Shown in pieces: positions 1 through 64,000 of a DNA stretch of 64,000 nt. Positions within the stretch are counted from its first letter, which is position 1. Each line of letters starts with the position of its first letter. The notes below the pieces were generated by a model. It saw nothing but the letters and a program-made list of their open reading frames with translations. It did not search any database and was not told the origin of the DNA. The DNA lies in assembly GCF_002197845.1 (NCBI RefSeq), contig NZ_NIDE01000001.1, forward strand, positions 1,054,001-1,118,000, given 5' to 3'. The DNA is from Fimbriiglobus ruber. GTDB lineage: Bacteria > Planctomycetota > Planctomycetia > Gemmatales > Gemmataceae. The position numbers and the translations under genes are program-made.

Positions 1-231
1 TAGGGATCGGCGGCCAGTTGCGAAACGGTGTCAGCTGCTTTAGGGCCTCAATAATAGGGTTTATATCGTGGCTAGCGAACCCAACGAGCCCGTATGGTTG
101 TTGATCCATTAAACTATCATATATGACTGTTCTCATAAAATGTACATCGAGGCTTCACGTTGAGATCGCGTGTTCTTCACACCTCGCAGATAACCTGTCT
201 TCCCCGCCAACCATCCTCAACAGTACAACTA

Positions 232-1179
232 ATGACAGACCATACCCGACGCGCGTTTACACTGATCGAGTTGTTGGTGGTGATCGCCATCATCGCCGTA
301 CTCATCGGACTGTTGCTACCGGCTGTTCAAAAAGTCCGCGAGGCAGCTAACAGGACCAAATGTGCCAACAACATGAAGCAGATGTGCCTGGCTCTGCACA
401 ACTACGCCGACACAAACAATAGCAACCTTCCGTCGTCGTCCGGAGCGAATGTGGTGACGGGGGGCGGAAGTGTCGGGTACGTGAGCCTTAATTTTCTCCT
501 TTTCCCCTACCTCGAACAACAGGCCGCGTTCAACACGGCCCTTCCAGAACCGAGTTCCGCGCCTGAAGCCGGTGCGTACAAGGACGCGAACGGCACCCTG
601 TTCTGTGGCATCACCCTGTCCATTTTCCTCTGCCCCTCGGACACTTCCGCCCCCAACGGCCTCACCACTTACGCGTGCAAAGAAAAGGACAGCGCGGGGA
701 ACACGGTCAACTACGCGGCGTGCAACTATGCCCACAACCTTGCCGTCTTCGCGAGTTGGTCCGCGTCCACCGCCAACTACCTCCGGGCGGGCTATACCAT
801 TGCCAACACTCCCGACGGCACTTCAAACACGATCGCTTTCACGGAACGCCTGGGCGGAAGTAACGCCATCGGCAGCACGATCTGGGCTTCCACACGCGAC
901 CTTCCGTCGCAATCGCACTCCCAGCAGAATAACTCCTGCGTCGCGTACAATGTCCTCGCGGCACAAGGCAATCCGGCGTCATATACCACTCAGCCGGCCC
1001 CCCAGTTCGCTGTAAACACGAACACATACACCCAGAAAACCGCGGCGACGCCGCACTCGGCAATGGTCACCGGCATGCTGGACGGAAGTGTCCAGATGAT
1101 GGGTAGTGGTATCACGCAGCAGGCCTTTTACTATCTCCTGTCCCCACAAGACGGTCAGATTCCCGACAGCAGTTGGTAA
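232..1179 (+). CDS. DUF1559-type pseudopilin-like protein
   Basis: A 315-residue protein of the DUF1559 kind, which is greatly expanded in Planctomycetota. Residues 1-8 form a short basic leader, followed by [16 protein letters not shown], the type IV pilin/type II secretion methylation signal and membrane helix. A prepilin peptidase would be expected to cut between A8 and F9, which puts the conserved Glu (E13) at mature position 5. The C-terminus carries the usual H...[10 protein letters not shown] pattern. I chose ATG 232 over the in-frame ATG at 160 because it gives a normal-length prepilin leader. The exact role of DUF1559 proteins (pseudopilus or surface fibre) is not known. No secretion genes are adjacent. 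Confidence 0.9.
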
Positions 1180-1316
1180 CACACGGCGGACTGTGAACAT
1201 CCGTCGAAGTCGAATGCGCGGATCGAGGAAGAACTGCCGTCTGATGACGGGCCTGAACAATGGGTACACCTTTACCTATTGCTGCCTTATTAATCCAGAA
1301 AACGACGTACCGCTCG

Positions 1317-1338
1317 GTGAGCGTAATATTACGCTCAC
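1317..1338. promoter_or_regulatory. 22-bp perfect palindrome, possible operator
   Basis: GTGAGCGTAAT is followed directly by its reverse complement ATTACGCTCAC, giving a perfect 22-bp dyad with no spacer. It lies 105 bp before the ATG of the PHP-like gene at 1444, in an AT-richer stretch than its surroundings. A gapless dyad of this size suits a homodimeric regulator better than a terminator hairpin. No regulator gene is adjacent, so the operator role is inference. Confidence 0.4.
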
Positions 1339-1443
1339 GTTATACCTTTGCAGGTTGCGACTTGACGTTCCCCTTACGAACCGAATGACCGCATCCGGCA
1401 AAGCCATAAAAGTCTGTCGCTGTAACACCACTGGAGAAGCGCC

Positions 1444-2715
1444 ATGAAGAACACGTTTTCACTATCGCGCGGACGGCCCTGCGCCGTAAGTGCTGCTCTG
1501 ACGGTTTTCGGATACTTTCTGGTGTTTGGAAGTGCTTCGTCCGTTTCGGGGCAGGAACCCAAACCGCCGGAGTATCATATCTACGCAGGCAGTACCCATG
1601 CGCACACTGCTTTCACCTGGTCGCATGGAGACCAGTGGGCCAAACCAAAAGAGGAATTCGCTAACAAGCCCGTCATTCGTGTAACCGGAGGCGCTCAGTT
1701 CCCTGCCGACTTTATGACGCCCAAGCCCGAATGGAAAAAGCTCCAAGGGCCGCCGGTAGAGCATTTCTCCCGCGCCAAGTCGCACGGGTACGATTTCTAC
1801 ACCGTGACCGACCATTCCCAGGAAGCCGATTTTCAGCCACCGCGGCCGGCCAATGCTAATTGGATGACGACCAAGAAGGCGGCAGCCGAAGCAACCGATG
1901 AGCGGTTCGTGGCATTGACCGGCTTCGAGCACTCCGAGAACGACGGCCCCGGGGGACGCGGGCACATCAACGTCCTGAATACGGAGGAGTATATCAACGC
2001 CATGGCGCCGGGAGTTGATCTGCCATTCCTTTACAAGTGGCTTAAAAGCGCCGAGCCGAACGGAGAGGGCCCGGTCGTTGCGACCTTCAATCATCCCGGC
2101 CCCAAACAGTACAACGATTGGGGCCATCGCGACCCGGCCGTCACCGACATCATCACGATGCTGGAAGTCATTAACTCGAACAAAAAGATCCACTATGAAG
2201 CATTTGTGAACGCCCTCGACAAAGGCTGGAAGGTCTCGCCGGTGTGTGGCAACGATAATCATGGTTATTATGGCATTATGAACCAAACCTCGCGCACCTT
2301 CGTCCTGGCAACCGCGCGGACCAAGGCCGCGTTGCTGGGTGCCATGAAGGAGCGGCGGACCTATGCCGCGCTAGATCAGAACATCCAGTGCCGGTACCGC
2401 GTCAACGGCGCGATCATGGGTTCGACGCTGGACAAGCCGGGCCGTTTTCGTTTCGACATTTCCATCAGCGACCCGGATACCACGAAGCCCAAGAACAAGA
2501 TCACGAAGATCGACATCGTCAAGGACGGCGGCGTGGTCGTGGAAGCCTATCGTCCCGAAACACCAGACTATACGGTTAACTGGAGCCCGACGATTGAGGA
2601 TACCACGAGCAAGTATTTCTTCATCCGCGTCTGGAACGCCGGGGGCGGGGACGCACCGAATGGAAATCCCGATAACCCCGTGGCTTGGCTGGCACCGATC
2701 TGGACCGGCCGGTAA
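1444..2715 (+). CDS. Secreted PHP/DUF3604-like metal-dependent protein
   Basis: 423 residues with an N-terminal hydrophobic signal (about residues 16-36, ending near VSGQ). The metal-binding signature of the PHP superfamily, seen also in DUF3604 proteins, is visible in order: STHAHTAF near residue 50, DFYTVTDHS near 120, GFEHS near 160, FNHPGP near 215 and CGNDNHGYYG near 265. These His/Asp/Glu residues would bind two or three metals. The last 120 residues look like a beta-sandwich. The likely activity is hydrolysis of a phosphoester or related bond outside the cytoplasm; the substrate is unknown. It stands alone between two unrelated genes. Confidence 0.7.
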   Translation: MKNTFSLSRGRPCAVSAALTVFGYFLVFGSASSVSGQEPKPPEYHIYAGSTHAHTAFTWSHGDQWAKPKEEFANKPVIRVTGGAQFPADFMTPKPEWKKLQGPPVEHFSRAKSHGYDFYTVTDHSQEADFQPPRPANANWMTTKKAAAEATDERFVALTGFEHSENDGPGGRGHINVLNTEEYINAMAPGVDLPFLYKWLKSAEPNGEGPVVATFNHPGPKQYNDWGHRDPAVTDIITMLEVINSNKKIHYEAFVNALDKGWKVSPVCGNDNHGYYGIMNQTSRTFVLATARTKAALLGAMKERRTYAALDQNIQCRYRVNGAIMGSTLDKPGRFRFDISISDPDTTKPKNKITKIDIVKDGGVVVEAYRPETPDYTVNWSPTIEDTTSKYFFIRVWNAGGGDAPNGNPDNPVAWLAPIWTGR

Positions 2716-3239
2716 CGTCGGTTGGGATCGTCAGCGCCACCCGTTGCTCGTTGAGAGGGGTCGTGCGAGTCGATGGCCCCACCAGGCCGAACCGGAACTG
2801 TGGGTTCTCGTGCGAAGGCGATTGCCACTGGTGGGATCGAATTCCGTCACGGGCGGCGCGGAGTGGAAACGCGAGCAAAGCCACGCGTCGTCGCGCAAAA
2901 CTGCTCTCTCGGCGGATGGTTGTTCTGAAATGCGACCCCACGGCAATCTAACTAACCCCGCGTCAGCCACCGGAGGCAGACGTCCCGAAGGGACCGAAGT
3001 GCTGGCGGCGGCATAGCCGAAACGCCCAAACGCCTCCTCCCAAACTCGGTCCGGAATCCGCTCTACCTGACGCACCGGCCCGAGCAATGCCCCGACTTGG
3101 ATTACTAGCCCGCGATTATCCTACTCTTTAACGTAAGCTGAACTGACTCCCAGCCCATAGCTTCTTCCACGCAAACGAACCATCCCGACTTCTCTCTTCT
3201 TAAACCTCTACGTCTTGCAACGCCGCTATCCCTCGATGC
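2716..3239. other. Intergenic stretch without a recognised gene
   Basis: About 520 bp following the PHP-like gene. Open frames exist on both strands, but none has a convincing start, ribosome-binding site or recognisable protein pattern. I see no tRNA, repeat or transposon end before the inverted repeat that begins at 3240. Confidence 0.5.
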
Positions 3240-3306
3240 CTAATTCACGACCCGGGAGGAACTGTCCGGTGTAAAATCGGACAGTTCCTCCCGGGTCGTG
3301 AATTAG
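3240..3306. repeat. 29-bp perfect inverted repeat with 9-base loop
   Basis: Arms 3240-3268 and 3278-3306 are exact reverse complements. The loop GTGTAAAAT is 3269-3277. The arm contains CCCGGGAGGAACTGTCCG. There is no T-tract after it, so it is not a standard Rho-independent terminator. It lies 66 bp before the permease start at 3373, and an mRNA carrying it would have a very stable 5' hairpin. It could be a mobile palindromic repeat or a leader structure. Confidence 0.8.
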
Positions 3307-3372
3307 TGTGTTCGGAATGAACTGACACTTGTCACCTCCAGCCGACACGATTATCGGGGTTTGAGCGGTACC

Positions 3373-4770
3373 ATGAATTTTCTCATCGTCCTCGCGGCTC
3401 TGGCCTTTTTGATGTTCGTAGCCTACCGCGGGTACAGCGTCATCCTGCTGGCCCCCGTGACCGCGATGGGGGCCGTGTTGTTGACCGACCCTCGCCTTGT
3501 GGCGCCCATGTTTACTGGTCTGTTCATGGACAAGATGGTCGGGTTCGTCAAACTCTATTTCCCGGTTTTCTTGCTCGGGGCGGTGTTCGGCAAGGTGATC
3601 GAGTTGTCGGGTTTCTCCCGAGCCATTGTCTCCTCGATCATCAGCCTCGTCGGGGCGGAGCGGGCGATCCTGTCCATTGTGATCGTCTCCGCCGTCCTGA
3701 CTTACGGCGGCGTGTCGCTGTTCGTGGTGGTGTTCGCGGTTTACCCGTTCGCGGCCGAGTTGTTCAAGCACGGCGGCATTCCGAAGCGCCTGATCCCGGG
3801 CACCATTGCGTTGGGCGCGTTTTCGTTCACGATGGACGCGCTGCCCGGAACACCGCAGATTCAGAACATCATCCCGACCGCGTTTTTCAAAACCGACGTC
3901 TACGCCGCACCCTGGCTCGGCACTATCGGGGCGGTGTACATTCTGGTCGTAGGAGTGATCTACCTTGACTGGCGTCGTCGCCGGGCGCGGGTTGCGGGCG
4001 AGGGCTACGGAACACATTTGCTCAACGAACCGGAGCCATTTGACCACGTGAAGCAAGCCCACCCCGCGATTGCCATCCTGCCGTTGATCCTGGTCGGGGT
4101 CGTAAACAAATTGTTCACCATCGCAATTCCCCGATTTTATGGCCCGTCGGTTTCCTTCATTCCAGCCGCGACCGGCGAGACCGCGCCGGTCGTGCAGGAC
4201 GTGTCCAAGGTGGCCGCCGTCTGGGCCGTTGAAGGCGCCCTTCTGGTCGGGATACTGAGCATCTTTCTCCTGGCCTGGCGGCCGGTCACGCGCAGGTTTG
4301 CCGAGGGGGCCAAGTCCGCCGTCACCGGCGCGCTCCTGGCGTCGATGAATACGGCGTCGGAGTACGGCTTCGGTGCGGTCATCGCGGCCCTTCCCGGGTT
4401 CCTGGCGATCGCGGACGCCCTGAAGTCCGTTCCCCACCCGCTCGTCAACGAAGCCGTCACCACCACAACACTCGCGGGCATTACCGGCTCGGCCTCCGGC
4501 GGGTTGAGCATCGCCCTCGCCGCCATGTCGGGAACCTTTGTCGAGAACGCCCAGCGTGTGGGCATTCCGCTGGAAGTGTGCCACCGCGTCGCGGCCATGG
4601 CGAGCGGTGGAATGGACACGCTGCCGCATAACGGAGCCGTCATCACGCTACTCGCGGTGACCGGACTGACGCACCGGCAGGCCTACAGTGATATTTTTGC
4701 CATCACCGTCATCAAGACGTCTGCGGTGTTCGTGATTGTGTGTCTTTACGAAGTGACCGGCATTGTGTGA
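3373..4770 (+). CDS. GntP-family permease
   Basis: 465 residues, almost entirely hydrophobic, with about a dozen membrane segments. It resembles the GntP family of proton-coupled uptake carriers for gluconate, glycerate and hydroxybutyrate. Supporting blocks are the N-terminal LIVLAALAFLMFVAYRG, the conserved TYGGVSLFVVVFAVYP segment near residue 115, DALPGTPQIQN near 160, and the C-terminal SGGMDTLPHNGAVITLL block. I chose ATG 3373 over the in-frame TTG at 3361. The substrate cannot be deduced because no sugar-acid kinase or dehydrogenase gene is adjacent. A very strong hairpin lies just upstream. Confidence 0.88.
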   Translation: MNFLIVLAALAFLMFVAYRGYSVILLAPVTAMGAVLLTDPRLVAPMFTGLFMDKMVGFVKLYFPVFLLGAVFGKVIELSGFSRAIVSSIISLVGAERAILSIVIVSAVLTYGGVSLFVVVFAVYPFAAELFKHGGIPKRLIPGTIALGAFSFTMDALPGTPQIQNIIPTAFFKTDVYAAPWLGTIGAVYILVVGVIYLDWRRRRARVAGEGYGTHLLNEPEPFDHVKQAHPAIAILPLILVGVVNKLFTIAIPRFYGPSVSFIPAATGETAPVVQDVSKVAAVWAVEGALLVGILSIFLLAWRPVTRRFAEGAKSAVTGALLASMNTASEYGFGAVIAALPGFLAIADALKSVPHPLVNEAVTTTTLAGITGSASGGLSIALAAMSGTFVENAQRVGIPLEVCHRVAAMASGGMDTLPHNGAVITLLAVTGLTHRQAYSDIFAITVIKTSAVFVIVCLYEVTGIV

Positions 4771-4856
4771 TTGCTGAATGGCGATGTGTGAAACCGCCGG
4801 ACACCCACCCGATTCTGGACACGGGTGGGAATAGCCCGCAAAAGCGTGGAGTTTAG

Positions 4857-5036
4857 GCGTTCGGCAGTTGATAGCTGACCCACTCCAATCAACCTGCGGA
4901 ACTCCTCGGGGTAAGGCTTTACCCCGAGGCTATCGAGCCGCAGCCGACGTGGACATTTTTTGCATTTATTGCGCTGAAATCCTCGTTTTCGGACCAGCGG
5001 TCTCCACGGATGGGTCAAGGATTTGCTGCCGAACGC
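4857..5036. repeat. 180-bp MITE-like element with terminal inverted repeats
   Basis: GCGTTCGGCAG at 4857-4867 is repeated in inverse at 5026-5036. After an 8-base non-matching gap, the pair TGACCCA (4876-4882) and TGGGTCA (5011-5017) also matches, so two blocks agree with identical spacing at both ends. Inside lies an 11-bp hairpin at 4904-4929. The right end stops two bases before the TAA of the disrupted gene's 3' fragment. No target duplication is convincing. A minus-strand reading of the inside gives NKCKKCPRR, which could be a decayed transposase zinc ribbon, but this is weak. Confidence 0.5.
4904..4929. terminator. 11-bp hairpin inside the MITE-like element
   Basis: CCTCGGGGTAA, a 4-base loop GGCT, then TTACCCCGAGG. 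The stem is perfect. No T-tract follows on either strand, so termination is only a possibility. Confidence 0.4.
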
Positions 5037-5037
5037 A

Positions 5038-5164
5038 TTATTTCTTGAATTCGGCGTCGTCGATCTTTTCGAGGAATTGACCCTCAAGTACCTCGGCCTC
5101 CATGTACGGCTTGCCGTCGTGCTTGATGGACACCTTCTTGGGCATCGGGAGACCCTCCTTGTCC
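5038..5164 (-). pseudogene. 3' fragment of lipoprotein-sorting-like gene split by an IS
   Basis: On the minus strand this reads DKEGLPMPKKVSIKHDGK...FLEKIDDAEFKK and then TAA. It can look like a free-standing 35-residue gene, because ATG 5145 is preceded by AAGGAGG, but that sequence is itself part of the DKEGLP coding. Removing the 1701-bp IS (5165-6865) and one copy of the 8-bp duplication joins it in frame to the fragment at 6866-7502: ...EYQKDK+EGLPMPKK... The restored protein has 251 residues. The tail pattern (VSIKHDGK, EAEVLE, LEKIDDAEF) is what I expect at the C-terminus of this planctomycete family. Confidence 0.88.
5157..5164. repeat. 8-bp target-site duplication, left copy
   Basis: CCTTGTCC abuts the left end of the IS at 5165. 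The identical octamer at 6866-6873 abuts its right end. Confidence 0.9.
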
Positions 5165-5255
5165 GGGTGGGATCTCTCCCCTGCGCATAATCCAGTCGCT
5201 TTTTCACCGCTTTCAACCGCAACGGGTTCTGGGTTGGCTTTGACGACTTGAAAAC

Positions 5256-5316
5256 GTGTGGCGTCCTTGGTTCAACGAGCTGTTACCACACAATTTCGCC
5301 GGCCAGGACGCCACAC
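5256..5316 (+). promoter_or_regulatory. Inverted repeat in IS leader ending at the transposase ATG
   Basis: GTGTGGCGTCCT (5256-5267) and AGGACGCCACAC (5305-5316) are exact reverse complements separated by 37 bases. The right arm ends at the base before the transposase ATG (5317). If transcribed, the stem would fold back over the start region, so it may limit translation, as leader structures do in several IS elements. That role is inference. Confidence 0.55.
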
Positions 5317-6840
5317 ATGACGTACTCTATGCACTTGCTCGCCGTCGCGGCTACCCTCGGGGTTCCCCGCTCGGCCGGCTCCCACTCGCCCGACCTCGAC
5401 GCCGAGGACGCACTCGCCCCGGCGTGGACGGCCCTGGTCCAACTCCTCCGCGACTTCGCCGCTGCCCCCGCCTCACCCTCGGCGACGTTCGCCCTCGAGC
5501 AACAACTGCGGGAGCGGATGCGAGAACTCGGCCGCCTCGGGCTGGAATGGGCGTACAACCATGTCGAACCCCGGGAGGTCGAGGCATTGCCGTCCCACGT
5601 CGAGTTCGAGGCCACCCCGTACACCCGGCTCGGCCGCCCGACGCCGCAGGTCGTCGCCACCCTATTCGGCAACGTCCGGTTGTGGCGGGTCGGGTATCGC
5701 CCGACGCACCGGACCGGTGAGTCGACCCTCTTCCCCGTGGCCGTGCAACTGGGCCTCGCGGCCGGGGCGACCCCGGCCGTCGCCGAACGGGCCGCGTACT
5801 ACCAGTCCGAGGCCGGGGCCACCCAGCGTCGGACCCGGCAACGGCTGCGGGATGACCACGGCCTGCGATGGGGGATCAAGAAGTTGCGGGCGGTGGTCGC
5901 CCGGGTGGCCGATGGGATGGCGGCCGCCCGACACGACGTGCAGGTGCAGAACGTGCTGCGGCTCCTGGAACAGGCGTGGCTCGGGACGGGTCCACACAAG
6001 CCGGTCCTGAGCGTCGGCCGGGACGGCATCTCGTTCGGCCTCCCGGTTCGCGGGGGCACCGTGTTCGAGGTCGCGACCGCGGGTACGGTGACCGTGATCG
6101 ACCGCCGGGGGCGGCGCCTGGGAACAGTGTACCTGGCCCACACGCCCGAGTCGAAGCAGGGGACCATGAGTCGGAACTTGACCCGCCTGGTGACGGCCGT
6201 GTTGCAGGCGTGGGAGCGACCGCTCCCGCGGTTGTGCTACGTGACCGATGCGGGGGACAACGAGGCGGCGTATTACGCCACGGTCCTGCGACCGATGCGG
6301 CACCCGCGAACCGGGGACCGGCTCGACTGGGTGCGGGTGGTCGACTACTACCACGCGAGCGAGCGACTGTGGGCGATGGCCGGGGCGTTGTTCGGTCCGG
6401 GACGGCAGGCCCACGCCTGGGTGCGTCGGATGCAGACGCTGTTGAAACGGCCGAACGGCATCCGCCGGGTCCTCAACTCGGCGTCGGTGCATCGCAGCCG
6501 TCAGATGTTGAAGAGGAAGAGGCGAGCCGCGTTCGACAAGGCGTACAACTACTTGCGGAAGCGGACGCCGTTCCTGCGGTATGCCGCGTACCAGCGGGTG
6601 GGCATCCCGTGCGGCAGCGGAGTCACCGAGGCCGCGTGCAAGACGATCGTCACACAGCGGCTGAAGTTGTCGGGGATGCGGTGGACCAAGGGCGGGGCGC
6701 AGACGATTCTCGACCTGCGGGTGCTGAACCTCAGTGGTGTGTGGACGGAGGCGTATCAACGGCTGCTCCGCGCGTTCCCGAGCGTGACCGTGCCAACCTA
6801 CGCCACCTGCGGGCGAAACGAGCTCACAATCGCCGCGTGA
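5317..6840 (+). CDS. ISKra4-family DDE transposase
   Basis: 507 residues, the usual size for this family. A likely DDE catalytic triad is D236 in SVGRDGI, D311 in YVTDAGDN and E438 in GSGVTEAACK. The C-terminal block GSGVTEAACKTIV...LKLSGMRW is highly characteristic of ISKra4-type transposases. I chose ATG 5317 because the longer in-frame start (5248) would read through the leader inverted repeat. The frame is uninterrupted, so the enzyme may be active. The gene ends 25 bp before the right end of the element. Its insertion disrupted the minus-strand gene around it. Confidence 0.92.
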   Translation: MTYSMHLLAVAATLGVPRSAGSHSPDLDAEDALAPAWTALVQLLRDFAAAPASPSATFALEQQLRERMRELGRLGLEWAYNHVEPREVEALPSHVEFEATPYTRLGRPTPQVVATLFGNVRLWRVGYRPTHRTGESTLFPVAVQLGLAAGATPAVAERAAYYQSEAGATQRRTRQRLRDDHGLRWGIKKLRAVVARVADGMAAARHDVQVQNVLRLLEQAWLGTGPHKPVLSVGRDGISFGLPVRGGTVFEVATAGTVTVIDRRGRRLGTVYLAHTPESKQGTMSRNLTRLVTAVLQAWERPLPRLCYVTDAGDNEAAYYATVLRPMRHPRTGDRLDWVRVVDYYHASERLWAMAGALFGPGRQAHAWVRRMQTLLKRPNGIRRVLNSASVHRSRQMLKRKRRAAFDKAYNYLRKRTPFLRYAAYQRVGIPCGSGVTEAACKTIVTQRLKLSGMRWTKGGAQTILDLRVLNLSGVWTEAYQRLLRAFPSVTVPTYATCGRNELTIAA

Positions 6841-7502
6841 TCAAGCCGCCAGAGAGACCGCACCCCCTTGTCCTTCTGATATTCGAGAATGATGCGTTCT
6901 TCCGTGATCTCGTTTTTGGTCTGGATGTCGATGGTGCGGTGTTCGACCTTCGCGAGCAAGTTGGTTTTTTTGTCGAAGAACAAAGTGACGTCGCTCATAC
7001 CCTTGGCGGTCACACGGACACCGACCACCGGCTTGTCCTCGACCTTGGCTTCCCCGAAGACGCTCAATTCGTATTTCTTGTCGCGAATCAGAGGGACCAG
7101 CCGCGACATTTTCAGCGTCTGCTGGGCGTTCTTGAGGAGCTTGGTCAGGTTCTCGTCGGTCGGGATTTTGTTCCCGTTTGCCTCAAGAGTAAACTCTTCC
7201 CCGTTGACGATGGTGACAACATTCACCTTGTTTCCGGCGACGGTGAGTTCGAGGGATTCCCGGAATTTGTCCGGGAGCATGTACGCGACTTCCTGCGTGA
7301 ACTCGAGGTCGCCGGCCCCGGGGACCGCGACCTTACCCTTATTCTTGAACCGCCCGGCCTGATATTTGGTCAGCGCTTCTTCGCCGCCGTGGGCTTTGAT
7401 CGCCTTCTCGATGATCGCCTTCGCGTCATCGTCCGCCGCGCGGAGCGTTCCTGGTATCAGGACAACAATGGACGCGAGTAGAGCCACAACTACGCGGGAC
7501 AT
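6798..7502 (-). pseudogene. 5' fragment of lipoprotein-sorting-like secreted protein
   Basis: Start ATG 7502 gives a signal peptide (MSRVVVALLASIVVL...AADDD) followed by AIIEKAIKAHGGEEALTKY, the opening of LolA/outer-membrane-lipoprotein-sorting-like proteins common in Planctomycetota. Genuine sequence ends at about 6866 (EYQKDK). Beyond that the frame runs into the IS and adds a foreign tail (VRSLWRLDHAAIVSSFRPQVA) before a stop at 6798. The lost end is at 5038-5156. The truncated product lacks about 40 native residues and is probably impaired. I cannot tell whether it is a true carrier or an unrelated secreted protein of that fold. Confidence 0.85.
6866..6873. repeat. 8-bp target-site duplication, right copy
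   Basis: CCTTGTCC, identical to 5157-5164, lies immediately outside the right end of the IS. Confidence 0.9.
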
Positions 7503-7610
7503 GAAAATTCTCCTAAACGATGTGACGAGAAACAAGACCGGTCGGGTCCGCGAGACGGAACGAGACGAGAGGTGGTTGTCGTTCCGCGGACCCGACCGGT
7601 CGAAAACTGC

Positions 7611-8720
<1,110 letters not shown>

Positions 8721-8935
8721 TTAACTTTCTCACTGGTCAGGTTACGAATCATGATGGGGGATTCCAGTGCCCGACGGGTGCGAACGGGCCTGCACACGAA
8801 GCCTTCTTATCTGGTGAGAGCCGTGAGTGGGGTGATCGGCATGAGTCCCGATTACGTGCTGCTTTCTTCTTTTCACCCCCATGCTGGGGTACACTTCACT
8901 TCCAACGCCGTCCCATCCGCTTGCGGGAGTATCCC

Positions 8936-10114
8936 ATGAGCCGGCTCGCCACCTTCCTGATCTCGGCTTCTCTCCTCGCACCTCTTACGAGCGTGACGGC
9001 CGCGCCCGACGACCCGCCCGCAAATACGGGCGGAATCGACCGCACCGAGAAGACGAAGAAGCGCCTCCTGAAGGAATTCGGCGGGAGCGAGGAGAGCGAG
9101 GAAGCCGTCATGCTCGGCCTCGCCTGGCTCACCCAAATGCAACGACCGGAGGGCAACTGGGTCTACGACCAGGGGAAGGTCGACGACAAAGCCGCGGCGA
9201 CCGGCATGGCACTGCTCGCCTTCCTCGGCGCCGGCCAGTCGCATCAGGCCGGGCGGTACAAGCAAACCGTCCGGGCCGCACTCGACTGGCTCTTGAAGAA
9301 CATCGATAAGAGCCAGGGCGACAGCCGCGGGCAGTTCGCGATGATCACGAACATGTACTCGCAGGGTATCGCCACGCTGGCGCTCTGCGAGGCTTACGGC
9401 ATGACGCAGGACAAGGATCTTCGAGGCACAGCTCAGGCCGCGATCGAATACATCCAGCGGGCCCAGGGCGAGAACGGGAGTTGGGGCTACCAGTACGGCG
9501 GCCAGGGCGACAATTCGATCGTCGGATGGCAGCTTCAGGCGCTGCACGCCGCCCAACTTGCCCACCTCAACGTCGACGGCAAGGTCATCAAAAAGGCCAT
9601 CGGGTTTCTGAATTTCTCGGCCAGTGGGGAACACAAAGAGAACTACGGGTACACCGCGCCGGACGGCGCCCCGGCGACATCCCTTTCCGCGGTCGGTCTC
9701 TTGAGCCGTTACTACGCCGACGGGTGGCGGGCCAAGAATCCAGGATTTGCCGCCGGGGCCAAAGGACTCATGCAGCGGGCACCGTCCGCCGCGCCGGATA
9801 AGCCGCCCCTGGACGTGTACTACTACTATTACGCGACTCAAGTCGTGCGCTTCTACGGCGGAAATGAATGGACGACGTGGAACGAAGGGACGCCGAAGTC
9901 CGGCGGCGCACCCCGCAAGAGCGGAATGCAGGACTGGTTGATTGAACGGCAGGTGCGCACGCCGGACGACCGTGGGAGCTGGGACCCGCCACAGGGCGAC
10001 CCGCAAATCGCCCCCAATTGCGGCCGACTGGGCACCACCGCCCTGTGCCTGCTAACCCTCGAAGTCTACTACCGCTACGACCCGTCCGAGAAAGTGAAGC
10101 CATCGGGGAAGTAG
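8936..10114 (+). CDS. Secreted prenyltransferase/squalene-oxidase-repeat protein
   Basis: 392 residues with a signal peptide (MSRLATFLISASLLAPLTSVTAAP). The rest is an alpha-toroid of the prenyltransferase/squalene cyclase type. Repeated units of the pattern GLAWLTQMQ..EGNW, AALDWLLKN, AIEYIQRAQGENGSWGYQYGG and GFLNFS occur about every 50 residues. QGENGSWGYQ resembles a QW motif. Such planctomycete proteins are secreted and uncharacterised. I see no DXDD cyclase motif, so sterol or hopanoid cyclisation is unlikely. ATG 8936 is preceded by GGGAG about 10 bases upstream. Confidence 0.8.
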   Translation: MSRLATFLISASLLAPLTSVTAAPDDPPANTGGIDRTEKTKKRLLKEFGGSEESEEAVMLGLAWLTQMQRPEGNWVYDQGKVDDKAAATGMALLAFLGAGQSHQAGRYKQTVRAALDWLLKNIDKSQGDSRGQFAMITNMYSQGIATLALCEAYGMTQDKDLRGTAQAAIEYIQRAQGENGSWGYQYGGQGDNSIVGWQLQALHAAQLAHLNVDGKVIKKAIGFLNFSASGEHKENYGYTAPDGAPATSLSAVGLLSRYYADGWRAKNPGFAAGAKGLMQRAPSAAPDKPPLDVYYYYYATQVVRFYGGNEWTTWNEGTPKSGGAPRKSGMQDWLIERQVRTPDDRGSWDPPQGDPQIAPNCGRLGTTALCLLTLEVYYRYDPSEKVKPSGK

Positions 10115-10157
10115 TGATGGGTGGCTCCGAGCGCAATTTCGCGGGCCACATTCGCCG

Positions 10158-12599
10158 TCAATACGTTTGGTCACACATCATGCAGTACCGTTGACCCGGC
10201 TTGCCGTTACTGACTCGCCCGCAGACGGGACACCCGTCCGGGTTCTTCGCCGTCGGTTTGATGGGAGGCGGCACCGAGGCAGGTTTGGGCGGAACCGCTG
10301 CCGTCGGCGGGGCGGGTGCAGGTTTCGGTACGGGCTGCGTGGCCGCCGGCTTTGGCAACAGTGGCGCGGACGATGGCTTAGGTAGTGGAGGGGCAGCCGG
10401 ACGTGGTGGTGAGACTGGTTTGGTCTCCGCCGAAGGCACAGGAGGCTTGGGTGGGGCAGAGGCACTCGGGCGGCTCGGTCCGGCCGGCATCGGCAAGTCG
10501 AAACCATCATCGAATGGTACTGGCGCAGTGGGTTTCGTTGCGAGCGGCGGTGGTGTCGAACGGGGTGGGTTGGGAGCGGTCGGACGGATCGGTCCGGTCG
10601 GCATTGGCAGGTCGAAGCCATCGTCGAACGGCACGGGTGCGGTGGGTTTCGTCGCGGACGAAGTGGCCGGACGTGGTGCGGTCGTCGGCTCTGCCGTGCG
10701 GCCGGTGCGTACAGTGACCGTCAGGGTGCCGATCTCTTTAGCGAACCCGGCTCCGGCCACAGATTCCTGCTTTTTGATCACGTCGTCGCAGATGACCTGT
10801 CCGTTTCGCACTAAGAACCGCGCGGCCACCGCTGGCGCACCCCGCGCCCACACCGTACACATCTTTGCATCGCCACCTACCTTCACGGGCTCGGGGCCGA
10901 GCGTCACCGCGATCACCTCACCCCCGCGGTAGCGTACTTCCAACCACGCCCGGCGGAACGCGGCCTCGGCCGCCGCCACCATCAGCCCGATGCAGAACCC
11001 GAGAACCAAGCCGCCTACAACCCGGCCCACCAGATCGCCCGTCAGAGACGACAGAACGATAAATCCGACGGCTCCAGCCGCCCCGCCGATTGCCCCACCG
11101 ATCAGGCCGAGTATCCACTTCATGTTCGGGATAAAGAACGCGAGGCCGACGCCCGCTAATCCACCCAGGAGTGCCCAGCCGACCACGCGGAAAAGGTTTG
11201 CCAGCACGGAGCTGTCCGGAGCGAGGAAGAAGAGTGCTTGCCCGGCGGCTCCCCCAAGAAGCCCGGCCACGAGACCGCCGACGAGCCCGGCGATCGTGGA
11301 CCCAATGGACGGGAGCGACCCCCGCAAATAATGGTGCTGTCCGCCGAGTAGGAAGAGGCAGATGATCGCGGCAATGGCGGCAGTCCACACCCCGCTGCGG
11401 ATCACCAGACGCCCTTCCGTGCCGGCCGCCGACTGCTCGCCCGACGACTGCAAACTCTTCACGCCACTCAGGACTGGCGCTTCAGCGCGGGCGGCCACCT
11501 GCGGTTTACTCTCGGGGCGCTTCGCGGCCGCCGCCGTCGTCACGACGGTGCCGAACGACGCGAGCAACCCGTCGAAACCTTCTTCATCCCGCACCAGATC
11601 GCCCAGGTTGAAATACTTGCCGCCGGCACGATCCAGACCGGCAGCCGTCAACGGCTTGTAGACCTGCTCGTCGAAACGCTGGACGACGATGTGGACCGAA
11701 TCAATGCCCGCGTCCTTGACTTTTTTCGCGGTATCGCCAACCGCGGCCGACGTCCGGGATGCCGGCACCACTTTCGGCGGCGCGTCGGTGATGAGCAGTA
11801 GCAGTTTGGTGGCGTCCTTGCGGAACGGCAGCTTGCACGCTTCAGTGACCCCTTCGAGACTGCTCTCGGGGATGTCACCGCCGCCCCTGGCTTTTAGGCC
11901 GGCCACCTTGTCGCGGAACGTCGTGGCATCCGCGGTGAGCGGGCCGCCCTTGAACTGGACGACCTCCACCTTTTCCCCGGGAATGGTGAGGTCTTGAAAC
12001 GTCACCAGGCCGATGCGGAAGTCGACGCGGGCCTTCGCCAGCGCGTCGGCGAACTTGCCGATGCCGTTCTTCAAGTCCTCGATCGCCCACTGCATGCTGT
12101 TGGTCACGTCGAGGACGAACACGACGTCCGCCGGCGGGCGGGGTAGCTCCATCACCTTGATGTTGATCGGCGTTTCGGCGGAGACCGGTTGCCCGCCCCG
12201 GCTGCCTTCGGCGATCACTTTCGCTTGCCTGGTTCCGGCCACCGCGGTTGCGGAGCAGACCACCGAAACGTCGCCCTCGGTCTTGTCCGGGGGAATCGTA
12301 ACCCGCTCGGCGGTCGCGCCAGCCGGGAGTCCGTCCAGACGAACCGTGACCGGCCCGTCGAACCCGTCGCGGACGATTTGAACGGGGAATGTGTTTCGCC
12401 CCTCGACGTAAATCTCCAGGTCTTTCGACGCGGCCACCGCCACCTGCGCGGGCGGCGGGGCCGGCGGTGGTGGTGGAGGAGTGAGAAGTCGGTACAGGAG
12501 TTCGGCGAAGACGAGTGCGCCGAGGAGGCCGCCGATAGCCCCGTAAAGCCCGAAGAGAACCGGCTTGGGCAAACCCGAGAGGAACTTCGGCGCGGGCAT
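10158..12599 (-). CDS. Membrane VWA-domain protein with proline-rich tail and zinc ribbon
   Basis: 813 residues. A membrane helix at about 13-39 is followed by a proline run and a beta-rich domain. A von Willebrand A domain then spans roughly 155-360, opening DVVFVLDVTNSMQWAI, a MIDAS-like DxTxS, with later ITDAP. Next come several glycine-rich membrane helices (about 430-570). The tail has near-identical units containing KPTAPVPFDDGFDLPMP and a final CPVCG...QRYCMMC zinc ribbon. It may be a membrane-anchored metal-dependent adhesion or scaffold protein. It lies 194 bp downstream of the PQQ propeller gene, and the two may be cotranscribed. ATG 12599 has GGAG nearby. Confidence 0.75.
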   Translation of the reverse strand: MPAPKFLSGLPKPVLFGLYGAIGGLLGALVFAELLYRLLTPPPPPPAPPPAQVAVAASKDLEIYVEGRNTFPVQIVRDGFDGPVTVRLDGLPAGATAERVTIPPDKTEGDVSVVCSATAVAGTRQAKVIAEGSRGGQPVSAETPINIKVMELPRPPADVVFVLDVTNSMQWAIEDLKNGIGKFADALAKARVDFRIGLVTFQDLTIPGEKVEVVQFKGGPLTADATTFRDKVAGLKARGGGDIPESSLEGVTEACKLPFRKDATKLLLLITDAPPKVVPASRTSAAVGDTAKKVKDAGIDSVHIVVQRFDEQVYKPLTAAGLDRAGGKYFNLGDLVRDEEGFDGLLASFGTVVTTAAAAKRPESKPQVAARAEAPVLSGVKSLQSSGEQSAAGTEGRLVIRSGVWTAAIAAIICLFLLGGQHHYLRGSLPSIGSTIAGLVGGLVAGLLGGAAGQALFFLAPDSSVLANLFRVVGWALLGGLAGVGLAFFIPNMKWILGLIGGAIGGAAGAVGFIVLSSLTGDLVGRVVGGLVLGFCIGLMVAAAEAAFRRAWLEVRYRGGEVIAVTLGPEPVKVGGDAKMCTVWARGAPAVAARFLVRNGQVICDDVIKKQESVAGAGFAKEIGTLTVTVRTGRTAEPTTAPRPATSSATKPTAPVPFDDGFDLPMPTGPIRPTAPNPPRSTPPPLATKPTAPVPFDDGFDLPMPAGPSRPSASAPPKPPVPSAETKPVSPPRPAAPPLPKPSSAPLLPKPAATQPVPKPAPAPPTAAVPPKPASVPPPIKPTAKNPDGCPVCGRVSNGKPGQRYCMMCDQTY

Positions 12600-12678
12600 A
12601 TGGAGAGGCTCCGAGGCGAACACCAACAACAAGGTCAGTGTCCCCTTGCCCCCACCCAGGGTCAAGTGCCTTCCATAC

Positions 12679-12780
12679 CGGCGTTGGAGTCCCGGCTTCA
12701 GCCGGTCTGGATGTCCCGTGGAGTCCCGGCTTCAACCAGCGCGGGCATCCGTACCGGCGTCAGCTGGGACTCCAACGCCG
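12679..12780. repeat. Inverted repeat after the PQQ gene stop codon
   Basis: CGGCGTTGGAGTCCC (12679-12693) and GGGACTCCAACGCCG (12766-12780) are a perfect 15-bp pair. Between them, GGAGTCCCGGCTTCA occurs twice in direct orientation (about 12687 and 12718). The structure begins 13 bases after the stop of the minus-strand propeller gene and ends before the VWA gene start. No T-tract is present. Confidence 0.75.
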
Positions 12781-12793
12781 ACACGGAGGCTTC

Positions 12794-14407
12794 CTACTTC
12801 ACTGTGGGCAGTTCGAGGCACGCCATCTCACGGTGGTTGCGCATAAAGAGTTGGTTGCCCGCGAGTGCCGGCACGTTCCAGGTCCGGTCTTTGAAGACCG
12901 GCATGCTGCCCAACTCGCGGAACTCGCTCGGGTCGGCGGCGACGAGTACGACCCGGCCCGGCTTCTCCGCGGAAATCACGAGGTAGTCGCCCGAGAGAAC
13001 GATCTGACCGTCGCCGTATTTGCCGTCGTTCCACACCTGCTTTCCGGTCTTCGCGTCCACGCAAACGAGGAGACCGCCGGAGAGACCGTAGATGTAGCCG
13101 TTGTGAACAACCGGGCACGCGAACCGGGCGCACAGGGCGCGGGTGTGCCACACCTCGCGCGCCTGCCACTTCTTCTCGGCGTCGTCGTAGCGGACTTCGA
13201 CGACCGCGCCGCCGTTCGATAGTTCAGACGAGACGAACACCCGGTCCGGGCCGACTACGACCGGCTGGGCGCTGTTCATGTTCATGCTCGTCTTCCAGGG
13301 GTGCCGCCAGAGTTCCGCGCCGTCCGCCAGGTCGTACCCGCCGAGTCCTGCCGCGTCGAACACGAGAACCTGTTCCTTGCCCCCGAACACGACCCGCTGC
13401 GGCGACGCATAAGCCGCCGGTTTCGAGCCGTTCGCCCAGACTTTTTTCCCGCTCTTGCGGTCGTAAGCGGCGACCGCCTGGTTCGCATTCTGCTTCGGAT
13501 CAATCCCGGGGTTCACGACGACCAACCCGCCGACGACCACCGGCGACGCGGACACCCCCCAATCGATAATGGCCGCGCCGTTGTCCGCGATCACGTTGAC
13601 CTTCCAGCGCGGCGAACCGATCGACCCGTCGAGGCAGACGAGGTCGCCCCGCGCGCCGAGGCTGTACACGTCGCCGTCGGCGATGGCGGGCGTGGTCCGC
13701 GGGCCGTCCCCGCCCATCGGTTCGGACTGACTGAACCGCGCGGGGTACGCATACGCCCACCGCTCCCGGCCCGTCGCGCGGTCGTAGCAAACGACGACTT
13801 CGTCTCCCTCGCGCTGTTCGATCGTCACCGCGGAATTGCCCGCGACCGCGATGCCCGCGTGTCCGGTGCCGACGGGGTGTCGCCAAAGCTCCTTCGGCGG
13901 GGTAGCGGTCCAATCGCCCGCCAGGGTGACGCCCGGCGCAAGCCCGTTGCCAGAGGGGCCGCGGTAGCACGGGCTGTCGGTTGCTCCGATCGTGAAGACG
14001 GCTCCGTCCTGGGCGGCTGGGGCCGAAGAGAGGTGGCTGGCGAGGATTTGTTCGTCCGTCGGCTCCCACTTGAACCGTACGGTGGGATTCATTTTGCCGT
14101 CGAACTCGATTTTGCGGATTGTGCCAACCGCCGCGGCGACCGCGCACGCCGCGATCAAAACCCCGGCCGCGCGAACGGCGAAGCGGAAGCCACTGAAGAA
14201 GACGAACCAGACGGCCAACGTCAGCACGGAAAACATGGTCAGGAACTGAAACGCCATGAGCGTCCCGAAGTAAAATTCGAGGCCGATCTCGGTCCGCTCC
14301 ATGAAAAGCATGACCAGCCGGGCAATGACGGGCACCATCACCGCGATGATCGGCACGCGGTAGCGGCGGAGCCACCCTCGGGGCGCGGGGGCATCGGCTG
14401 TGGACAT
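12794..14407 (-). CDS. PQQ-type beta-propeller membrane protein
   Basis: 537 residues. Three or four membrane helices occupy about residues 10-115 (RVPIIAVMVPVIARLVMLF, FGTLMAFQFLTMFSVLTLAVWFVFF, FAVRAAGVLIAACAVAAAVG). They are followed by an outer propeller with repeated strands such as YDRATGRERW, VYSLGARGDLVCLDGSIGSPRW, YDRKSGKKVW and VCVDAKTGKQVW, each resembling a PQQ-binding-like blade. No catalytic residues of a true quinoprotein dehydrogenase are evident, so a binding or scaffold role is likely. Start ATG 14407 has GGAGAG about 6 bases upstream. It is divergent from a second propeller gene at 14626. Confidence 0.8.
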   Translation of the reverse strand: MSTADAPAPRGWLRRYRVPIIAVMVPVIARLVMLFMERTEIGLEFYFGTLMAFQFLTMFSVLTLAVWFVFFSGFRFAVRAAGVLIAACAVAAAVGTIRKIEFDGKMNPTVRFKWEPTDEQILASHLSSAPAAQDGAVFTIGATDSPCYRGPSGNGLAPGVTLAGDWTATPPKELWRHPVGTGHAGIAVAGNSAVTIEQREGDEVVVCYDRATGRERWAYAYPARFSQSEPMGGDGPRTTPAIADGDVYSLGARGDLVCLDGSIGSPRWKVNVIADNGAAIIDWGVSASPVVVGGLVVVNPGIDPKQNANQAVAAYDRKSGKKVWANGSKPAAYASPQRVVFGGKEQVLVFDAAGLGGYDLADGAELWRHPWKTSMNMNSAQPVVVGPDRVFVSSELSNGGAVVEVRYDDAEKKWQAREVWHTRALCARFACPVVHNGYIYGLSGGLLVCVDAKTGKQVWNDGKYGDGQIVLSGDYLVISAEKPGRVVLVAADPSEFRELGSMPVFKDRTWNVPALAGNQLFMRNHREMACLELPTVK

Positions 14408-14625
14408 CGGGCTCTCCGAGAAACGGGTGATGTGGCTGTCGTTCGAATTGTATACCGGCACTTTTTCGGAGCTAACGCGACAATTTCAGAAAGATCGCGG
14501 CGACGGGTCGGTATCCGGGGTTGAATCGACCGCTTTCACGATTCCTGGCGTTACGTCGTGCCGCTCCAGTGCCGGTCGGTCGTTTGGTTTTGTTTCGCCC
14601 ACACACGTCCTCACGAGTGTTTCTT

Positions 14626-16041
14626 ATGAAGGTGCTAATTACACTGCCCGTGGCGGTTCTTTTGACTGCCGCGGTTCACGCCGGCGATCCGGCGTGGCCG
14701 CAATTTCGTGGGCCTGCTGGGACCGGGGTGGCGGACGCGGAAAAGATCCCGGTCCGCATCGGGCCGCGGGATAACGTGGCTTGGAAAGTTCCGGTTCCGT
14801 CCGGGTTTTCGTCCCCGGTCGTCGTCGGCGACAAATTGTTCCTGACGGCCTTTGAAGACAAGAAGTTATTCACGATCGCCTACGCCCGGGCGGACGGGAA
14901 GGAGCTTTGGCGCAAACAAGCCCCCGCCGAGAAGATCGAGGCGTTCCACAAGACCGAAGGCAGTCCCGCCGCGTCCACCATCGCCACCGACGGCGAACGG
15001 GTCGTCGCGTACTTCGGGTCGTGCGGCTTGATTTGCTACGACTTGAACGGCCAGGAACAGTGGCGGTTCGAGATGCCGATGGCCGAGAGCGGGCTCGATT
15101 TCGGTAGTGGCACGTCGCCGGTTCTGGTCGACGGGTTGGTCATTCTGGTTCGCGATCTCAAGAACGACGCCCGGTTGCTCGCCGTCAATGTCAAGACCGG
15201 GTCAATAGTGTGGGAAACGAAGCGGGACGGCAAGGCGACCGCGTGGTCGAGCCCGACCGTCTGGGAAACCCCAAGCGGCAAGCAACTGGCCATTCCGGGG
15301 TTCGGTCGGATGGCCGGGTACGATTTGAAGTCCGGAAAAGAGGTTTGGGCCGTGACCGGCATGCCAGCCGCGTGTTGCACCACCCCGGTCGTGGCCGATG
15401 GCAACCTCGTTTTCGCCGGTTGGTCGCCGGGCGAGGATTTCAAACTTCCGTCGTTCGACGACCTGCTCAAAGGCAACGACAAGAACGGCAACGGCGCGCT
15501 GGACAAGGAAGAAGCCGCCAACACCTTCATCAAAGATTTCTTCGACAACAACGATACGAATAAAGATGGGAAAATTACCCGCGAGGAATGGGACGCGAAC
15601 GCCAAGTTCATGGCCGCGTCCAAAAACTCGTCGTTCGTCCTCAAACCGGGCGGGATTGGGGACGTGACCAAAACGCACGTCGTCTGGAAGCAAACCAAGG
15701 GGCTGCCGTATGTCCCGTCGCCGCTCGTTTACCGCGGGCAGGTTTACACGGTGAGCATGCGCGGCGGTGTCACCGCCCGCGACGTGAAGACCGGCAAGGA
15801 CGTGTACCTGGACGAAGGCGTCGGGCTGTCCGGCGTGTACGCCTCGCCCGTGGCCTCGAACGGGAACATCTATCTCTTCGGGCTGGACGGCTCGGTCGTC
15901 GTTCTGGAAGCCGGCGATTCACCGACCGTCGTTCACCGGGCCAAACTCGGCGAGCGGGTCGCGGCGACCCCCGCGATCGTCGACGGCACCCTGTACGTCC
16001 GGACGGCCAAGACCCTGTACGCGTTCGCCGAGAAGAAGTAA
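14626..16041 (+). CDS. Secreted PQQ-type beta-propeller with two EF-hands
   Basis: 471 residues with a signal peptide (MKVLITLPVAVLLTAAVHAG). PQQ-like blades are seen in FTIAYARADGKELW, CYDLNGQEQWRF, AVNVKTGSIVWET, GYDLKSGKEVW and TARDVKTGKDVY. Between blades, at about residues 280-325, sits a calcium-binding pair: DKNGNGALDKEEA and DTNKDGKITREEW, both good EF-hand loops. The insertion suggests calcium-dependent folding or partner binding outside the cell. I chose ATG 14626 because the upstream in-frame ATG (14521) would bury the signal peptide. The nitroreductase gene follows after 49 bp. Confidence 0.85.
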   Translation: MKVLITLPVAVLLTAAVHAGDPAWPQFRGPAGTGVADAEKIPVRIGPRDNVAWKVPVPSGFSSPVVVGDKLFLTAFEDKKLFTIAYARADGKELWRKQAPAEKIEAFHKTEGSPAASTIATDGERVVAYFGSCGLICYDLNGQEQWRFEMPMAESGLDFGSGTSPVLVDGLVILVRDLKNDARLLAVNVKTGSIVWETKRDGKATAWSSPTVWETPSGKQLAIPGFGRMAGYDLKSGKEVWAVTGMPAACCTTPVVADGNLVFAGWSPGEDFKLPSFDDLLKGNDKNGNGALDKEEAANTFIKDFFDNNDTNKDGKITREEWDANAKFMAASKNSSFVLKPGGIGDVTKTHVVWKQTKGLPYVPSPLVYRGQVYTVSMRGGVTARDVKTGKDVYLDEGVGLSGVYASPVASNGNIYLFGLDGSVVVLEAGDSPTVVHRAKLGERVAATPAIVDGTLYVRTAKTLYAFAEKK

Positions 16042-16090
16042 GCCGAACCCACGCGGTCGAATTTTTTCCCCACACTCGTTCGAGACAACC

Positions 16091-16738
16091 ATGCGAAGTG
16101 TTGCGCCGGAAGCGGTCTTGTCCCAACTTCAGTGGCGGTGCGCGGTCAAGAAATTCGACGCGACACGGAAGATCCCCGCCGACCTGTGGACCCGGTTGGA
16201 GGAGGCGGTCGTTCTCTCTCCGTCGTCGTACGGTCTTCAACCGTGGAAGTTTTTCGTCGTCACCGACCCGGTGGTCCGCGCCAGGCTCCAACCGGCCGCG
16301 TTCGGTCAGCCGCAAATCGTGGACGCGTCGCACCTGGTCGTGTTCACGGTGAAGAAAGGAATGTGCCCGGACGATGCGGCTCGGTTGGTGGCTCGGGCAG
16401 CCGAAGTCCGCGGTGTGCCAGTCGAGTCGCTGGAGGAGCACAAGAAGCGGATGGCCGGATCGTTGGGTAGCCGGCCGCCCGAGCAGATCGACGCGTGGAT
16501 GACGCGGCAGGTGTATATCGCCCTCGGCGTGTTCCTGACCTCGGCGGCCCTCCTCGGGGTGGATGCGTGCCCGATGGAAGGGTTCGCGCCGGACAAGTTC
16601 GATGAAATACTCGGGCTGTCCCAAAAAGGTTACGGCTCCGTGGTCCTGGCCACCGCCGGCTACCGCTCACCCGAGGACGTGTACTCGGCAGCCGCGAAGG
16701 TGCGCTACCCGCATAAAGAAATGATCGAACATATTTAA
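16091..16738 (+). CDS. Nitroreductase-family NAD(P)H oxidoreductase
   Basis: 215 residues, the usual length for this FMN-dependent family. RCAVKKFDATRKIP near residue 17 is the flavin-contacting N-terminal R-x-x-x-K-F segment. LSPSSYGLQPWKFFVV near 40 matches the conserved S-x-x-N/G-x-Q-P-W motif, and the C-terminal KGYGSVVLATAGYRSPED is also typical. The reaction is likely two-electron reduction of nitro compounds or quinones by NAD(P)H in the cytoplasm; the physiological substrate is unknown. A strong hairpin 34 bases after the stop probably ends the transcript. Confidence 0.88.
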   Translation: MRSVAPEAVLSQLQWRCAVKKFDATRKIPADLWTRLEEAVVLSPSSYGLQPWKFFVVTDPVVRARLQPAAFGQPQIVDASHLVVFTVKKGMCPDDAARLVARAAEVRGVPVESLEEHKKRMAGSLGSRPPEQIDAWMTRQVYIALGVFLTSAALLGVDACPMEGFAPDKFDEILGLSQKGYGSVVLATAGYRSPEDVYSAAAKVRYPHKEMIEHI

Positions 16739-16772
16739 TTTAAATAGTCGGGATCGAAATTTGATGTGTTCT

Positions 16773-16809
16773 CCCCCATTTCGCGCGACGAAACCGCGCG
16801 AAATGGGGG
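16773..16809 (+). terminator. 15-bp perfect hairpin after the nitroreductase gene
   Basis: CCCCCATTTCGCGCG (16773-16787), a 7-base loop, then CGCGCGAAATGGGGG (16795-16809). The stem is perfect and GC-rich, but only a weak T-rich stretch follows. It probably marks the transcript end or protects the 3' end. Confidence 0.65.
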
Positions 16810-17163
16810 CACTTTCTGTCACTTCCCGCTCGCTTATCTCTTCGGACTCAACGAGTGATACTCCGATTAGCCAAGTGGTTAACCTAACTTGCCTGTAACC
16901 GAGGAGTCGGCGTGGTAGAATTCTTGGGGTACCCCGGTTTAGCAAAGTTGGCCGACGCGAGAAAGCCAAAACATTAACGAGTCCAATTGTGTGGGTGTCG
17001 ACTCCGCGGATTTGTTTGCCGCGGTCATACAATATCGGCACTCTGTTGCGCCGAGTGCGAACCTGGCCGCGCGGTAGTGGTCTAATGAGAAACCGGTGCC
17101 CGAGGCTCGGTCTCTGTTAGGCCTAATCTCGATCTCGGTATCTCCCGAAGGAATCGTCTCGCA
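16810..17163. other. Upstream region of the sigma-factor gene
   Basis: About 350 bp without a recognised gene. It includes a tRNA-like D-arm string near 16866 that does not fold into a tRNA. I could not identify a convincing promoter pair. Confidence 0.4.
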
Positions 17164-17772
17164 ATGGCGGAACCCCCGCTGACACGCGTGACCCTGCTCA
17201 CTCGTCTTAAGGACGGGGGCGACGCCGACGCGTGGAGGGAATTCGTCCGACTTTATGGCCCCGTCGTGTACGGGTTCGCCCGGAAACGGGGTCTGCAAGA
17301 TGCCGACGCCGCCGACCTGATGCAAGAGGTCTTGCGGAGTGTGGCCCGGAATGCCGAAAAAATGGAATACGACCCCAAACGGGGGACGTTCCGCGGGTGG
17401 CTTTACACGGTCACGCGGAACAAAATTTACAATTTTCTCTCCGCGCAGAAGAATCGTCCCCGTGGAACCGGCGACACCGGTTCCCAGGAGCGACTGGATT
17501 CGGTTCCCGACCGGGCCGAAGAACCGGATTCCGATTGGGACATTGAGTATCAGCGGCAGCTTTCGTCCAAGGCAATGGACCGCGTCAAGCACGAGTTCCA
17601 TTCGTCGACCTGGCAGGCGTTCTGGAAAACTGCGGTAGACGGTCGGCCTGCCCAGGAGGTAGGTGTCGAACTCAAGATGACGCCCGGCGCGGTGTATGTG
17701 GCCAAGAGCCGGGTTTTGGCCCGTCTCCGGGAAGAAGTGCAGCGCCTCCAGGCTGAAGCAGAGGCCTGGTAA
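17164..17772 (+). CDS. ECF-type RNA polymerase sigma factor
   Basis: 202 residues with both sigma-70 domains. Region 2 covers about 17-90: WREFVRLYGPVVYGFARKRGLQDADAADLMQEVL matches sigma2.2, and RGWLYTVTRNKIYNFL matches 2.3-2.4. Region 4 covers about 135-190: WQAFWKTAVDGRPAQEVGVELKMTPGAVYVAKSRVLARLREE is the helix-turn-helix that reads the -35. It would redirect RNA polymerase to a small promoter set. The kinase gene begins 95 bp downstream on the same strand, and its N-terminus has an anti-sigma-like zinc motif, so the two probably form a regulatory pair, an arrangement seen often in planctomycetes. Confidence 0.93.
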   Translation: MAEPPLTRVTLLTRLKDGGDADAWREFVRLYGPVVYGFARKRGLQDADAADLMQEVLRSVARNAEKMEYDPKRGTFRGWLYTVTRNKIYNFLSAQKNRPRGTGDTGSQERLDSVPDRAEEPDSDWDIEYQRQLSSKAMDRVKHEFHSSTWQAFWKTAVDGRPAQEVGVELKMTPGAVYVAKSRVLARLREEVQRLQAEAEAW

Positions 17773-17867
17773 TTGGCAAGACGAAGCGATTGTTGCCCGA
17801 GACCGCCCAGCCGACTACGAATCGAATCACGGCGACCGCCCACGCCCCCCGAGTGTAATTGATTACG

Positions 17868-20243
17868 ATGGCCGCTCACACCGCAAGCAGAACCGAGTGC
17901 CCCAGCACCGAAGCCTTGGCCGTTCTGGTCCACGGCAGCTCCCCCGATATTGACCAGGACCCCCTGGCCGAGCACGTCGGCGAGTGCGTCGGTTGTCAGT
18001 CGCAGATCGCGGCATTGGCGACTCAAGGCGACCCGGTTCTGTCCGATGTGGTACGTCACATCGACAGATCGGAACCGGCGTCTGACTCCGCTTTCTGGCG
18101 CGCCCTCAAGAAGGCCGAAGTCGCCGTCACTCAGCTCTATCCCGACTCGGACGAACAGCGGTCTGCCGACCTCAAACTCGATTTCCTCCAGCCGACGGAC
18201 ATGCCGGGTCACATCGGCCGGCTCGGGACATTCGAGGTGGTCGCGGTCATTGGTCGCGGCGGAATGGGCGTCGTCCTGCGGGCGTTCGACCCGCACCTGT
18301 CGCGCGACGTGGCGATTAAAATCCTCGACCCGCAGTGGGCCAATAACTCGACCGCCCGACAGCGCTTCTGTCGCGAAGCGCGGGCGGCCGCTGCTGTAAC
18401 CCACGACAACCTTGTGGCCGTCCACCAGGTGACCGAGGACGAAAAATCCGGCCTTCCTTATCTGGTGATGCAACTCATCAACGGGGAATCGCTCGAACAG
18501 CGACTCCGCCGGATTGGCAAGCTCTCCCCGACCGAGTCGGCCCGGGTTGGTATGCAGGCCGCCGCCGGACTCGCCGCCGCGCACGCCAACGGACTGATCC
18601 ACCGCGACATCAAGCCAGGCAACATTCTGATCGAGGCGGCGACCGGCAAAGTCAAAGTCACGGACTTCGGCCTGGCCCGCGCGGCCGAAGACCTGAAGCT
18701 GACCCGGACCGGGTTCGTAGCGGGTACGCCACTGTACATGGCTCCCGAGCAGGCTCACGGGGAAGACATCGACGCCCGGGCGGACCTGTTCAGCCTCGGG
18801 TCGGTGTTGTTCGAGTCCCTGACGGGGCACCCCCCGTTCGACGGCAAGACGCCGCTTGCCGTGCTGCGGCGCGTGGCCGACGAACCCCACGCGCGCCTGC
18901 GGCAACTCAACCCCGAAGTGCCGGCCTGGCTCGAAGAGATCATCGACAAGCTCTTATCCAAGAGCCCGGACGACCGCATTCAGACGGCGATCGAAGTGTC
19001 CGAGCGGCTCGCCCAACACCTCTCGCACACGGACATCCACGCGCCGCTCGAAGTGCCGCCCGAGGCTTGCCTGCTCGGGTTGATGAAACGCTCCAGCCGA
19101 CCCGGCGCCAAGGTCCGCAAGCGATTTTGTGCGAAGACGGCGGCGATCGTCGGGGTAGTGTTTGCGGTCGGCATGATCAGCGGCGGGGTAGGGGTGTGGG
19201 AGTTTGCCCCGCGAGCGACCGAGTCGCCCGTGACCGCGGCGACGCCGGATTTCCTGTTGCCCCTCTCGCCGGTGAAAGTGGACGAAGGACCCGAGCCGAA
19301 GTGGCGGCTACAAGCCCTCAACGGGTCGATCTGGTCGGTCGCGCTCAGTCGCGACGGCAAGATGGCCGCGATCGGGAGTGAGAACGGCCGCGTGGGCCTT
19401 TGGGACGTGTCCAAGGAACGGCTGCTGTACGTCTTCCACACGGACAAAAACGAACAGCTCCCGGCCCACAAGGGACCTGTCTGGGCCGCCGAATTTACCG
19501 CCGACGGGACGCAACTGATCACGGCGGGAGACGATGGGGCGATCAAGACGTGGGATGTCGTGAACGGCAAGAAATTGAAGGACTTCCCGGTCGGCTCGCC
19601 GATCCGATCGGCCGCGATCAGCAAGAGCGGGAATTATGTCGCGATCGGCGACCGCATCGGCCAGGTCCGCGTGTTCGACATGGCACACGAAGAGATGGTG
19701 CTGGAATACGAACAAGACAGCACGGTCAACGGCGTGGCGTTTTCGGCCGACGAGTTGTCGATGGCCTCGGTGAGTACAGACGGGACGGTTGTCTTGCGGC
19801 AGATCGCGGGTGACCGCCCCCGGCAGTGGTCCGTGAAGGCCGCACACTCCGGCCCGGTTTACGGCGTCAGCTTTTCGCCGGATGGCGACCGTCTGGCGAC
19901 CGCGAGTTGGGACCAGACCGTCATCATCTGGGACACCGGAAACGGCACGGTCCTCCGGAAAATTGCCGCCCACGAAGACGGCGTGTGGGTGGCCCAGTTC
20001 GCCCCGTGCGGTCGGATGGTCGCGACCGCCGGACAGGACGGCAAGACGAAGGTCTGGGACGCCGACACGGGGGCATTGCTGGAAACTTTTACCCGGAACA
20101 AGGGGACGGTTCACTGCGTCCGCTTCGGGAAAGTCGGAACCGAGAACGCGTTCGTGACCGGCGGGCGGGACGGTATCGCCCGGGTCTGGGAAACGAAGGG
20201 GTGCCGAAAAGAGGGCGTGACACACGCGGAAGAGCGAAAATAG
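17868..20243 (+). CDS. Membrane Ser/Thr kinase with WD40 repeats and zinc-finger-like N-terminus
   Basis: 791 residues in four parts. Residues about 36-43 read HVGECVGC, the HxxxCxxC signature of zinc-binding anti-sigma factors. A Hanks-type kinase domain spans about 121-395: glycine loop GRGGMGVV, K151 in [14 protein letters not shown] with D247, and DFG at 266-268. A membrane helix follows at about 415-440 ([20 protein letters not shown]). The remainder is a WD40 propeller with repeats such as [33 protein letters not shown] and ARVWETKG. The kinase would be cytoplasmic and the propeller external. ATG 17868 is preferred over TTG 17859. It probably controls the adjacent ECF sigma factor. Confidence 0.93.
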
Positions 20244-20429
20244 ACAGAACGGCCAGGGCATCCGCCCTGAGCCGCTGTTCTCGGCTTTCTTTGTCAGAGA
20301 TCCGCATTTCTGGAACGGGCTTTCGCTTCTCCGATACGCGGCTGCGAACCCTTTCTGGCGCTGGACACGCCGCCCCGGCTACCGGATACTCAAGCAATCG
20401 CCCGACAAGTCATCGTCGGAGGGTTTGCC

Positions 20430-21281
20430 ATGCGTTTGCTGCTGCTCGTCATGGTCACGGGCCTGTTAGCTCACTTCTCTCGCGCCGCCGACACCGCTCC
20501 GGTCAAGAAATCCGATGTCTTTGAGTTCACGGGCCGCACCGAGGCTGCCGCCCTGGTCGAGATTCGCCCGCGGGTGACCGGGTATTTGACGAAACTGGTG
20601 GCAAAGGAAGGCGCGGCCGTCAAGAAGGGCGACCTGCTGGCCGAGATCGACCCCCGACCGTTCCAGATTGAGGTCGACGCGGCGCAGGCGAGACTCGCCC
20701 AGTCCGAGGCCCATTTCCGGCTGACGGTAACCGAGTCCGACCGGGTCCGGAAACTGTTCGACTCGCGGGCGGTGGCGGCCGAGGAGATGGAACGGATGGC
20801 GGCCCGCGCCACCGTGGCGCGGGCCGCATTCGATCTGGCCAAGGTGGAGTTGACCCGCGCGCAGCTCACGCTTTCGGCGACGAAGTTGACCTCGCCGATC
20901 GACGGCCGGCTCGGCCGGTTCCAGCTATCCGAGGGGAATCTGGTCGTGGCCGACGGTGGGCCGTCAATTGTCACCGTGATCGGAACGGACCCCGTATTCG
21001 GTTTCTTCGATGTCGACGAGCGGACCCTGCTCCGACTGCGGCGAGCGGGGTTGGCGGAGGCCGGGAAGTTAACCGTATCCGTCGGCCTCGCGGACGAAGA
21101 CGGGTATCCGCACCAGACCAGGCTCGAATTCATTGACCCACGAGTCGACCCGGCGACCGCGACAGTTCGGTTCCGGACGACTCTACCGAACCCCAAAGGC
21201 TTGTTTGTTCCGGGAATGTTCATCCGGGTGCGAATCGTGGCGAATGCCGATGGGACCGCCGCTCCCGCACGGCAACCCTGA
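20430..21281 (+). CDS. HlyD/RND-type periplasmic adaptor protein
   Basis: 283 residues with a signal peptide (MRLLLLVMVTGLLAHFSRA). The biotinyl/lipoyl half-motifs are clear: VEIRPRVTGYLTKLVAKEGAAVKKGDLLAEIDP near 45-77 and LTSPIDGRLGRFQLSEGNLV near 150. They flank a coiled-coil hairpin (DAAQARLAQSEAHFRL to ARAAFDLAKVELTRAQ). The beta-barrel and membrane-proximal strands follow. It would bridge an inner-membrane RND pump to an outer channel. No pump or channel gene is next to it, so it is an orphan or shares a distant pump. It converges with the next gene with no base between the two stop codons. Confidence 0.9.
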   Translation: MRLLLLVMVTGLLAHFSRAADTAPVKKSDVFEFTGRTEAAALVEIRPRVTGYLTKLVAKEGAAVKKGDLLAEIDPRPFQIEVDAAQARLAQSEAHFRLTVTESDRVRKLFDSRAVAAEEMERMAARATVARAAFDLAKVELTRAQLTLSATKLTSPIDGRLGRFQLSEGNLVVADGGPSIVTVIGTDPVFGFFDVDERTLLRLRRAGLAEAGKLTVSVGLADEDGYPHQTRLEFIDPRVDPATATVRFRTTLPNPKGLFVPGMFIRVRIVANADGTAAPARQP

Positions 21282-22904
21282 TTACTTTCGCTTCTTCTTC
21301 GGCGCGGCTTCGGCCGACGACGGGCCGAGCCACAAATCTTTTGTAGTCGTGTCGAGATCTGGTAGCGCCGCCGTAGTGATGCGAGTGGTTTCGGGTGAGC
21401 CCTTCGTCCGCCCAACGAGTCTGATCGTGCGCGGCTCGAACGGCTTGTCGGCTTTCAGTCGGAAAGTCACCGTCTTGGCGTCCTTGCCGGCGGTGAAGGC
21501 ATCTGCGATCACACCGGGCGGCAAGTCTTCGGCCGTGATCGCAATGTCTGCCGTCAAACCGTTTTTCCGAACCACGGTCACGACCACTTCGGTCGGTTTG
21601 TCCGGGGTACACGCGAGGCGGTCGACCGGGACCGTTAGCGCGAAATCGGGTTCGGTCTTTTGAACGGTCAAGCGGTAGCACTGCCGGGGTACGTTCGCTT
21701 GAAGGAGGTCGCGAACCTCCAGAGTAAATGGTCCGTCGGAAGGCGGGGTGAAGGTCAATTCGGAGTCGTCGGTCAATCCGGCCGGTTCGGCGCGGGCGAC
21801 GACTTTGCCGGTCGCGTCCGAGATCTGGATGACGGGGGAGAGCGGAAAGCCGAGACTCGGGGCCGCAACCCGGATGTTAAGTGCAACGCCCTTCTTGACC
21901 GCAAGCGGGAACCGATCCCGCGGCCCGGTTTTCGACAACTGTCCGGAGATCGTGAACGGCGGGGCAAGGGGCGTTGGTTTGCCCGTGAGTGTAGCCGCGT
22001 CCCAACAGGGGTGCGGTTCGACGGCGACTGTGATGGGGTTTGCGACGGCGGGATGAAACAGTGGTGCGTCCTCACCCGGCGCCACCTTGGGCACAGTCAG
22101 CATCCTGGCCGCTTCCGGGATGTTCCACCCAACGAGTGCGACGGACGCCGGCCCCTCCCGCGCGACGGCGAGCGGCCACGCGTAGTCGGCGAACCCGCCG
22201 GTCGTGAGCGTCAGGCGGTAGACGTAGGCGTCGCCGCCGGAGAAGCGGATGGTGCTGTCGGGCATCGACGGGAATGCGAAGACGCGAACAACGAACGTGC
22301 CGTCACGAGGGGCGGTGAACGCGATTTGCGGGTCGAGGCCGTGAACGTCGTTGTTCTGGTCGAGGACGAAGCCGTCCGTCGTCACGACCTGGACGATCGC
22401 GTCCATCGGCGATTTGAAAGTCTGGTTGGCGTCGACCGAGGCCACTAGTGTCTGGCCTTTCGTCAACTTCACCGCGTAGCAATCGACTTCACCCGCCTTG
22501 GCCAGACGACCATTCACCACCCGGGCCGGCGGATCGATGACTTGAGCCGTTGCGGGGTCGTCGTTCGGTTCCTTCTCCAAGACCTCGGGCAGAAGCCCCA
22601 CGGCGAACGGCCGCAAGCCGCTGGCACCGGTCTCGTCGTAGACGCGCACCCAGTACATTCCGGGCACGGCGTCCGCGGCCACAACGAACGAGAGTTTCCC
22701 CTTTTCCTTGCCCGCCGTCGCGGCCACACCCTTCCCACTCACCCAGACCTTGACCGGCCACTTATCGAACGCTCCGGCCGCGGTCACTTCGGTGGTCGTT
22801 CCCCGTTGGGCGCCGGTCGGGAAAAAATATGTCAGACTCGGGGCGGCATGAACTTCACCGCACAAGGCAAGTAAAACAAAGCCCGTCAGCCAAACGCTCT
22901 TCAT
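21282..22904 (-). CDS. Secreted protein with PPC-type beta domains
   Basis: 540 residues with a signal peptide (MKSVWLTGFVLLALCGEVHAA). The opening APSLTYFFPTGAQRGTTTEVTAAG is an Ig-like segment common in planctomycete proteins. Two pre-peptidase C-terminal (PPC)-like units follow: AGEVDCYAVKLTKGQTLVASVDA...GTFVVRVF near 145-250 and TGPRDRFPLAVKKGVALNIRVAA...GPFTLEVRDL near 340-420. The C-terminal part is another beta-sandwich, ending in a basic KKKRK. No protease domain is present, so it is a binding or accessory protein. It follows the DUF1501 gene on the same strand (88-bp gap). Confidence 0.8.
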   Translation of the reverse strand: MKSVWLTGFVLLALCGEVHAAPSLTYFFPTGAQRGTTTEVTAAGAFDKWPVKVWVSGKGVAATAGKEKGKLSFVVAADAVPGMYWVRVYDETGASGLRPFAVGLLPEVLEKEPNDDPATAQVIDPPARVVNGRLAKAGEVDCYAVKLTKGQTLVASVDANQTFKSPMDAIVQVVTTDGFVLDQNNDVHGLDPQIAFTAPRDGTFVVRVFAFPSMPDSTIRFSGGDAYVYRLTLTTGGFADYAWPLAVAREGPASVALVGWNIPEAARMLTVPKVAPGEDAPLFHPAVANPITVAVEPHPCWDAATLTGKPTPLAPPFTISGQLSKTGPRDRFPLAVKKGVALNIRVAAPSLGFPLSPVIQISDATGKVVARAEPAGLTDDSELTFTPPSDGPFTLEVRDLLQANVPRQCYRLTVQKTEPDFALTVPVDRLACTPDKPTEVVVTVVRKNGLTADIAITAEDLPPGVIADAFTAGKDAKTVTFRLKADKPFEPRTIRLVGRTKGSPETTRITTAALPDLDTTTKDLWLGPSSAEAAPKKKRK

Positions 22905-22936
22905 TCCCGTGCCCTACGCCGGTAGTGGATTTGCAA

Positions 22937-22968
22937 TTTTTGCGTCCTTTTGTGCCTCTTTGCGGTCA
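22937..22968 (-). repeat. Single-arm copy of the GGCAC-AAAA intergenic repeat
   Basis: On the minus strand this reads GACCGCAAAGAGGCACAAAA and continues GGACGCAAAAA. It has the same word structure as one arm of the 32-bp inverted repeat at 24352-24487, but no second arm is present. It lies between the DUF1501 stop and the PPC-protein start. Confidence 0.5.
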
Positions 22969-22992
22969 TTCTCTTCTTTCTGCACTGCCGTG

Positions 22993-24300
22993 TCAGCCCA
23001 TCAATTCCCTGATCGGCAACGAATCGGAGACGAGGTGGACGGGTTGGCCGTTGGGCTTGTAGAGCAGTTTGCCGGGGTCGATGCCGAGCTTGCTGTAAAT
23101 GGTGGACGCGAAGTTCTCCGGCCCGAGGACGCGCTCGACGGCCGCGAAGCCCTTCTTGTCCGTCGCCCCGATAACCTGGCCGCCGCGCGCCCCGCCGCCG
23201 GCGAACAGCACGCTCATCGCGTTCGACCAGTGATCGCGACCGGCGTCCTTGTTGATCTGGGGCGTCCGGCCGAATTCGCCGAGGGCGATTACCATCGTCG
23301 ATTGCAACAGGCCGCGCTCGTCGAGGTCGTTGATGAGGGCGGCCACCGTCTGGTCCCACGACGGCAACCGGGTCTTGAGCGCGTCGAACAACTTCGTGTG
23401 GTGGTCCCACCCGCCGTCGTACAGCGTGATGAACGGCACGCCGGCTTCGACCAACCGCCGGGCGAGCAACGCCCGTTGGCCGAACGGGTTGCGGCCGTAG
23501 GCGTCACGCACTCGGGCGGGTTCTTTGTCGATCTCGAACGCGGCCTGGGCCTCCTTCGACTGCATCAGTTCGTGGGCCTGCTGGTAGTGTTCGTCCATCG
23601 CGACGGCGGGATCACCGGCCGTTTTGTCGAGGATGCGCTGGAAGCGGTCGACTTCGCCGCGGAGGTCAGACCGCCCCTGGAACCGGGCGGCTGATAGCCC
23701 GCGGGGCAGGGCCACGTCGCGGACACGGAAGCCCGCGCTGTTCGGGTTGTCGCCGACGACGAACGGCGCGTACTTCGCACCCAGGAAGTTCGGCCCGCCG
23801 GACCGGGACATGTCGGGCATGGAGAAGTAGGCCGGCAACCCGGCTGGTGCCCCCTTCTCGGCCGCAACGACCGAACCGAGGCTCGGGTGAAAGCTGACGA
23901 ACGCCCCGCAGCCGACGGGGATACGCGGCGGCGCACCGGTCATGAGGTAGTGGTTGCCGGCACCGTGATTCCCCTGATCGTGCCGGATCGAGCGGACCAA
24001 CGAGAACTTGTTGGCCGAGCGCGCGAGCCGGGTCATGTGTTCGGAGACCTGGACGCCGGGGACGGCCGTGGCGATGGGCTTGAACTCCCCGCGAATCTCG
24101 GCCGGCGCGTCCGGCTTCGGGTCGAACGTCTCGTAGTGCGTCGGCCCGCCGTCCATCCAAATGAGAATGCAGGCCTTGGCGGGTGCGTCCGGGGTATCGG
24201 CACCCGCCGCGCGGGCGCGAAGGGCCGAGACGAACCCGCCCCCGAGGAGGGCACCGAGGCCGAGTTGCAGGCAGTCGCGGCGGGAAACCTGGCGGGTCAT
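22993..24300 (-). CDS. DUF1501 (sulfatase-fold) exported protein
   Basis: 435 residues. The N-terminus MTRQVSRRDCLQLGLGALLGGGFVSALRA is a twin-arginine export signal. The body has the DUF1501 landmarks: CILIWMDGGPTHYETFDPKP near 45, SLVRSIRHDQGNHGAGNHYLMTG near 95, GVPFITLYDGGWDHHTKLF near 290 and VIALGEFGRTPQINKDAGRDHW near 345. The family has an alkaline-phosphatase/sulfatase-like fold and no proven reaction. In planctomycetes it nearly always sits next to a DUF1549/DUF1553 cytochrome-like protein, as here, where that gene lies upstream on the same strand. Confidence 0.93.
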   Translation of the reverse strand: MTRQVSRRDCLQLGLGALLGGGFVSALRARAAGADTPDAPAKACILIWMDGGPTHYETFDPKPDAPAEIRGEFKPIATAVPGVQVSEHMTRLARSANKFSLVRSIRHDQGNHGAGNHYLMTGAPPRIPVGCGAFVSFHPSLGSVVAAEKGAPAGLPAYFSMPDMSRSGGPNFLGAKYAPFVVGDNPNSAGFRVRDVALPRGLSAARFQGRSDLRGEVDRFQRILDKTAGDPAVAMDEHYQQAHELMQSKEAQAAFEIDKEPARVRDAYGRNPFGQRALLARRLVEAGVPFITLYDGGWDHHTKLFDALKTRLPSWDQTVAALINDLDERGLLQSTMVIALGEFGRTPQINKDAGRDHWSNAMSVLFAGGGARGGQVIGATDKKGFAAVERVLGPENFASTIYSKLGIDPGKLLYKPNGQPVHLVSDSLPIRELMG

Positions 24301-24351
24301 GATCTCAATCCCTCGTCACGCATTTGTTACTCGGTGCCGCCAAAAAGCATG

Positions 24352-24487
24352 ATGGCCACAAAAAGGCACGAAAAGACACAAAAAGGAAGGCAAAACACAA
24401 CCGATCACACGACATTATTGCTCTCGGGATTGTTTTTTCCGTTTTCGTGCCCTAATTTTGTGTCTTTTCGTGCCTTTTTGTGGCCAT
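24352..24487. repeat. 32-bp perfect inverted repeat between two cotranscribed genes
   Basis: Arms 24352-24383 and 24456-24487 are exact reverse complements separated by 72 bases. The arm is built from GGCAC/GACAC words spaced by A-runs (ACAAAAAGGCACGAAAAGAC). The right arm starts 7 bases after the stop of the DUF1549/1553 gene (24495). The structure lies wholly between that gene and the DUF1501 gene. Confidence 0.9.
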
Positions 24488-24494
24488 TGTTCTG

Positions 24495-26939
24495 TCAGTC
24501 TTTGAACACGAACTCCGGCGTATTAATCAGCGCCCAAAGGATGTCTTCGATCACCTGGCGCCGCTTCGCTCCGGGGGTGTCGAAGAAGCGAAGGCACCCT
24601 GATCGTTCATCGTCTTTCGGCGGCCGGTTGTACGCGATCAGATACAACTCGTCGATCACTTGCGCGTTCGTCAGCGGCCCCGCGGCCAACTTCGCGAGGC
24701 GACCGTTGTCGGCGGTGACTTTGTCGTGGAGCCCGGGGGCGTTCATCAGGTGCAGCGCCTGAACGACGGAGGTGTCCGCCGTTCGCTCGCACGGCGGATC
24801 CTGATTCGGGTCCGGGCGGCCGAAGCTGTCGAGGAAAACGGACTGGGACCGGACGGTCCACAACTCCATCGCCCGCGCGCCGGCCGGCATCGCAGAGAAC
24901 GACTCGCGAACGCCGGTCGCGTCGGTTACAGCGTCCAGCAGCACTTCCGCCCGCAACCGCTGGCGGTAGTGTCGCGAGTAGTTGCGGAGGTCGCCCACGT
25001 TTCGGTCTTTCGGCAGTGAAGATAGGCCGTAGATGTAGCTCGACATGATCGTCCGGATCAATTTCTTCAGGTCATAGCCGTTCGCTCGGAAGTCGGCCGC
25101 GAGCGCGTCGAGTAGTGGGCCGTTGGTCGGCGGGTTGGTCGCCCGCAGGTCGTCGATCGGTTCGACGATCCCGCGGCCCATCAGGTCGGCCCACACGCGG
25201 TTGACGATCACCTTGGCGAAGAACGGGTTGTCCGGCCCCGTCACCCACGCCGCCAGGGCTTCACGCGGGTCGTCGCCTTCGGGGACTTCGACCGGCTTCG
25301 CGAGGAGTGGCTTGATCGGCATTACGCGGCCGTTGAGCGGGTGCTTCACTTGGCCCGCCGGCTTCGTGTAAACCACTTCCTCCCCGCCGGAGATGGGCGG
25401 CGACACGCCTTGACCCTTGTGACCGATCCGGCCGAAGAACGCCGCGAAGCTGTAAAAGTCGGCCTGCGTCCAGACCTCGAACGGGTGCTGGTGGCACTTC
25501 GCGCATTCGAGCCGCACGCCGAGGAAAAGTTGGCTGACGATCGTGGTGATCTCTTCCGGCTCGCGGCGGTCTCGGAAGACGACCGTGGCCCCGTCGCGGA
25601 ACGTGCTGCCGCGGGCGGTGAGGAGCGTGCGGACGAACTGGTCGTAAGGCGTGTTCTTGCGGAAGTTCTCGCGGAGCCAACCGTCGAGGTTGAACACGGC
25701 CTTGATGCCGACGCGGTAGGGGTTCGGCCGGAGCAGGTCGGCCCACTTGTTCGCCCAGTAGTCGGCATATTCGGGGCGATCCAAAAGGCGGTCGATCAGC
25801 TTGGCCCGCTTGGTCGGGTCGGTGTCCGTGAGGTACGCGCGAGTTTCGTCGGGCGTCGGCGGGCGGCCGATCACGTCCAGGTACGCCCGGCGGTGGAAGG
25901 TCGATTCGGCCGCGGGGTCGGACGGCGTCAGGCCGAGTTGCTTGAGCTTTGCCCACACGTGTCCGTCGATGAAGTTTTGCCGGGGCAGGTGGGCGTACAC
26001 CTCGTCGGGCACCGTCCCGGGCAGCGGGACCATGATGTTGCAGACCGCGAATTTCTCCATGTACCGCGTCATGATCGCCGCTTCGCCCGGCAGCGGACTC
26101 GACTTCACCAGCCCGCTCCCGTCCACGCTCGCGAACGCCGTGTCGTTCGACTGGAAGGCGGTCAGGTGCGTCACGTCCGCGGTGCTGCCGTCCGAGTAGT
26201 GTGCGGTCACGACGAGTTGCTGGGCCGACTGCGGCGACAGAATGCGTTCGGGCGGGAAGACGCTGATGTGGTCGAGTTTCGGGGCGTCAGCCGGGGTCCG
26301 CGGCGTGCCGGCGACAATCCATCGAAGAAGTCGGGCGAAGTGCGGGTCGTCGGCCGGCAGACGTTTGCCGCCGCCGTGTGGCACCAACCCGGCCGCCTTG
26401 TTGAGCAGCAGACTCGTCTCCGGCGCGGCTGGAAATAGTCGCCGGCCGCGGGCTTCCTCCACGATCGCGCCGAAGTCAAAATCGGGGTCGTACCCGAGCA
26501 GCGAGAGAGCGAACCCGTTCTGCCCACGGGCTTTTCCGTGACACGCCCCGGCGTTGCAACCGTACTTGGCGAGGACCGGCATCACGTCGCGCTCGAACGT
26601 CACCGGCGCGAACTGACTTGCCCCGTTTACCCGGACCGCCATCGTCGCAACTTGACCACCCACAGTCGCCCGCACGACCGCCGATCCGTCGCCGACCGGC
26701 GTCAACACGCCCGCTGGCGACACGGTCACGACACCCGGCTTATCCACGGTAAACGTCGTCTCGCGCGTCCGGTCGACGACACGCCCGTCCGCGGCCACGT
26801 TCACGACCACCCGCTGCCGCGCGTCTTTGCCGGAAAGTGAGGCGGTCGGTGGGAATATCGACACTTCCGCCGCACGGCCCGACACCGCTCCCATGACCAG
26901 CGCAACGACTACGATCGATGCCGATACGACTCGTTTCAT
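24495..26939 (-). CDS. DUF1549/DUF1553 exported protein with Big2 and cytochrome motifs
   Basis: 814 residues with a signal peptide (MKRVVSASIVVVALVMGAVSGRAA). A Big2-like Ig domain (about 25-115) is followed by a PSCyt1-like region with CNAGACHGK near 140, and a second Ig-like part. The DUF1549 domain starts near 330, with CAKCHQHPFEVW near 490 as a CxxCH haem-attachment site. DUF1553 fills the C-terminus (RVWADLMGRGIVEPIDDLR, GLSSLPKDRN). It is predicted to act outside the cytoplasm together with the adjacent DUF1501 protein. I chose ATG 26939 because the longer frame would translate part of the intergenic inverted repeat. Confidence 0.9.
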   Translation of the reverse strand: MKRVVSASIVVVALVMGAVSGRAAEVSIFPPTASLSGKDARQRVVVNVAADGRVVDRTRETTFTVDKPGVVTVSPAGVLTPVGDGSAVVRATVGGQVATMAVRVNGASQFAPVTFERDVMPVLAKYGCNAGACHGKARGQNGFALSLLGYDPDFDFGAIVEEARGRRLFPAAPETSLLLNKAAGLVPHGGGKRLPADDPHFARLLRWIVAGTPRTPADAPKLDHISVFPPERILSPQSAQQLVVTAHYSDGSTADVTHLTAFQSNDTAFASVDGSGLVKSSPLPGEAAIMTRYMEKFAVCNIMVPLPGTVPDEVYAHLPRQNFIDGHVWAKLKQLGLTPSDPAAESTFHRRAYLDVIGRPPTPDETRAYLTDTDPTKRAKLIDRLLDRPEYADYWANKWADLLRPNPYRVGIKAVFNLDGWLRENFRKNTPYDQFVRTLLTARGSTFRDGATVVFRDRREPEEITTIVSQLFLGVRLECAKCHQHPFEVWTQADFYSFAAFFGRIGHKGQGVSPPISGGEEVVYTKPAGQVKHPLNGRVMPIKPLLAKPVEVPEGDDPREALAAWVTGPDNPFFAKVIVNRVWADLMGRGIVEPIDDLRATNPPTNGPLLDALAADFRANGYDLKKLIRTIMSSYIYGLSSLPKDRNVGDLRNYSRHYRQRLRAEVLLDAVTDATGVRESFSAMPAGARAMELWTVRSQSVFLDSFGRPDPNQDPPCERTADTSVVQALHLMNAPGLHDKVTADNGRLAKLAAGPLTNAQVIDELYLIAYNRPPKDDERSGCLRFFDTPGAKRRQVIEDILWALINTPEFVFKD

Positions 26940-27034
26940 GGCGTGCAAACAAGGCGGGGACGAAAAGTGGGAGCAGGCAGGTGTTTGAAAAATACCCGAA
27001 CTTCGCGGGGAATGCACGAGAGAATTAAGGAATT

Positions 27035-27118
27035 TTAGCCACAGATGAACACGGATAAACACGGATCAGAAAAACCACCTTTTCTGATCCGTGTTTATCC
27101 GTGTTCATCTGTGGCTAA
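27035..27118. repeat. 39-bp perfect inverted repeat with 6-base loop
   Basis: Arms 27035-27073 and 27080-27118 are exact reverse complements; the loop is ACCACC. The arm contains AACACGGATAAACACGGATC, an internally repetitive sequence. The structure starts 7 bases after the stop (27126) of the CxxCH gene and lies 96 bases before the start of the next gene. No T-tract follows. Confidence 0.92.
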
Positions 27119-27125
27119 TCAAACT

Positions 27126-30100
27126 TCATTTCGTGGCCAAAATGTAGGCGATCAGGTCGGCCATTTCGTCCACAGCGATTTGCTTCTCGAAGCCCTCGGG
27201 CATGAACGACAGCCCGGTGCTGCGGAGTGATTCGAGGTCGTTTCGCAGGAGTGTTTCACTCGTCCCGTCCGACCGGCGGATGGTGACGCTGGTCGCAGTT
27301 TCGGTTTGGATCAGGCCCGCCACCGTTCGGCCCGATTCGGTCTGGGCCAGGTACGAAAGGAACTTCGGCAGCACCTCTCGGTTCGGATCGAGAATGTTGA
27401 CGAGCAAGAAGTCCGCTCCCCGTTCCTGAATGCCCGCCAGCTCGGCGCCGATCTGCTCGCCCACACCTTCCAACCGGTGGCAGGCGATACACTGCTTGCG
27501 GAAGATCGCCCGGCCCTTGGCGACATCGCCCTTGCGCTCCAGGGCGGGTTTGTAAGCGGCGATCACCTCGGTCCGCTTGGACAATCCCGCCCCCGCGAAC
27601 AACTTCTCCGCCCGGGTCTTGATTACCGGATCATTCGTCTTGCGGAGCAGAGCGACGCGAGCCGGATCGATTTCGCTCGTCTTGATCCGGCCCTTCTCAA
27701 TGCGGTCGAAGAACAAGTTCACCCACGCCGGCCGAGACAACACCGCCTCGGTCGCGGCGGCGCGGACTTGCGGGCTGAGGTTGGCCCAGGCATCAAGGAT
27801 AACGCCACCGGCAGTGTCCTCGTCGTAGCGCGCGAGTGCATCCAGGGCGGCCTTCTGCACCTCCTCGGGCTGGCGCGGGTCGAGTAGTTGCGCGAATAAC
27901 GGACTGGCTTGCGCGAAGGCGTCCAGCCGCAGGTTGCGTGCGGCCGTGGCCCGGTCGGCGACGGAGCGTTTGGAATCGACGGCGACCTTGCGGGCGTCGG
28001 CGACCATCTCCTTGAGCACGGTCTGGACGGACCCGGATTGCAGTTTCGCCCGCGCGGCCGGGGGCAATTTCGCCAGCAGCGTGGTCGTCAGTTCCCGGCC
28101 GAGGGCCGCTTCGCCAGTCGGTAACGCCTCGATCCCTTGCAGTAACAGCGCGACATCATCATCCCGGCGGGCGAGGCCGATCGTAGTAGCCAACTCGGCC
28201 AGGAGTGCTTTGCCAGCGGGCATTACACGGTACTTTGCATCGGACAGAAACGCCCGGGCGAGAGGCCCGCTTCGCTTCGCGGCGGATGTCATGATGGCGA
28301 AACGGAACCAGGGATCAGCGCCGTCCTTAATAGCGAGCCGAACGAGCGCGTCGGTTCCGGCTTGACCCGCGAGTTCACCCAGCGAGAAAGCGAGTTGCCA
28401 GCGGACGCGGATGTCCGGGTCATTGACGAGCAAGGCCCATTTTGCCTGGACCGCAGCATCATCTGTGAAGCTTTCTGACAACCGAATGGCGACCTCGCGG
28501 ACGTTTGGATCCGAATCTCCCAGCGCCACCAATACCTGCTTAGTCATCTGTTTGAGTAAACCAGACAGTTCATCTCCAGCGATTTCGTTTCCTTTCCGGA
28601 CGCGACCCGAAGTGTCCATTTCTGCCTTCCGCGCTAGTAGCCCATGCAGCGCGCGTAAGGCGTGCATCCGGCCCTGCGGCGTCCGGCCCTCGCCAACCAA
28701 TTTCGCAAGCGGCGCGATGGTTGACGTATCTTGCCGCTGGTACAGCAAGCGGGACGCCGTATCCCGGTGCCAGCCGTTCGGGTGGTCGAGCAGGGCGACG
28801 AGTTCCACGGACGTCATCTTGCTCAATTTGGGGGCGGGCCGGCGCGTAAAGTTATCGGGCACAATCCGCCAGATCCGGCCGCGGTCGACGCCCGATTCCG
28901 GGTGCAGGTGCTTGAGGATTTCGGGGGGAATCGAGACGACGGTTTCGATCAGCTCGCGGTAAATGTCGACGACGTACAGACAACCGTCCGGGCCGTTGGC
29001 GAACTGGCACGGGCGGAACCAGTTGTCGCTAGAGGCGAGGAATTCCCGCCCCTCGTCCGCCTTGCTGGCGACGAAGCCGACGCCCTTGGGCTTGAGCGTC
29101 ATCCGGTGGGCGAGGTTGTTCGACACCTCACCGACGATCGCCTGCCCGCGGCACTCCGGCGGGTAAGCATCCCCGCGGTAAATGGTCACGCCGGTCGTGC
29201 CCGTGAAGTGGCCGCCGACCCGGCCGCCCTCCGTCGGACCCTTGACGGCGCCGGAAGTGCGGAGGCGGGTCCGCACGACCCGCCAGGGTTCGAACGCGCT
29301 GGTCCGGACGAGATTCGGTTCGGCCACGTGGTCGCAGATGTTCGCGGCCACCGGGGGCGACGTCAGGTACGGGTTGCGGGCGGCGTACCGGCCGTCGTAA
29401 TAGATGTGGTGAATCGGATTGCTGTTATCGCAGACGAACGTCCGGCCCCAGTCGTCCATGGACATGCCATGCTGGCCGTGGCCGGAAGTCGTCTCGAAGT
29501 TCCTGGTCGCGGGGTCGAACAGGATGAACCGGCCACGGATCGGCGTGGGCTGAGCCGTCGGTTTGTCGCCCGGCGTAATCTGTCCGCCGGCCATGCTGGT
29601 GCTGACGTGAAACCTGTTGTCCGCGCCCCAGCGGAACGAGTTGAGCATGGCTTCACCCGCCTTGTCGCGGTCGAAGCCGACGTAGACGACTTGGCGAATA
29701 TCGGCCTTGCCGTCGCCGTCGGTGTCCTTGCAGTACAGCAGATTGGGCACGGAGCCGACGAAGACGCCGCCGTCCCAACAGGCGACGGCGACCGGAGCGG
29801 GCAAGTTATCGACGTAAACGGTGGCCTTGTCGTAGACGCCGTCGCCATCGGTGTCTTCGAGCCGTTTGATGCAGCCCTTTTGCTTGAAGTTCGGGTCGTC
29901 GTGCAGGTTGTATTCGGGGAACTCGGCGACGTAGAGTCGGCCGTCTTCGTCGAAATCCATCGCGACGGGTGACCGGATGAGTGGTTCTCTGGCGACCAAC
30001 TCGATGCGGAAGCCCGGGGCGAGCGTGAAGCTCTTGACCGCTTCCTTCGGTTCCTTGGCGGGGATGCGCGGGAGTTCGCCCGCGAGGTCAGCCGTTTTTT

Positions 30101-30200
30101 CAGCGGTGGGTTTCTTGTCGTCCGAAAATGCATCGGCCCAAAGGAGCGCGACGAGAGAAACCACGATGACGGCTAAAAGTGCCGGTCGGACAGCTCGCAT
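27126..30200 (-). CDS. PVC-type CxxCH haem protein with propeller and HEAT repeats
   Basis: 1024 residues with a signal peptide (MRAVRPALLAVIVVSLVALLWADAF). An N-terminal propeller of the membrane-bound dehydrogenase type (about 50-430) begins FRIELVAREPLIRSPVAMDFDEDGRLYVAE and contains DTDGDGVYDKATV calcium-like loops. The middle (about 470-860) is alpha-helical HEAT-like repeats. The C-terminus is a cytochrome c domain: GRAIFRKQCIACHRLEGVGEQIG supplies the CxxCH, followed by ESGRTVAGLIQTETATSVTI and DLIAYIL. The family is typical of the PVC superphylum and is thought to be an exported redox protein; its substrate is unknown. It probably heads a transcript through the genes to 21282. Confidence 0.93.
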   Translation of the reverse strand: MRAVRPALLAVIVVSLVALLWADAFSDDKKPTAEKTADLAGELPRIPAKEPKEAVKSFTLAPGFRIELVAREPLIRSPVAMDFDEDGRLYVAEFPEYNLHDDPNFKQKGCIKRLEDTDGDGVYDKATVYVDNLPAPVAVACWDGGVFVGSVPNLLYCKDTDGDGKADIRQVVYVGFDRDKAGEAMLNSFRWGADNRFHVSTSMAGGQITPGDKPTAQPTPIRGRFILFDPATRNFETTSGHGQHGMSMDDWGRTFVCDNSNPIHHIYYDGRYAARNPYLTSPPVAANICDHVAEPNLVRTSAFEPWRVVRTRLRTSGAVKGPTEGGRVGGHFTGTTGVTIYRGDAYPPECRGQAIVGEVSNNLAHRMTLKPKGVGFVASKADEGREFLASSDNWFRPCQFANGPDGCLYVVDIYRELIETVVSIPPEILKHLHPESGVDRGRIWRIVPDNFTRRPAPKLSKMTSVELVALLDHPNGWHRDTASRLLYQRQDTSTIAPLAKLVGEGRTPQGRMHALRALHGLLARKAEMDTSGRVRKGNEIAGDELSGLLKQMTKQVLVALGDSDPNVREVAIRLSESFTDDAAVQAKWALLVNDPDIRVRWQLAFSLGELAGQAGTDALVRLAIKDGADPWFRFAIMTSAAKRSGPLARAFLSDAKYRVMPAGKALLAELATTIGLARRDDDVALLLQGIEALPTGEAALGRELTTTLLAKLPPAARAKLQSGSVQTVLKEMVADARKVAVDSKRSVADRATAARNLRLDAFAQASPLFAQLLDPRQPEEVQKAALDALARYDEDTAGGVILDAWANLSPQVRAAATEAVLSRPAWVNLFFDRIEKGRIKTSEIDPARVALLRKTNDPVIKTRAEKLFAGAGLSKRTEVIAAYKPALERKGDVAKGRAIFRKQCIACHRLEGVGEQIGAELAGIQERGADFLLVNILDPNREVLPKFLSYLAQTESGRTVAGLIQTETATSVTIRRSDGTSETLLRNDLESLRSTGLSFMPEGFEKQIAVDEMADLIAYILATK

Positions 30201-30375
30201 GGCGAAACCCTGACGAGGGTGGATTGAACACGGGGCGGCGGGACGGCACGGTCCTTCGGATGAGGTTGCACGACAAATGCGGGGTGATCGATACCCGCAG
30301 CTGTCGCACCGTCACGAGGGCGCACGTTTCCGAACGTCTTGTAGTCGGCGAGGGAGAGACTTTGGCGGGGAACAC

Positions 30376-30405
30376 ATCGGCGCCGTAGCAAGCCACGGCG
30401 CCGAT
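30376..30405. promoter_or_regulatory. 11-bp hairpin upstream of the CxxCH gene
   Basis: ATCGGCGCCGT (30376-30386), an 8-base loop, then ACGGCGCCGAT (30395-30405). It lies between the CxxCH gene start and the 30430-30840 repeat, so it could belong to that gene's leader. Confidence 0.4.
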
Positions 30406-30429
30406 AGAGAGTTGACGACTAATGTATTT

Positions 30430-30840
30430 AGGATCGGTCGAAAGATAAGTTCCCGGGACTCGCGTCCGGGGAACGTTCGCGATCATTCGTTCCCGTCCGG
30501 ACCAGGGCGGCGACCCGCCGATGTGGTCCGGTCCCGCGGAGCCCCCGAGCGGATTGCTCCGCCCCTACGACTCAGACTAATCCCGGCACCGGTGAGACGG
30601 AATGAGACGGAACCTGGGGCTGACCGCCATTCGTTCGTGACGCAGAGTGAACCCGGGGCCGAGGGAATTTCTGCGCTTTTTGCGCCGTGCAACGCGTTTT
30701 CTGGCATTGGGCGGACCAGGACATCACTCCACGGCAAAGTGGTCAGATCAGTAGACCACGCATCGTCGTCGTGCATCGACTTGTATGCGCGAGCCGGGGT
30801 CGATTTTTGCGCGTTTGTGCGTTCGAATCGATCGATCGAA
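30430..30840. repeat. Conserved intergenic element, copy A (about 411 bp)
   Basis: This stretch aligns along its whole length with 40161-40525 in the same orientation. Shared blocks include CGATCATTCG (30480-30489), CTCAGACTAA (30571-30580), a 20-base identical run at 30661-30680, CGGACCAGGACATC (30712-30725), GCATCGACTTG (30773-30783) and TTTTTGCGCGT (30804-30814), with looser sequence between. It fills most of the gap between the stop of the small CxxCH gene and the start of the giant CxxCH gene. A minus-strand reading gives DVLVRPMPENALHGAKSAEIPS, but the reading frame is not kept across the two copies, so it is probably non-coding. Confidence 0.8.
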
Positions 30841-30866
30841 ACGTTCGCGAGAGGCGAGTCCGAGCC

Positions 30867-31796
30867 TTATCGGTTCGGTTGGGCGGTCTTGTTGAACACC
30901 GCCGGGTCATACGGGTCGGCGGACGCGGCAGGCTTGGTCGCAGACGCCGGAACGACCGGCTGCTGTGGTGCGGCAGCGGTCACACTTGTCGGCAGAAGCG
31001 CGGGCGTTGCACTCGCGGCGGAACCTGGGGCCGAGACCGGGGCGGGCTTCGCCACGACCGCAGTAGCAGGTATGCCATCCGGCAGCGGCGATCCGTTCGG
31101 CAGTGTTGCCCAATATGCCCAGAGTTCCAGGTTCTGATACGCCGGGTGCGTCGGCGTGCGGAAGGCCGCCTCGCGCTGGCCGCCGTGTTTGGTGAGGGCT
31201 TTCGTCAGCAGCGGGCTGGCCGTCGGGTTTTCGCGGGACAGAAACGCGACCGTCGTTTCAATATTCCGCCGAGCCGATTCGGTGTTGGCGTATCCTTCCG
31301 GCACCCGCGCGAGTTTGAATCGACTCGCGTGGTCCGGGCGGCAGTGGCATTTCGCGCACATGTTCATCAAGACCGGCTGGATCTTGGTGGGGTACACCTG
31401 AAGTGCGGCCGCGTTGACCTCACCCGAGGGCGGTGGCGTTCCCGCCGCGGGCGGTAACGGTGTCGGGTTGGATGCCCGGGCGAGAAGGTATTTCTGCACC
31501 GCGTCTCGGGATTCGCCCGCGAACACCACTTTCGCTTGTGGGAAGCGTCGGATTTCCTTCCCTTGGCGCAGCTCGTAGTCATCGCCGACCCGTGCCACTT
31601 CCCCTTCCACGATCTGAAAGGTGTCGAGGAGTAGCACCAGGGGCCGCGGCCTTTCGCTCACGGGCACGCCCGGGTCGGTTTGTGCCGGCGGCGGGTTCGG
31701 TGGTGCCGCAGGCAACGTGGGGGCCGGCACCGGGGCTTGCCCGAACAGCGGCACGACTAGAAATAGATTCGCCAGGACGGCATACGATGGTTTCAT
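30867..31796 (-). CDS. Secreted proline-rich protein with CxxCH motif
   Basis: 309 residues with a signal peptide ([22 protein letters not shown]). A proline-rich linker follows, then a small beta segment ([24 protein letters not shown]). A helical part contains [17 protein letters not shown] near residue 150, a CxxCH site like those in planctomycete PSCyt domains. The last 80 residues are Pro/Ala rich. It probably attaches one haem c outside the cytoplasm. It lies upstream of the giant CxxCH gene on the same strand, separated by 666 bp that hold the conserved element. Confidence 0.7.
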
Positions 31797-31877
31797 GGCA
31801 CCGGGACATATCCCCGCGCGCCCAATTGGTCAACACGACTCAACGGCGAAGGCCGTTCAGTCGCCCAGGGAACCCCG

Positions 31878-33125
31878 ATGAAAGCCGAAATCCTCTCGAT
31901 CGGCACCGAAATTACCAGCGGCCAGAACCTGGACACGAACGGCCAGTGGCTCAGCCGCCGGCTCGCGGAGATGGGCATCCCGGTCGGCTTCCACACGACC
32001 GTTGCCGACGATTTCGCGGACAACTTCGCCTGCTTTCGCACCGCCCTCGATCGTGCGGATATCGTTCTCTCCACGGGCGGCCTCGGGCCGACCCTCGACG
32101 ACCTGACCCGCGACGTACTGGCCGCCGTCGTCGGGGTCGGGTTGTACGAAGACGCGGCTTCGCTCGATCACATCCGCGGGCTGTTCCAGCGTCGAAACCG
32201 GCCGATGCCGGACCGGAATCGCGTCCAGGCGCTGTTTCCGGTCGGGTCGGAGCCGCTATTCAACCCCGACGGGACTGCACCCGGGGTCTGGCTGCCGGTT
32301 GGTAAGAAGGTGTTCGCGGCGATGCCGGGGGTGCCGTCGGAAATGTACCGGATGTTCGACGAGCAGGTGAAGCCCCGGCTCGCGGCGCTCGGAATCGGCG
32401 GCGGGGTCCTCGTCCAGCGGAAGATCAACACGTTCGGGACCGGCGAGTCCCACGTCGAGGCGATACTCGGGGACGTGACTCGCCGCGGCGCGGTCCCGGA
32501 AGTCGGTATCACGGCGAGTGACGCGGTGATCTCGCTCCGCATCCTGGCCCGCGCGGAATCGGCCGCCGCGGCGCAGGCGCTCATCGCACCCGTCGAAGAA
32601 ATCATCCGCGTGCGACTCGGGGAACTTGTGTACGGCACGGACGACGAGGATTTGCAAGATGTCGTTGTCCACCTCCTGACCGAGAAAGGGCGGACCGTCG
32701 CTACGGCTGAAAGCGTCACGGCCGGATTGGTCGCACACCGCCTGGCCCGCGTTCCCGGAGCGAGCCGCGTCCTCTTCGGCGGGGTGATCGCTTACACGGA
32801 CGCGGTCAAGGTGCGGGAACTCGGCGTCCCGGCCGACCTGATCGCGGCTCACACGGCCGTGAGTGATCCGGTCGCGCGGGCGATGGCCGAGGGCGTCCGC
32901 GCGCGGTTCGGGGCCGACTTCGGGGTCGCCACGACCGGCTACGCCGGCCCGACCGCCGGGGCGGACGGCACGCCAGTAGGCACCGTGTTCGCGGCCGTGG
33001 CGTGGGCCGGCGGGTGTCGCGTGCAGCCGTTCAGTTGGGGCGGCACGCGGGAGGAAATCCAAAGCCGGACCGCGCGGATGGCGCTGAACCTGGTTCGTTT
33101 ACAGGCGGTGAGCAGCACGGTATAA
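31878..33125 (+). CDS. cinA: CinA-family protein (nicotinamide-nucleotide amidase type)
   Basis: 415 residues, the normal full length. The N-terminal MoCF-like domain starts [33 protein letters not shown] and has [17 protein letters not shown] near residue 60. The C-terminal CinA domain (about 255-410) has [36 protein letters not shown], with the catalytic-region Ser in TAES, and [14 protein letters not shown]. Family members hydrolyse ADP-ribose and/or nicotinamide mononucleotide in NAD recycling. The gene begins 81 bp from the divergent CxxCH gene and ends before a hypothetical membrane protein. Confidence 0.95.
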
Positions 33126-33253
33126 CCGTGGTTGCTGCGGGCGAAATCCTCTTTTATTATTGCGAATGAAAGAAGGCGCAGAGCCGGGATGCGGTTCACG
33201 TAGCCATTCGAGTGATCACATCAAAATCGTCTGTGAGATTTCGGGGAACGAAA

Positions 33254-33877
33254 ATGGCGAAGCGAAGAGATCGAGACGATGATTACGATGATGATTTCGA
33301 CGACCGAGACGACGATCGTCCGCGACGGCCGCGCTCACAGGCCGGGTCTAGTGGTGGGAAGACCGCAGTCATAATCATCGCGATCATCGCGGCCGTGGTT
33401 CTGATCATATTTTTCGCGTGTGCCGGGGTTGTGTACATGGTCTTCACGGGCGCCAAAAACGCCGTGGAGGATGCACGAGTGAATATGGTCGCCCGGGCGA
33501 AGGAAATGGAAAAGCAGCACAAGATTGAGGACACCCAGCGAGCGGCGACCGACAAAGACGAGAGCAAGAGGGCGGCCGAATCGTTCCTCAAAGTGATTCA
33601 GGAGAAGCGGGCGGGCGAAGCGTATCTCATGTTCAACAGTAACATGAAGCGTAAATTCCCGGACCAGAAAGCTTTCACGGCGTATGTATCCAAACATCCG
33701 GCGCTCAGTTCTCCCCAGGTGCTTGTCGACGCGAACCCGCTCAGGCCGAGTTCGCGAATGGAATACACCTTCACCGCGATGGACGGCGATCAGTTCGCTC
33801 TCTTTACAATCGTCGTCGTGAGGGAAGGGGTGACATGGAAAGTCGAGCAGTTCTCGACCGACCAGGACAGGCCATAA
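33254..33877 (+). CDS. Single-pass membrane protein with charged N-terminus
   Basis: 207 residues. The first 30 are extremely charged (MAKRRDRDDDYDDDFDDRDDD). One membrane helix follows at about 36-62 (TAVIIIAIIAAVVLIIFFACAGVVYMVF), then a helical linker rich in K/E. The C-terminal domain (about 110-205, SFLKVIQEKRAGEAYLMFNSNMKRKFPDQKAF) looks like a small alpha/beta cone of the NTF2/DUF4864 sort. I do not recognise the family with confidence. Topology suggests the charged tail is cytoplasmic. I chose ATG 33254 over 33212 because of the downstream MAKRR start. Confidence 0.6.
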   Translation: MAKRRDRDDDYDDDFDDRDDDRPRRPRSQAGSSGGKTAVIIIAIIAAVVLIIFFACAGVVYMVFTGAKNAVEDARVNMVARAKEMEKQHKIEDTQRAATDKDESKRAAESFLKVIQEKRAGEAYLMFNSNMKRKFPDQKAFTAYVSKHPALSSPQVLVDANPLRPSSRMEYTFTAMDGDQFALFTIVVVREGVTWKVEQFSTDQDRP

Positions 33878-33918
33878 AAAAAGGCGTGTCGGGGCGTCAC
33901 GTGTTGCCCCGAAACGCC
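33876..33918 (-). terminator. Rho-independent terminator for the Gfo/Idh/MocA gene
   Basis: On the minus strand a stem of GGCGT and TCGGGGC blocks (33883-33887 and 33889-33895 with 33906-33912 and 33914-33918, one internal mismatch, 10-base loop) is followed by seven T residues (33882-33876). It lies 33 bases after the stop at 33951 and overlaps the TAA of the opposing membrane-protein gene. Confidence 0.8.
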
Positions 33919-33950
33919 GACAACTGATGAGCGCGTCGGCCCAAAGCGTA

Positions 33951-35231
33951 TCACACCGTTGGCAACTCGAAGCCCTTCCGATACTCCCGGCCGAGTAACT
34001 TGTTCGCGTCGGCGTCGCCGGTGATCGTCTCGGTCTCGGCGTCGAACTTGAGCGTGCGGCCGGTCCGGTAGGCGATGTTACCGAGGTGGCAGAGTCGCGT
34101 ACTCTTGTGGCCGATTTCGATGTCGGCGTTGGGGAGTTTGCCGGACTTGATACACGCGAGGAAGTTCCGGACGTGGGCGTTTTCGATCCCGTTACTCCCC
34201 TTCTCGGACGTCTCGGTTAACCCGTCCTTCACGTCCTTGACGTGCCACCCCTTGGAATCGAAGACGAGCGTTCCCTTTTCGCCGTGGATGGACACGCCGA
34301 ACGCTTCGCCGTCGAGGCCCGTCTTGGCCCAGATGCGGTGTTCCCAAACGAGCGAGCAGTTCGGGAAGTCGAACGTGGCCAGGTGGGTGTCCGGGGTCTC
34401 GCGGTCGTCGTCGTAGAAGTAGATGCCGCCCGAGGAGCTGATGCGGGTCGGGGAATCCAGGTTGAGGATGTTCCGGGCGACGTCGAGCATGTGGATGCCG
34501 TTGTTGCCGATCTCGCCGGTGCCATACTCCCAGAACCAGTGCCAGTTGTAGTGGAAGTGGTTGGGGTTAAACTCACTCTCCTTGGCTGGCCCGAGCCAGA
34601 GCGAGTAGTCGACGCCCTTCGGCACCGGGGCGTTCGCCTTCTTGCCGATCCCCGACCGGTTCCCGGCGATCCACGCCCGGGCGAACGGAACCTTGCCGAG
34701 CTTGCCGGACTGGACGAACTCCCGCGCCGCGTCGACGTGGCCCGCACTCCGCCGCTGCATCCCCGCTTGAACCACCCGCTTGTACTTCCGCGCCGCCTGC
34801 ACCATCCGCCGGCCTTCGATGATGTTGTGCGACACCGGCTTTTCGACGTACACGTGCTTCCCGGCCTGGCACGCCCAGACCGTCGCGAGGGCGTGCCAGT
34901 GGTCGGGTGCCGCGACCACGAGGACGTCCACCGATTTGTCTTCCAGCACCTTGCGGACGTCCGTTTCGACGGTCGGGACGGCCTTCTGGTGCTTGGCGGC
35001 CACGCCGAGCGCGTCCGGAACCAGGTTCGAGTCCGGCTCGATGACGTGCGTGACTTCGACGTGCGGCTCGGAGGGAAACGCCGACAGGTGGAATTTGCCG
35101 CGGATGCGGGTACCCATGACGACCACGCGGACCGTCTCGTTCGGAGCGTCGGCGGCTCGGGTGTACGAGGCGGCCGAGAGTGTCAGGGCTGTGGCGGATT
35201 GCGCGAACTGACGGCGGGTGATGGGTTGCAT
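33951..35231 (-). CDS. Gfo/Idh/MocA-family oxidoreductase, Tat-exported type
   Basis: 426 residues. The N-terminus MQPITRRQFAQSATALTLSAASYTRA is a twin-arginine-like signal, as in many planctomycete members. The Rossmann part has VRVVVMGTRIRGKFHLSAF and VAAPDHWHALATVWACQAGKHVYVEKPVSHN, including the conserved EKP. The C-terminal domain has WFWEYGTGEIGNNGIHMLDVAR. Family members oxidise or reduce sugars and related compounds with NAD(P), or are glycosidases using bound NAD. The substrate is unknown. It is divergent from the NIPSNAP gene. Confidence 0.92.
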   Translation of the reverse strand: MQPITRRQFAQSATALTLSAASYTRAADAPNETVRVVVMGTRIRGKFHLSAFPSEPHVEVTHVIEPDSNLVPDALGVAAKHQKAVPTVETDVRKVLEDKSVDVLVVAAPDHWHALATVWACQAGKHVYVEKPVSHNIIEGRRMVQAARKYKRVVQAGMQRRSAGHVDAAREFVQSGKLGKVPFARAWIAGNRSGIGKKANAPVPKGVDYSLWLGPAKESEFNPNHFHYNWHWFWEYGTGEIGNNGIHMLDVARNILNLDSPTRISSSGGIYFYDDDRETPDTHLATFDFPNCSLVWEHRIWAKTGLDGEAFGVSIHGEKGTLVFDSKGWHVKDVKDGLTETSEKGSNGIENAHVRNFLACIKSGKLPNADIEIGHKSTRLCHLGNIAYRTGRTLKFDAETETITGDADANKLLGREYRKGFELPTV

Positions 35232-35405
35232 GCAAGAAGTTCCGGTTTCGGGGAGTAATCATCGACGGACGAGTGGACGCAATCGTACCCAGTCCGGCGC
35301 CGGAGGAAAGTCAAAAACGGGACGGATTCGCTCGCCCCGTGCCGACTCCGGCGTAAAACCCTTTGTGCCGCCCTGCCCAGCACGCACGTTCCCAGGAGTA
35401 GCTCC

Positions 35406-36173
35406 ATGACTCGATTTCTGACCGCCGCACTCGCCGTCATCGCCGCGGGCACGATCGCGCCCGCCGCCGAGAAGGAGGCCCACTTGTTTGAAATGCGCGT
35501 CTACTACGCGGCCCCCGGCAAGCTCGACGCCCTGCACGCCCGGTTCCGCGACCACACGATGAAATTGTTCGAGAAGCACGGGATCACCAACGTCGGGTAC
35601 TGGGTGCCCGTCGGCGAGAACAAGGAAAACAAACTCGTTTACCTGCTCTCGTACCCGAGCCTGGACGCGCGCAAGCAATCCTGGGCTGAGTTCATCGCCG
35701 ACCCAGAGTGGAAGAAGGCGTTCGCGGAATCGGAGAAAGATGGCAAGTTGGTCGCGAAAGTCGAGGAGCACTACCTCGTCCCGACTGACTTCTCGCCCAA
35801 GGTGGGTGCGGCGCTCGCCGACCCGCCGCACGTGTTCGAACTGCGGACGTACACGGCCTCGCCCGGCAATCTCGATAACCTGAACGCCCGGTTCCGCGAC
35901 CACACCGTCAAGCTGTTTGAAAAGCACGGGATGACGAACCTGTGGTACTTCAACCTCAATAAGGGGTCGAAGGGCGACGACGTCACGCTGGTCTACTTCC
36001 TGGCTCACAAGAGTAAGGACGCGGCTGCGAAATCGTTCGCCGAGTTCGGGAAAGACCCCGAGTGGACGGCCGCCCGGGAAGCGTCCGAGAAAAAGGGCGG
36101 CGGTTCGTTGACCACCAAAGGCGGTGTGAAATCCGAGTTCCTGACGCCGACCGACTACTCGCCGCTCAAGTAA
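35406..36173 (+). CDS. Secreted NIPSNAP-family protein with two domains
   Basis: 255 residues with a signal peptide (MTRFLTAALAVIAAGTIAPAAEK). Two NIPSNAP units follow in tandem. The first, about 25-130, is HLFEMRVYYAAPGKLDALHARFRDHTMKLFEKHGITNVGYWV. The second, about 140-250, is HVFELRTYTASPGNLDNLNARFRDHTVKLFEKHGMTNLWYF. Their similarity shows an internal duplication; both have the ferredoxin-like fold of the family. No enzymatic residue is evident. AGGAG lies about 8 bases before the ATG. Confidence 0.92.
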   Translation: MTRFLTAALAVIAAGTIAPAAEKEAHLFEMRVYYAAPGKLDALHARFRDHTMKLFEKHGITNVGYWVPVGENKENKLVYLLSYPSLDARKQSWAEFIADPEWKKAFAESEKDGKLVAKVEEHYLVPTDFSPKVGAALADPPHVFELRTYTASPGNLDNLNARFRDHTVKLFEKHGMTNLWYFNLNKGSKGDDVTLVYFLAHKSKDAAAKSFAEFGKDPEWTAAREASEKKGGGSLTTKGGVKSEFLTPTDYSPLK

Positions 36174-36257
36174 TTCGCGAGCCCTGCGATTTTCCTCCAA
36201 TTCGGCGTCATGCTCCCGGCCTGAACACTTTCGCGCCGGCGAGGCTGATTGGCCTCG

Positions 36258-36397
36258 CCGGCGCTCGGTGCGGGTCTCCGACCCCGCCGTTCGACCCGAC
36301 GCTCGCCTCCCTTGGACACCGCCGCCTACGCCAGGCTGGCGTGGGAGACCTGCGGTCGGGTCGAACGGCGGGGTCGGAGACCCGCGCCGAGCGCCGG
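36258..36397. repeat. 43-bp near-perfect inverted repeat with 54-base loop
   Basis: Arms 36258-36300 and 36355-36397 are reverse complements with one mismatch. The arm contains GGTCTCCGACCCCGCCGTTC. The 54-base loop contains a further small hairpin. It lies between the NIPSNAP stop and the Pmp3/YqaE gene, with no T-tract. Confidence 0.9.
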
Positions 36398-36464
36398 TCG
36401 ACCTCGTGGACGCGGTTTTTCGTCCCCGGCTTTGATCTGGGGCACACCACTTTTCCCCAATTCC

Positions 36465-36473
36465 TGCTATACT
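36465..36473 (+). promoter_or_regulatory. Extended -10 promoter for the Pmp3/YqaE gene
   Basis: TGCTATACT matches an extended -10 (TGn plus TATAAT-like). It is 31 bases before the GTG start at 36504. I see no good -35 at the usual spacing, which extended -10 promoters tolerate. Confidence 0.5.
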
Positions 36474-36503
36474 TTGCAGATAGATCCTCCTTCGGAGACG
36501 CCC

Positions 36504-36665
36504 GTGACGCTCATCGAAGTCCTGCTCGCGATCTTTCTTCCTCCGGTCGCCGCCTTCATGAAGGTGGGGCTCGGGGCGCAATTTTGGATCAACATCCTGT
36601 TGACACTGCTCGGCGGACTGCCCGGCATCGTCCACGCGCTGTGGCTGGTCGCCCGCAAGTCATAG
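36504..36665 (+). CDS. Pmp3/YqaE-family small membrane protein
   Basis: 53 residues: MTLIEVLLAIFLPPVAAFMK, then a short polar turn, then NILLTLLGGLPGIVHALWLVARKS. The two helices, FLPPVAAF in the first and LGGLPGIVHALW in the second, match the Pmp3/YqaE (UPF0057) family of two-helix membrane peptides linked to membrane potential and stress in other organisms. The start is GTG 36504, with GGAG six bases upstream; there is no ATG at the family N-terminus. The gene is short enough to be missed by length cut-offs. Confidence 0.85.
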   Translation: MTLIEVLLAIFLPPVAAFMKVGLGAQFWINILLTLLGGLPGIVHALWLVARKS

Positions 36666-36686
36666 AGGTTGGGGGGTATTCTCCCT

Positions 36687-37343
36687 ATGGCTACTTTCGA
36701 CCTGATTCTGCGGACCGGCGGGTGCTTACACCCCACAGCGGGAGACCCGTCGGAATTCGCTTCCGAATACGACGGGCTCTTGACCTGCCGGTCGGACGAG
36801 GGGATTGTCACCAACGTCGGCCGTATCCACGCCATCAAACTCCACGCTGCCCTCGCGGCGGAACACCACGCGTCGCTCCTCGAACTCTGCGACGCGCACA
36901 GCGACGAACTCTTCGTCCTTTATGCCCTCCTGTACGAGCCGAACGGGTACGTTTTCCGCGAGCAAATCGCCCGCCGGTTCGAGGCCTACGAGTCGGACTT
37001 ACTCATCCTCGATTACGTCGTTCTCCACCCGAAGTGGCGGGGCCTGAAGGTCGGCTTGATGGCCGTCCGTAAGCTCATCGACCTCGTCGGCGGCGGGTGC
37101 GGGCTGGTCGTGACCGACGTCGCGCCCTTGCGAACCGGCGCCCACACACAGTTGAGAGTTCCTAGGTCTTGGATCCCCAACCACACGACCGCGGCCGGGT
37201 ATCGAGACGCCGCCGTGAAGATCCGCCGGTACTTCCGAAAAATGGGTTTCCGGCGGCTCGGCAGAACACCGTTCTACGCGCTTCCCACGAGCCTCCAAAT
37301 GCCCACCGCCGCCGACCTGCTGCGTAGGCCGACGATGGAGTAG
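36687..37343 (+). CDS. GNAT-like acetyltransferase-fold protein
   Basis: 218 residues. The middle has LLILDYVVLHPKWRGLKVGLMAVRKLIDLVGGGCGLVVTDVAPL, a GNAT-type block in which WRGLKVGLMAV corresponds to the acetyl-CoA loop R/Q-x-x-G-x-G/A. The later YFRKMGFRRLGRTPFYAL matches the usual final F-Y-x-x-x-G-F strand pattern. The first 90 residues are not recognised. The substrate is unknown. ATG 36687 is preferred to the TTG at 36669. It follows the Pmp3/YqaE gene by 21 bp and is probably cotranscribed. Confidence 0.65.
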   Translation: MATFDLILRTGGCLHPTAGDPSEFASEYDGLLTCRSDEGIVTNVGRIHAIKLHAALAAEHHASLLELCDAHSDELFVLYALLYEPNGYVFREQIARRFEAYESDLLILDYVVLHPKWRGLKVGLMAVRKLIDLVGGGCGLVVTDVAPLRTGAHTQLRVPRSWIPNHTTAAGYRDAAVKIRRYFRKMGFRRLGRTPFYALPTSLQMPTAADLLRRPTME

Positions 37344-37405
37344 TGTCGGTTCCATTCTGAATTGGGGCGGGAGCGATATTGCTGCTCCCACCCCACGGCA
37401 GCGTA

Positions 37406-39840
37406 TCACCCGGATTTACTTCCCTTCGGCGGCGGCGGTGCCTGACCGATCTGCGAGCCCGTTGGCGGCGGTAGCGGTTCGGCGTTGTTGCCCGGCGTCA
37501 AGGGTCCCGTGTTCACCGGGCCGCCGGTTGTGGCCGGGGGTGATTGCTTCGCCCCGGAAGTCGAACCCGATGTGCCGCCGGTCCCCGGCCCGGAATCGAC
37601 CATGACGCCGTGCGTGACGATCGGCGGTTGGGCGGCCGGAGGTGGTGGAGGCGTCGGGTTGGAAGGCGGTTGCGAAGTCGGCGGTTGGGCCGCTGGGGGC
37701 ATTTGTGCCACCACCGGCGGAGTTTTCGGTGGGGGCGGCGGCGATTTCGGCGGGGGTGGCAGGGTCACGTTGAAGTTGACCCCGGTGACGTTGGTGTCGC
37801 CGTGTGTGATGGTGATGGTGCCGGGGTTCGGCGACGTCTGCTTGCCTCCGGTCGGCAACACCAGGCTGACGGTATAGTCCCCGGCGGCGCTGACGCCGGA
37901 CGCCACGTCCAGGCTCCCGGCGGGGCCGCTCTGCTGGTTGAAGCTGTAGTGCCCTGCGCCGTCGGTGACGGTCGTGGCCAGAACGTCGCCGCTCGTGTCC
38001 TCGAGTAGGACTTTGATCCCGGGCACGCCCACGGAGCCGCCGGGTGAGCCTTGAGGCTGATTGGCCGGGGGAGGCGCCGTGACGGTCCCGCTGATCGAGG
38101 CCCGGAAGAAGAACACGTCGCTCTGGAGGTTGGTGACGTTCGTGTTCGACTCGATGACCTGGGCCAGCGTCGTGTCTTGATTGAAGATGGACTGTTCTTG
38201 CGGAGAGAACGACTCGTTGAGGTAGAAGAATCGGTCACCACTCCGCAGGCGGACGAACTGGTTGACCATGATCCGCTCGAAGAGCGGACCCACGTCGGCC
38301 CCGGGGACGTGATCTTCGGCCAGACCGCCCTCGAAGGCGTCGATGTTGTTAACCGACCCGTAGGCCGCCTGCAGTTCTTGCTGAACCTGGACGTTGCTGG
38401 TGATCTGGGCGAAGCTCGTGACGCGAGGGAGACCGACCGCCGACCGCAGCGTGTTGTAATCCGGGATGCCGTTGTCACGGTCCCGTTGGACGTCGCGGGC
38501 CATGAGGTCTTGCCCGCCGTCGCCGTAGTTGCCGAAGAGGAGGTTGCGGATGTCGTTGATGGCCATGACGTCCGTGGCCTGGGAATCGCCGTCCGCGTCT
38601 CCCTTGAGGATCGGCCCGATGTCGGACGAGGTGTGCCCGGTGAGCGGGTCGACGACGCCGGCCGGGTTCAACAGGTCCGCGTCGAAGAAGTCTTCCGAGA
38701 GGGGAATCGACGACCCGTCCGCGCTGGCGTCCGCGATGTCGGTTCCCTGGTTGGTTTGCCGCTCGATCGCGCTACTCAACAGACTGTGGCCGAACCGGAA
38801 AGCCACGGTGGAGAACTCGTTGGCGATCGCGGGATTGACATTGGGGTTGTAGCCGGAATAAGGCGCGAGAGCTTGTGAGCCCAGGACGGCGGGAATCCAT
38901 TCGTTGTAAACGATGTCCTGGTATTCCGCGATGTTGATCTTTCGGGCTTCCTGGTAGAGCTGTTCGTCGGTCCAGGTCGGGTTGAGCTTCTGGAATTCGG
39001 CCGCGAGGCGGTTGTGGTTTCGGACGAAGAGCGTCTGGAGGGCGGTCAGTTCCAGATTCTCGTTGCCCCGGATGTCTCCGGTCGCGAACAGTGCGCTCAT
39101 GGACAGGCCACCCTCGTTTTGCTCGCCCCCCTCGGCCGCGTTGAGGGCGGCCAGTTGTTGTGGGGTGAAATACGTCGAGTTGTCGTAGGGCAGCATGTTA
39201 CCCGGGCTCGTCTTGAGCAAGCCGCCCGAGTGTGTGCGGAGCGCGTCGGCCGTGGCCGCGTCCGACCCGTAGATTTGCGACAGGTCGAGGTACGCGGTGA
39301 CGTCCGTTACCTGCTGTCGCGGGTTGCCGACGCCGGTCCCGGTCGAGGGGTCGTACAGCGACCGGGTGAAGGGGAGGGCGTCCGGGCCGATCGGGTCGGT
39401 GGCGGAGACGGTGATCGGGAACGATGCGCCGCCGTCGGGCGTCAGGGACATGTCGTGGTCCATGAACTGGCCGAATGCGTAAGCGAAATCGGACAGGCTC
39501 TGCTGGTCGACGGTCTGGATGTCTTCCGACGGGTCGGCCGGGTCGGCCTGTGAATTCAAGATGTTGCTGATCGCCCGGGCACTCTGGTCCTGGGCAGGGC
39601 GGGGGAACTGACGCCGTCGGCGTACCCGACCGGGGCGAGCCGGATGAGGTCGGTCCCGGCCGTCCCATAGGTCGGGTTGGCGATATTGTTGTTGGTTTCG
39701 TCGATCGATCGCGTGCCGCTCACGGCTGGCACGATCCGGTCGTCGAGCTTTTCGAGCCCGCGCGCGAAAATCTTGGCACGGGTACTCGGGTTCGACGCGC
39801 GGGCGGTCAAGACGTGGCGGAGCCAGTTCTTGGGGGTCAT
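37406..39840 (-). CDS. Animal-type haem peroxidase, secreted (apparent frameshift)
   Basis: The restored protein has about 811 residues. The N-terminus (ATG 39840, AGGA upstream) has LEKLDDRIVPAVSG, the planctomycete LEDRxVP-type secretion/anchoring signature, and NNIANPTYGTAGTDLIRLAPVGYADGVSSP. Reading then has to gain one base at the G5 run (39601-39605) to continue QDQSARAISNILNSQ. The peroxidase core has FGQFMDHD (distal His, calcium) and AFRFGHSLLSSAIER (proximal His). The C-terminus has an SdrD-like beta domain (GVPGIKVLLEDTSGDVLATT) and a proline-rich tail. As written, the full protein cannot be made. The cause is a sequencing error in the homopolymer or a real mutation. Confidence 0.85.
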
Positions 39841-40160
39841 AACCATTCCTGTCTGAGATGGGTTCGAACGTGCGGATACCTCACCACTCCGGCCGAACGG
39901 CCGGGTAGCGAATCGAAGTTCCGGGCGTGACCGGGCCGGACGCCGGCGCGCCGCTTCGGGCGCGGGAGACGGTCTGCTGACTTTCGAGACGTCAAACGCG
40001 GACGGAGGCCACCTCCCTACTGCCAAACTCGGCGGCCGCAAAGGTAACGTGCGTGGACGGGCGCGCCCGGGAGTTTGGGGTGACGTGTCTCCCGACTTCT
40101 CGCGCCGCTACGGGCGATCGATGAAATGAACCATACCCGCCAGGGCTAAAGGGAACCTTA
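39841..40160. other. Upstream region of the peroxidase gene
   Basis: About 320 bp between the peroxidase start and the conserved element. No gene or clear promoter is seen. It corresponds in position to the hairpin-bearing leader at 30201-30429. Confidence 0.45.
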
Positions 40161-40525
40161 AGGATCGACCGAAAGATAAATTTCTGAGAATCCCGTCCGG
40201 CGAACATTCGCGATCATTCGCCACCGTCCGTACCCGCGAATTCCCGAGCGGACCGAGCCGCCCCCTCCGACCTCAGACTAACCGCGGACCCCCGGGTCCG
40301 ACCGCCCGTCGTGACAGGAAGGGGACCGCCGGGACCCCGAAACCGAGGTCCGAGGGAATTTCTGCGCTTTTCGCACCTTGCAGCGTGTTTTCTGACAGTG
40401 GACGGACCAGGACATCCCTGCACGGAAAATTGTCGGCTCCGTGGACCGCGTTCCGTCGACGAGCATCGACTTGCATGCAGGGACCGGAACCGGTTTTTGC
40501 GCGTCCCGCGTTCAGATCGACCGAG
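40161..40525. repeat. Conserved intergenic element, copy B (about 365 bp)
   Basis: Aligns with copy A at 30430-30840 in the same orientation. Matching blocks lie at 40211-40220, 40272-40281, 40352-40371 (20 identical bases), 40403-40416, 40463-40473 and 40494-40504. The main length difference is about 30 bp near 40225, where copy A has an extra GC-rich segment. It lies between the stop of the proline-rich gene (40667) and the peroxidase start (39840), on the same side of the downstream gene as copy A. Confidence 0.8.
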
Positions 40526-40666
40526 AGATTCGGTCCCGAGAATTGAGGCCGAAGAATGTTCCCGACAGGTCTTCCACGTCCTGAATCGGGATGTTAACGA
40601 ACTGACATCGGAAGACTCACGCACTGCCTTCGACCCCGGGGTTCTCGCCCCGAGGGAACCCTCACG

Positions 40667-42766
40667 TCAGTCTCGTCGCTGTACGATCGCGCTCGTCCCG
40701 GTGATGCCCTGGATCTTCGCACGGGGTTTCGTCAGGTCGACGAGGATCGGGGATTGGGTCACGACCTCGCTCCGGTTACCCGCGGCGTCGATCGCCGCGA
40801 ATTTCAGGAAGACTTTGTGCGTACTCATGTTAGCCGGCAACTGCCAGCCGTATGAGCCGGTGTTCGGAAGGCGGTTCGAGACGGCCGGCGGCCCGCCCGG
40901 GGTCGCGAGCGTGCCCGCGGTCGCGAGGGTGCCACCATCCGAGTTAACGATCGACTTCCACGGGCCGTTCGGCTGTTCGCTCCATTCGATCGAGATCGGG
41001 TCTTTCCCGAAGTTCCGGTCGCTGGCCTCCCAGTGCAGGACCAGCGTGTTGCGCTGGTTCGGGTCCGGGGTCGGCTGGAATGGGCGGATCAACGGCGGGG
41101 TCGTGTCCACATGGACGCGCATCTCCGGCACGGTCCCCGGAGCGGGCGCACCGTCGGTCAACCCGGCCCCGCTCACGGGCACCATCCGGAAGCCGTAGTC
41201 ACCTTCCTTCTGCGAGTTGAATTGCGCGTCGAGTTGAACCCGGAGTGGCGTCTCCTTGCCGTCGTGTTGGCTCCACTTCGACCACGTTCGGCCGTCGTCT
41301 CGGGTCACGTACAAATCAATTCGGCTCACCCCGGACGGACCGACGTCGATCTGGTATTGCAGGTCAAATCGCAAGAAGTTGACGAATTGCGCCGTCGGCT
41401 GTTCTGCCCCGCCCGTGGCGGTGGGCGACGACCCGGGGCGGACCGGGAGCGGCTGCGGCGACTGCGGGTCGGCCGCGACTTGCAGTGGTCCAGGAGTGGG
41501 CTGGTACGCGGACACTGGTCCGGGCGGTGTCTGTTGCACCGGCTGCCACGCCGGGGCGGCGGGGGGCTGAGGCGATTGAACGGGGACGTAGGCTTGCGGT
41601 GGGGGAGCGGCCGGGGCCGGCGCGCCGGGAAACGCCGGCGCGGGGTATTCCGCGCCGCCTGCGGCTCCGATCGGGCCGCCCGCCCCGCCCGCTCCGACGA
41701 TCCCTGATGACGCGGCCGGCACGCCACCGGCTGGCGCGGCCATTGCAACATTCGCCGGCGGACTTCCGGCCGCGGGCGCAACGTTGACAAGTGCGACTGG
41801 AGGATTTCCCGCCGGGGCGACGGGTGCCACGATCGCCGGCGCAACCGGTCCCGGAGCGACAACGACCGGCGTTACCGCAACGGGGCCACTCGTACCAGGC
41901 TGTGCGACGACCGGTCCGCCCGGTGCCGTAACGCCCACCGCGATGATTGGCGAAGCCGGCGCTGCCGGTGAGGGAGTGGTGTCGATGACGATCGGGGTAC
42001 GCGGGGCCGCCGGCTCGCTGTTCGGCTGTACGGGCGGACCGCTATTCGCCTGCACGGGCGGGCCGGCGTTCGGCTGCACGGGCGGGCCGCTATTCGCCTG
42101 CACGGGCGGCGAGTCCCCCGTAGCAGCCGCGGGAACTTCTTTCATCCCCGTGCCGGTGTTCCCCGCGTGGTCCGTGGCAACGATCTGAACCAGGATCGGG
42201 CCGGGCACGTTCGGCTTGAAGCGGGCCGTGCGGCCAGTGACTGACCCGTTCGGGACCGGTTGCCAGTCGCTGGTCACTCCGGAGCCCATCGCCTTGTACG
42301 TCACCTGCGTGGCCTTGTCGTTCGGGAACTTCTCGTCCACGGTCCAGTCGACGATAATGTCATCGGCGACCCGCTGGGCGCTGGTCACGCGCACGACAGG
42401 TGGGACGGTGTCGATAAGCAGTTTCATGCCGGGCAGCGCCCGCGAGACGTCCGGCGGATCTTTTTTCCCGTCCACATAAACAATGACCATGCTCACCCAA
42501 AACAGACCGTCCTCTTTCGAGATGAATTCGAATTGGTCTTTCGACGGGAGTACCTTGTCGGCAATCTCCCAGATCTGACCCTGGTCGCGGGAGATCCAAA
42601 GTTGGATTTCGCGGACGGTCTTCCGTTGATCCGGCTTGTATTCGATCGGCAGGATGAACGACCGGGATTTCCAGCGCACATAATCCGGCGTCGGGTCGGC
42701 CGTGCCCGGGTCCGGTTGTCCGAACGTGGTGGCGAGGCCCAATAATGTCAGAGCGGTGAGGTTCAT
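40667..42766 (-). CDS. Secreted Pro/Ala-rich protein with Ig-like domains
   Basis: 699 residues with a signal peptide (MNLTALTLLGLATTFGQPD). An N-terminal region (about 25-210) has two beta-sandwich-like parts, marked by SFILPIEYKPDQRKTVREIQLWISRDQGQIWEIAD and PPVVRVTSAQRVADDIIVDWTVDEKFPN. A long disordered centre contains tandem units of GPPVQ(P/A)N (about 230-255). The C-terminal part repeats the first domain type (FLRFDLQYQIDVGPSGVSRIDLYVTRDDGRTW, QPNGPWKSI). It looks like a structural or surface protein, and I do not recognise the family. Confidence 0.7.
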   Translation of the reverse strand: MNLTALTLLGLATTFGQPDPGTADPTPDYVRWKSRSFILPIEYKPDQRKTVREIQLWISRDQGQIWEIADKVLPSKDQFEFISKEDGLFWVSMVIVYVDGKKDPPDVSRALPGMKLLIDTVPPVVRVTSAQRVADDIIVDWTVDEKFPNDKATQVTYKAMGSGVTSDWQPVPNGSVTGRTARFKPNVPGPILVQIVATDHAGNTGTGMKEVPAAATGDSPPVQANSGPPVQPNAGPPVQANSGPPVQPNSEPAAPRTPIVIDTTPSPAAPASPIIAVGVTAPGGPVVAQPGTSGPVAVTPVVVAPGPVAPAIVAPVAPAGNPPVALVNVAPAAGSPPANVAMAAPAGGVPAASSGIVGAGGAGGPIGAAGGAEYPAPAFPGAPAPAAPPPQAYVPVQSPQPPAAPAWQPVQQTPPGPVSAYQPTPGPLQVAADPQSPQPLPVRPGSSPTATGGAEQPTAQFVNFLRFDLQYQIDVGPSGVSRIDLYVTRDDGRTWSKWSQHDGKETPLRVQLDAQFNSQKEGDYGFRMVPVSGAGLTDGAPAPGTVPEMRVHVDTTPPLIRPFQPTPDPNQRNTLVLHWEASDRNFGKDPISIEWSEQPNGPWKSIVNSDGGTLATAGTLATPGGPPAVSNRLPNTGSYGWQLPANMSTHKVFLKFAAIDAAGNRSEVVTQSPILVDLTKPRAKIQGITGTSAIVQRRD

Positions 42767-42986
42767 CCCGGTCCTCTCCCAGTTCGCGCGGACCCGGCGC
42801 GTGAGTTCGCAGCGAGCGCACGGGTTGTATCGGTTGCGCGACGGGTTGGAATTGAGTCGGAGAGGTGAATCGTCGTTTTTTCTTCAAGTCGTCCGTCCGG
42901 CGGCCTCGCGGCTTCTATGAAGAGCCCTAATTGAAACCCCGAGCCCGCCTGGTCGGCGACCCAGCCACTCGACGGAGGAGAAATTT

Positions 42987-43748
42987 GTGACTCCCGACGA
43001 CCTGAAGGCTCTACTGACCGCCGTCGGCGACGGCCGCGTGACGGTCGAGGAAGCGGCGGAGCGACTCGGCGATCCGGCCGTGGGCGACATCGGGTTTGCG
43101 ACGCTCGATCTACACCGGCGCGAGCGGTGCGGGTTTCCCGAGGTGATTTTGGCCGAGGGGAAAACGGCGGAGTGGACCGAAGGGGCGGTGCGGCGGATGG
43201 TCGAGGCCGGGCAAGACGTCTTCGCCACGCGGGTCAGCGCGGATCAGGCCGCGCATCTTGCCGCGCACTTCCCGCAAGCCGACCAGGACCGCCTCGCGCG
43301 AACCTTTTGGCTGCCGATGCCCGGGTGGCAGCCGGCGAACCTGGGGCGCGTCTGGGTCGTGACGGCGGGAACCAGCGACCTCCCCGTCGCCCAGGAGGCA
43401 CTCGTTACCGCGCGGGTGATGGGTGCGAGGGCCGACCTCGTGGTCGACGTCGGGGTCGCCGGCATTCACCGCCTGTTGCGGCACCGGGACAAACTCGCGA
43501 TGGCGGACGTGGTGGTGGTCGTGGCCGGGATGGACGGCGCGCTCCCCAGCGTGGTCGGGGGGCTGATCGATTGTCCGGTGATCGCGGTCCCGACGAGCGT
43601 CGGGTACGGGGCGGCGTTCGGCGGAGTCGCGGCTCTTCTGACGATGTTAAATAGCTGTTCGGCAGGCGTCGCGGTGGTGAACATCGACGCCGGGTTTAAG
43701 GCCGGCTACGTGGCCGCGCGGATCATCCGCCGGATGTACAAGGAGTAA
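42987..43748 (+). CDS. larB: Nickel-pincer cofactor carboxylase LarB
   Basis: 253 residues, the family length. It is homologous to the AIR carboxylase PurE. The N-terminal half has DIGFATLDLHRRERCGFPEVILAEGKT. The C-terminal AIRC-like domain has VVTAGTSDLPVAQEALVTARVMG, VAGMDGALPSVVGGLIDCPVIAVPTSVGYGAAFGGVAAL and NIDAGFKAGYVAARI. LarB carboxylates and hydrolyses nicotinic acid adenine dinucleotide, the first step toward the lactate racemase cofactor. The start is GTG 42987 with a perfect GGAGGAG six bases upstream. larC, larE and larA are not adjacent, so the pathway must be elsewhere or incomplete. Confidence 0.95.
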   Translation: MTPDDLKALLTAVGDGRVTVEEAAERLGDPAVGDIGFATLDLHRRERCGFPEVILAEGKTAEWTEGAVRRMVEAGQDVFATRVSADQAAHLAAHFPQADQDRLARTFWLPMPGWQPANLGRVWVVTAGTSDLPVAQEALVTARVMGARADLVVDVGVAGIHRLLRHRDKLAMADVVVVVAGMDGALPSVVGGLIDCPVIAVPTSVGYGAAFGGVAALLTMLNSCSAGVAVVNIDAGFKAGYVAARIIRRMYKE

Positions 43749-43781
43749 CCCGGCGGCGACGGATTCCGCGGCGGGACGGCG

Positions 43782-44465
43782 CTATCTCCCGAGCCCGACC
43801 GGCCCGTCCGGCATTCTCGGTCCGTTGCCTGGTTGGTTGCTCGCGGTCGAATTCGGTTGCGGACCCGGGGTAGAAGGCGGAATGACCCCGAACGGCGGCT
43901 GAACAGTCGCAGACGACAGTGATCCCGTCGATCCCGTCGCGGGGGGCGACGGGGGCTGCGGTAGCGGCGGCGGCGGGCTGAGGGCGCTTGCCATCTGGGA
44001 GCTGCCCGGCCCGGTCACGTCACCCGGGCCGCCAATCCCGGCCCCCGGAATTGTACCCGACGACGATTGCGGGCCGGTTCCGAACGACGAGGCGGGCGGT
44101 CCGCCCGGCAGACCCGAATTAGGAGACGAACCCGGGGTCGAGCCTGGGAACTGCGGGACCGCCGACATGCCATTCGGCTGGACCGGTGGCGTCGACGACG
44201 TCGGGCGCGTCGCGCCGGTCGTGGTGACCGTGCCCGCGGTGCCGGTACTCGTGACGCCGGCACCAGTGGTCGAGGTCGCACTGCCGCCGGTCGACGTCGG
44301 AGTCGTGGACGTCGGCGGCGTTTTCGTTTTCGGGGGCGGGGGAGGGGGCAGCGCGACCGTTTTGTTCTTGTCGGTGTTGGTACACCCGACAATCGAAGCG
44401 GCCAGCAGAAGACCGATTCCCACCCAGCGAATCCGTGCCGGGCGGTACCGCAATCCGTGCGTCAT
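43782..44465 (-). CDS. Low-complexity lipoprotein rich in Pro, Thr, Ser and Gly
   Basis: 227 residues. MTHGLRYRPARIRWVGIGLLLAASIVGC gives a signal with a lipobox whose Cys at position 28 would be lipidated. The rest is proline- and threonine-rich (TSTTPTSTGGSATSTTG, then PPPPLPQPPSPP) with no folded domain visible. It is likely an outer-membrane or surface-anchored spacer. Codon use is GC-rich like its neighbours. It converges with larB. Confidence 0.65.
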   Translation of the reverse strand: MTHGLRYRPARIRWVGIGLLLAASIVGCTNTDKNKTVALPPPPPPKTKTPPTSTTPTSTGGSATSTTGAGVTSTGTAGTVTTTGATRPTSSTPPVQPNGMSAVPQFPGSTPGSSPNSGLPGGPPASSFGTGPQSSSGTIPGAGIGGPGDVTGPGSSQMASALSPPPPLPQPPSPPATGSTGSLSSATVQPPFGVIPPSTPGPQPNSTASNQPGNGPRMPDGPVGLGR

Positions 44466-44680
44466 CGGCTATATCCCCTCCCCGCGTGAGGCGGAATCCG
44501 TTCCGCCGCCCGCCCGCGGGCCGGTCGTCCGTGACCGGCCACGTCGTGCGGAGTCCCACGAGATGAGGGCTTATACGCGAGCGAACCCGGGCACGCAACC
44601 CCGTCTCACCAGCTGATGAGAGAGTGGTCGCGCGCCGGGTCCGCGTGTGGTCGCCGAGGGGTCCAACGAACTCGGGGGTG

Positions 44681-45022
44681 TTATCGCTGTGGCGGTGCCG
44701 CCACGGCCGCCGGCGGCGTCGGCACCGGTGGCGCGATCGCGCCAGCGCCCGGCGCTCCACCCAGGGGCGCCGCGGGAACCGAGGCGGCCCCGCCCGGGCC
44801 GCGCCGCAACTGGCTCTCGGGGTCCTGCATCGAATCCTGTTCCCGCTGGAGCGGGAAATCGGGATCGGGCGCGAAGTATTGCGGATAGTGTTTTAAGTAT
44901 TGCGGGCTCGGCAGGGTCATCCCGCCGAATCCCGCCGGGTACGTTTGGCACCCGGTCGTGGCGGTCGCGACGAGCCCGAAACCGACCGCTGCCCGAGCCA
45001 GCCACCGATGTGAGACGCCCAT
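44681..45022 (-). CDS. Small lipoprotein, proline/alanine-rich tail
   Basis: 113 residues. The signal MGVSHRWLARAAVGFGLVATATTGC has a lipobox with the modified Cys at 25. Then come a QTYPAGFGGMTLPSPQYLKHYPQYFAPDPDFPL segment and a Pro/Ala tail. The YPAGFGGMTLPSP..YLKHYPQYF pattern occurs in other small planctomycete lipoproteins, but I cannot name a function. GAGGGG lies seven bases before the ATG. It is followed on the same strand by the lipoprotein at 44465 after 215 bp. Confidence 0.7.
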   Translation of the reverse strand: MGVSHRWLARAAVGFGLVATATTGCQTYPAGFGGMTLPSPQYLKHYPQYFAPDPDFPLQREQDSMQDPESQLRRGPGGAASVPAAPLGGAPGAGAIAPPVPTPPAAVAAPPQR

Positions 45023-45328
45023 AAGATCCCCCTCGTCCTACTGCGGTTTACGCCCGGACCACTCCCGTTCGGACCGGCGAAAGCCCCCTTATCGCGGCCG
45101 GTCTGTACGGGTTGCGCCCTCGCGGCGCGGGTGGTATCAGGTCGTGGTTTATATCGACAGTGCCGGCCGCAAGGTTTAACGCGAATCCGCGGACAAGAAC
45201 CGGAATGACCGAAAAATCGCCCACCGCGAACCCGTTTCGGCCGCCGCGGGTTGACCCAGTTCACGCATCTATCTAGGATTTCGCGGTCGGCCGGTCGGAC
45301 CGGCTGGCTGGTACTGTTCGGGGGTAGG
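45023..45328. other. Divergent intergenic region
   Basis: 306 bp between the small lipoprotein and the HExxH protein. It holds the candidate promoter at 45251-45279. I see no gene or RNA in the rest. Confidence 0.45.
45251..45279 (+). promoter_or_regulatory. Sigma-70-like promoter for the HExxH gene
   Basis: TTGACC (45251-45256) and TAGGAT (45274-45279) are separated by exactly 17 bases. They match 5 of 6 and 4 of 6 consensus bases. The expected start of transcription is near 45286, about 43 bases before ATG 45329. Confidence 0.5.
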
Positions 45329-46102
45329 ATGAACGTGACGGACCGCAGCCGCGGAGCGGACCCGCGGTGGGTGTTGGAACGCCATTGGTACACCGGCGGC
45401 CCCGGGACGACCCACACTGGCACGCATCACGCCCGGCCGCTCCCGCGGCTCTGGGCGCTGCCGGACGGGACGGCGGCCCGCTCGATCGTCCGCCCGCGGC
45501 CGACCCCCGACGACACCGTTGCCCCCCTCGATTTCACCGGCCGTATCCGCCGGCTCTGTGCGGATGTCGCGGCCCGGTGTCCCGATCTGGCTCACATTGA
45601 CCCGCCCGCCGTCCTCTTCACCTTTACCACCTCGCGGACGCGGCGGTCGGCCGGGTTGCTTGCCCGCGTGACCCCCATGCGGTTCCGCGAGGGCGCACAA
45701 ACCCGCCGGACGCGCGGGGTCGTTTATCGGGCCCAGCAGTATTACGTCGACGGCCGCGAGATGTTGTACCTCGTGACGTTCTGTCTGCCGCGGTTCCTGG
45801 ACCTGTCGTTCGAGGAAAAGTTCATCACCGTTTTCCACGAGCTGTACCACATCAGCCCGCAATTCGACGGCGACCTCCGCCGGCACGGCGGCCGGTACGA
45901 AGTCCACTCCAAATCGAAGAAGGACTACGACGCCCACATGGCGGTTCTCGTCGAGCGATACCTCGCCGACCACCCGAATCCGGGCGCGTTCGACTACCTC
46001 CGCCTCGGCGCCTCAGACCTGTGGCGACTGCACGGCGGGATCACCGGCGTGACCGTCCCGCGGCCGAAGATGATCCCGCTCGGGACGTGCGTCGGCGTCT
46101 GA
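45329..46102 (+). CDS. Putative HExxH metallopeptidase-like protein
   Basis: 257 residues without a signal peptide. Near residue 171 is [18 protein letters not shown], a zinc-binding HExxH with a following Asp/Glu candidate for the third ligand. Upstream strands ([25 protein letters not shown] and [27 protein letters not shown]) precede it, as in the putative metallopeptidase family found in many bacteria. The reaction is unproven. ATG 45329 lies next to a GGGGTAGG run, so its ribosome-binding site is too close to be ideal. The ychF gene follows on the same strand (98-bp gap). Confidence 0.75.
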
Positions 46103-46200
46103 CCCCCGCGATCACGACTCGCCAGCGCGAGACGTGTCGTACCGCCGGCCATAGAATTGGCTCGGGAGTTCGTTTCCTTTTGGCGAGGTCGTGGCGGCAC

Positions 46201-47292
46201 ATGAAAGCCGGTATCGTCGGTCTACCCAACGTTGGCAAGAGTACGCTTTTTAACGCCCTCACGAGTTCCAAGGCCGCCCAAAGCGCGAACTACCCGTTCT
46301 GCACGATCGAGCCGAACGAAGGCATCGTCAGTGTTCCGGACGACCGGCTGCGGCGGATTAGCAAACACATCGTGCCCAAGAAGCTCGTTCCGACCGCGCT
46401 CAAACTCGTGGACATCGCCGGCATCGTCAAAGGGGCGAGTGAGGGCGAAGGACTGGGCAACCAGTTCTTGAGCCACATCCGGGAGGTCGACGCGATTCTC
46501 CAGGTGGTTCGTTGCTTCGAAGATCCGGACATCGTCCACGTCGCGGGTGCCGTAAACCCCGTTTCGGACATTGAGACCGTCGAAATCGAACTGATGCTGG
46601 CGGACATTCAAACACTGGAAAACGCCCTGCCCAAAGCCGAGCGGGCGGCCAAGGGCGGCGACAAGGACGCGGTCCTTCGCGCGTCCGGCATTCGCAAGTG
46701 TATGACCCAACTCGCGGCCAACGAACCGCTCCGGAAGCTGAAACTCGACCCGATGGAAGATAAGGCGATTTCGAGCTTCGGGCTCCTGACCGCCAAGCCG
46801 ATCCTGTACGTCGCCAACGTGGACGAAACGGACCTCGGCGGGACCGGTCCACTCGTGATCCAGGTGCGCGAGTTCGCTGCGAAGGTCGGCGCCTCGGTTG
46901 TGCCGGTCTGCGCGAAACTGGAAGCCGAGATCGCGGAACTCGACGAGGCCGACCGCGCGGAAATGCTCACGGCGGCCGGCGTGGCCGAGCCGGCGCTGCC
47001 GGTCCTCGCCCGCGAGGCGTACCGGGTACTCGGCCTCCAGAGTTACTTCACGGCCGGGGAAAAAGAGGTGCGGGCGTGGCCCGTGCCCGTCGGCGCGACC
47101 GCCCCACAGGCTGCCGGGGTGATTCACACCGACTTCGAGAAAGGCTTTATCCGCGCTGAAGTCTACACGCTCGAAGATCTGGAAACGTACAAGAGCGAGA
47201 AGGAAATTCGGCAAGCCGGCAAGTTGCGCGTCGAGGGGAAGAGTTACGTCATGAAGGATGGCGACATCTGCCACTTCCTGTTCAACACGTAA
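46201..47292 (+). CDS. ychF: YchF/OLA1 family ATPase
   Basis: 363 residues, the normal length. The P-loop is [15 protein letters not shown] near residue 8. G3 is [22 protein letters not shown], and the altered specificity motif NVDE (near 205) is the mark of this Obg-like ATPase. A coiled-coil insert and the C-terminal TGS domain ([13 protein letters not shown]...[16 protein letters not shown]) are complete. The protein binds ribosomes and is linked to stress response and translation control. ATG 46201 begins [12 protein letters not shown], the standard N-terminus. Confidence 0.98.
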
Positions 47293-47301
47293 CGCACGGC
47301 G

Positions 47302-48183
47302 TCACAGGTCGTCGAGGTGCCGCGGCCAATCGTCTTTTAGCAGCCGGGAGAGTGAGCGGTCGGCGAGGAGCCGGCCGCCGGTCTGGCAGCGGGCGCAATA
47401 GTTGGTTTCGTTTTCGGCGTACCGGATTCGTTGGACTGGTGATCCGCAATCCGGGCACGGCATGCCGAACTTCCCGTGAACGGCCATCTCGGGCCGGAAG
47501 GCCGTCACCTTTTCCGGAAAGCCATCTCCCACTTCGGCCCGGAAGCGATCCGTCCATTCGGTCAATACCACTCGAACGGCTTCGTGCAAACGACCCACAT
47601 CCTCCGCCGGTAGTTTCTGCGTGAGCGCGAGTGGCGACAATCTCGCCCGGTGTAGGATCTCGTCCGAGTAGGCGTTGCCGATACCACTGAAGAGCCGCGG
47701 GTCGGTGAGGGCACGTTTCAAGGTGTGGTTGTGCGAGCGGAGGACCGTTTCAAACTCGCCGGCTGTGGCTGCGAACACATCAATGCCACCGGGATCTTGG
47801 GCGGCGAGCGCAGCCGCCCCGCGTAGGAGATGGAGCGAGGCCCGCTTCTTGGAACCGGCCTCGGTGAACAGCAGCGTGCCGTCGGGAAAGTCGAACGCCG
47901 CCAGGTTGTATTTGCCCGCGAGTTTCGCCTTCGGCGGCTTCCAGTGCAGCCGGCCGGCGATCATGAGATGGATGACGAGCCACAATTCGCCGTCGAACCC
48001 GATGGCAATGCGCTTCCCAATTCGCTTCAGCCCGCGAACGACCTGGCCCTCGACCGTGCTGATGGGCGGGTCGTAAGTCCGGAGCAAGAATGGGCTATTG
48101 AGGCGGATACGTTCGAGCGGCCGGCCAACGATGCGCCGGTCGAGGGCTTCGATGTAAATGGTGACGTCGGGTAGTTCGGGCAT
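47302..48183 (-). CDS. Fpg/Nei-family DNA glycosylase
   Basis: 293 residues. ATG 48183 gives [14 protein letters not shown], so that P2 and E3, the catalytic residues after Met removal, are correctly placed. The H2TH region is [31 protein letters not shown]. The C-terminal zinc finger is CPDCG...NYCARCQ, four cysteines. The family removes oxidised bases and nicks the strand in base-excision repair. Its subtype (Fpg, Nei or a divergent member) cannot be decided by eye. A hairpin fills nearly all the gap to the upstream beta-lactamase-like gene. Confidence 0.9.
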
Positions 48184-48186
48184 GAG

Positions 48187-48297
48187 TTTTCGCCGCAGAT
48201 GCACGCGGATGAACGCGGATCAGAACAGAGATCAGAGATGACTCTTTTCCGATCTCTGTTCTGATCCGCGTTCATCGGCGTGTATCTGCGGCGAAAA
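48187..48297. repeat. 47-bp inverted repeat filling an intergenic gap
   Basis: Arms 48187-48233 and 48251-48297 are reverse complements with two mismatches and a 17-base loop. The arm contains ACGCGGATGAACGCGGATCA, related in pattern to the 27035-27118 repeat. It occupies all but a few bases between the stop at 48300 and the glycosylase ATG at 48183, so the ribosome-binding site of that gene must lie in or beside the stem. Confidence 0.92.
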
Positions 48298-48299
48298 TC

Positions 48300-49511
48300 T
48301 TACTTCTTCTCGCCCGACTGCTCTTCCTTGCCGTTCCGATCGTTACGAGGTTTGATCCCGACCGCCGCGGCGACGGCCGTCGCGACCTCGCGGCGGAGGC
48401 GGATGGCGTTGCCTTTGTCGTCCGGGTGAACTCGGTTGGTCAGAATGATGACCGCGGTTTTGCTGGCCGGGTCGACCCAAACGGACGTACCAGTAAAGCC
48501 GGTGTGCCCGTACCCTTCGCCGCGGGGGAACAGGTCGCCCCGTTGGCTGGAGTACGCCGTGTCCACGTCCCAGCCGTAAGAACGGAATTGTTTTCGCGGC
48601 GTGCCCTTGGCCGGAGTGTCCGTCCCGCTCAAGACTTCGTGCGGGTCGGTAAACAGTTTCACCGTCTCGGGCTTCATGACCCGAACCCCGTCCAGTTCGC
48701 CGCCGCGGAGCAGCATGCGGATGTAGCGCACGAGGTCGTCCGCCGGGGCGAACAAGCCCGCGTCCCCGGCCACGCCGCCGAGCAGGTATGCGCGGGGGTC
48801 GTGGACTTCGCCCAGGATGATCTTCCCAGCCCGTTGGCCCGTCGGCGCGATGCGCGCTTTCAAGGGTTCGCCCGGCCGGAAGCCGGTATCGGTCATCTTG
48901 AGCGGGTCGTAGACGTGCATTTTGGCGAACTTGTCCATCGGCTGTCCCGCGACGCGCTCGACGACGACGCCGAGAACGATGAAGCCGACATCGCTGTACT
49001 TGAACCGGCTGCCGACGGGTGCTTCAGGCTTCAAGGCGGCAATACGTTCCAGGGCTTTTGCGGGGCCGTCCTTGTAGTCGGCCTCGGGGTTGTCCGCGAT
49101 GAGCCCACTGTTATGAAGGAGCAGGTTCGCAATCGTGATTTTGTCTTTGCCATTCGCGGCGAACGCGGGCCAATATTTGGCGACCAGATCGTCCGGGCTG
49201 AGTTTCCCATGTTCGATGAGGAGCATGGCCGAGGTGGCCGTCGCGATCGGCTTGGTGAGCGAAGCCAGGTCGAACACGGTGTCGACCGTCATGGGCACCA
49301 AGGCGGGGCGAACGACACGATTCCCGTAAGCCTTGCGCAGAATCACCTCGTCGTTATGAACGACGACGACCACCGCGCCGGGGCAGTCGCCCCGCGCGAA
49401 TGCGGCCTTGACCGCCTCGTCGACCGCACCGAACTGCGGCTCGGCGGCCGGCGCGGGTTGGTGATCGAGGAAGAACCCGCACGCCAGTCCCGCGAAAATC
49501 CAAGCCCTCAT
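48300..49511 (-). CDS. Secreted beta-lactamase-family serine hydrolase
   Basis: 403 residues with a signal peptide (MRAWIFAGLACGFFLDHQPAPAAEP). The class C/DD-peptidase-like fold is shown by FDLASLTKPIATATSAMLL, with SLTK as S-x-x-K, and FKYSDVGFIVLG with Y-S-D as the second motif. HTGFTGTSVWVDP near the C-terminus is the H/K-T-G-type triad. Such proteins may be esterases, D-aminopeptidases or penicillin-binding; substrate unknown. ATG 49511 is preceded by GAGG. Confidence 0.9.
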   Translation of the reverse strand: MRAWIFAGLACGFFLDHQPAPAAEPQFGAVDEAVKAAFARGDCPGAVVVVVHNDEVILRKAYGNRVVRPALVPMTVDTVFDLASLTKPIATATSAMLLIEHGKLSPDDLVAKYWPAFAANGKDKITIANLLLHNSGLIADNPEADYKDGPAKALERIAALKPEAPVGSRFKYSDVGFIVLGVVVERVAGQPMDKFAKMHVYDPLKMTDTGFRPGEPLKARIAPTGQRAGKIILGEVHDPRAYLLGGVAGDAGLFAPADDLVRYIRMLLRGGELDGVRVMKPETVKLFTDPHEVLSGTDTPAKGTPRKQFRSYGWDVDTAYSSQRGDLFPRGEGYGHTGFTGTSVWVDPASKTAVIILTNRVHPDDKGNAIRLRREVATAVAAAVGIKPRNDRNGKEEQSGEKK

Positions 49512-49718
49512 AATCGACCTCGGAGTCTGTGGAAAATCACCTGCGGTAATCGTGTCTCGGGAGAGTTTGGGCATGTCGATAAGATTACGACGAATCAGAC
49601 GAGTCTGGAGTGGCCGTCGCGGTCTTTATGACCCGCGGCGACGCGGTCCTTGACCTTGCCGCGGTCTGCGGCTGTAACGGTTGAGAGGCGGAATTCCCCC
49701 GCTCGCAAAGGGACAGGC

Positions 49719-50396
49719 ATGACGGACCGAGAGGCTCTATACGAGGCGGTCCTTGCGGCCCCGGACAACGATCTGCCCCGGCTCGTCCTCGCGGACTGGT
49801 TCGAGGAGAACGGAGACGCACTACGGGGCATTTACATTCGAACACAAATCGAACAATCTCGGGTACTGCACAACAACGAATGGGGTGACGAGTCTGTGGC
49901 GATACCGGAAGCCACGGAAGCCGTTTTGGAGGTTCCGGCCGAGTCGATCTGGGAGTGGGCCGGCGCATACGGGTTGCCCGCGCCGAAACCCACCAACCTC
50001 CTGGTCCGAAATCAGGTCGGAGATTTGGACCTCGTACACGACATCGACTCCGATATGACCTACGGTTTTCGGCGAGGGTTTATTGAGGAGGTTCGGTGCC
50101 GGGCGATCGTGTGGCAGGAGAAGGGGCGGGCGATCGCATGTCGGATTCCGATCCGACGGGTACAGATTACGGACAAGCGGCCGCACGGTCGGGCGCGGGA
50201 CGAATGGGTCTGGCGTGTCTCCGCCGACCGCTCCGGGGATCTGGCGAGTATTCTTCCGGTGAAGCTGTTCGCGGCACTCTCGGGAGGCGCCTACCTCAAT
50301 CCCGGACACTTTTCATTCGATGCCGTTTATCTGACTCGGCAGGCGGCGATCGAAGCGTTGTCGACCGCGTGCCTTGCCTACGCTCGGGGAGAATGA
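49719..50396 (+). CDS. TIGR02996-domain protein
   Basis: 225 residues. MTDREALYEAVLAAPDNDLPRLVLADWFEENGD at the start is the TIGR02996 repeat-companion motif, which is largely confined to planctomycetes and often occurs in proteins found in many copies per genome. The rest (RCRAIVWQEKGRAIACRIPIRRVQI and WVWRVSADRSGDLASIL) is not recognised. ATG 49719 has AAAGGGA upstream and gives the conserved start. Function is unknown. Confidence 0.85.
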   Translation: MTDREALYEAVLAAPDNDLPRLVLADWFEENGDALRGIYIRTQIEQSRVLHNNEWGDESVAIPEATEAVLEVPAESIWEWAGAYGLPAPKPTNLLVRNQVGDLDLVHDIDSDMTYGFRRGFIEEVRCRAIVWQEKGRAIACRIPIRRVQITDKRPHGRARDEWVWRVSADRSGDLASILPVKLFAALSGGAYLNPGHFSFDAVYLTRQAAIEALSTACLAYARGE

Positions 50397-50423
50397 ATCC
50401 GATGCCCGGTCGTCGCGACGGCT

Positions 50424-51749
50424 TTACGTCTTCTCAGGCTCGGGGCTCTCGTTCAACGGCTCGTAGCGGTAACTCCACCACACGACGGCTGCGAGCAAGA
50501 GAGCGCCGACGTAAACGTCGAAGAGAGGGTCCCACTGTTCGCGGCCGGAGTAACCTTGTCTCTTCCGCCATTCGGAGAACGCGCCCACGAACCACTGCGA
50601 GGACATCGCACCGATCACGCCGGCGCCGTTCATGAGGCCGAAGAGCGCGCCGACGTGTCGACCACACTGCGGGATCGCGACCGACCACCAGTTCGGTAGC
50701 GTGACGTGCATGGCACAGAACGAGACGCCCCAGAGCCCGGCCAGCGCGAAGGCGTCGTCGCAGCGGATGCCGGCGAATAGGCTCGCGGCCGCGATGGTGT
50801 AACAGACCGCGCCCAGGTAACGACGGGCGCGGACGGGGTCGGCCGACCATTTGGGAATCTGGTCGGCCAGCCAGCCGCCGAAGAGCATGCCGGCGGCTGA
50901 GCCTGCGAGGACGATCGAGGCCAGTGTCCCCGAACGGAGGTTGTCCATGCCCCGGGCTGCGGACAGGTACTTCGGAAACCAGGAGTAGAAGAAGTACGTG
51001 TAAAACGAGCCGAGGATCATAATTGCCGAAAGGGCGAGGATGCCGCGGTTTGTGAGTATGCTTTCCCACGGCAGTGGGCCGGGGTCCGCGGCCGGCGGGG
51101 GCATGCCGTTGCGGATTTGCTTCAACTCTAAAGCGTTGACATCAGGGTGTATCGCCGGGTCGTCGCGGAACCACCACCAGAATCCCACGGCCCACACGAC
51201 TCCCAGCATCCCGAAAAGGGCGAAGGACCAGCGCCAGCCGAGGGTTTCGATCAGGCCGGCCGCGGCAGTCGGAGCCGCGATTCCCCCGAACTGTGCGGCC
51301 GCCAACATCACGCCTTGGACGCGGCCGCGCTCGTGGACCGGAAACCACCGCGCGATCACGCGGGCCGCGTTCGGGAACGCACCGGCCTCGCCGGCCCCGA
51401 AAAGAAATCGGACCGCCATGAGGCCGAGAAGGCCGGTGCAAACGCCGGTCAATGCGGTGAACGCCGACCACCAGAGGACGATCCGCGTGAGCAGGAACCG
51501 CGAGCCGCGCCGGTCGCCCAGTCGTCCCGTCGGTATTTCAAATAACCCGTAGGCCAGCGAAAACGCCATGAGAACGTAGCTGATTTCGCTATCAGAGAGG
51601 TCGAGTTCTTTTTGGATCGGGACGACCGCCTGCGACATGCAGATGCGGTCGAGGTAAAGCACCGCAGACAGCCCGCAGAGCCAAAGAACAAGTACAAACC
51701 GGGCTCGCGTCGGCTTGTCAAAGTCGGGTGAAATCATGTCGAAGCGCAT
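50424..51749 (-). CDS. MFS transporter, anion:cation symporter type
   Basis: 441 residues with about 12 membrane helices. Major-facilitator landmarks are visible: VLYLDRICMSQAVVPIQKELDLSDSEISYVLMAFSLAYGLFEIPTGRLGDRRGSR, with the G-x-L-x-D-R-x-G-x-R loop 2-3 motif, and AARVIARWFPVHERGRVQG in the N-half. The pattern resembles the ACS family, which takes up organic anions such as sugar acids. It is divergent from the DMFase-like/enolase-superfamily pair, so it may import their substrate. Confidence 0.92.
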   Translation of the reverse strand: MRFDMISPDFDKPTRARFVLVLWLCGLSAVLYLDRICMSQAVVPIQKELDLSDSEISYVLMAFSLAYGLFEIPTGRLGDRRGSRFLLTRIVLWWSAFTALTGVCTGLLGLMAVRFLFGAGEAGAFPNAARVIARWFPVHERGRVQGVMLAAAQFGGIAAPTAAAGLIETLGWRWSFALFGMLGVVWAVGFWWWFRDDPAIHPDVNALELKQIRNGMPPPAADPGPLPWESILTNRGILALSAIMILGSFYTYFFYSWFPKYLSAARGMDNLRSGTLASIVLAGSAAGMLFGGWLADQIPKWSADPVRARRYLGAVCYTIAAASLFAGIRCDDAFALAGLWGVSFCAMHVTLPNWWSVAIPQCGRHVGALFGLMNGAGVIGAMSSQWFVGAFSEWRKRQGYSGREQWDPLFDVYVGALLLAAVVWWSYRYEPLNESPEPEKT

Positions 51750-51866
51750 GGAAGGTAGGATTCGCGGCTCCAGTGTAACGACGAATTGCCGACAAAACGC
51801 TTACTTCCTCGCATTTTGTCGCAACCTCTGGTGAAATGTCTGCCGACCCCACCGGCGGAGCGGCCT

Positions 51867-53459
51867 ATGCTGATCGGTTACGTGAGCGACGAGCGGTACT
51901 CGGCACTTCCGGACGTGTCGCTGGAATTCCTCGACGAGCGCGGGCAGTCGTGGCCCGCGCAGTCGCGTGCTTCGGGAGCCGTCCATGCCGCGTTGCCCGC
52001 GGGCAAGTACCGTGTCGTGATTCAAAAGCCGGGCTACGGCGCGAAGTTCAGCAGTGTGGAAATTCCCTCGGGTTTACCCCACCAGTTTCGCTTGCTGACT
52101 GACAGCCTGCTCGGTTACGCCTGGCCGAAATGGGTCCGGTCGGGCGAAGCGTCCGAGTTTCGCGTTCACTCGGTCGAGCCGTACAAGCTCGAACTTTGGC
52201 GCTACGGCTGGCAACCCGAATTCGTCCGGTCGCTCGGCTGGCACGACGAACACGCCCCCCGCGCGGTCATGCAGGTGACGCCCGACGGCGACTACACCCA
52301 GACCGGCGTCGCGTGGAACCGCGTCGGGTACGCGAACTCGGTCCACTCGCAACACGTTGTCGCACCCGCCCGGAGTGGGCTCTACTACTTCCGGGCGTCC
52401 ACGACCGCGGGCCGGCAGTTCGCGTTCCCCTGGGTTGTCGCCCCGGCCGCGCCGACGGCCCCGGTCGCCGTACTTGCCTCGAACCTGACCTGGAACGCGT
52501 ACAACAGTTTCGGCGGCCGGAGCAACTACATCCACGCCGACCAACTCCCGCCAATGCCCACTGTGAACGCCCGCGTCGAACTCAAGCGCTACTCCGACGC
52601 CGGTTTCTTTACCTGGGGCGCCGACGATTATCCGCCGCTATCGTTCGATCGGCCCGAGCCGTTCAACCACCTCGACTTTACCGAAGCGATTACCGACCCC
52701 ATCGAAGGCCGACAGGCGTGCCACTTGGCTCCCGCGGAATGGCGACTCCTCGGCTGGCTGGAGCGAGAGAACTTCGCCTGCGACTATTACGCCGAATCAC
52801 AACTCGACGCGGGCGTGCTCGATCTCGGCGCCTATCGCGTGTTGATCATCTGCGTCCACCCGGAGTACTGGACGCGGGCGATGATGGACCGCGTCAAACG
52901 CTGGGTGTTCGAGGAAGGCGGCCGACTCATCTACCTGGGCGGAAACGGGCTCAATTGCGAAGTCGACATCACACCCGATGGCTCGATGATCTGCCGCAAC
53001 GAAAAAATCGTCGGCCTGAGCGTCGAGGGGCTAGGCGGTAAGGAAAGCCGGATGCACATCCGCCACGAATCCGAGGCAAGTTTACTCGGAGTCGTCTTCA
53101 CCCCCGCCGGTGCGATGACTGGGGCACCGTACCGCGTGGTTGACGAATCACATTGGGCGTTCGACGGAACGGGACTTCGGAACGGGGATCGATTCGGCGA
53201 AAAGTGCCTGCACCAGCGCTGCCCCGGCGGAGCTTCCGGACACGAGACTGACAAGGTCTCCCCGAGTTCGCCGGCGAACCTCCGGCGCCTCGCCCGCGGA
53301 CTCAACCCCGACGACGGCGGGGCGGACATGGTGATATTCGATACGCCTTCGGGCGGGCGAGTTTTCTCCGTCGGGTCGATTAACTATGTGGCCTCTCTGC
53401 CGGTGGACGAACACGTCTCCGCGATCACCGCGAACGTGATCCGGAAGTTTCTGGAGTAA
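51867..53459 (+). CDS. N,N-dimethylformamidase beta-subunit-like protein
   Basis: 530 residues, no signal peptide. After an Ig-like part (LIGYVSDERYSALPDVSLEFLD) come segments typical of the large DMFase subunit: VLASNLTWNAYNSFGGRSNYIHAD near 205 and YPPLSFDRPEPFNHLDFT near 260. A Rossmann/amidotransferase-like part follows (YRVLIICVHPEYWTRAMMDRVKRWVFEEGGRLIYLGGNGL). DMFase hydrolyses small amides, but many relatives have unknown substrates. Here the gene pairs with an enolase-superfamily gene (3-base gap) and a divergent transporter, which suggests a catabolic step rather than dimethylformamide use. Confidence 0.8.
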   Translation: MLIGYVSDERYSALPDVSLEFLDERGQSWPAQSRASGAVHAALPAGKYRVVIQKPGYGAKFSSVEIPSGLPHQFRLLTDSLLGYAWPKWVRSGEASEFRVHSVEPYKLELWRYGWQPEFVRSLGWHDEHAPRAVMQVTPDGDYTQTGVAWNRVGYANSVHSQHVVAPARSGLYYFRASTTAGRQFAFPWVVAPAAPTAPVAVLASNLTWNAYNSFGGRSNYIHADQLPPMPTVNARVELKRYSDAGFFTWGADDYPPLSFDRPEPFNHLDFTEAITDPIEGRQACHLAPAEWRLLGWLERENFACDYYAESQLDAGVLDLGAYRVLIICVHPEYWTRAMMDRVKRWVFEEGGRLIYLGGNGLNCEVDITPDGSMICRNEKIVGLSVEGLGGKESRMHIRHESEASLLGVVFTPAGAMTGAPYRVVDESHWAFDGTGLRNGDRFGEKCLHQRCPGGASGHETDKVSPSSPANLRRLARGLNPDDGGADMVIFDTPSGGRVFSVGSINYVASLPVDEHVSAITANVIRKFLE

Positions 53460-53462
53460 CGG

Positions 53463-54578
53463 ATGAAGATCACGCAGATCGAGCCGATCCCCGTGTGCGT
53501 GCCCCTGAAAAAAGGCATGACCGCGAAAACGGCGCACGGGGAACACGTCGTCTCGCCCTATGTTCTGGTCAAAGTCCATACAGACGAAGGGCTCGTCGGC
53601 CTCGGCGAAGCGACCATCTCCGGCCTCTGGTCGGGGGAGACGCAAGCCGGGACGATGGCGGCCATCCGCGAATACCTAGCCCCGCAACTCGTCGGGAAAG
53701 ACCCCCGCGACATCACCGCGGCCCGGCGGGCGATGGACTTCATCATCAAGCTGAACCCGTTCGCCAAGGCGGCCGTCGAAATGGCCCTGTGGGACATCGC
53801 CGGGAAAGCGGTGGGCCTGCCCGTCTATCAACTGCTGGGCGGCAAGGTGCGGGACCGGGTGCGGATTAAGTTGGTGGTCTGGGCGCGCGACGTGCCCGGG
53901 TCCGTGGCGATGGCCGAGCAGCACCTCGCACTCGGCGTGACGTGTGTGAAGGTAAAAGTCGGCCTCGACCCGGAGACGGATGTGGCCCGAGTTCGGGCGG
54001 TGCGCAAGGTCGCTGGGCCGGACATCCCGGTGACGATCGACGCCAACTGCGGGTGGACGATTCAGCAGGCGAAGAGTTGCCTCCGCCGCCTCGCCGACGA
54101 GAACCTGTTGCTGGCGGAACAACCGATCCCGGCCGGCGACCCGCTCGCCCTGGCGGAACTGCGGCGCGACACACCGGCCCCGATCATGGCCGACGAAAGC
54201 GTGTTCACGCTGCAAGACGCTTGGCTCCTGACAACACACCGGGCAGCCGACATTCTCAGCGTTTACCCCGGCAAACACGGCGGGATCGCGGCGACGGCCG
54301 AGATCATCGCCGTCGCGAAGGCGGCCGGGATTCGCTGTACCATCGGTAGCAACCTCGAACTCGGCATCGGCACCGCGGCCATGCTCCACGTCGCCGCGGC
54401 GTTCCCGGAAATCGACTGCGACACGTTCCCCGCAGACACCATCGGCCCGCTCTACCACGACGGCGATGTGATCACCCAACCACTCGACCTCGGCCCGCCC
54501 TACGCCGTCGTCCCCGACGGCCCCGGACTTGGCGTGACATTGGACGAAAAGGAACTGGCTCGATGGCGGACTGGGTGA
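53463..54578 (+). CDS. Mandelate racemase/muconate lactonizing enzyme family protein
   Basis: 371 residues, normal for the enolase superfamily. The catalytic motifs are present: CVKVKVG with K163 and K165 (K-x-K), VTIDANCGW with the first metal ligand Asp, LLLAEQPI with the Glu, and PIMADESVF with the D-E pair. The N-terminal capping domain begins MKITQIEPIPVCVPLKKGMTAKTA, close to muconate cycloisomerase-type enzymes. It probably isomerises, epimerises or cycloisomerises a carboxylate. It starts four bases after the DMFase-like stop, so the two are one operon. Confidence 0.93.
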   Translation: MKITQIEPIPVCVPLKKGMTAKTAHGEHVVSPYVLVKVHTDEGLVGLGEATISGLWSGETQAGTMAAIREYLAPQLVGKDPRDITAARRAMDFIIKLNPFAKAAVEMALWDIAGKAVGLPVYQLLGGKVRDRVRIKLVVWARDVPGSVAMAEQHLALGVTCVKVKVGLDPETDVARVRAVRKVAGPDIPVTIDANCGWTIQQAKSCLRRLADENLLLAEQPIPAGDPLALAELRRDTPAPIMADESVFTLQDAWLLTTHRAADILSVYPGKHGGIAATAEIIAVAKAAGIRCTIGSNLELGIGTAAMLHVAAAFPEIDCDTFPADTIGPLYHDGDVITQPLDLGPPYAVVPDGPGLGVTLDEKELARWRTG

Positions 54579-54708
54579 CGGTCGATCCGGAACACTGCAA
54601 TTTTGTAGTGCATAAACCGCGGCCGGATGAATCGTTCGCCCTTTAGTAAAACTGTTGGCATAAACGATCCGCATCGGCCTGCCAAGGGGACGAAGTCCGG
54701 GCGCGGCC

Positions 54709-54714
54709 TATAAT
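54709..54714 (+). promoter_or_regulatory. TATAAT box seven bases before the flippase-like gene
   Basis: A perfect TATAAT (54709-54714) is only six bases upstream of ATG 54721, so transcription would start at or near the A of the start codon and give a leaderless mRNA. No good -35 is seen. It may be a chance match. Confidence 0.3.
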
Positions 54715-54720
54715 CGCCCC

Positions 54721-55743
54721 ATGTGCCTGACTCGGAAGCAGTTGTTGCTCGTGGTGAAGTCCGTGCTTGCGGCGGTCATCGTTGGGGCTGTGGGGTGGCA
54801 GTTCGCCCGGACGCTCCGCTCGCCGGAACTCTGGGAACACGAGTTCTCGGTCCGACACGAATACCTCATTCCAGCCGGCTTTTTGTACCTCGCCGCGCAC
54901 ACCCTCTGGGGCACGTTCTGGTGGCAACTCTTGCGGAGCCAGGGGGCTCACGTGCCGTGGATCGTGGGCATCCGGGCGTATTTCGTTAGCCAGTTTGGGA
55001 AATACGTGCCGGGAAAAGCGTGGGTTCTGGTCCTGCGTGTCGGGTTGCTTCACGGGTACGGGTTGTCACCGGCGACGGTGGCGGTCACGGCCACTTATGA
55101 AACGCTCACCAGCATGGCGGCCGGCGCGTTGCTCGGGATCTGCTTGCTGCCGTGGGCGGGGAACGGGGTCGGCATTCAACTGGATTCGGGGCAGGGGGTT
55201 GCACTGATCGGAATCGCCGGCCTGCCGCTCGCGCTGGGGCTGTTGAACCGGGCGACGGCCCGCATCGCCGCCCGCCGGCGCGGTCCGGATGCGCGGCCGC
55301 TGCCGAGCCCCTCACTCCGATTGTTGGCCCAAGGGTTGTTGCAAGATACGGCCGGGTGGTGTTTGCTGGGGTTGAGTCTGTGGCTGACCGTCCGGGGGCT
55401 CACTGGCGGTGATATCCCCATGAATACGCTCGTGTTCTTGCAGGATCTCGCGGCCGTTTCACTCGCTTACGTGGCGGGGTTTGTCGTGCTGGTGTCCCCG
55501 GGCGGGTTGGGGGCTCGAGAATTTGTTCTCCAGCAGGTTCTCAGCCCGCAACTGGTGCCGACAGCCGGGGCCGCGGCGGACGGTCTGGCTGTAGTGATCG
55601 CACTGGTTTTGCGGCTGGTGTGGACGCTGTTCGAGGTCGCCTGCGCGGGGTCTCTGTGGATGTTCGCCCGACCGATGGGCGATTCGATCACTGCCACTAA
55701 GAAACCGGGACACGAGAAGAGGCAGGTGACCGCCGATGGCTGA
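54721..55743 (+). CDS. Lysylphosphatidylglycerol-synthase-type membrane protein (flippase-like)
   Basis: 340 residues with about eight membrane helices. The block AYFVSQFGKYVPGKAWVLVLRVGLLHGYG (near 87) and the later FVVLVSPGGLGAREFVLQQVLSP are the conserved signature of the UPF0104/LPG-synthase membrane domain, which in several cases moves lipids or lipid-linked sugars. It overlaps the next gene by 8 bp, and three genes here form an operon for a membrane-lipid or polysaccharide step. The exact lipid is unknown. Confidence 0.9.
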   Translation: MCLTRKQLLLVVKSVLAAVIVGAVGWQFARTLRSPELWEHEFSVRHEYLIPAGFLYLAAHTLWGTFWWQLLRSQGAHVPWIVGIRAYFVSQFGKYVPGKAWVLVLRVGLLHGYGLSPATVAVTATYETLTSMAAGALLGICLLPWAGNGVGIQLDSGQGVALIGIAGLPLALGLLNRATARIAARRRGPDARPLPSPSLRLLAQGLLQDTAGWCLLGLSLWLTVRGLTGGDIPMNTLVFLQDLAAVSLAYVAGFVVLVSPGGLGAREFVLQQVLSPQLVPTAGAAADGLAVVIALVLRLVWTLFEVACAGSLWMFARPMGDSITATKKPGHEKRQVTADG

Positions 55744-56746
55744 GCCGCAATCAGACTCGCCCGCGCCGGACCTCGTTTCGCTCGTGATACCGGTCTACAA
55801 CGAACAAGAGAGCCTGACTCCGCTCCTGAAAGAGATCGACGAAGCCTTTCGGGTCATCGGTATTCCCCGCGAAGTCATATTTGTGGACGACGGCAGTTCG
55901 GACAAATCCTGGGAAGTCGTATCCACCCTGGCGGCCACTTCCGAGCGAGTTCGCGGGCTGCGATTTCGTCGGAATTTCGCCAAGGCGGCCGCTCTGCAAG
56001 CGGGGTTTCGGGCTGCACGCGGCTCGGTCGTTCTTACGCTCGACGCCGACTTGCAGGACGACCCGCACGAAATTGCCCGCTTCCTCGACGCGATCCGCGG
56101 CGGCCTCGACGTGGTGAGCGGGTGGAAGAAGGTTCGCCACGACCCGTGGCACAAGGTCATGCCGAGTCGGGTGTTTAACTGGGTCGTGAGCTGGGTGTCC
56201 GGGGTCAAGCTGCACGACCACAACTGCGGCTTCAAGGCGTACCGGGCGGCTGTGGTCCGAGAAATCCGATTGTACGGGGAATTACACCGCTTCGTGCCGG
56301 TACTGGCGGCTGCCAACGGGTTCCGCGTCGGCGAACTCGTGGTGAATCACCGGGCGAGGAAGTTCGGCCGCTCGCATTACGGCGCGCGGCGGTTCGTGAA
56401 GGGATTTCTGGACCTGCTCACCGTCCGGTTCGTGACGACGTTCGGCCGCCGTCCGATGCACCCCTTGGGTACGTTCGCGCTGTTGGCGTTCGCGGCCGGC
56501 ACATTGTTATTTCTTGCCGTCGCAGCGAACGGACTGGTCCGGTCACTGGCGGACGATTCGTTCGGCGCCGGGCCGGTTGTGCAAATCCTGGCGGGCGTGG
56601 TCGCGGTCGGAGCCTGGTTGCTCGGTGGGCAGGCGCTGCTCGCCGGCTTCGTGGCCGAACTTCTCGTCGCGAACACCCAGACCGACGACCCTTATCGAAT
56701 TACCGAAACGACCCCGCCCGACACCAAGAAATCGGACCGGTCATGA
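55736..56746 (+). CDS. GT2 glycosyltransferase, polyprenyl-phosphate type
   Basis: 336 residues. LVSLVIPVYNEQESLTPLLKEIDEAF starts the GT-A fold; VIFVDDGSSDKSWEVV and LTLDADLQDDPHEIARFL provide the DxD and catalytic Asp. Two C-terminal membrane helices (about 245-310) are typical of DPM1/ArnC-like enzymes that transfer a sugar to undecaprenyl phosphate. It overlaps the flippase-like gene upstream by 8 bp and the GT-C-like gene downstream by 4 bp (ATGA), so translation is coupled. Confidence 0.95.
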   Translation: MAEPQSDSPAPDLVSLVIPVYNEQESLTPLLKEIDEAFRVIGIPREVIFVDDGSSDKSWEVVSTLAATSERVRGLRFRRNFAKAAALQAGFRAARGSVVLTLDADLQDDPHEIARFLDAIRGGLDVVSGWKKVRHDPWHKVMPSRVFNWVVSWVSGVKLHDHNCGFKAYRAAVVREIRLYGELHRFVPVLAAANGFRVGELVVNHRARKFGRSHYGARRFVKGFLDLLTVRFVTTFGRRPMHPLGTFALLAFAAGTLLFLAVAANGLVRSLADDSFGAGPVVQILAGVVAVGAWLLGGQALLAGFVAELLVANTQTDDPYRITETTPPDTKKSDRS

Positions 56747-58272
56747 CCTCCGTCACGGATTCCGCGTCGCTCCGCCGCTCGTTTTATCTGCTTCTTACCA
56801 CCGTCGCCGTGGCGGTGACCGTGGCTAAAATCGTCGGCGCGGAAAACGTCTACGAGCCGAGTCGGTTCGCATCGCAATCGGAAACGAGTTATGGGGCAGA
56901 CCGTCCGTCGTTCGAGGCGAACCGCCCGCCCGTCCGCAAGTGGCCGACGACGCGGCCCGCTCCGACGTCGATGTTCGGCTCGAACGACCGGTCCCGCTGG
57001 GCGACGATTCGGGCACTGGTCGACACCGGAACCTACGTGGTCGGCCGCCGCGAGAATTTCAAGGACACGCAGGGTCCGTTCACGGACACGGGAATCATTT
57101 TCGAGGACGGCTACCAGTCGCTCGACAAGGTGATGAATCCGGAGACTGGGGAGTATTTTTCCAGCAAGCCGCCGCTCTTGCCGACGCTTCTCGCCGGGGA
57201 ATATTGGGTATTGAAAAAAGTGTTCGGCTGGTCGATCGACCGCGACCGCTGGTGGGTCGTCTGCACACTACTCATCACCGTGAACGCGATCCCGTTTGCC
57301 GTCTATCTCGTGTTGCTGGCTCGATTGATCGAGACCCACGGTGCGACCGACTTCGGTAAACTGTTCACATTTACGGCCGCCTGCTTCGGGACGTTTCTCA
57401 CGACCTTTTCGGTCTCGCTCAACAACCACACGCCGGCCGCCTGCTGTGTGCTGTTCGCCTTGTATCCGCTGTTGCGTGGGGGCGGAGTACCCTATTCGTT
57501 GGCATCGCTCTTCGTGAGCGGACTCTTCGCCGGGCTGACGGCCGCGCTCGACCTACCAGCACTTTCCTTCACGGTCGGCTTGTTCGTCCCTCTGGTGTTG
57601 ACGCGACCGCGGCAAGCCCTGATCGGATTCCTGCCCGGCGCGCTCATCCCGCTCGGCGGTCTACTCGCGTGTAATTATGCGGCGGTCGGATCTGTTCTTC
57701 CGGTTTACAGTGAGTTCGGCGGCCCGTGGTACAACTACCCGGGCAGTTACTGGGCTACTTCCCACCAACCAGGACCACACAAAGGGGTCGACTTCGCGGA
57801 CGAGCCTAAAGCTGTCTACGCATTTCACTTGCTGTTCGGGCACCACGGCTGGTTTAGCCTGACGCCGGTCTGGTTGCTGGGAGCGGGCGGGCTACTCGGG
57901 TTGCTGACGGCGAGTCGGGCGGATATCAAAACCGTCCTCGCCCTGAAAAAGACGTCGCCCGTGTGGACGCCGCGCTTACTCGGTGTGCTAGCTGTTGTGG
58001 TGTCGCTGGTGGTGTTCGCGTTCTATGTTGTGAAAACCAACAATTACGGCGGGAACACCAGCGGACCGCGGTGGCTGTTTTGGCTGATCCCGCTCTGGTT
58101 GCTGGGCACGATCCCGGCCGCCGATTGGGTGGGGCGGTTCTCGACCGGCCGACTGGGTGCGGCCGTGTTACTCGGCTTTTCCGTCCTCTCGGTGTTTTAC
58201 CCGGCGTGGAACCCGTGGCGGAATCCCTGGGTGCTACAATTACTTGAGGTGACCGGTTGGCTCGTGTACTGA
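56743..58272 (+). CDS. Multispanning membrane protein, GT-C-like
   Basis: 509 residues with about 10-12 membrane helices. The first loop (FASQSETSYGADRPSFEANRPPVRKW...DGYQSLDKVMNPETGEYFSSKPPLLPTLLAGEYW) resembles the large first outer loop of GT-C transferases, which use a polyprenyl-phosphate sugar donor, but I do not see a clean family signature. It starts in an ATGA overlap with the GT2 gene, so it is likely to use that enzyme's product. The acceptor is unknown. Confidence 0.7.
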   Translation: MTSVTDSASLRRSFYLLLTTVAVAVTVAKIVGAENVYEPSRFASQSETSYGADRPSFEANRPPVRKWPTTRPAPTSMFGSNDRSRWATIRALVDTGTYVVGRRENFKDTQGPFTDTGIIFEDGYQSLDKVMNPETGEYFSSKPPLLPTLLAGEYWVLKKVFGWSIDRDRWWVVCTLLITVNAIPFAVYLVLLARLIETHGATDFGKLFTFTAACFGTFLTTFSVSLNNHTPAACCVLFALYPLLRGGGVPYSLASLFVSGLFAGLTAALDLPALSFTVGLFVPLVLTRPRQALIGFLPGALIPLGGLLACNYAAVGSVLPVYSEFGGPWYNYPGSYWATSHQPGPHKGVDFADEPKAVYAFHLLFGHHGWFSLTPVWLLGAGGLLGLLTASRADIKTVLALKKTSPVWTPRLLGVLAVVVSLVVFAFYVVKTNNYGGNTSGPRWLFWLIPLWLLGTIPAADWVGRFSTGRLGAAVLLGFSVLSVFYPAWNPWRNPWVLQLLEVTGWLVY

Positions 58273-58314
58273 CGCGGGGAGCCGGTGGCCGCGAGATCTT
58301 AAACGACCCTCCGC

Positions 58315-60273
58315 ATGTCTAACTCCGCGAGTGGTTTCCTGGTCCTCCGCCGGCCCGACGGGTTCGGGGACGTCTACCCCCTACTCCCCGGGCAGCGGTA
58401 CAGTGCCGGTCGCGCGCCGGACAACCGGATCGTTCTCAAGGACGACCTCTGCAGCCGCCACCACGCGGAAGTCTTCCCAGAAGGTTCCGGGTGGGCCGTC
58501 CGCGACCTCGGCAGCCTGAACGGGACGTCCGTCAATGACGTCCCGGCCAAGGAAGACATCACCCTCCACTCGTTGGCAGCCGTCCGGATGGGGCGGTCCG
58601 ATTTCATTTACGTCGAGAAGCTCGACCAACTCCCCGGCATCCCCTCCAACCCGCCTCGCGCCAAGGATCAACCGGAAGGGCTGGAGATCACCCGCCGGCT
58701 GGGGCAGACCAAGTTCCTTCCGCACCCGGGAACGATCCCAACGGACGCCACGGTCGTCGGTGCGCACGACCGGACGGTGAGCCTTCCCTCCACCCGCCTG
58801 TCACACGCCGACGCGCTGGCGATCCTATTTCGTCTCGCGCTCGACATGTCCGAGGTCCAGGCGGAAGCCGAGCTGGCCGAGCTCACGATCGACGCCCTCC
58901 TCCGGGCCACGCCGGCCGAGGTCGGGGCGGTGCTGGGGCTCAAGGACGCCCGGACCCTGGAAACGATCGCCTATAAGTCGGCCGTTCCCGAGCGGCCGAC
59001 GTACCACAAGGTCTCGCAATTCGTCAGCCGGGAGGTGTTGACGGCCAAGCAAGCGATCCTGGCGGAAGACATCTCCAGCAACAACAGCCTTCGGAACCGC
59101 GACAGCATCACGGACATGAAGGCGACCAGCCTGATTTGCGCGCCGATTCTTTTCGAGGGTCAGCCGCTCGGGGTGTTGCACTTGTACCGGACGGCCCAAT
59201 CCGGCCGCCTCAACCAGGACGACCTCGAATTCGCGCTCGCCGCCGCCCACCAACTCGGAACGGCCTGGCACCGGGCTCGGCGGGAAACCGGTCTTACACT
59301 CGAAAATCAGTCCCTCCGCGACCAGTTGCGGCTCGACAGTGAACTGATAGGTGAGAGCGCCGCGCTGAAGAACGTGGAGCAGCAGGTGGCCCGCGTGGCG
59401 GCGACCAAGGCGACCGTGCTGATCCGCGGCGAGAGCGGCGTCGGCAAGGAACTGGTCGCCCGGGCGATCCACTACAGCAGCCCCCGGCGGGAGTCGCCGT
59501 TCGTCTGCCTGAACTGTGCCGCGCTCACGGAAACGCTCCTGGAAAGCGAACTATTCGGGCACGAAAAGGGCTCGTTCACCGGGGCGACCGAGCGAATGAT
59601 CGGCAAGTTCGAGGCTTCCGACACCGGGACCATTTTCCTCGACGAAATCGGTGAAATGAACCCGAGTACGCAGGCAAAATTGCTTCGCGTGCTGGAGGGG
59701 CACCCGTTCGAGCGGGTCGGCGGAAGTACGCCGATCAAGGTGGACGTTCGCGTCGTCGCGGCGACCAACCGCCCGCTCGAAGACGCGATCCGGGCCGGGG
59801 AGTTCCGCCGCGACTTGTACTTCCGCCTCCAGGTCGTGCAGATCGACGTGCCCTCGCTCCGCGACCGCCCGGACGACGTGCCGGTTCTGGCGGAGCATTT
59901 CCTCAAGCGGTTCGCCCGGGAGACCGCCCGCAAGGTCAAAGGCTTCACCCCCGGCGCGATCAAGAAGATGCAGGCCCACCAATGGCCCGGCAACGTCCGC
60001 GAGTTGCGGAACGTGATCGAGCGGGCGGTCGCCCTCGGCTCGGGTTCCCAGGTCGAGGAGAGCGACATCTGGTTGTCGCCGCTGGAAGCTTTTAACGCCG
60101 CACCGCCGGCCGCGGTCGGATACGAGGCGATCTCGATGGAGGAACTGGAGCGCCGCCACATCCAGAATACGCTCGAACATACCGACTGGAATAAGTCTCG
60201 GGCCGCGGAAATTCTCGGGATCGAGCGCTCGACCCTCGACCGCAAAATCAAGACGTACGAAATCAAGAAGTAA
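58315..60273 (+). CDS. FHA-GAF sigma-54-dependent transcription activator
   Basis: 652 residues. FHA domain at about 20-95 ([26 protein letters not shown], then [12 protein letters not shown]), a phosphothreonine-binding module. GAF-like region about 165-320. The AAA+ sigma-54 activator core is at 345-570: Walker [38 protein letters not shown] with a GAFTGA-type loop and Walker B, and [20 protein letters not shown]_8 is at about 615-650 ([27 protein letters not shown]). It would activate sigma-54 promoters when a phosphoprotein or a ligand is sensed. No response-regulator receiver domain is present, so a Hanks-type kinase may signal to it. Confidence 0.95.
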
Positions 60274-60370
60274 GCACGTTCTTGCATGTCGCCAGCGACA
60301 TGCGAAGATAGAGTCACCTGCCTGATTTCTGCCGAGCATTCCCGCCTCGATCTCTCCCTGGGGCCGTTGC

Positions 60371-61792
60371 ATGTCCCTCCCCGACCGTCGGCACGCGCTG
60401 TTCACTTTCGCCAACGGCTTCGGCCTACTCGGCCTCGCCGGTGTGCTTGCCGATGCCACATCCGCTTCGGGTCGCGACGCCGTCTCCGCCGCCACGGATC
60501 CGCTCGCCGTTCGACCGCCGCATTACGCCGCGAAAGCGAAGCGGGTCATTTTTCTGTTCATGTCCGGCGGGCCGTCGCACGTCGATTTGTTCGATTCAAA
60601 GCCCAAATTGAAGGAGTTCGCCGGCAAACCGTTGCCGTTCGAGCAGCCGAAACTCGTTCGCACCAAGACGGTGAACCTGCTGCCGTCGCCGTTCAAGTTC
60701 GCCAAACACGGCCAATCCGGTGCGGACGTGAGCGAGCTATTTCCGAATCTGGCGAAGCGCGTCGACGACCTGTGCATTCTCCGCGGGATGTACGCGGACA
60801 ACATCAACCACAACGGCGCCTGTCTCCAGATGAACACGGGCGAGCAGGCGTTTTCGCGGCCGTCGCTCGGCTCCTGGCTCCTCTACGGGCTCGGGACGGA
60901 AAACCGCAATCTGCCCGGCTTCGTCGTCATTACGCCGAGCCAGCCCGCGCAAGGCGCCCCGCTATGGAGCAACAGCTTTCTCCCGGCCGCCTATCAGGGG
61001 ACGCTCGTTTCCAACTTGAACAAGCCGATCGAGAACCTGGCCGACGCGGGCACCGACACTACTCAACAGAGGCGAGAACTCGACGCCCTCGGCCGGCTCA
61101 ACGCGCTGTACCAAAAGGGCCGCGAAAACGACACCCTGCTGGCGGCGAGAATCGCCAGCTTTGAACTCGCCTTCCGCATGCAGAAGGAAGCACCGGAAGC
61201 CTTCGGCATCGACGGTGAGTCGAAGGCCACGAAAGCCCTTTACGGCGTCGGCGACCCCGCGACCGACATCTTCGGCAAGCAGTGCTTGATGGCCCGGCGG
61301 TTGGTCGAGCGCGGGGTGCGGATGGTGCAGGTATACCACACGCAAACCGCGAAACGCTCAAGCTGCCAGCTCTGGGACCAGCACGGCGGCCTGCGGAGCG
61401 AACTCCCGGCGAACTGTTTGGCGACGGACAAGCCGATCGCCGGCCTGCTCGAAGACCTGAAAGCCCGCGGGCTACTGAAGGACACGCTCGTCGTCTGGGG
61501 CGGCGAGTTCGGCCGCACGCCGACGGCCGAGGGGACCGACGGCCGCGAACACCAACCCTTCGGCTTCACCATGTGGATGGCCGGCGCCGGCGTGAAGGGT
61601 GGCCTGACATATGGCTCAACCGACGACTTCGGCTGGCACGCGACCGAGAACAAAGTCCACGTCCACGACCTGCACGCGACGATCTTGCACCTCATGGGCC
61701 TCGACCACGAAAAGCTCACCTTCCGCCACGCCGGCCGCGACTACCGGCTCACCGACGTGTCCGGGCGGGTGGTCAAAGAGGTGTTGGCCTAG
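60371..61792 (+). CDS. DUF1501 exported protein, second copy
   Basis: 473 residues. The N-terminus (MSLPDRRHALFTFANGFGLLGLAGVLADA) is a weak Tat-like signal. Landmarks are VIFLFMSGGPSHVDLFDSKPKL near 57, NHNGACLQMNTGEQAFSRPSLGSWLLYGLG near 145, and VVWGGEFGRTPTAEGTDGREHQPFGFTMWMAGAGVKGG near 375. It is clearly of the same family as the protein at 22993 but differs in sequence. No DUF1549/1553 partner is adjacent here. It follows the sigma-54 activator by 97 bp. Confidence 0.92.
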   Translation: MSLPDRRHALFTFANGFGLLGLAGVLADATSASGRDAVSAATDPLAVRPPHYAAKAKRVIFLFMSGGPSHVDLFDSKPKLKEFAGKPLPFEQPKLVRTKTVNLLPSPFKFAKHGQSGADVSELFPNLAKRVDDLCILRGMYADNINHNGACLQMNTGEQAFSRPSLGSWLLYGLGTENRNLPGFVVITPSQPAQGAPLWSNSFLPAAYQGTLVSNLNKPIENLADAGTDTTQQRRELDALGRLNALYQKGRENDTLLAARIASFELAFRMQKEAPEAFGIDGESKATKALYGVGDPATDIFGKQCLMARRLVERGVRMVQVYHTQTAKRSSCQLWDQHGGLRSELPANCLATDKPIAGLLEDLKARGLLKDTLVVWGGEFGRTPTAEGTDGREHQPFGFTMWMAGAGVKGGLTYGSTDDFGWHATENKVHVHDLHATILHLMGLDHEKLTFRHAGRDYRLTDVSGRVVKEVLA

Positions 61793-61837
61793 AGATGCCG
61801 ACGATGATTAATTGAAATAAGACAAACGATCTATAAT

Positions 61838-62179
61838 TTACGATCGACGCAAGAGATAGCTTGCAATTGAAATAAATATGACAGAAATAATAAAAGCTAG
61901 AAAGTGCAAATTTAGTCTTAATAAATCAACGTAGGACCAGAGTCGATGCATTGGGTCTGCGATCTGGCGTTTTGCCGACAACACGCGCCACTCGTGCATT
62001 TTCTTGGCTCGAGCCTCCTTATCGGTCATTTGAGGACGCGAGCTAGGCTTGCCTGATCTCGAAGATTGCGATGCCGATATGGGGAGCAGGCAACTCGGGC
62101 AGCTTTCCGTGTCGCCGACTCGGGTCAGGTCTTCGGCCCAACTGTGGCAGCAATGTGGACAGACGATCGTGAGTGTCAT
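61838..62179 (-). CDS. Zinc-ribbon protein with C-terminal membrane helix
   Basis: 113 residues. The N-terminus TIVCPHCCHSWAEDLTRVGDTESCPSC has two CxxC pairs of a zinc ribbon. The C-terminus LNLHFLAFIISVIFISIASYLLRRS is one membrane helix. The 3' half and the flanking bases are markedly AT-rich compared with the rest of the window. That can mean a different origin or relaxed selection. Function is unknown. Confidence 0.65.
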   Translation of the reverse strand: MTLTIVCPHCCHSWAEDLTRVGDTESCPSCLLPISASQSSRSGKPSSRPQMTDKEARAKKMHEWRVLSAKRQIADPMHRLWSYVDLLRLNLHFLAFIISVIFISIASYLLRRS

Positions 62180-62237
62180 GACGAGACCTCCGATGACCTT
62201 TAGCCCCTCACATCAGTTTACCCAACGTTGTTCGGAA

Positions 62238-63113
62238 TTACTTCTTGGATTTGGCCGTTTCGCCTTTGAGAAATTCCGGGATCTCGTCGAAGTTGAACCG
62301 CGTGTAGGGCTGCCGGTGGTCGTTCACGACGCGGATCGTGAGGTATTTGGCCGCCCAGACTTCCTCTTTCCGGTGGTGCAGCCACAGATCCACGTTCGTC
62401 ATGCGGGTGACGGCGTATTTCCACCGGGCCGTGGCCGCGTTCTCTCCCCGGGCATCGATCAGCAGAAACAATTCGGGGTCCGTTCCCTGCACGAAAGCAA
62501 AGAGGGAACCAGAATGGATTCCTTTTTTCGGCGCGGCGTAGCGGTAGACCGGCTGGGTGAGCAGCCGCAATTCGACCAGGGTCCCGCTTTTTTCCTTCAT
62601 GGTCGTGGTGAAGTCTTTCGCCAGTTCCTTGGCCTGGAAGAATCGCTGGGCTTCTGTAACTGCCGGTGCGGGAGCCTTGGGCAAGTCCACGAACCGTAAC
62701 CCGGGTTCGTTCGTTTTCCAGACCGGCTCGCCGTGGAACTTGGCGCTGATCGGTTCCTCGGATAGGGATTGAAATTCGTGGGTCATGTGGGTGAACGGCG
62801 AAAACCACTTGTGCAACGAGGCCACTACGAGGGGTTGGTCGCCGCGAGTCCAAAGAAAGACGTTGCCGTGGAGTACGCCGACCGTCGGGTTCGACCAGCG
62901 AAGGATCGGGTCACGTCGGAGGTTGAGCGGCTTGTCCTCTCCGGCGACCTGGATCTCGTATTCCGCCGCGGCCGCCTGCGTCAACTTGAGGGCGGCTTCG
63001 ATCTGCTCGCGGTCGGCGGGCGTTTCCTTCGGGGGTTGGGCGAAGCCGTGGCCGACACCGCCGACAAGTGCGGCGACCGCCAGAAAGCCGATTCGCCGCC
63101 ATCGTCCACTCAT
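62238..63113 (-). CDS. Secreted hypothetical protein, paralogue 1
   Basis: 291 residues with a signal peptide (MSGRWRRIGFLAVAALVGGVGHGFAQPP). The body has EQIEAALKLTQAAAAEYEIQV, PILRWSNPTVGVLHGNVFLWTRGDQPLVVASLHKWFSPFTHMTHEFQSL and ending FNFDEIPEFLKGETAKSKK. The pattern is one I associate with planctomycete hypothetical proteins, but I cannot assign a role. A close paralogue lies immediately upstream on the same strand (63201-64000), showing a tandem duplication. Confidence 0.8.
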   Translation of the reverse strand: MSGRWRRIGFLAVAALVGGVGHGFAQPPKETPADREQIEAALKLTQAAAAEYEIQVAGEDKPLNLRRDPILRWSNPTVGVLHGNVFLWTRGDQPLVVASLHKWFSPFTHMTHEFQSLSEEPISAKFHGEPVWKTNEPGLRFVDLPKAPAPAVTEAQRFFQAKELAKDFTTTMKEKSGTLVELRLLTQPVYRYAAPKKGIHSGSLFAFVQGTDPELFLLIDARGENAATARWKYAVTRMTNVDLWLHHRKEEVWAAKYLTIRVVNDHRQPYTRFNFDEIPEFLKGETAKSKK

Positions 63114-63200
63114 GGACACTCCACATAAAGAAGGGTGGAAATTGTTTGAATCACGATTCGGGAAAGCGATTTCCAAAGTCGTGCCGAACCGACCGCGTGG

Positions 63201-64000
63201 TCACGGTTTCGGTTTGGCGATTGCGTCCTTCAGAAATTCGGGGATTTCGTCGAATCTGAAGCTCGTGTACGCATGTTTGTGATTGTAGATTTCTTGCTGA
63301 GATAACTTCTCCACCGACCAAACCTGTTCGTTCCGGTGGCGAAGCTGGATGTCCACACTGTTCATCCGGGTGGCCGCGTATTTCCACCGGGCACCGTTTC
63401 TCCGCGTGCCTCGATCAATACGAAAATTTCCGGGTCGGTCCCGTGAACGAGAGTGAACAGGGCGCCGTTCAGGATGCCTTTTTTCGGAACGGCGTAGCGA
63501 TAGATGGGTTGGGGGAGCAGCCGTAATTCAACCTGAGTCCCGTCTCTCTCTTTCTTACTCCCGGCAAAGTCTTTCGCCAACTGCTTGATTTGGAGGAGCC
63601 GTTGTTCCGCGGTGGCGGCCAGCGCGGGAGCTTTGGGCAAGTCGGAAAACTGTAGCCCCGGCTCACTCGTCTTCCAGACCGGCTTCCCGTGAAAGTTGCA
63701 GTCGATCGACTCGTCGGTCAACGACTGGAATTCGTGGGACATGTGGGTGAAGGGCGTGAACCATTTAAAGAGCGAGCCGACAATCAGTGGCTGCCCGTCC
63801 CGCGTCCAGAGAAAGACGTTGCCGTGGACAACGCCTACCGACGGGTTCGACCACCGGAGTACGGGTTCACGTTGGAGGTCGAGTGCTTTATCGCCTTCGC
63901 CGACCCGGATCTCGTATTCCGCCGCGGCCGCCTGCGCGAGCTTGAAGGCGGCTTCGATCTGCTCGCGGTCGGCCGGCGCCTCCTTCGGGGTTCGGCCGGG
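63201..64000 (-). pseudogene. Paralogue 2, frameshifted and cut by the window edge
   Basis: The minus strand reads PKEAPADREQIEAAFKLAQAAAAEYEIRVG, then HGNVFLWTRDGQPLIVGSLFKWFTPFTHMSHEFQSL, closely matching paralogue 1. Near 63393-63406, where paralogue 1 has GENAATARWKY, this copy has lost about seven bases. The frame then ends early (GETVPGGNTRPPG). Beyond the shift the other frame continues ARWKYAATRMNSVDIQLRHRNEQVW...FDEIPEFLKDAIAKPKP to TGA at 63201. The start lies outside the window. Confidence 0.8.

What the first reader, a model, noticed from the sequence alone, without database searches (positions are those of the whole stretch)
30430..30840. Two-copy conserved intergenic element (365-411 bp) upstream of two large secreted haem-protein genes, copy A
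Copy A (30430-30840) and copy B (40161-40525) share at least six ordered blocks over their entire length, including a 20-base identity, with a GC-rich indel and many single changes. Open frames inside are not conserved in frame, so this is probably not a protein. Both copies lie between a minus-strand stop and the start of a minus-strand gene for a large exported haem protein (PVC CxxCH protein; animal-type peroxidase). It could be a structured regulatory RNA, a long promoter/leader, or a non-autonomous mobile element. The shared gene context makes a regulatory role worth testing.
Basis: partly seen in the sequence, partly recalled or inferred. Interest (0 to 1): 0.72.

Follow-up and report, generated by a model that had tools for sequence, protein, structure and literature searches.

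The report
Dispersed modular non-coding intergenic repeat
The two copies are members of a roughly hundred-strong family of non-coding DNA repeats that sits between genes in this one bacterial genome; the haem genes beside them look like coincidence, but the repeats carry a 19-letter core that has hardly changed while the rest of the element has.

Summary
The repeat is real. Copy A runs 30430-30863 and copy B 40161-40596 (both minus strand), 77-81% identical in the aligned parts, with a 22-base exact block. It is not a two-copy element: the window's genome (12.36 Mb) gives 100 matches to a sequence-only core model at E<=0.01, 48 strong (the ~495-nt type of the window) and 52 weaker. The model found one marginal hit in 94 other genomes of the family; exact patterns (85,000 species genomes, viral contigs) and BLAST (plasmids, phages) found no homologue. 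Copies are non-coding, show no clear folding signal and little covariation, and none of 82 cores lies inside a called gene. Flanking genes are diverse (commonest Pfam family 5 of 125), so the haem link looks coincidental. The element is modular: end modules, 1-3 degenerate ~63-nt tandem units, a 19-mer GGCGCAAAAAGCGCA[A/G]AAA, a variable spacer, a GGTTAGTCT box. The 19-mer stays nearly intact in badly diverged copies, also when they are found through the distant box alone. Best reading: a lineage-specific, non-autonomous, BOX/MITE-like mobile repeat whose core is a protein recognition site. Mobility is inferred: no mobilising enzyme, target duplication or empty site was found.

The parts
30430..30863 (-). 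copy A of the repeat (profile positions 60-496 of 496; left end missing)
   Evidence: nhmmer profile of 10 full copies, L001 hit, E 2.4e-96; L001 position p = window p+28919
40161..40596 (-). copy B of the repeat (profile positions 16-496 of 496)
   Evidence: nhmmer, L030 hit, E 2.3e-119; L030 position p = window p+38840
30668..30686 (-). 19-mer core GGCGCAAAAAGCGCAGAAA in copy A
   Evidence: pattern search of the own genome, G000:C1:1084668-1084686:-
40359..40377 (-). 19-mer core GGTGCGAAAAGCGCAGAAA in copy B
   Evidence: pattern search of the own genome, G000:C1:1094359-1094377:-
40384..40430 (-). unit next to the core in copy B (47-nt scored part of the ~63-nt unit)
   Evidence: PWM score 40.7; the unit next to the core of copy A scores 25.3
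40447..40493 (-). second, degenerate tandem unit 63 nt upstream in copy B (in copy A it falls below the threshold)
   Evidence: PWM score 15.4 at offset -63; 0 of 23,953 positions of shuffled sequence exceed 9
30571..30582 (-). box 2, GATTAGTCTGAG, in copy A
   Evidence: coordinates read
40272..40283 (-). box 2, GGTTAGTCTGAG, in copy B
   Evidence: coordinates read
30430..30491 (-). right-end module of copy A (..CTTATCTTTCGACCGATCCT)
40161..40222 (-). right-end module of copy B (..TTTATCTTTCGGTCGATCCT)

Best explanation
The finding is a pair of copies of a dispersed, non-coding, non-autonomous repeat (about 495 nt when complete) that has spread through the intergenic regions of this planctomycete genome and is known so far only from it. 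SHOWN: about 100 places; modular build (left end; 1-3 degenerate ~63-nt tandem units; a 19-mer core; a spacer of variable length; box 2; a right-end module that recurs as a direct repeat near the left end, with weak inverted likeness between the ends); a left boundary after CTNAG-like sequence; intergenic position; strong conservation of the core. INFERRED: it was multiplied by a transposase or other recombinase acting in trans on its ends, with insertion tolerated in intergenic DNA, often close behind stop codons; older copies then decayed (most of the 52 weaker matches). The core stays intact because a DNA-binding protein, either the mobilising enzyme or a host factor, recognises it; the short palindrome GCGC-A5-GCGC may be what is recognised. 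Any effect on haem genes is incidental.
For: 100 matches at E<=0.01 with core model R1, 48 of them above 70 bits. 87 exact matches to the degenerate 19-mer in this genome, none to the reversed control, none in the 94 other genomes of the family. By BLAST only one 33-nt match in 58 related genomes; no homologue in genome contigs and viral contigs by exact patterns or in plasmids and phages by BLAST. 0 of 82 cores inside a called gene. Left boundary CTNAG in 20 copies (C 13, T 17, A 15, G 19 of 20). The end module recurs near the left end; the ends resemble each other inverted, z 0.9-4.7 in 11 copies. Extra units at -63/-64 in 37 of 42 F1 copies. Three copies have themselves been hit by other insertions.
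Against: No autonomous partner with these ends was found. A target-site duplication was not shown (middle base of TNA equal in 7 of 11, permutation p 0.06; whole triplet equal in 2 of 11, p 0.45). No empty site: at ligA none of eight loci from seven related genomes shares the downstream gene. The near-invariance of the 19-mer in badly decayed copies is not what a dead mobile repeat should show. The inverted likeness of the ends is weak. None of the three Y1 transposase genes has the element within the ~1.5 kb fetched on either side.
Confidence: 0.7

Rival explanations
1. A host-maintained DNA site: the 19-mer with its ~80-nt box is bound by a chromosomal protein (nucleoid, segregation, termination or repair) and is kept at about 90 places by selection, whatever its origin.
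For: Of 37 diverged loci taken from the R1 list, 36 hold the core by a tolerant pattern and the other within 4 substitutions. In 40 such copies the core positions are 88-100% conserved, the neighbouring box mostly 40-80% (AAAC at -13 to -10 and C at -8 reach 90-100%) and the flanks about 30-45% (these copies were selected by the core pattern). All 25 matches to the box-2 model at E<0.01, 7 of them not used to build it, have the core within 4 substitutions. Gapless spacing from -53 to +27.
Against: Not found in 94 other genomes of the family, two of the same genus among them, bar one marginal hit. Spacing along the contigs is Poisson-like (CV 0.996 against 0.986 simulated). The mobile-looking end modules and tandem units are not needed for such a site.
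Confidence: 0.2
2. A structured regulatory RNA (or riboswitch-like leader) acting on the downstream gene.
For: One short hairpin (GCGC-A5-GCGC) is conserved, and core positions 2 and 5 switch together: same way in 4 or 5 of 5 supported independent pairs, no T..A state among 82. RNAalifold on the F1 alignment beats column shuffles in energy (-14.9 against -0.4). In the core alignment the covariation term is slightly favourable (-0.55) and one pair (columns 77-101) is C-G in 14 and A-U in 13 copies, but broken in 12. With RIBOSUM scoring larger structures appear for spacer and box 2 (-46.5 for F1, -22.7 for F2; no control run). Two F2 windows have nominally low z (+80 on the element strand -0.90, SE 0.29; 0 on the other strand -0.81, SE 0.23).
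Against: Single-copy folding z is about 0 for the F1 core. The covariation term is unfavourable on the full F1 alignment and near zero for spacer and box 2 by default scoring, where only the short hairpin is predicted; 2 of 16 pairs of the core show any double change. No Rfam match in the window at the gathering threshold; best permissive hit in copy A E 2.5. No common gene family beside the copies.
Confidence: 0.05
3. A REP/REPIN-type element moved by a Y1 (RAYT) transposase.
For: Short palindromic core; three Y1_Tnp genes in the genome; another hairpin family of REPIN-like layout is present.
Against: No copy within the ~1.5 kb fetched on either side of the three Y1 genes; far longer than a REP, with its own end modules and tandem units.
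Confidence: 0.04

Closest known systems
BrickBuilt MITE of Porphyromonas gingivalis (PMC4596501; abstract and section list read)
   Same: Species-restricted repeat, always intergenic; leader and tail with small inverted-repeat ends round a tandem array; 19 copies in ATCC 33277.
   Different: Its unit is 23 nt without spacers; here ~63 nt, degenerate, 1-3 units. Here ~100 places with a 19-mer core far better kept than the rest. No sequence comparison was made.
BOX repeats of Streptococcus pneumoniae (PMC3049150; abstract and section list read)
   Same: Dispersed small repeats of narrow host range (pneumococcus, fewer in S. mitis, a related set in S. suis), judged parasitic by the authors. The boxA-(boxB)n-boxC build is recalled, not read.
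   Different: The authors credit their repeats with extensive secondary structures; here no clear folding signal. Sequence likeness was not tested.
REP / REPIN elements with RAYT transposases (recalled; start of the abstract of PMC3733652 seen in a listing)
   Same: High-copy palindromes outside genes.
   Different: No link to a Y1 transposase here; a long modular element rather than a 20-40 bp palindrome.

Membership tests
MITE (miniature inverted-repeat transposable element) | short, non-coding, many dispersed copies | tested here: met
   ~495 nt, 100 matches; no frame kept: six frames open in 9 to 33 of 42 copies, core lengths mostly 163, 164 or 165 nt
MITE (miniature inverted-repeat transposable element) | terminal inverted repeats | tested here: inconclusive
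   left end against reverse complement of right end: z 0.9-4.7 in 11 copies, imperfect
MITE (miniature inverted-repeat transposable element) | target-site duplication | tested here: inconclusive
   TNA-like flanks on both sides; 2 of 11 triplets identical, middle base 7 of 11, p 0.06
MITE (miniature inverted-repeat transposable element) | autonomous relative with a transposase and the same ends | tested here: inconclusive
   none seen: end model R3 found repeat copies, insertion-split copies and weak solo fragments, but only 150 of 8914 candidates were scored and in the own genome alone
BOX-type modular repeat | end modules round a variable number of tandem inner modules | tested here: met
   1-3 ~63-nt units between distinct ends
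BOX-type modular repeat | extensive secondary structure | tested here: not met
   no clear folding signal
BOX-type modular repeat | sequence homology to pneumococcal BOX | not tested
   no BOX sequence was compared
REP/REPIN with RAYT | copies flanking a Y1 transposase gene | tested here: not met
   3 Y1_Tnp genes, no R1 match at E<=10 in their loci
Known structured RNA family (Rfam 15) | covariance-model match | tested here: not met
   0 gathering matches in the window; best E 2.5 in copy A with the permissive search

The most novel reading that the evidence does not exclude
The 19-mer GGCGCAAAAAGCGCA[A/G]AAA with its ~80-nt box is a functional recognition site that a host or element-borne protein keeps intact at some 90 intergenic places in one planctomycete, spread by a modular repeat and retained after the rest decayed: a lineage-specific, domesticated site network of unknown purpose.
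Probability: 0.2. Interest if true: 0.65.

Novelty: new variant of a known kind. Interest (0 to 1): 0.4.

Why it matters
It removes a weak lead (a regulator of haem proteins) and replaces it with a described repeat family of a very large bacterial genome. If the constraint on the core reflects protein binding, the ~90 sites give a ready-made test of how a mobile repeat can seed a genome with binding sites. The linked CGCA/TGCG switches in the core may also be a natural record of a small palindrome mutating as a unit.

Tried and rejected
Haem-gene regulator: rejected, flanking genes are diverse. Structured RNA: no clear folding signal, little covariation, no Rfam match; results that lean the other way are listed under that rival. 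Protein-coding: copies differ by single-base indels; the best frame is open in 33 of 42 copies, the others in 9-25, which I read as chance in a GC-rich genome. Evenly spaced chromosome site: spacing is Poisson-like; a deficit of gaps under 20 kb (9 against 15.2, p 0.033) was one of two measures and is not relied on. Autonomous partner: the three long copies are the repeat interrupted by other insertions (IS3-like rve; DDE_Tnp_1; a 538-aa ORF without Pfam match, taken as a transposase from the inverted ends round it), not the source. RAYT: rejected. Cyanobacterial MAG hit L169: lies in an ORF, as codons of a basic C-terminus, so taken as chance. G091 hit (L086, 19 bits): undecided. G035 33-nt hit (L032): no R1 match. 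Empty site at ligA (L028): no downstream synteny in any of the eight loci returned; the same-genus piece L187 holds the ligA end and no core in its 1.7 kb, but shares no further gene. Stop-codon preference: 11 of 26 ends within 15 nt of a stop against 5.3 expected under uniform placement, 6 against 3.8 within 5 nt, from my own gene caller; suggestive only. Ascertainment of the core was checked with box 2 alone; 18 of its 25 hits at E<0.01 had trained that model. Of the 35 further hits up to E 1, five were looked at (four with the core, one without, taken as chance), 30 not; by position 9 of these lie away from any R1 match and I take them as chance. The alignment was misoriented and was redone.

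Full report
OBSERVATION. Copies A and B exist and align from end to end; BLAST with copy A finds B at 77% over query 16-201 and 81% over query 352-424. The longest identical run is 22 bases. A 24-base pattern from it, with up to 3 mismatches, occurs twice in the window and never in 100 shuffles. With a profile of ten full copies, A spans 30430-30863 and B 40161-40596, both on the minus strand. A lacks its left end, next to the stop codon of the upstream neighbour (30867); B runs about 70 nt further than first stated.

COPY NUMBER AND RANGE. The window lies in G000 (12,363,577 bases, 20 contigs; I recall this size for Fimbriiglobus ruber, no call names it). BLAST with copy A gave 50 matches from 40 scored of 135 candidates. 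A sequence-only model of the 164-nt core (R1, 42 copies) gave 104 matches at E<=1 and 100 at E<=0.01 from 150 scored of 5611 candidates, so the count may be low; two elements contribute two matches each (one split by an insertion, one with two cores). 48 matches exceed 70 bits (the window's type, here F1); the other 52 score 20-54 bits and match mostly the second half of the model (the diverged group F2, with one half of the split F1 copy). The same model in 95 genomes of the family, with stricter filters and at most 30 scored candidates each, found the own genome and one marginal hit in G091 (E 0.004). A BLAST of 59 genomes, the own one included, at most 10 scored candidates each, found the own genome and one 33-nt match in G035. 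The degenerate 19-mer GGYGCRAWAAGCGCARAWA has 87 exact matches in G000, none for the reversed control, none in the 94 other genomes. In genome contigs one exact pattern found nothing, another one hit inside an ORF, taken as chance. Viral contigs by exact pattern, plasmids and phages by BLAST: none. The own genome may be left out of those collections.

ANATOMY (in the element's orientation, which is the window's minus strand). Left end: CTNAG, then GACNGCTCGACGGATNACATCCCGATTC. Right end..CTTATCTTTCGGCCGATCC followed by TNA-like sequence. A 62-nt right-end module recurs as a direct repeat near the left end (model R3), and the two ends also resemble each other inverted (z 0.9-4.7 in 11 copies). 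Between them lie a ~63-nt unit in 1-3 degenerate tandem copies (a second unit at -63/-64 in 37 of 42 F1 copies, copy B among them and copy A not; extra units in 10 F2 loci; 0 of 23,953 positions in shuffled sequence reach the threshold), the 19-mer core, a spacer of 29-118 nt, and box 2 (GGTTAGTCT..), found by pattern behind 62 of 82 cores (37 of 42 F1, 25 of 40 F2). In F2 the box from -53 to +27 round the core is conserved without gaps.

CODING AND STRUCTURE. No frame is kept: copies differ by single-base indels and the six frames are open in 9 to 33 of 42 copies. Folding of single copies against dinucleotide shuffles gives mean z from -0.73 to +0.58 for F1 and from -0.94 to +0.06 over F2 windows (34 of 40 F2 cores used; the window at +80 on the element strand has -0.90, SE 0.29, and that at 0 on the other strand -0.81, SE 0.23). 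RNAalifold energy on the F1 alignment is better than column shuffles (-14.9 against -0.4), a result against my reading, but its covariation term is unfavourable. In the core alignment that term is slightly favourable (-0.55); 2 of 16 pairs show a double change, one of them (columns 77-101) broken in 12 of 42. For spacer and box 2 only the short hairpin is predicted by default scoring; RIBOSUM scoring proposes larger structures, for which I ran no control. Rfam: nothing at the gathering threshold in the window, best E 2.5 in copy A.

GENE CONTEXT. With my own codon-usage caller, 0 of 82 cores (one locus holds two) lie inside a gene. The left neighbour runs with the element in 49 and against it in 27 (6 uncalled); the right neighbour in 37 and 40 (5 uncalled); +|+ 25, -|- 15, +|- 22, -|+ 11. 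125 of 135 flanking ORFs were scanned: 210 Pfam families, at most 5 members each (first 25 shown); PSCyt2 3 of 125. The haem neighbours of the two window copies are therefore best taken as coincidence. Ends tend to lie just behind stop codons (11 of 26 within 15 nt, 5.3 expected if uniform), in copy L028 directly behind the ligA stop codon. Three F1 copies are interrupted by other insertions: an rve transposase, a DDE_Tnp_1 transposase, and a 538-aa ORF without Pfam match between inverted ends.

THE CORE. Of 37 F2 loci taken from the R1 list, 36 hold the core by a tolerant pattern. In the 40 F2 cores so selected, core positions are 88-100% conserved, other box positions mostly 40-80% (AAAC at -13 to -10 and C at -8 reach 90-100%), flanks about 30-45%. 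Because these copies were selected by the core, I built a model from box 2 only (R2, 18 sequences). All 25 matches at E<0.01 have the core within 4 substitutions, 7 of them not used in training. Up to E 0.03 four of five more have it and one, taken as a chance match, does not; 30 weaker matches were not fetched, of which 9 lie away from any R1 match. The constraint is therefore not merely a selection effect, although the copies had been seen by R1 before. At core positions 2 and 5 only CA (64), TG (15) and CG (3) occur among 82, never TA. On an F1 tree built without the core these states change at least 13 times; of 5 supported independent pairs the two positions change the same way in 4 or 5 (mean 4.8, never the other way; sign test p 0.06). 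CGCA and TGCG are reverse complements, so a hairpin-templated correction, or a need for a palindrome, are both possible; I cannot separate them.

WHAT IT IS. A lineage-specific, modular, non-autonomous intergenic repeat, working like BOX or BrickBuilt elements. Mobility is inferred from number, ends and layout; it is not proved: no duplication, no empty site, no partner. Membership in the MITE class stays open for that reason. What keeps the core is unknown; I favour protein recognition.

LITERATURE. Abstracts and section lists of PMC4596501 and PMC3049150 were read; other papers were seen only in listings. None of those listings showed a description of this repeat; that covers open-access PMC papers and these five searches only.

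On re-reading the calls I mended the E-value of copy B, the box-2 count (62, not 64), the independent-pair count, the number of related genomes, and added, which compares the ligA loci not compared before.

Noticed in passing
G000, e.g. C1:681946-681994, C4:214235-214283, C17:480747-480800: A second dispersed hairpin, GGCACGTTGGAAACGTGCC: 61 matches with up to 2 mismatches, 0 for the reversed control, by my count 19 of them paired with an inverted partner some 30-110 bp away (REPIN-like layout). Six of its places lie within 150 bp of a match to the present repeat.
   Followed up: partly
G000 C5:161105-161443, C14:996599-996937, C17:1002338-1002673: Three Y1_Tnp transposase genes, possible movers of the hairpin family above; none has the present repeat in the fetched flanks.
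   Followed up: partly
L170, L171, L172: Three copies of the repeat interrupted by other insertions: a 538-aa ORF without Pfam match between inverted ends, a DDE_Tnp_1 transposase, and an IS3-like rve transposase.
   Followed up: yes
L120 and L111, beside the repeat: A long palindrome with the arm GGAGTGCGGCGCT.. next to F2 copies, perhaps a third repeat family.
   Followed up: no
window 37406-39559: Animal haem peroxidase domain followed by an SdrD_B-like domain in one predicted protein.
   Followed up: no
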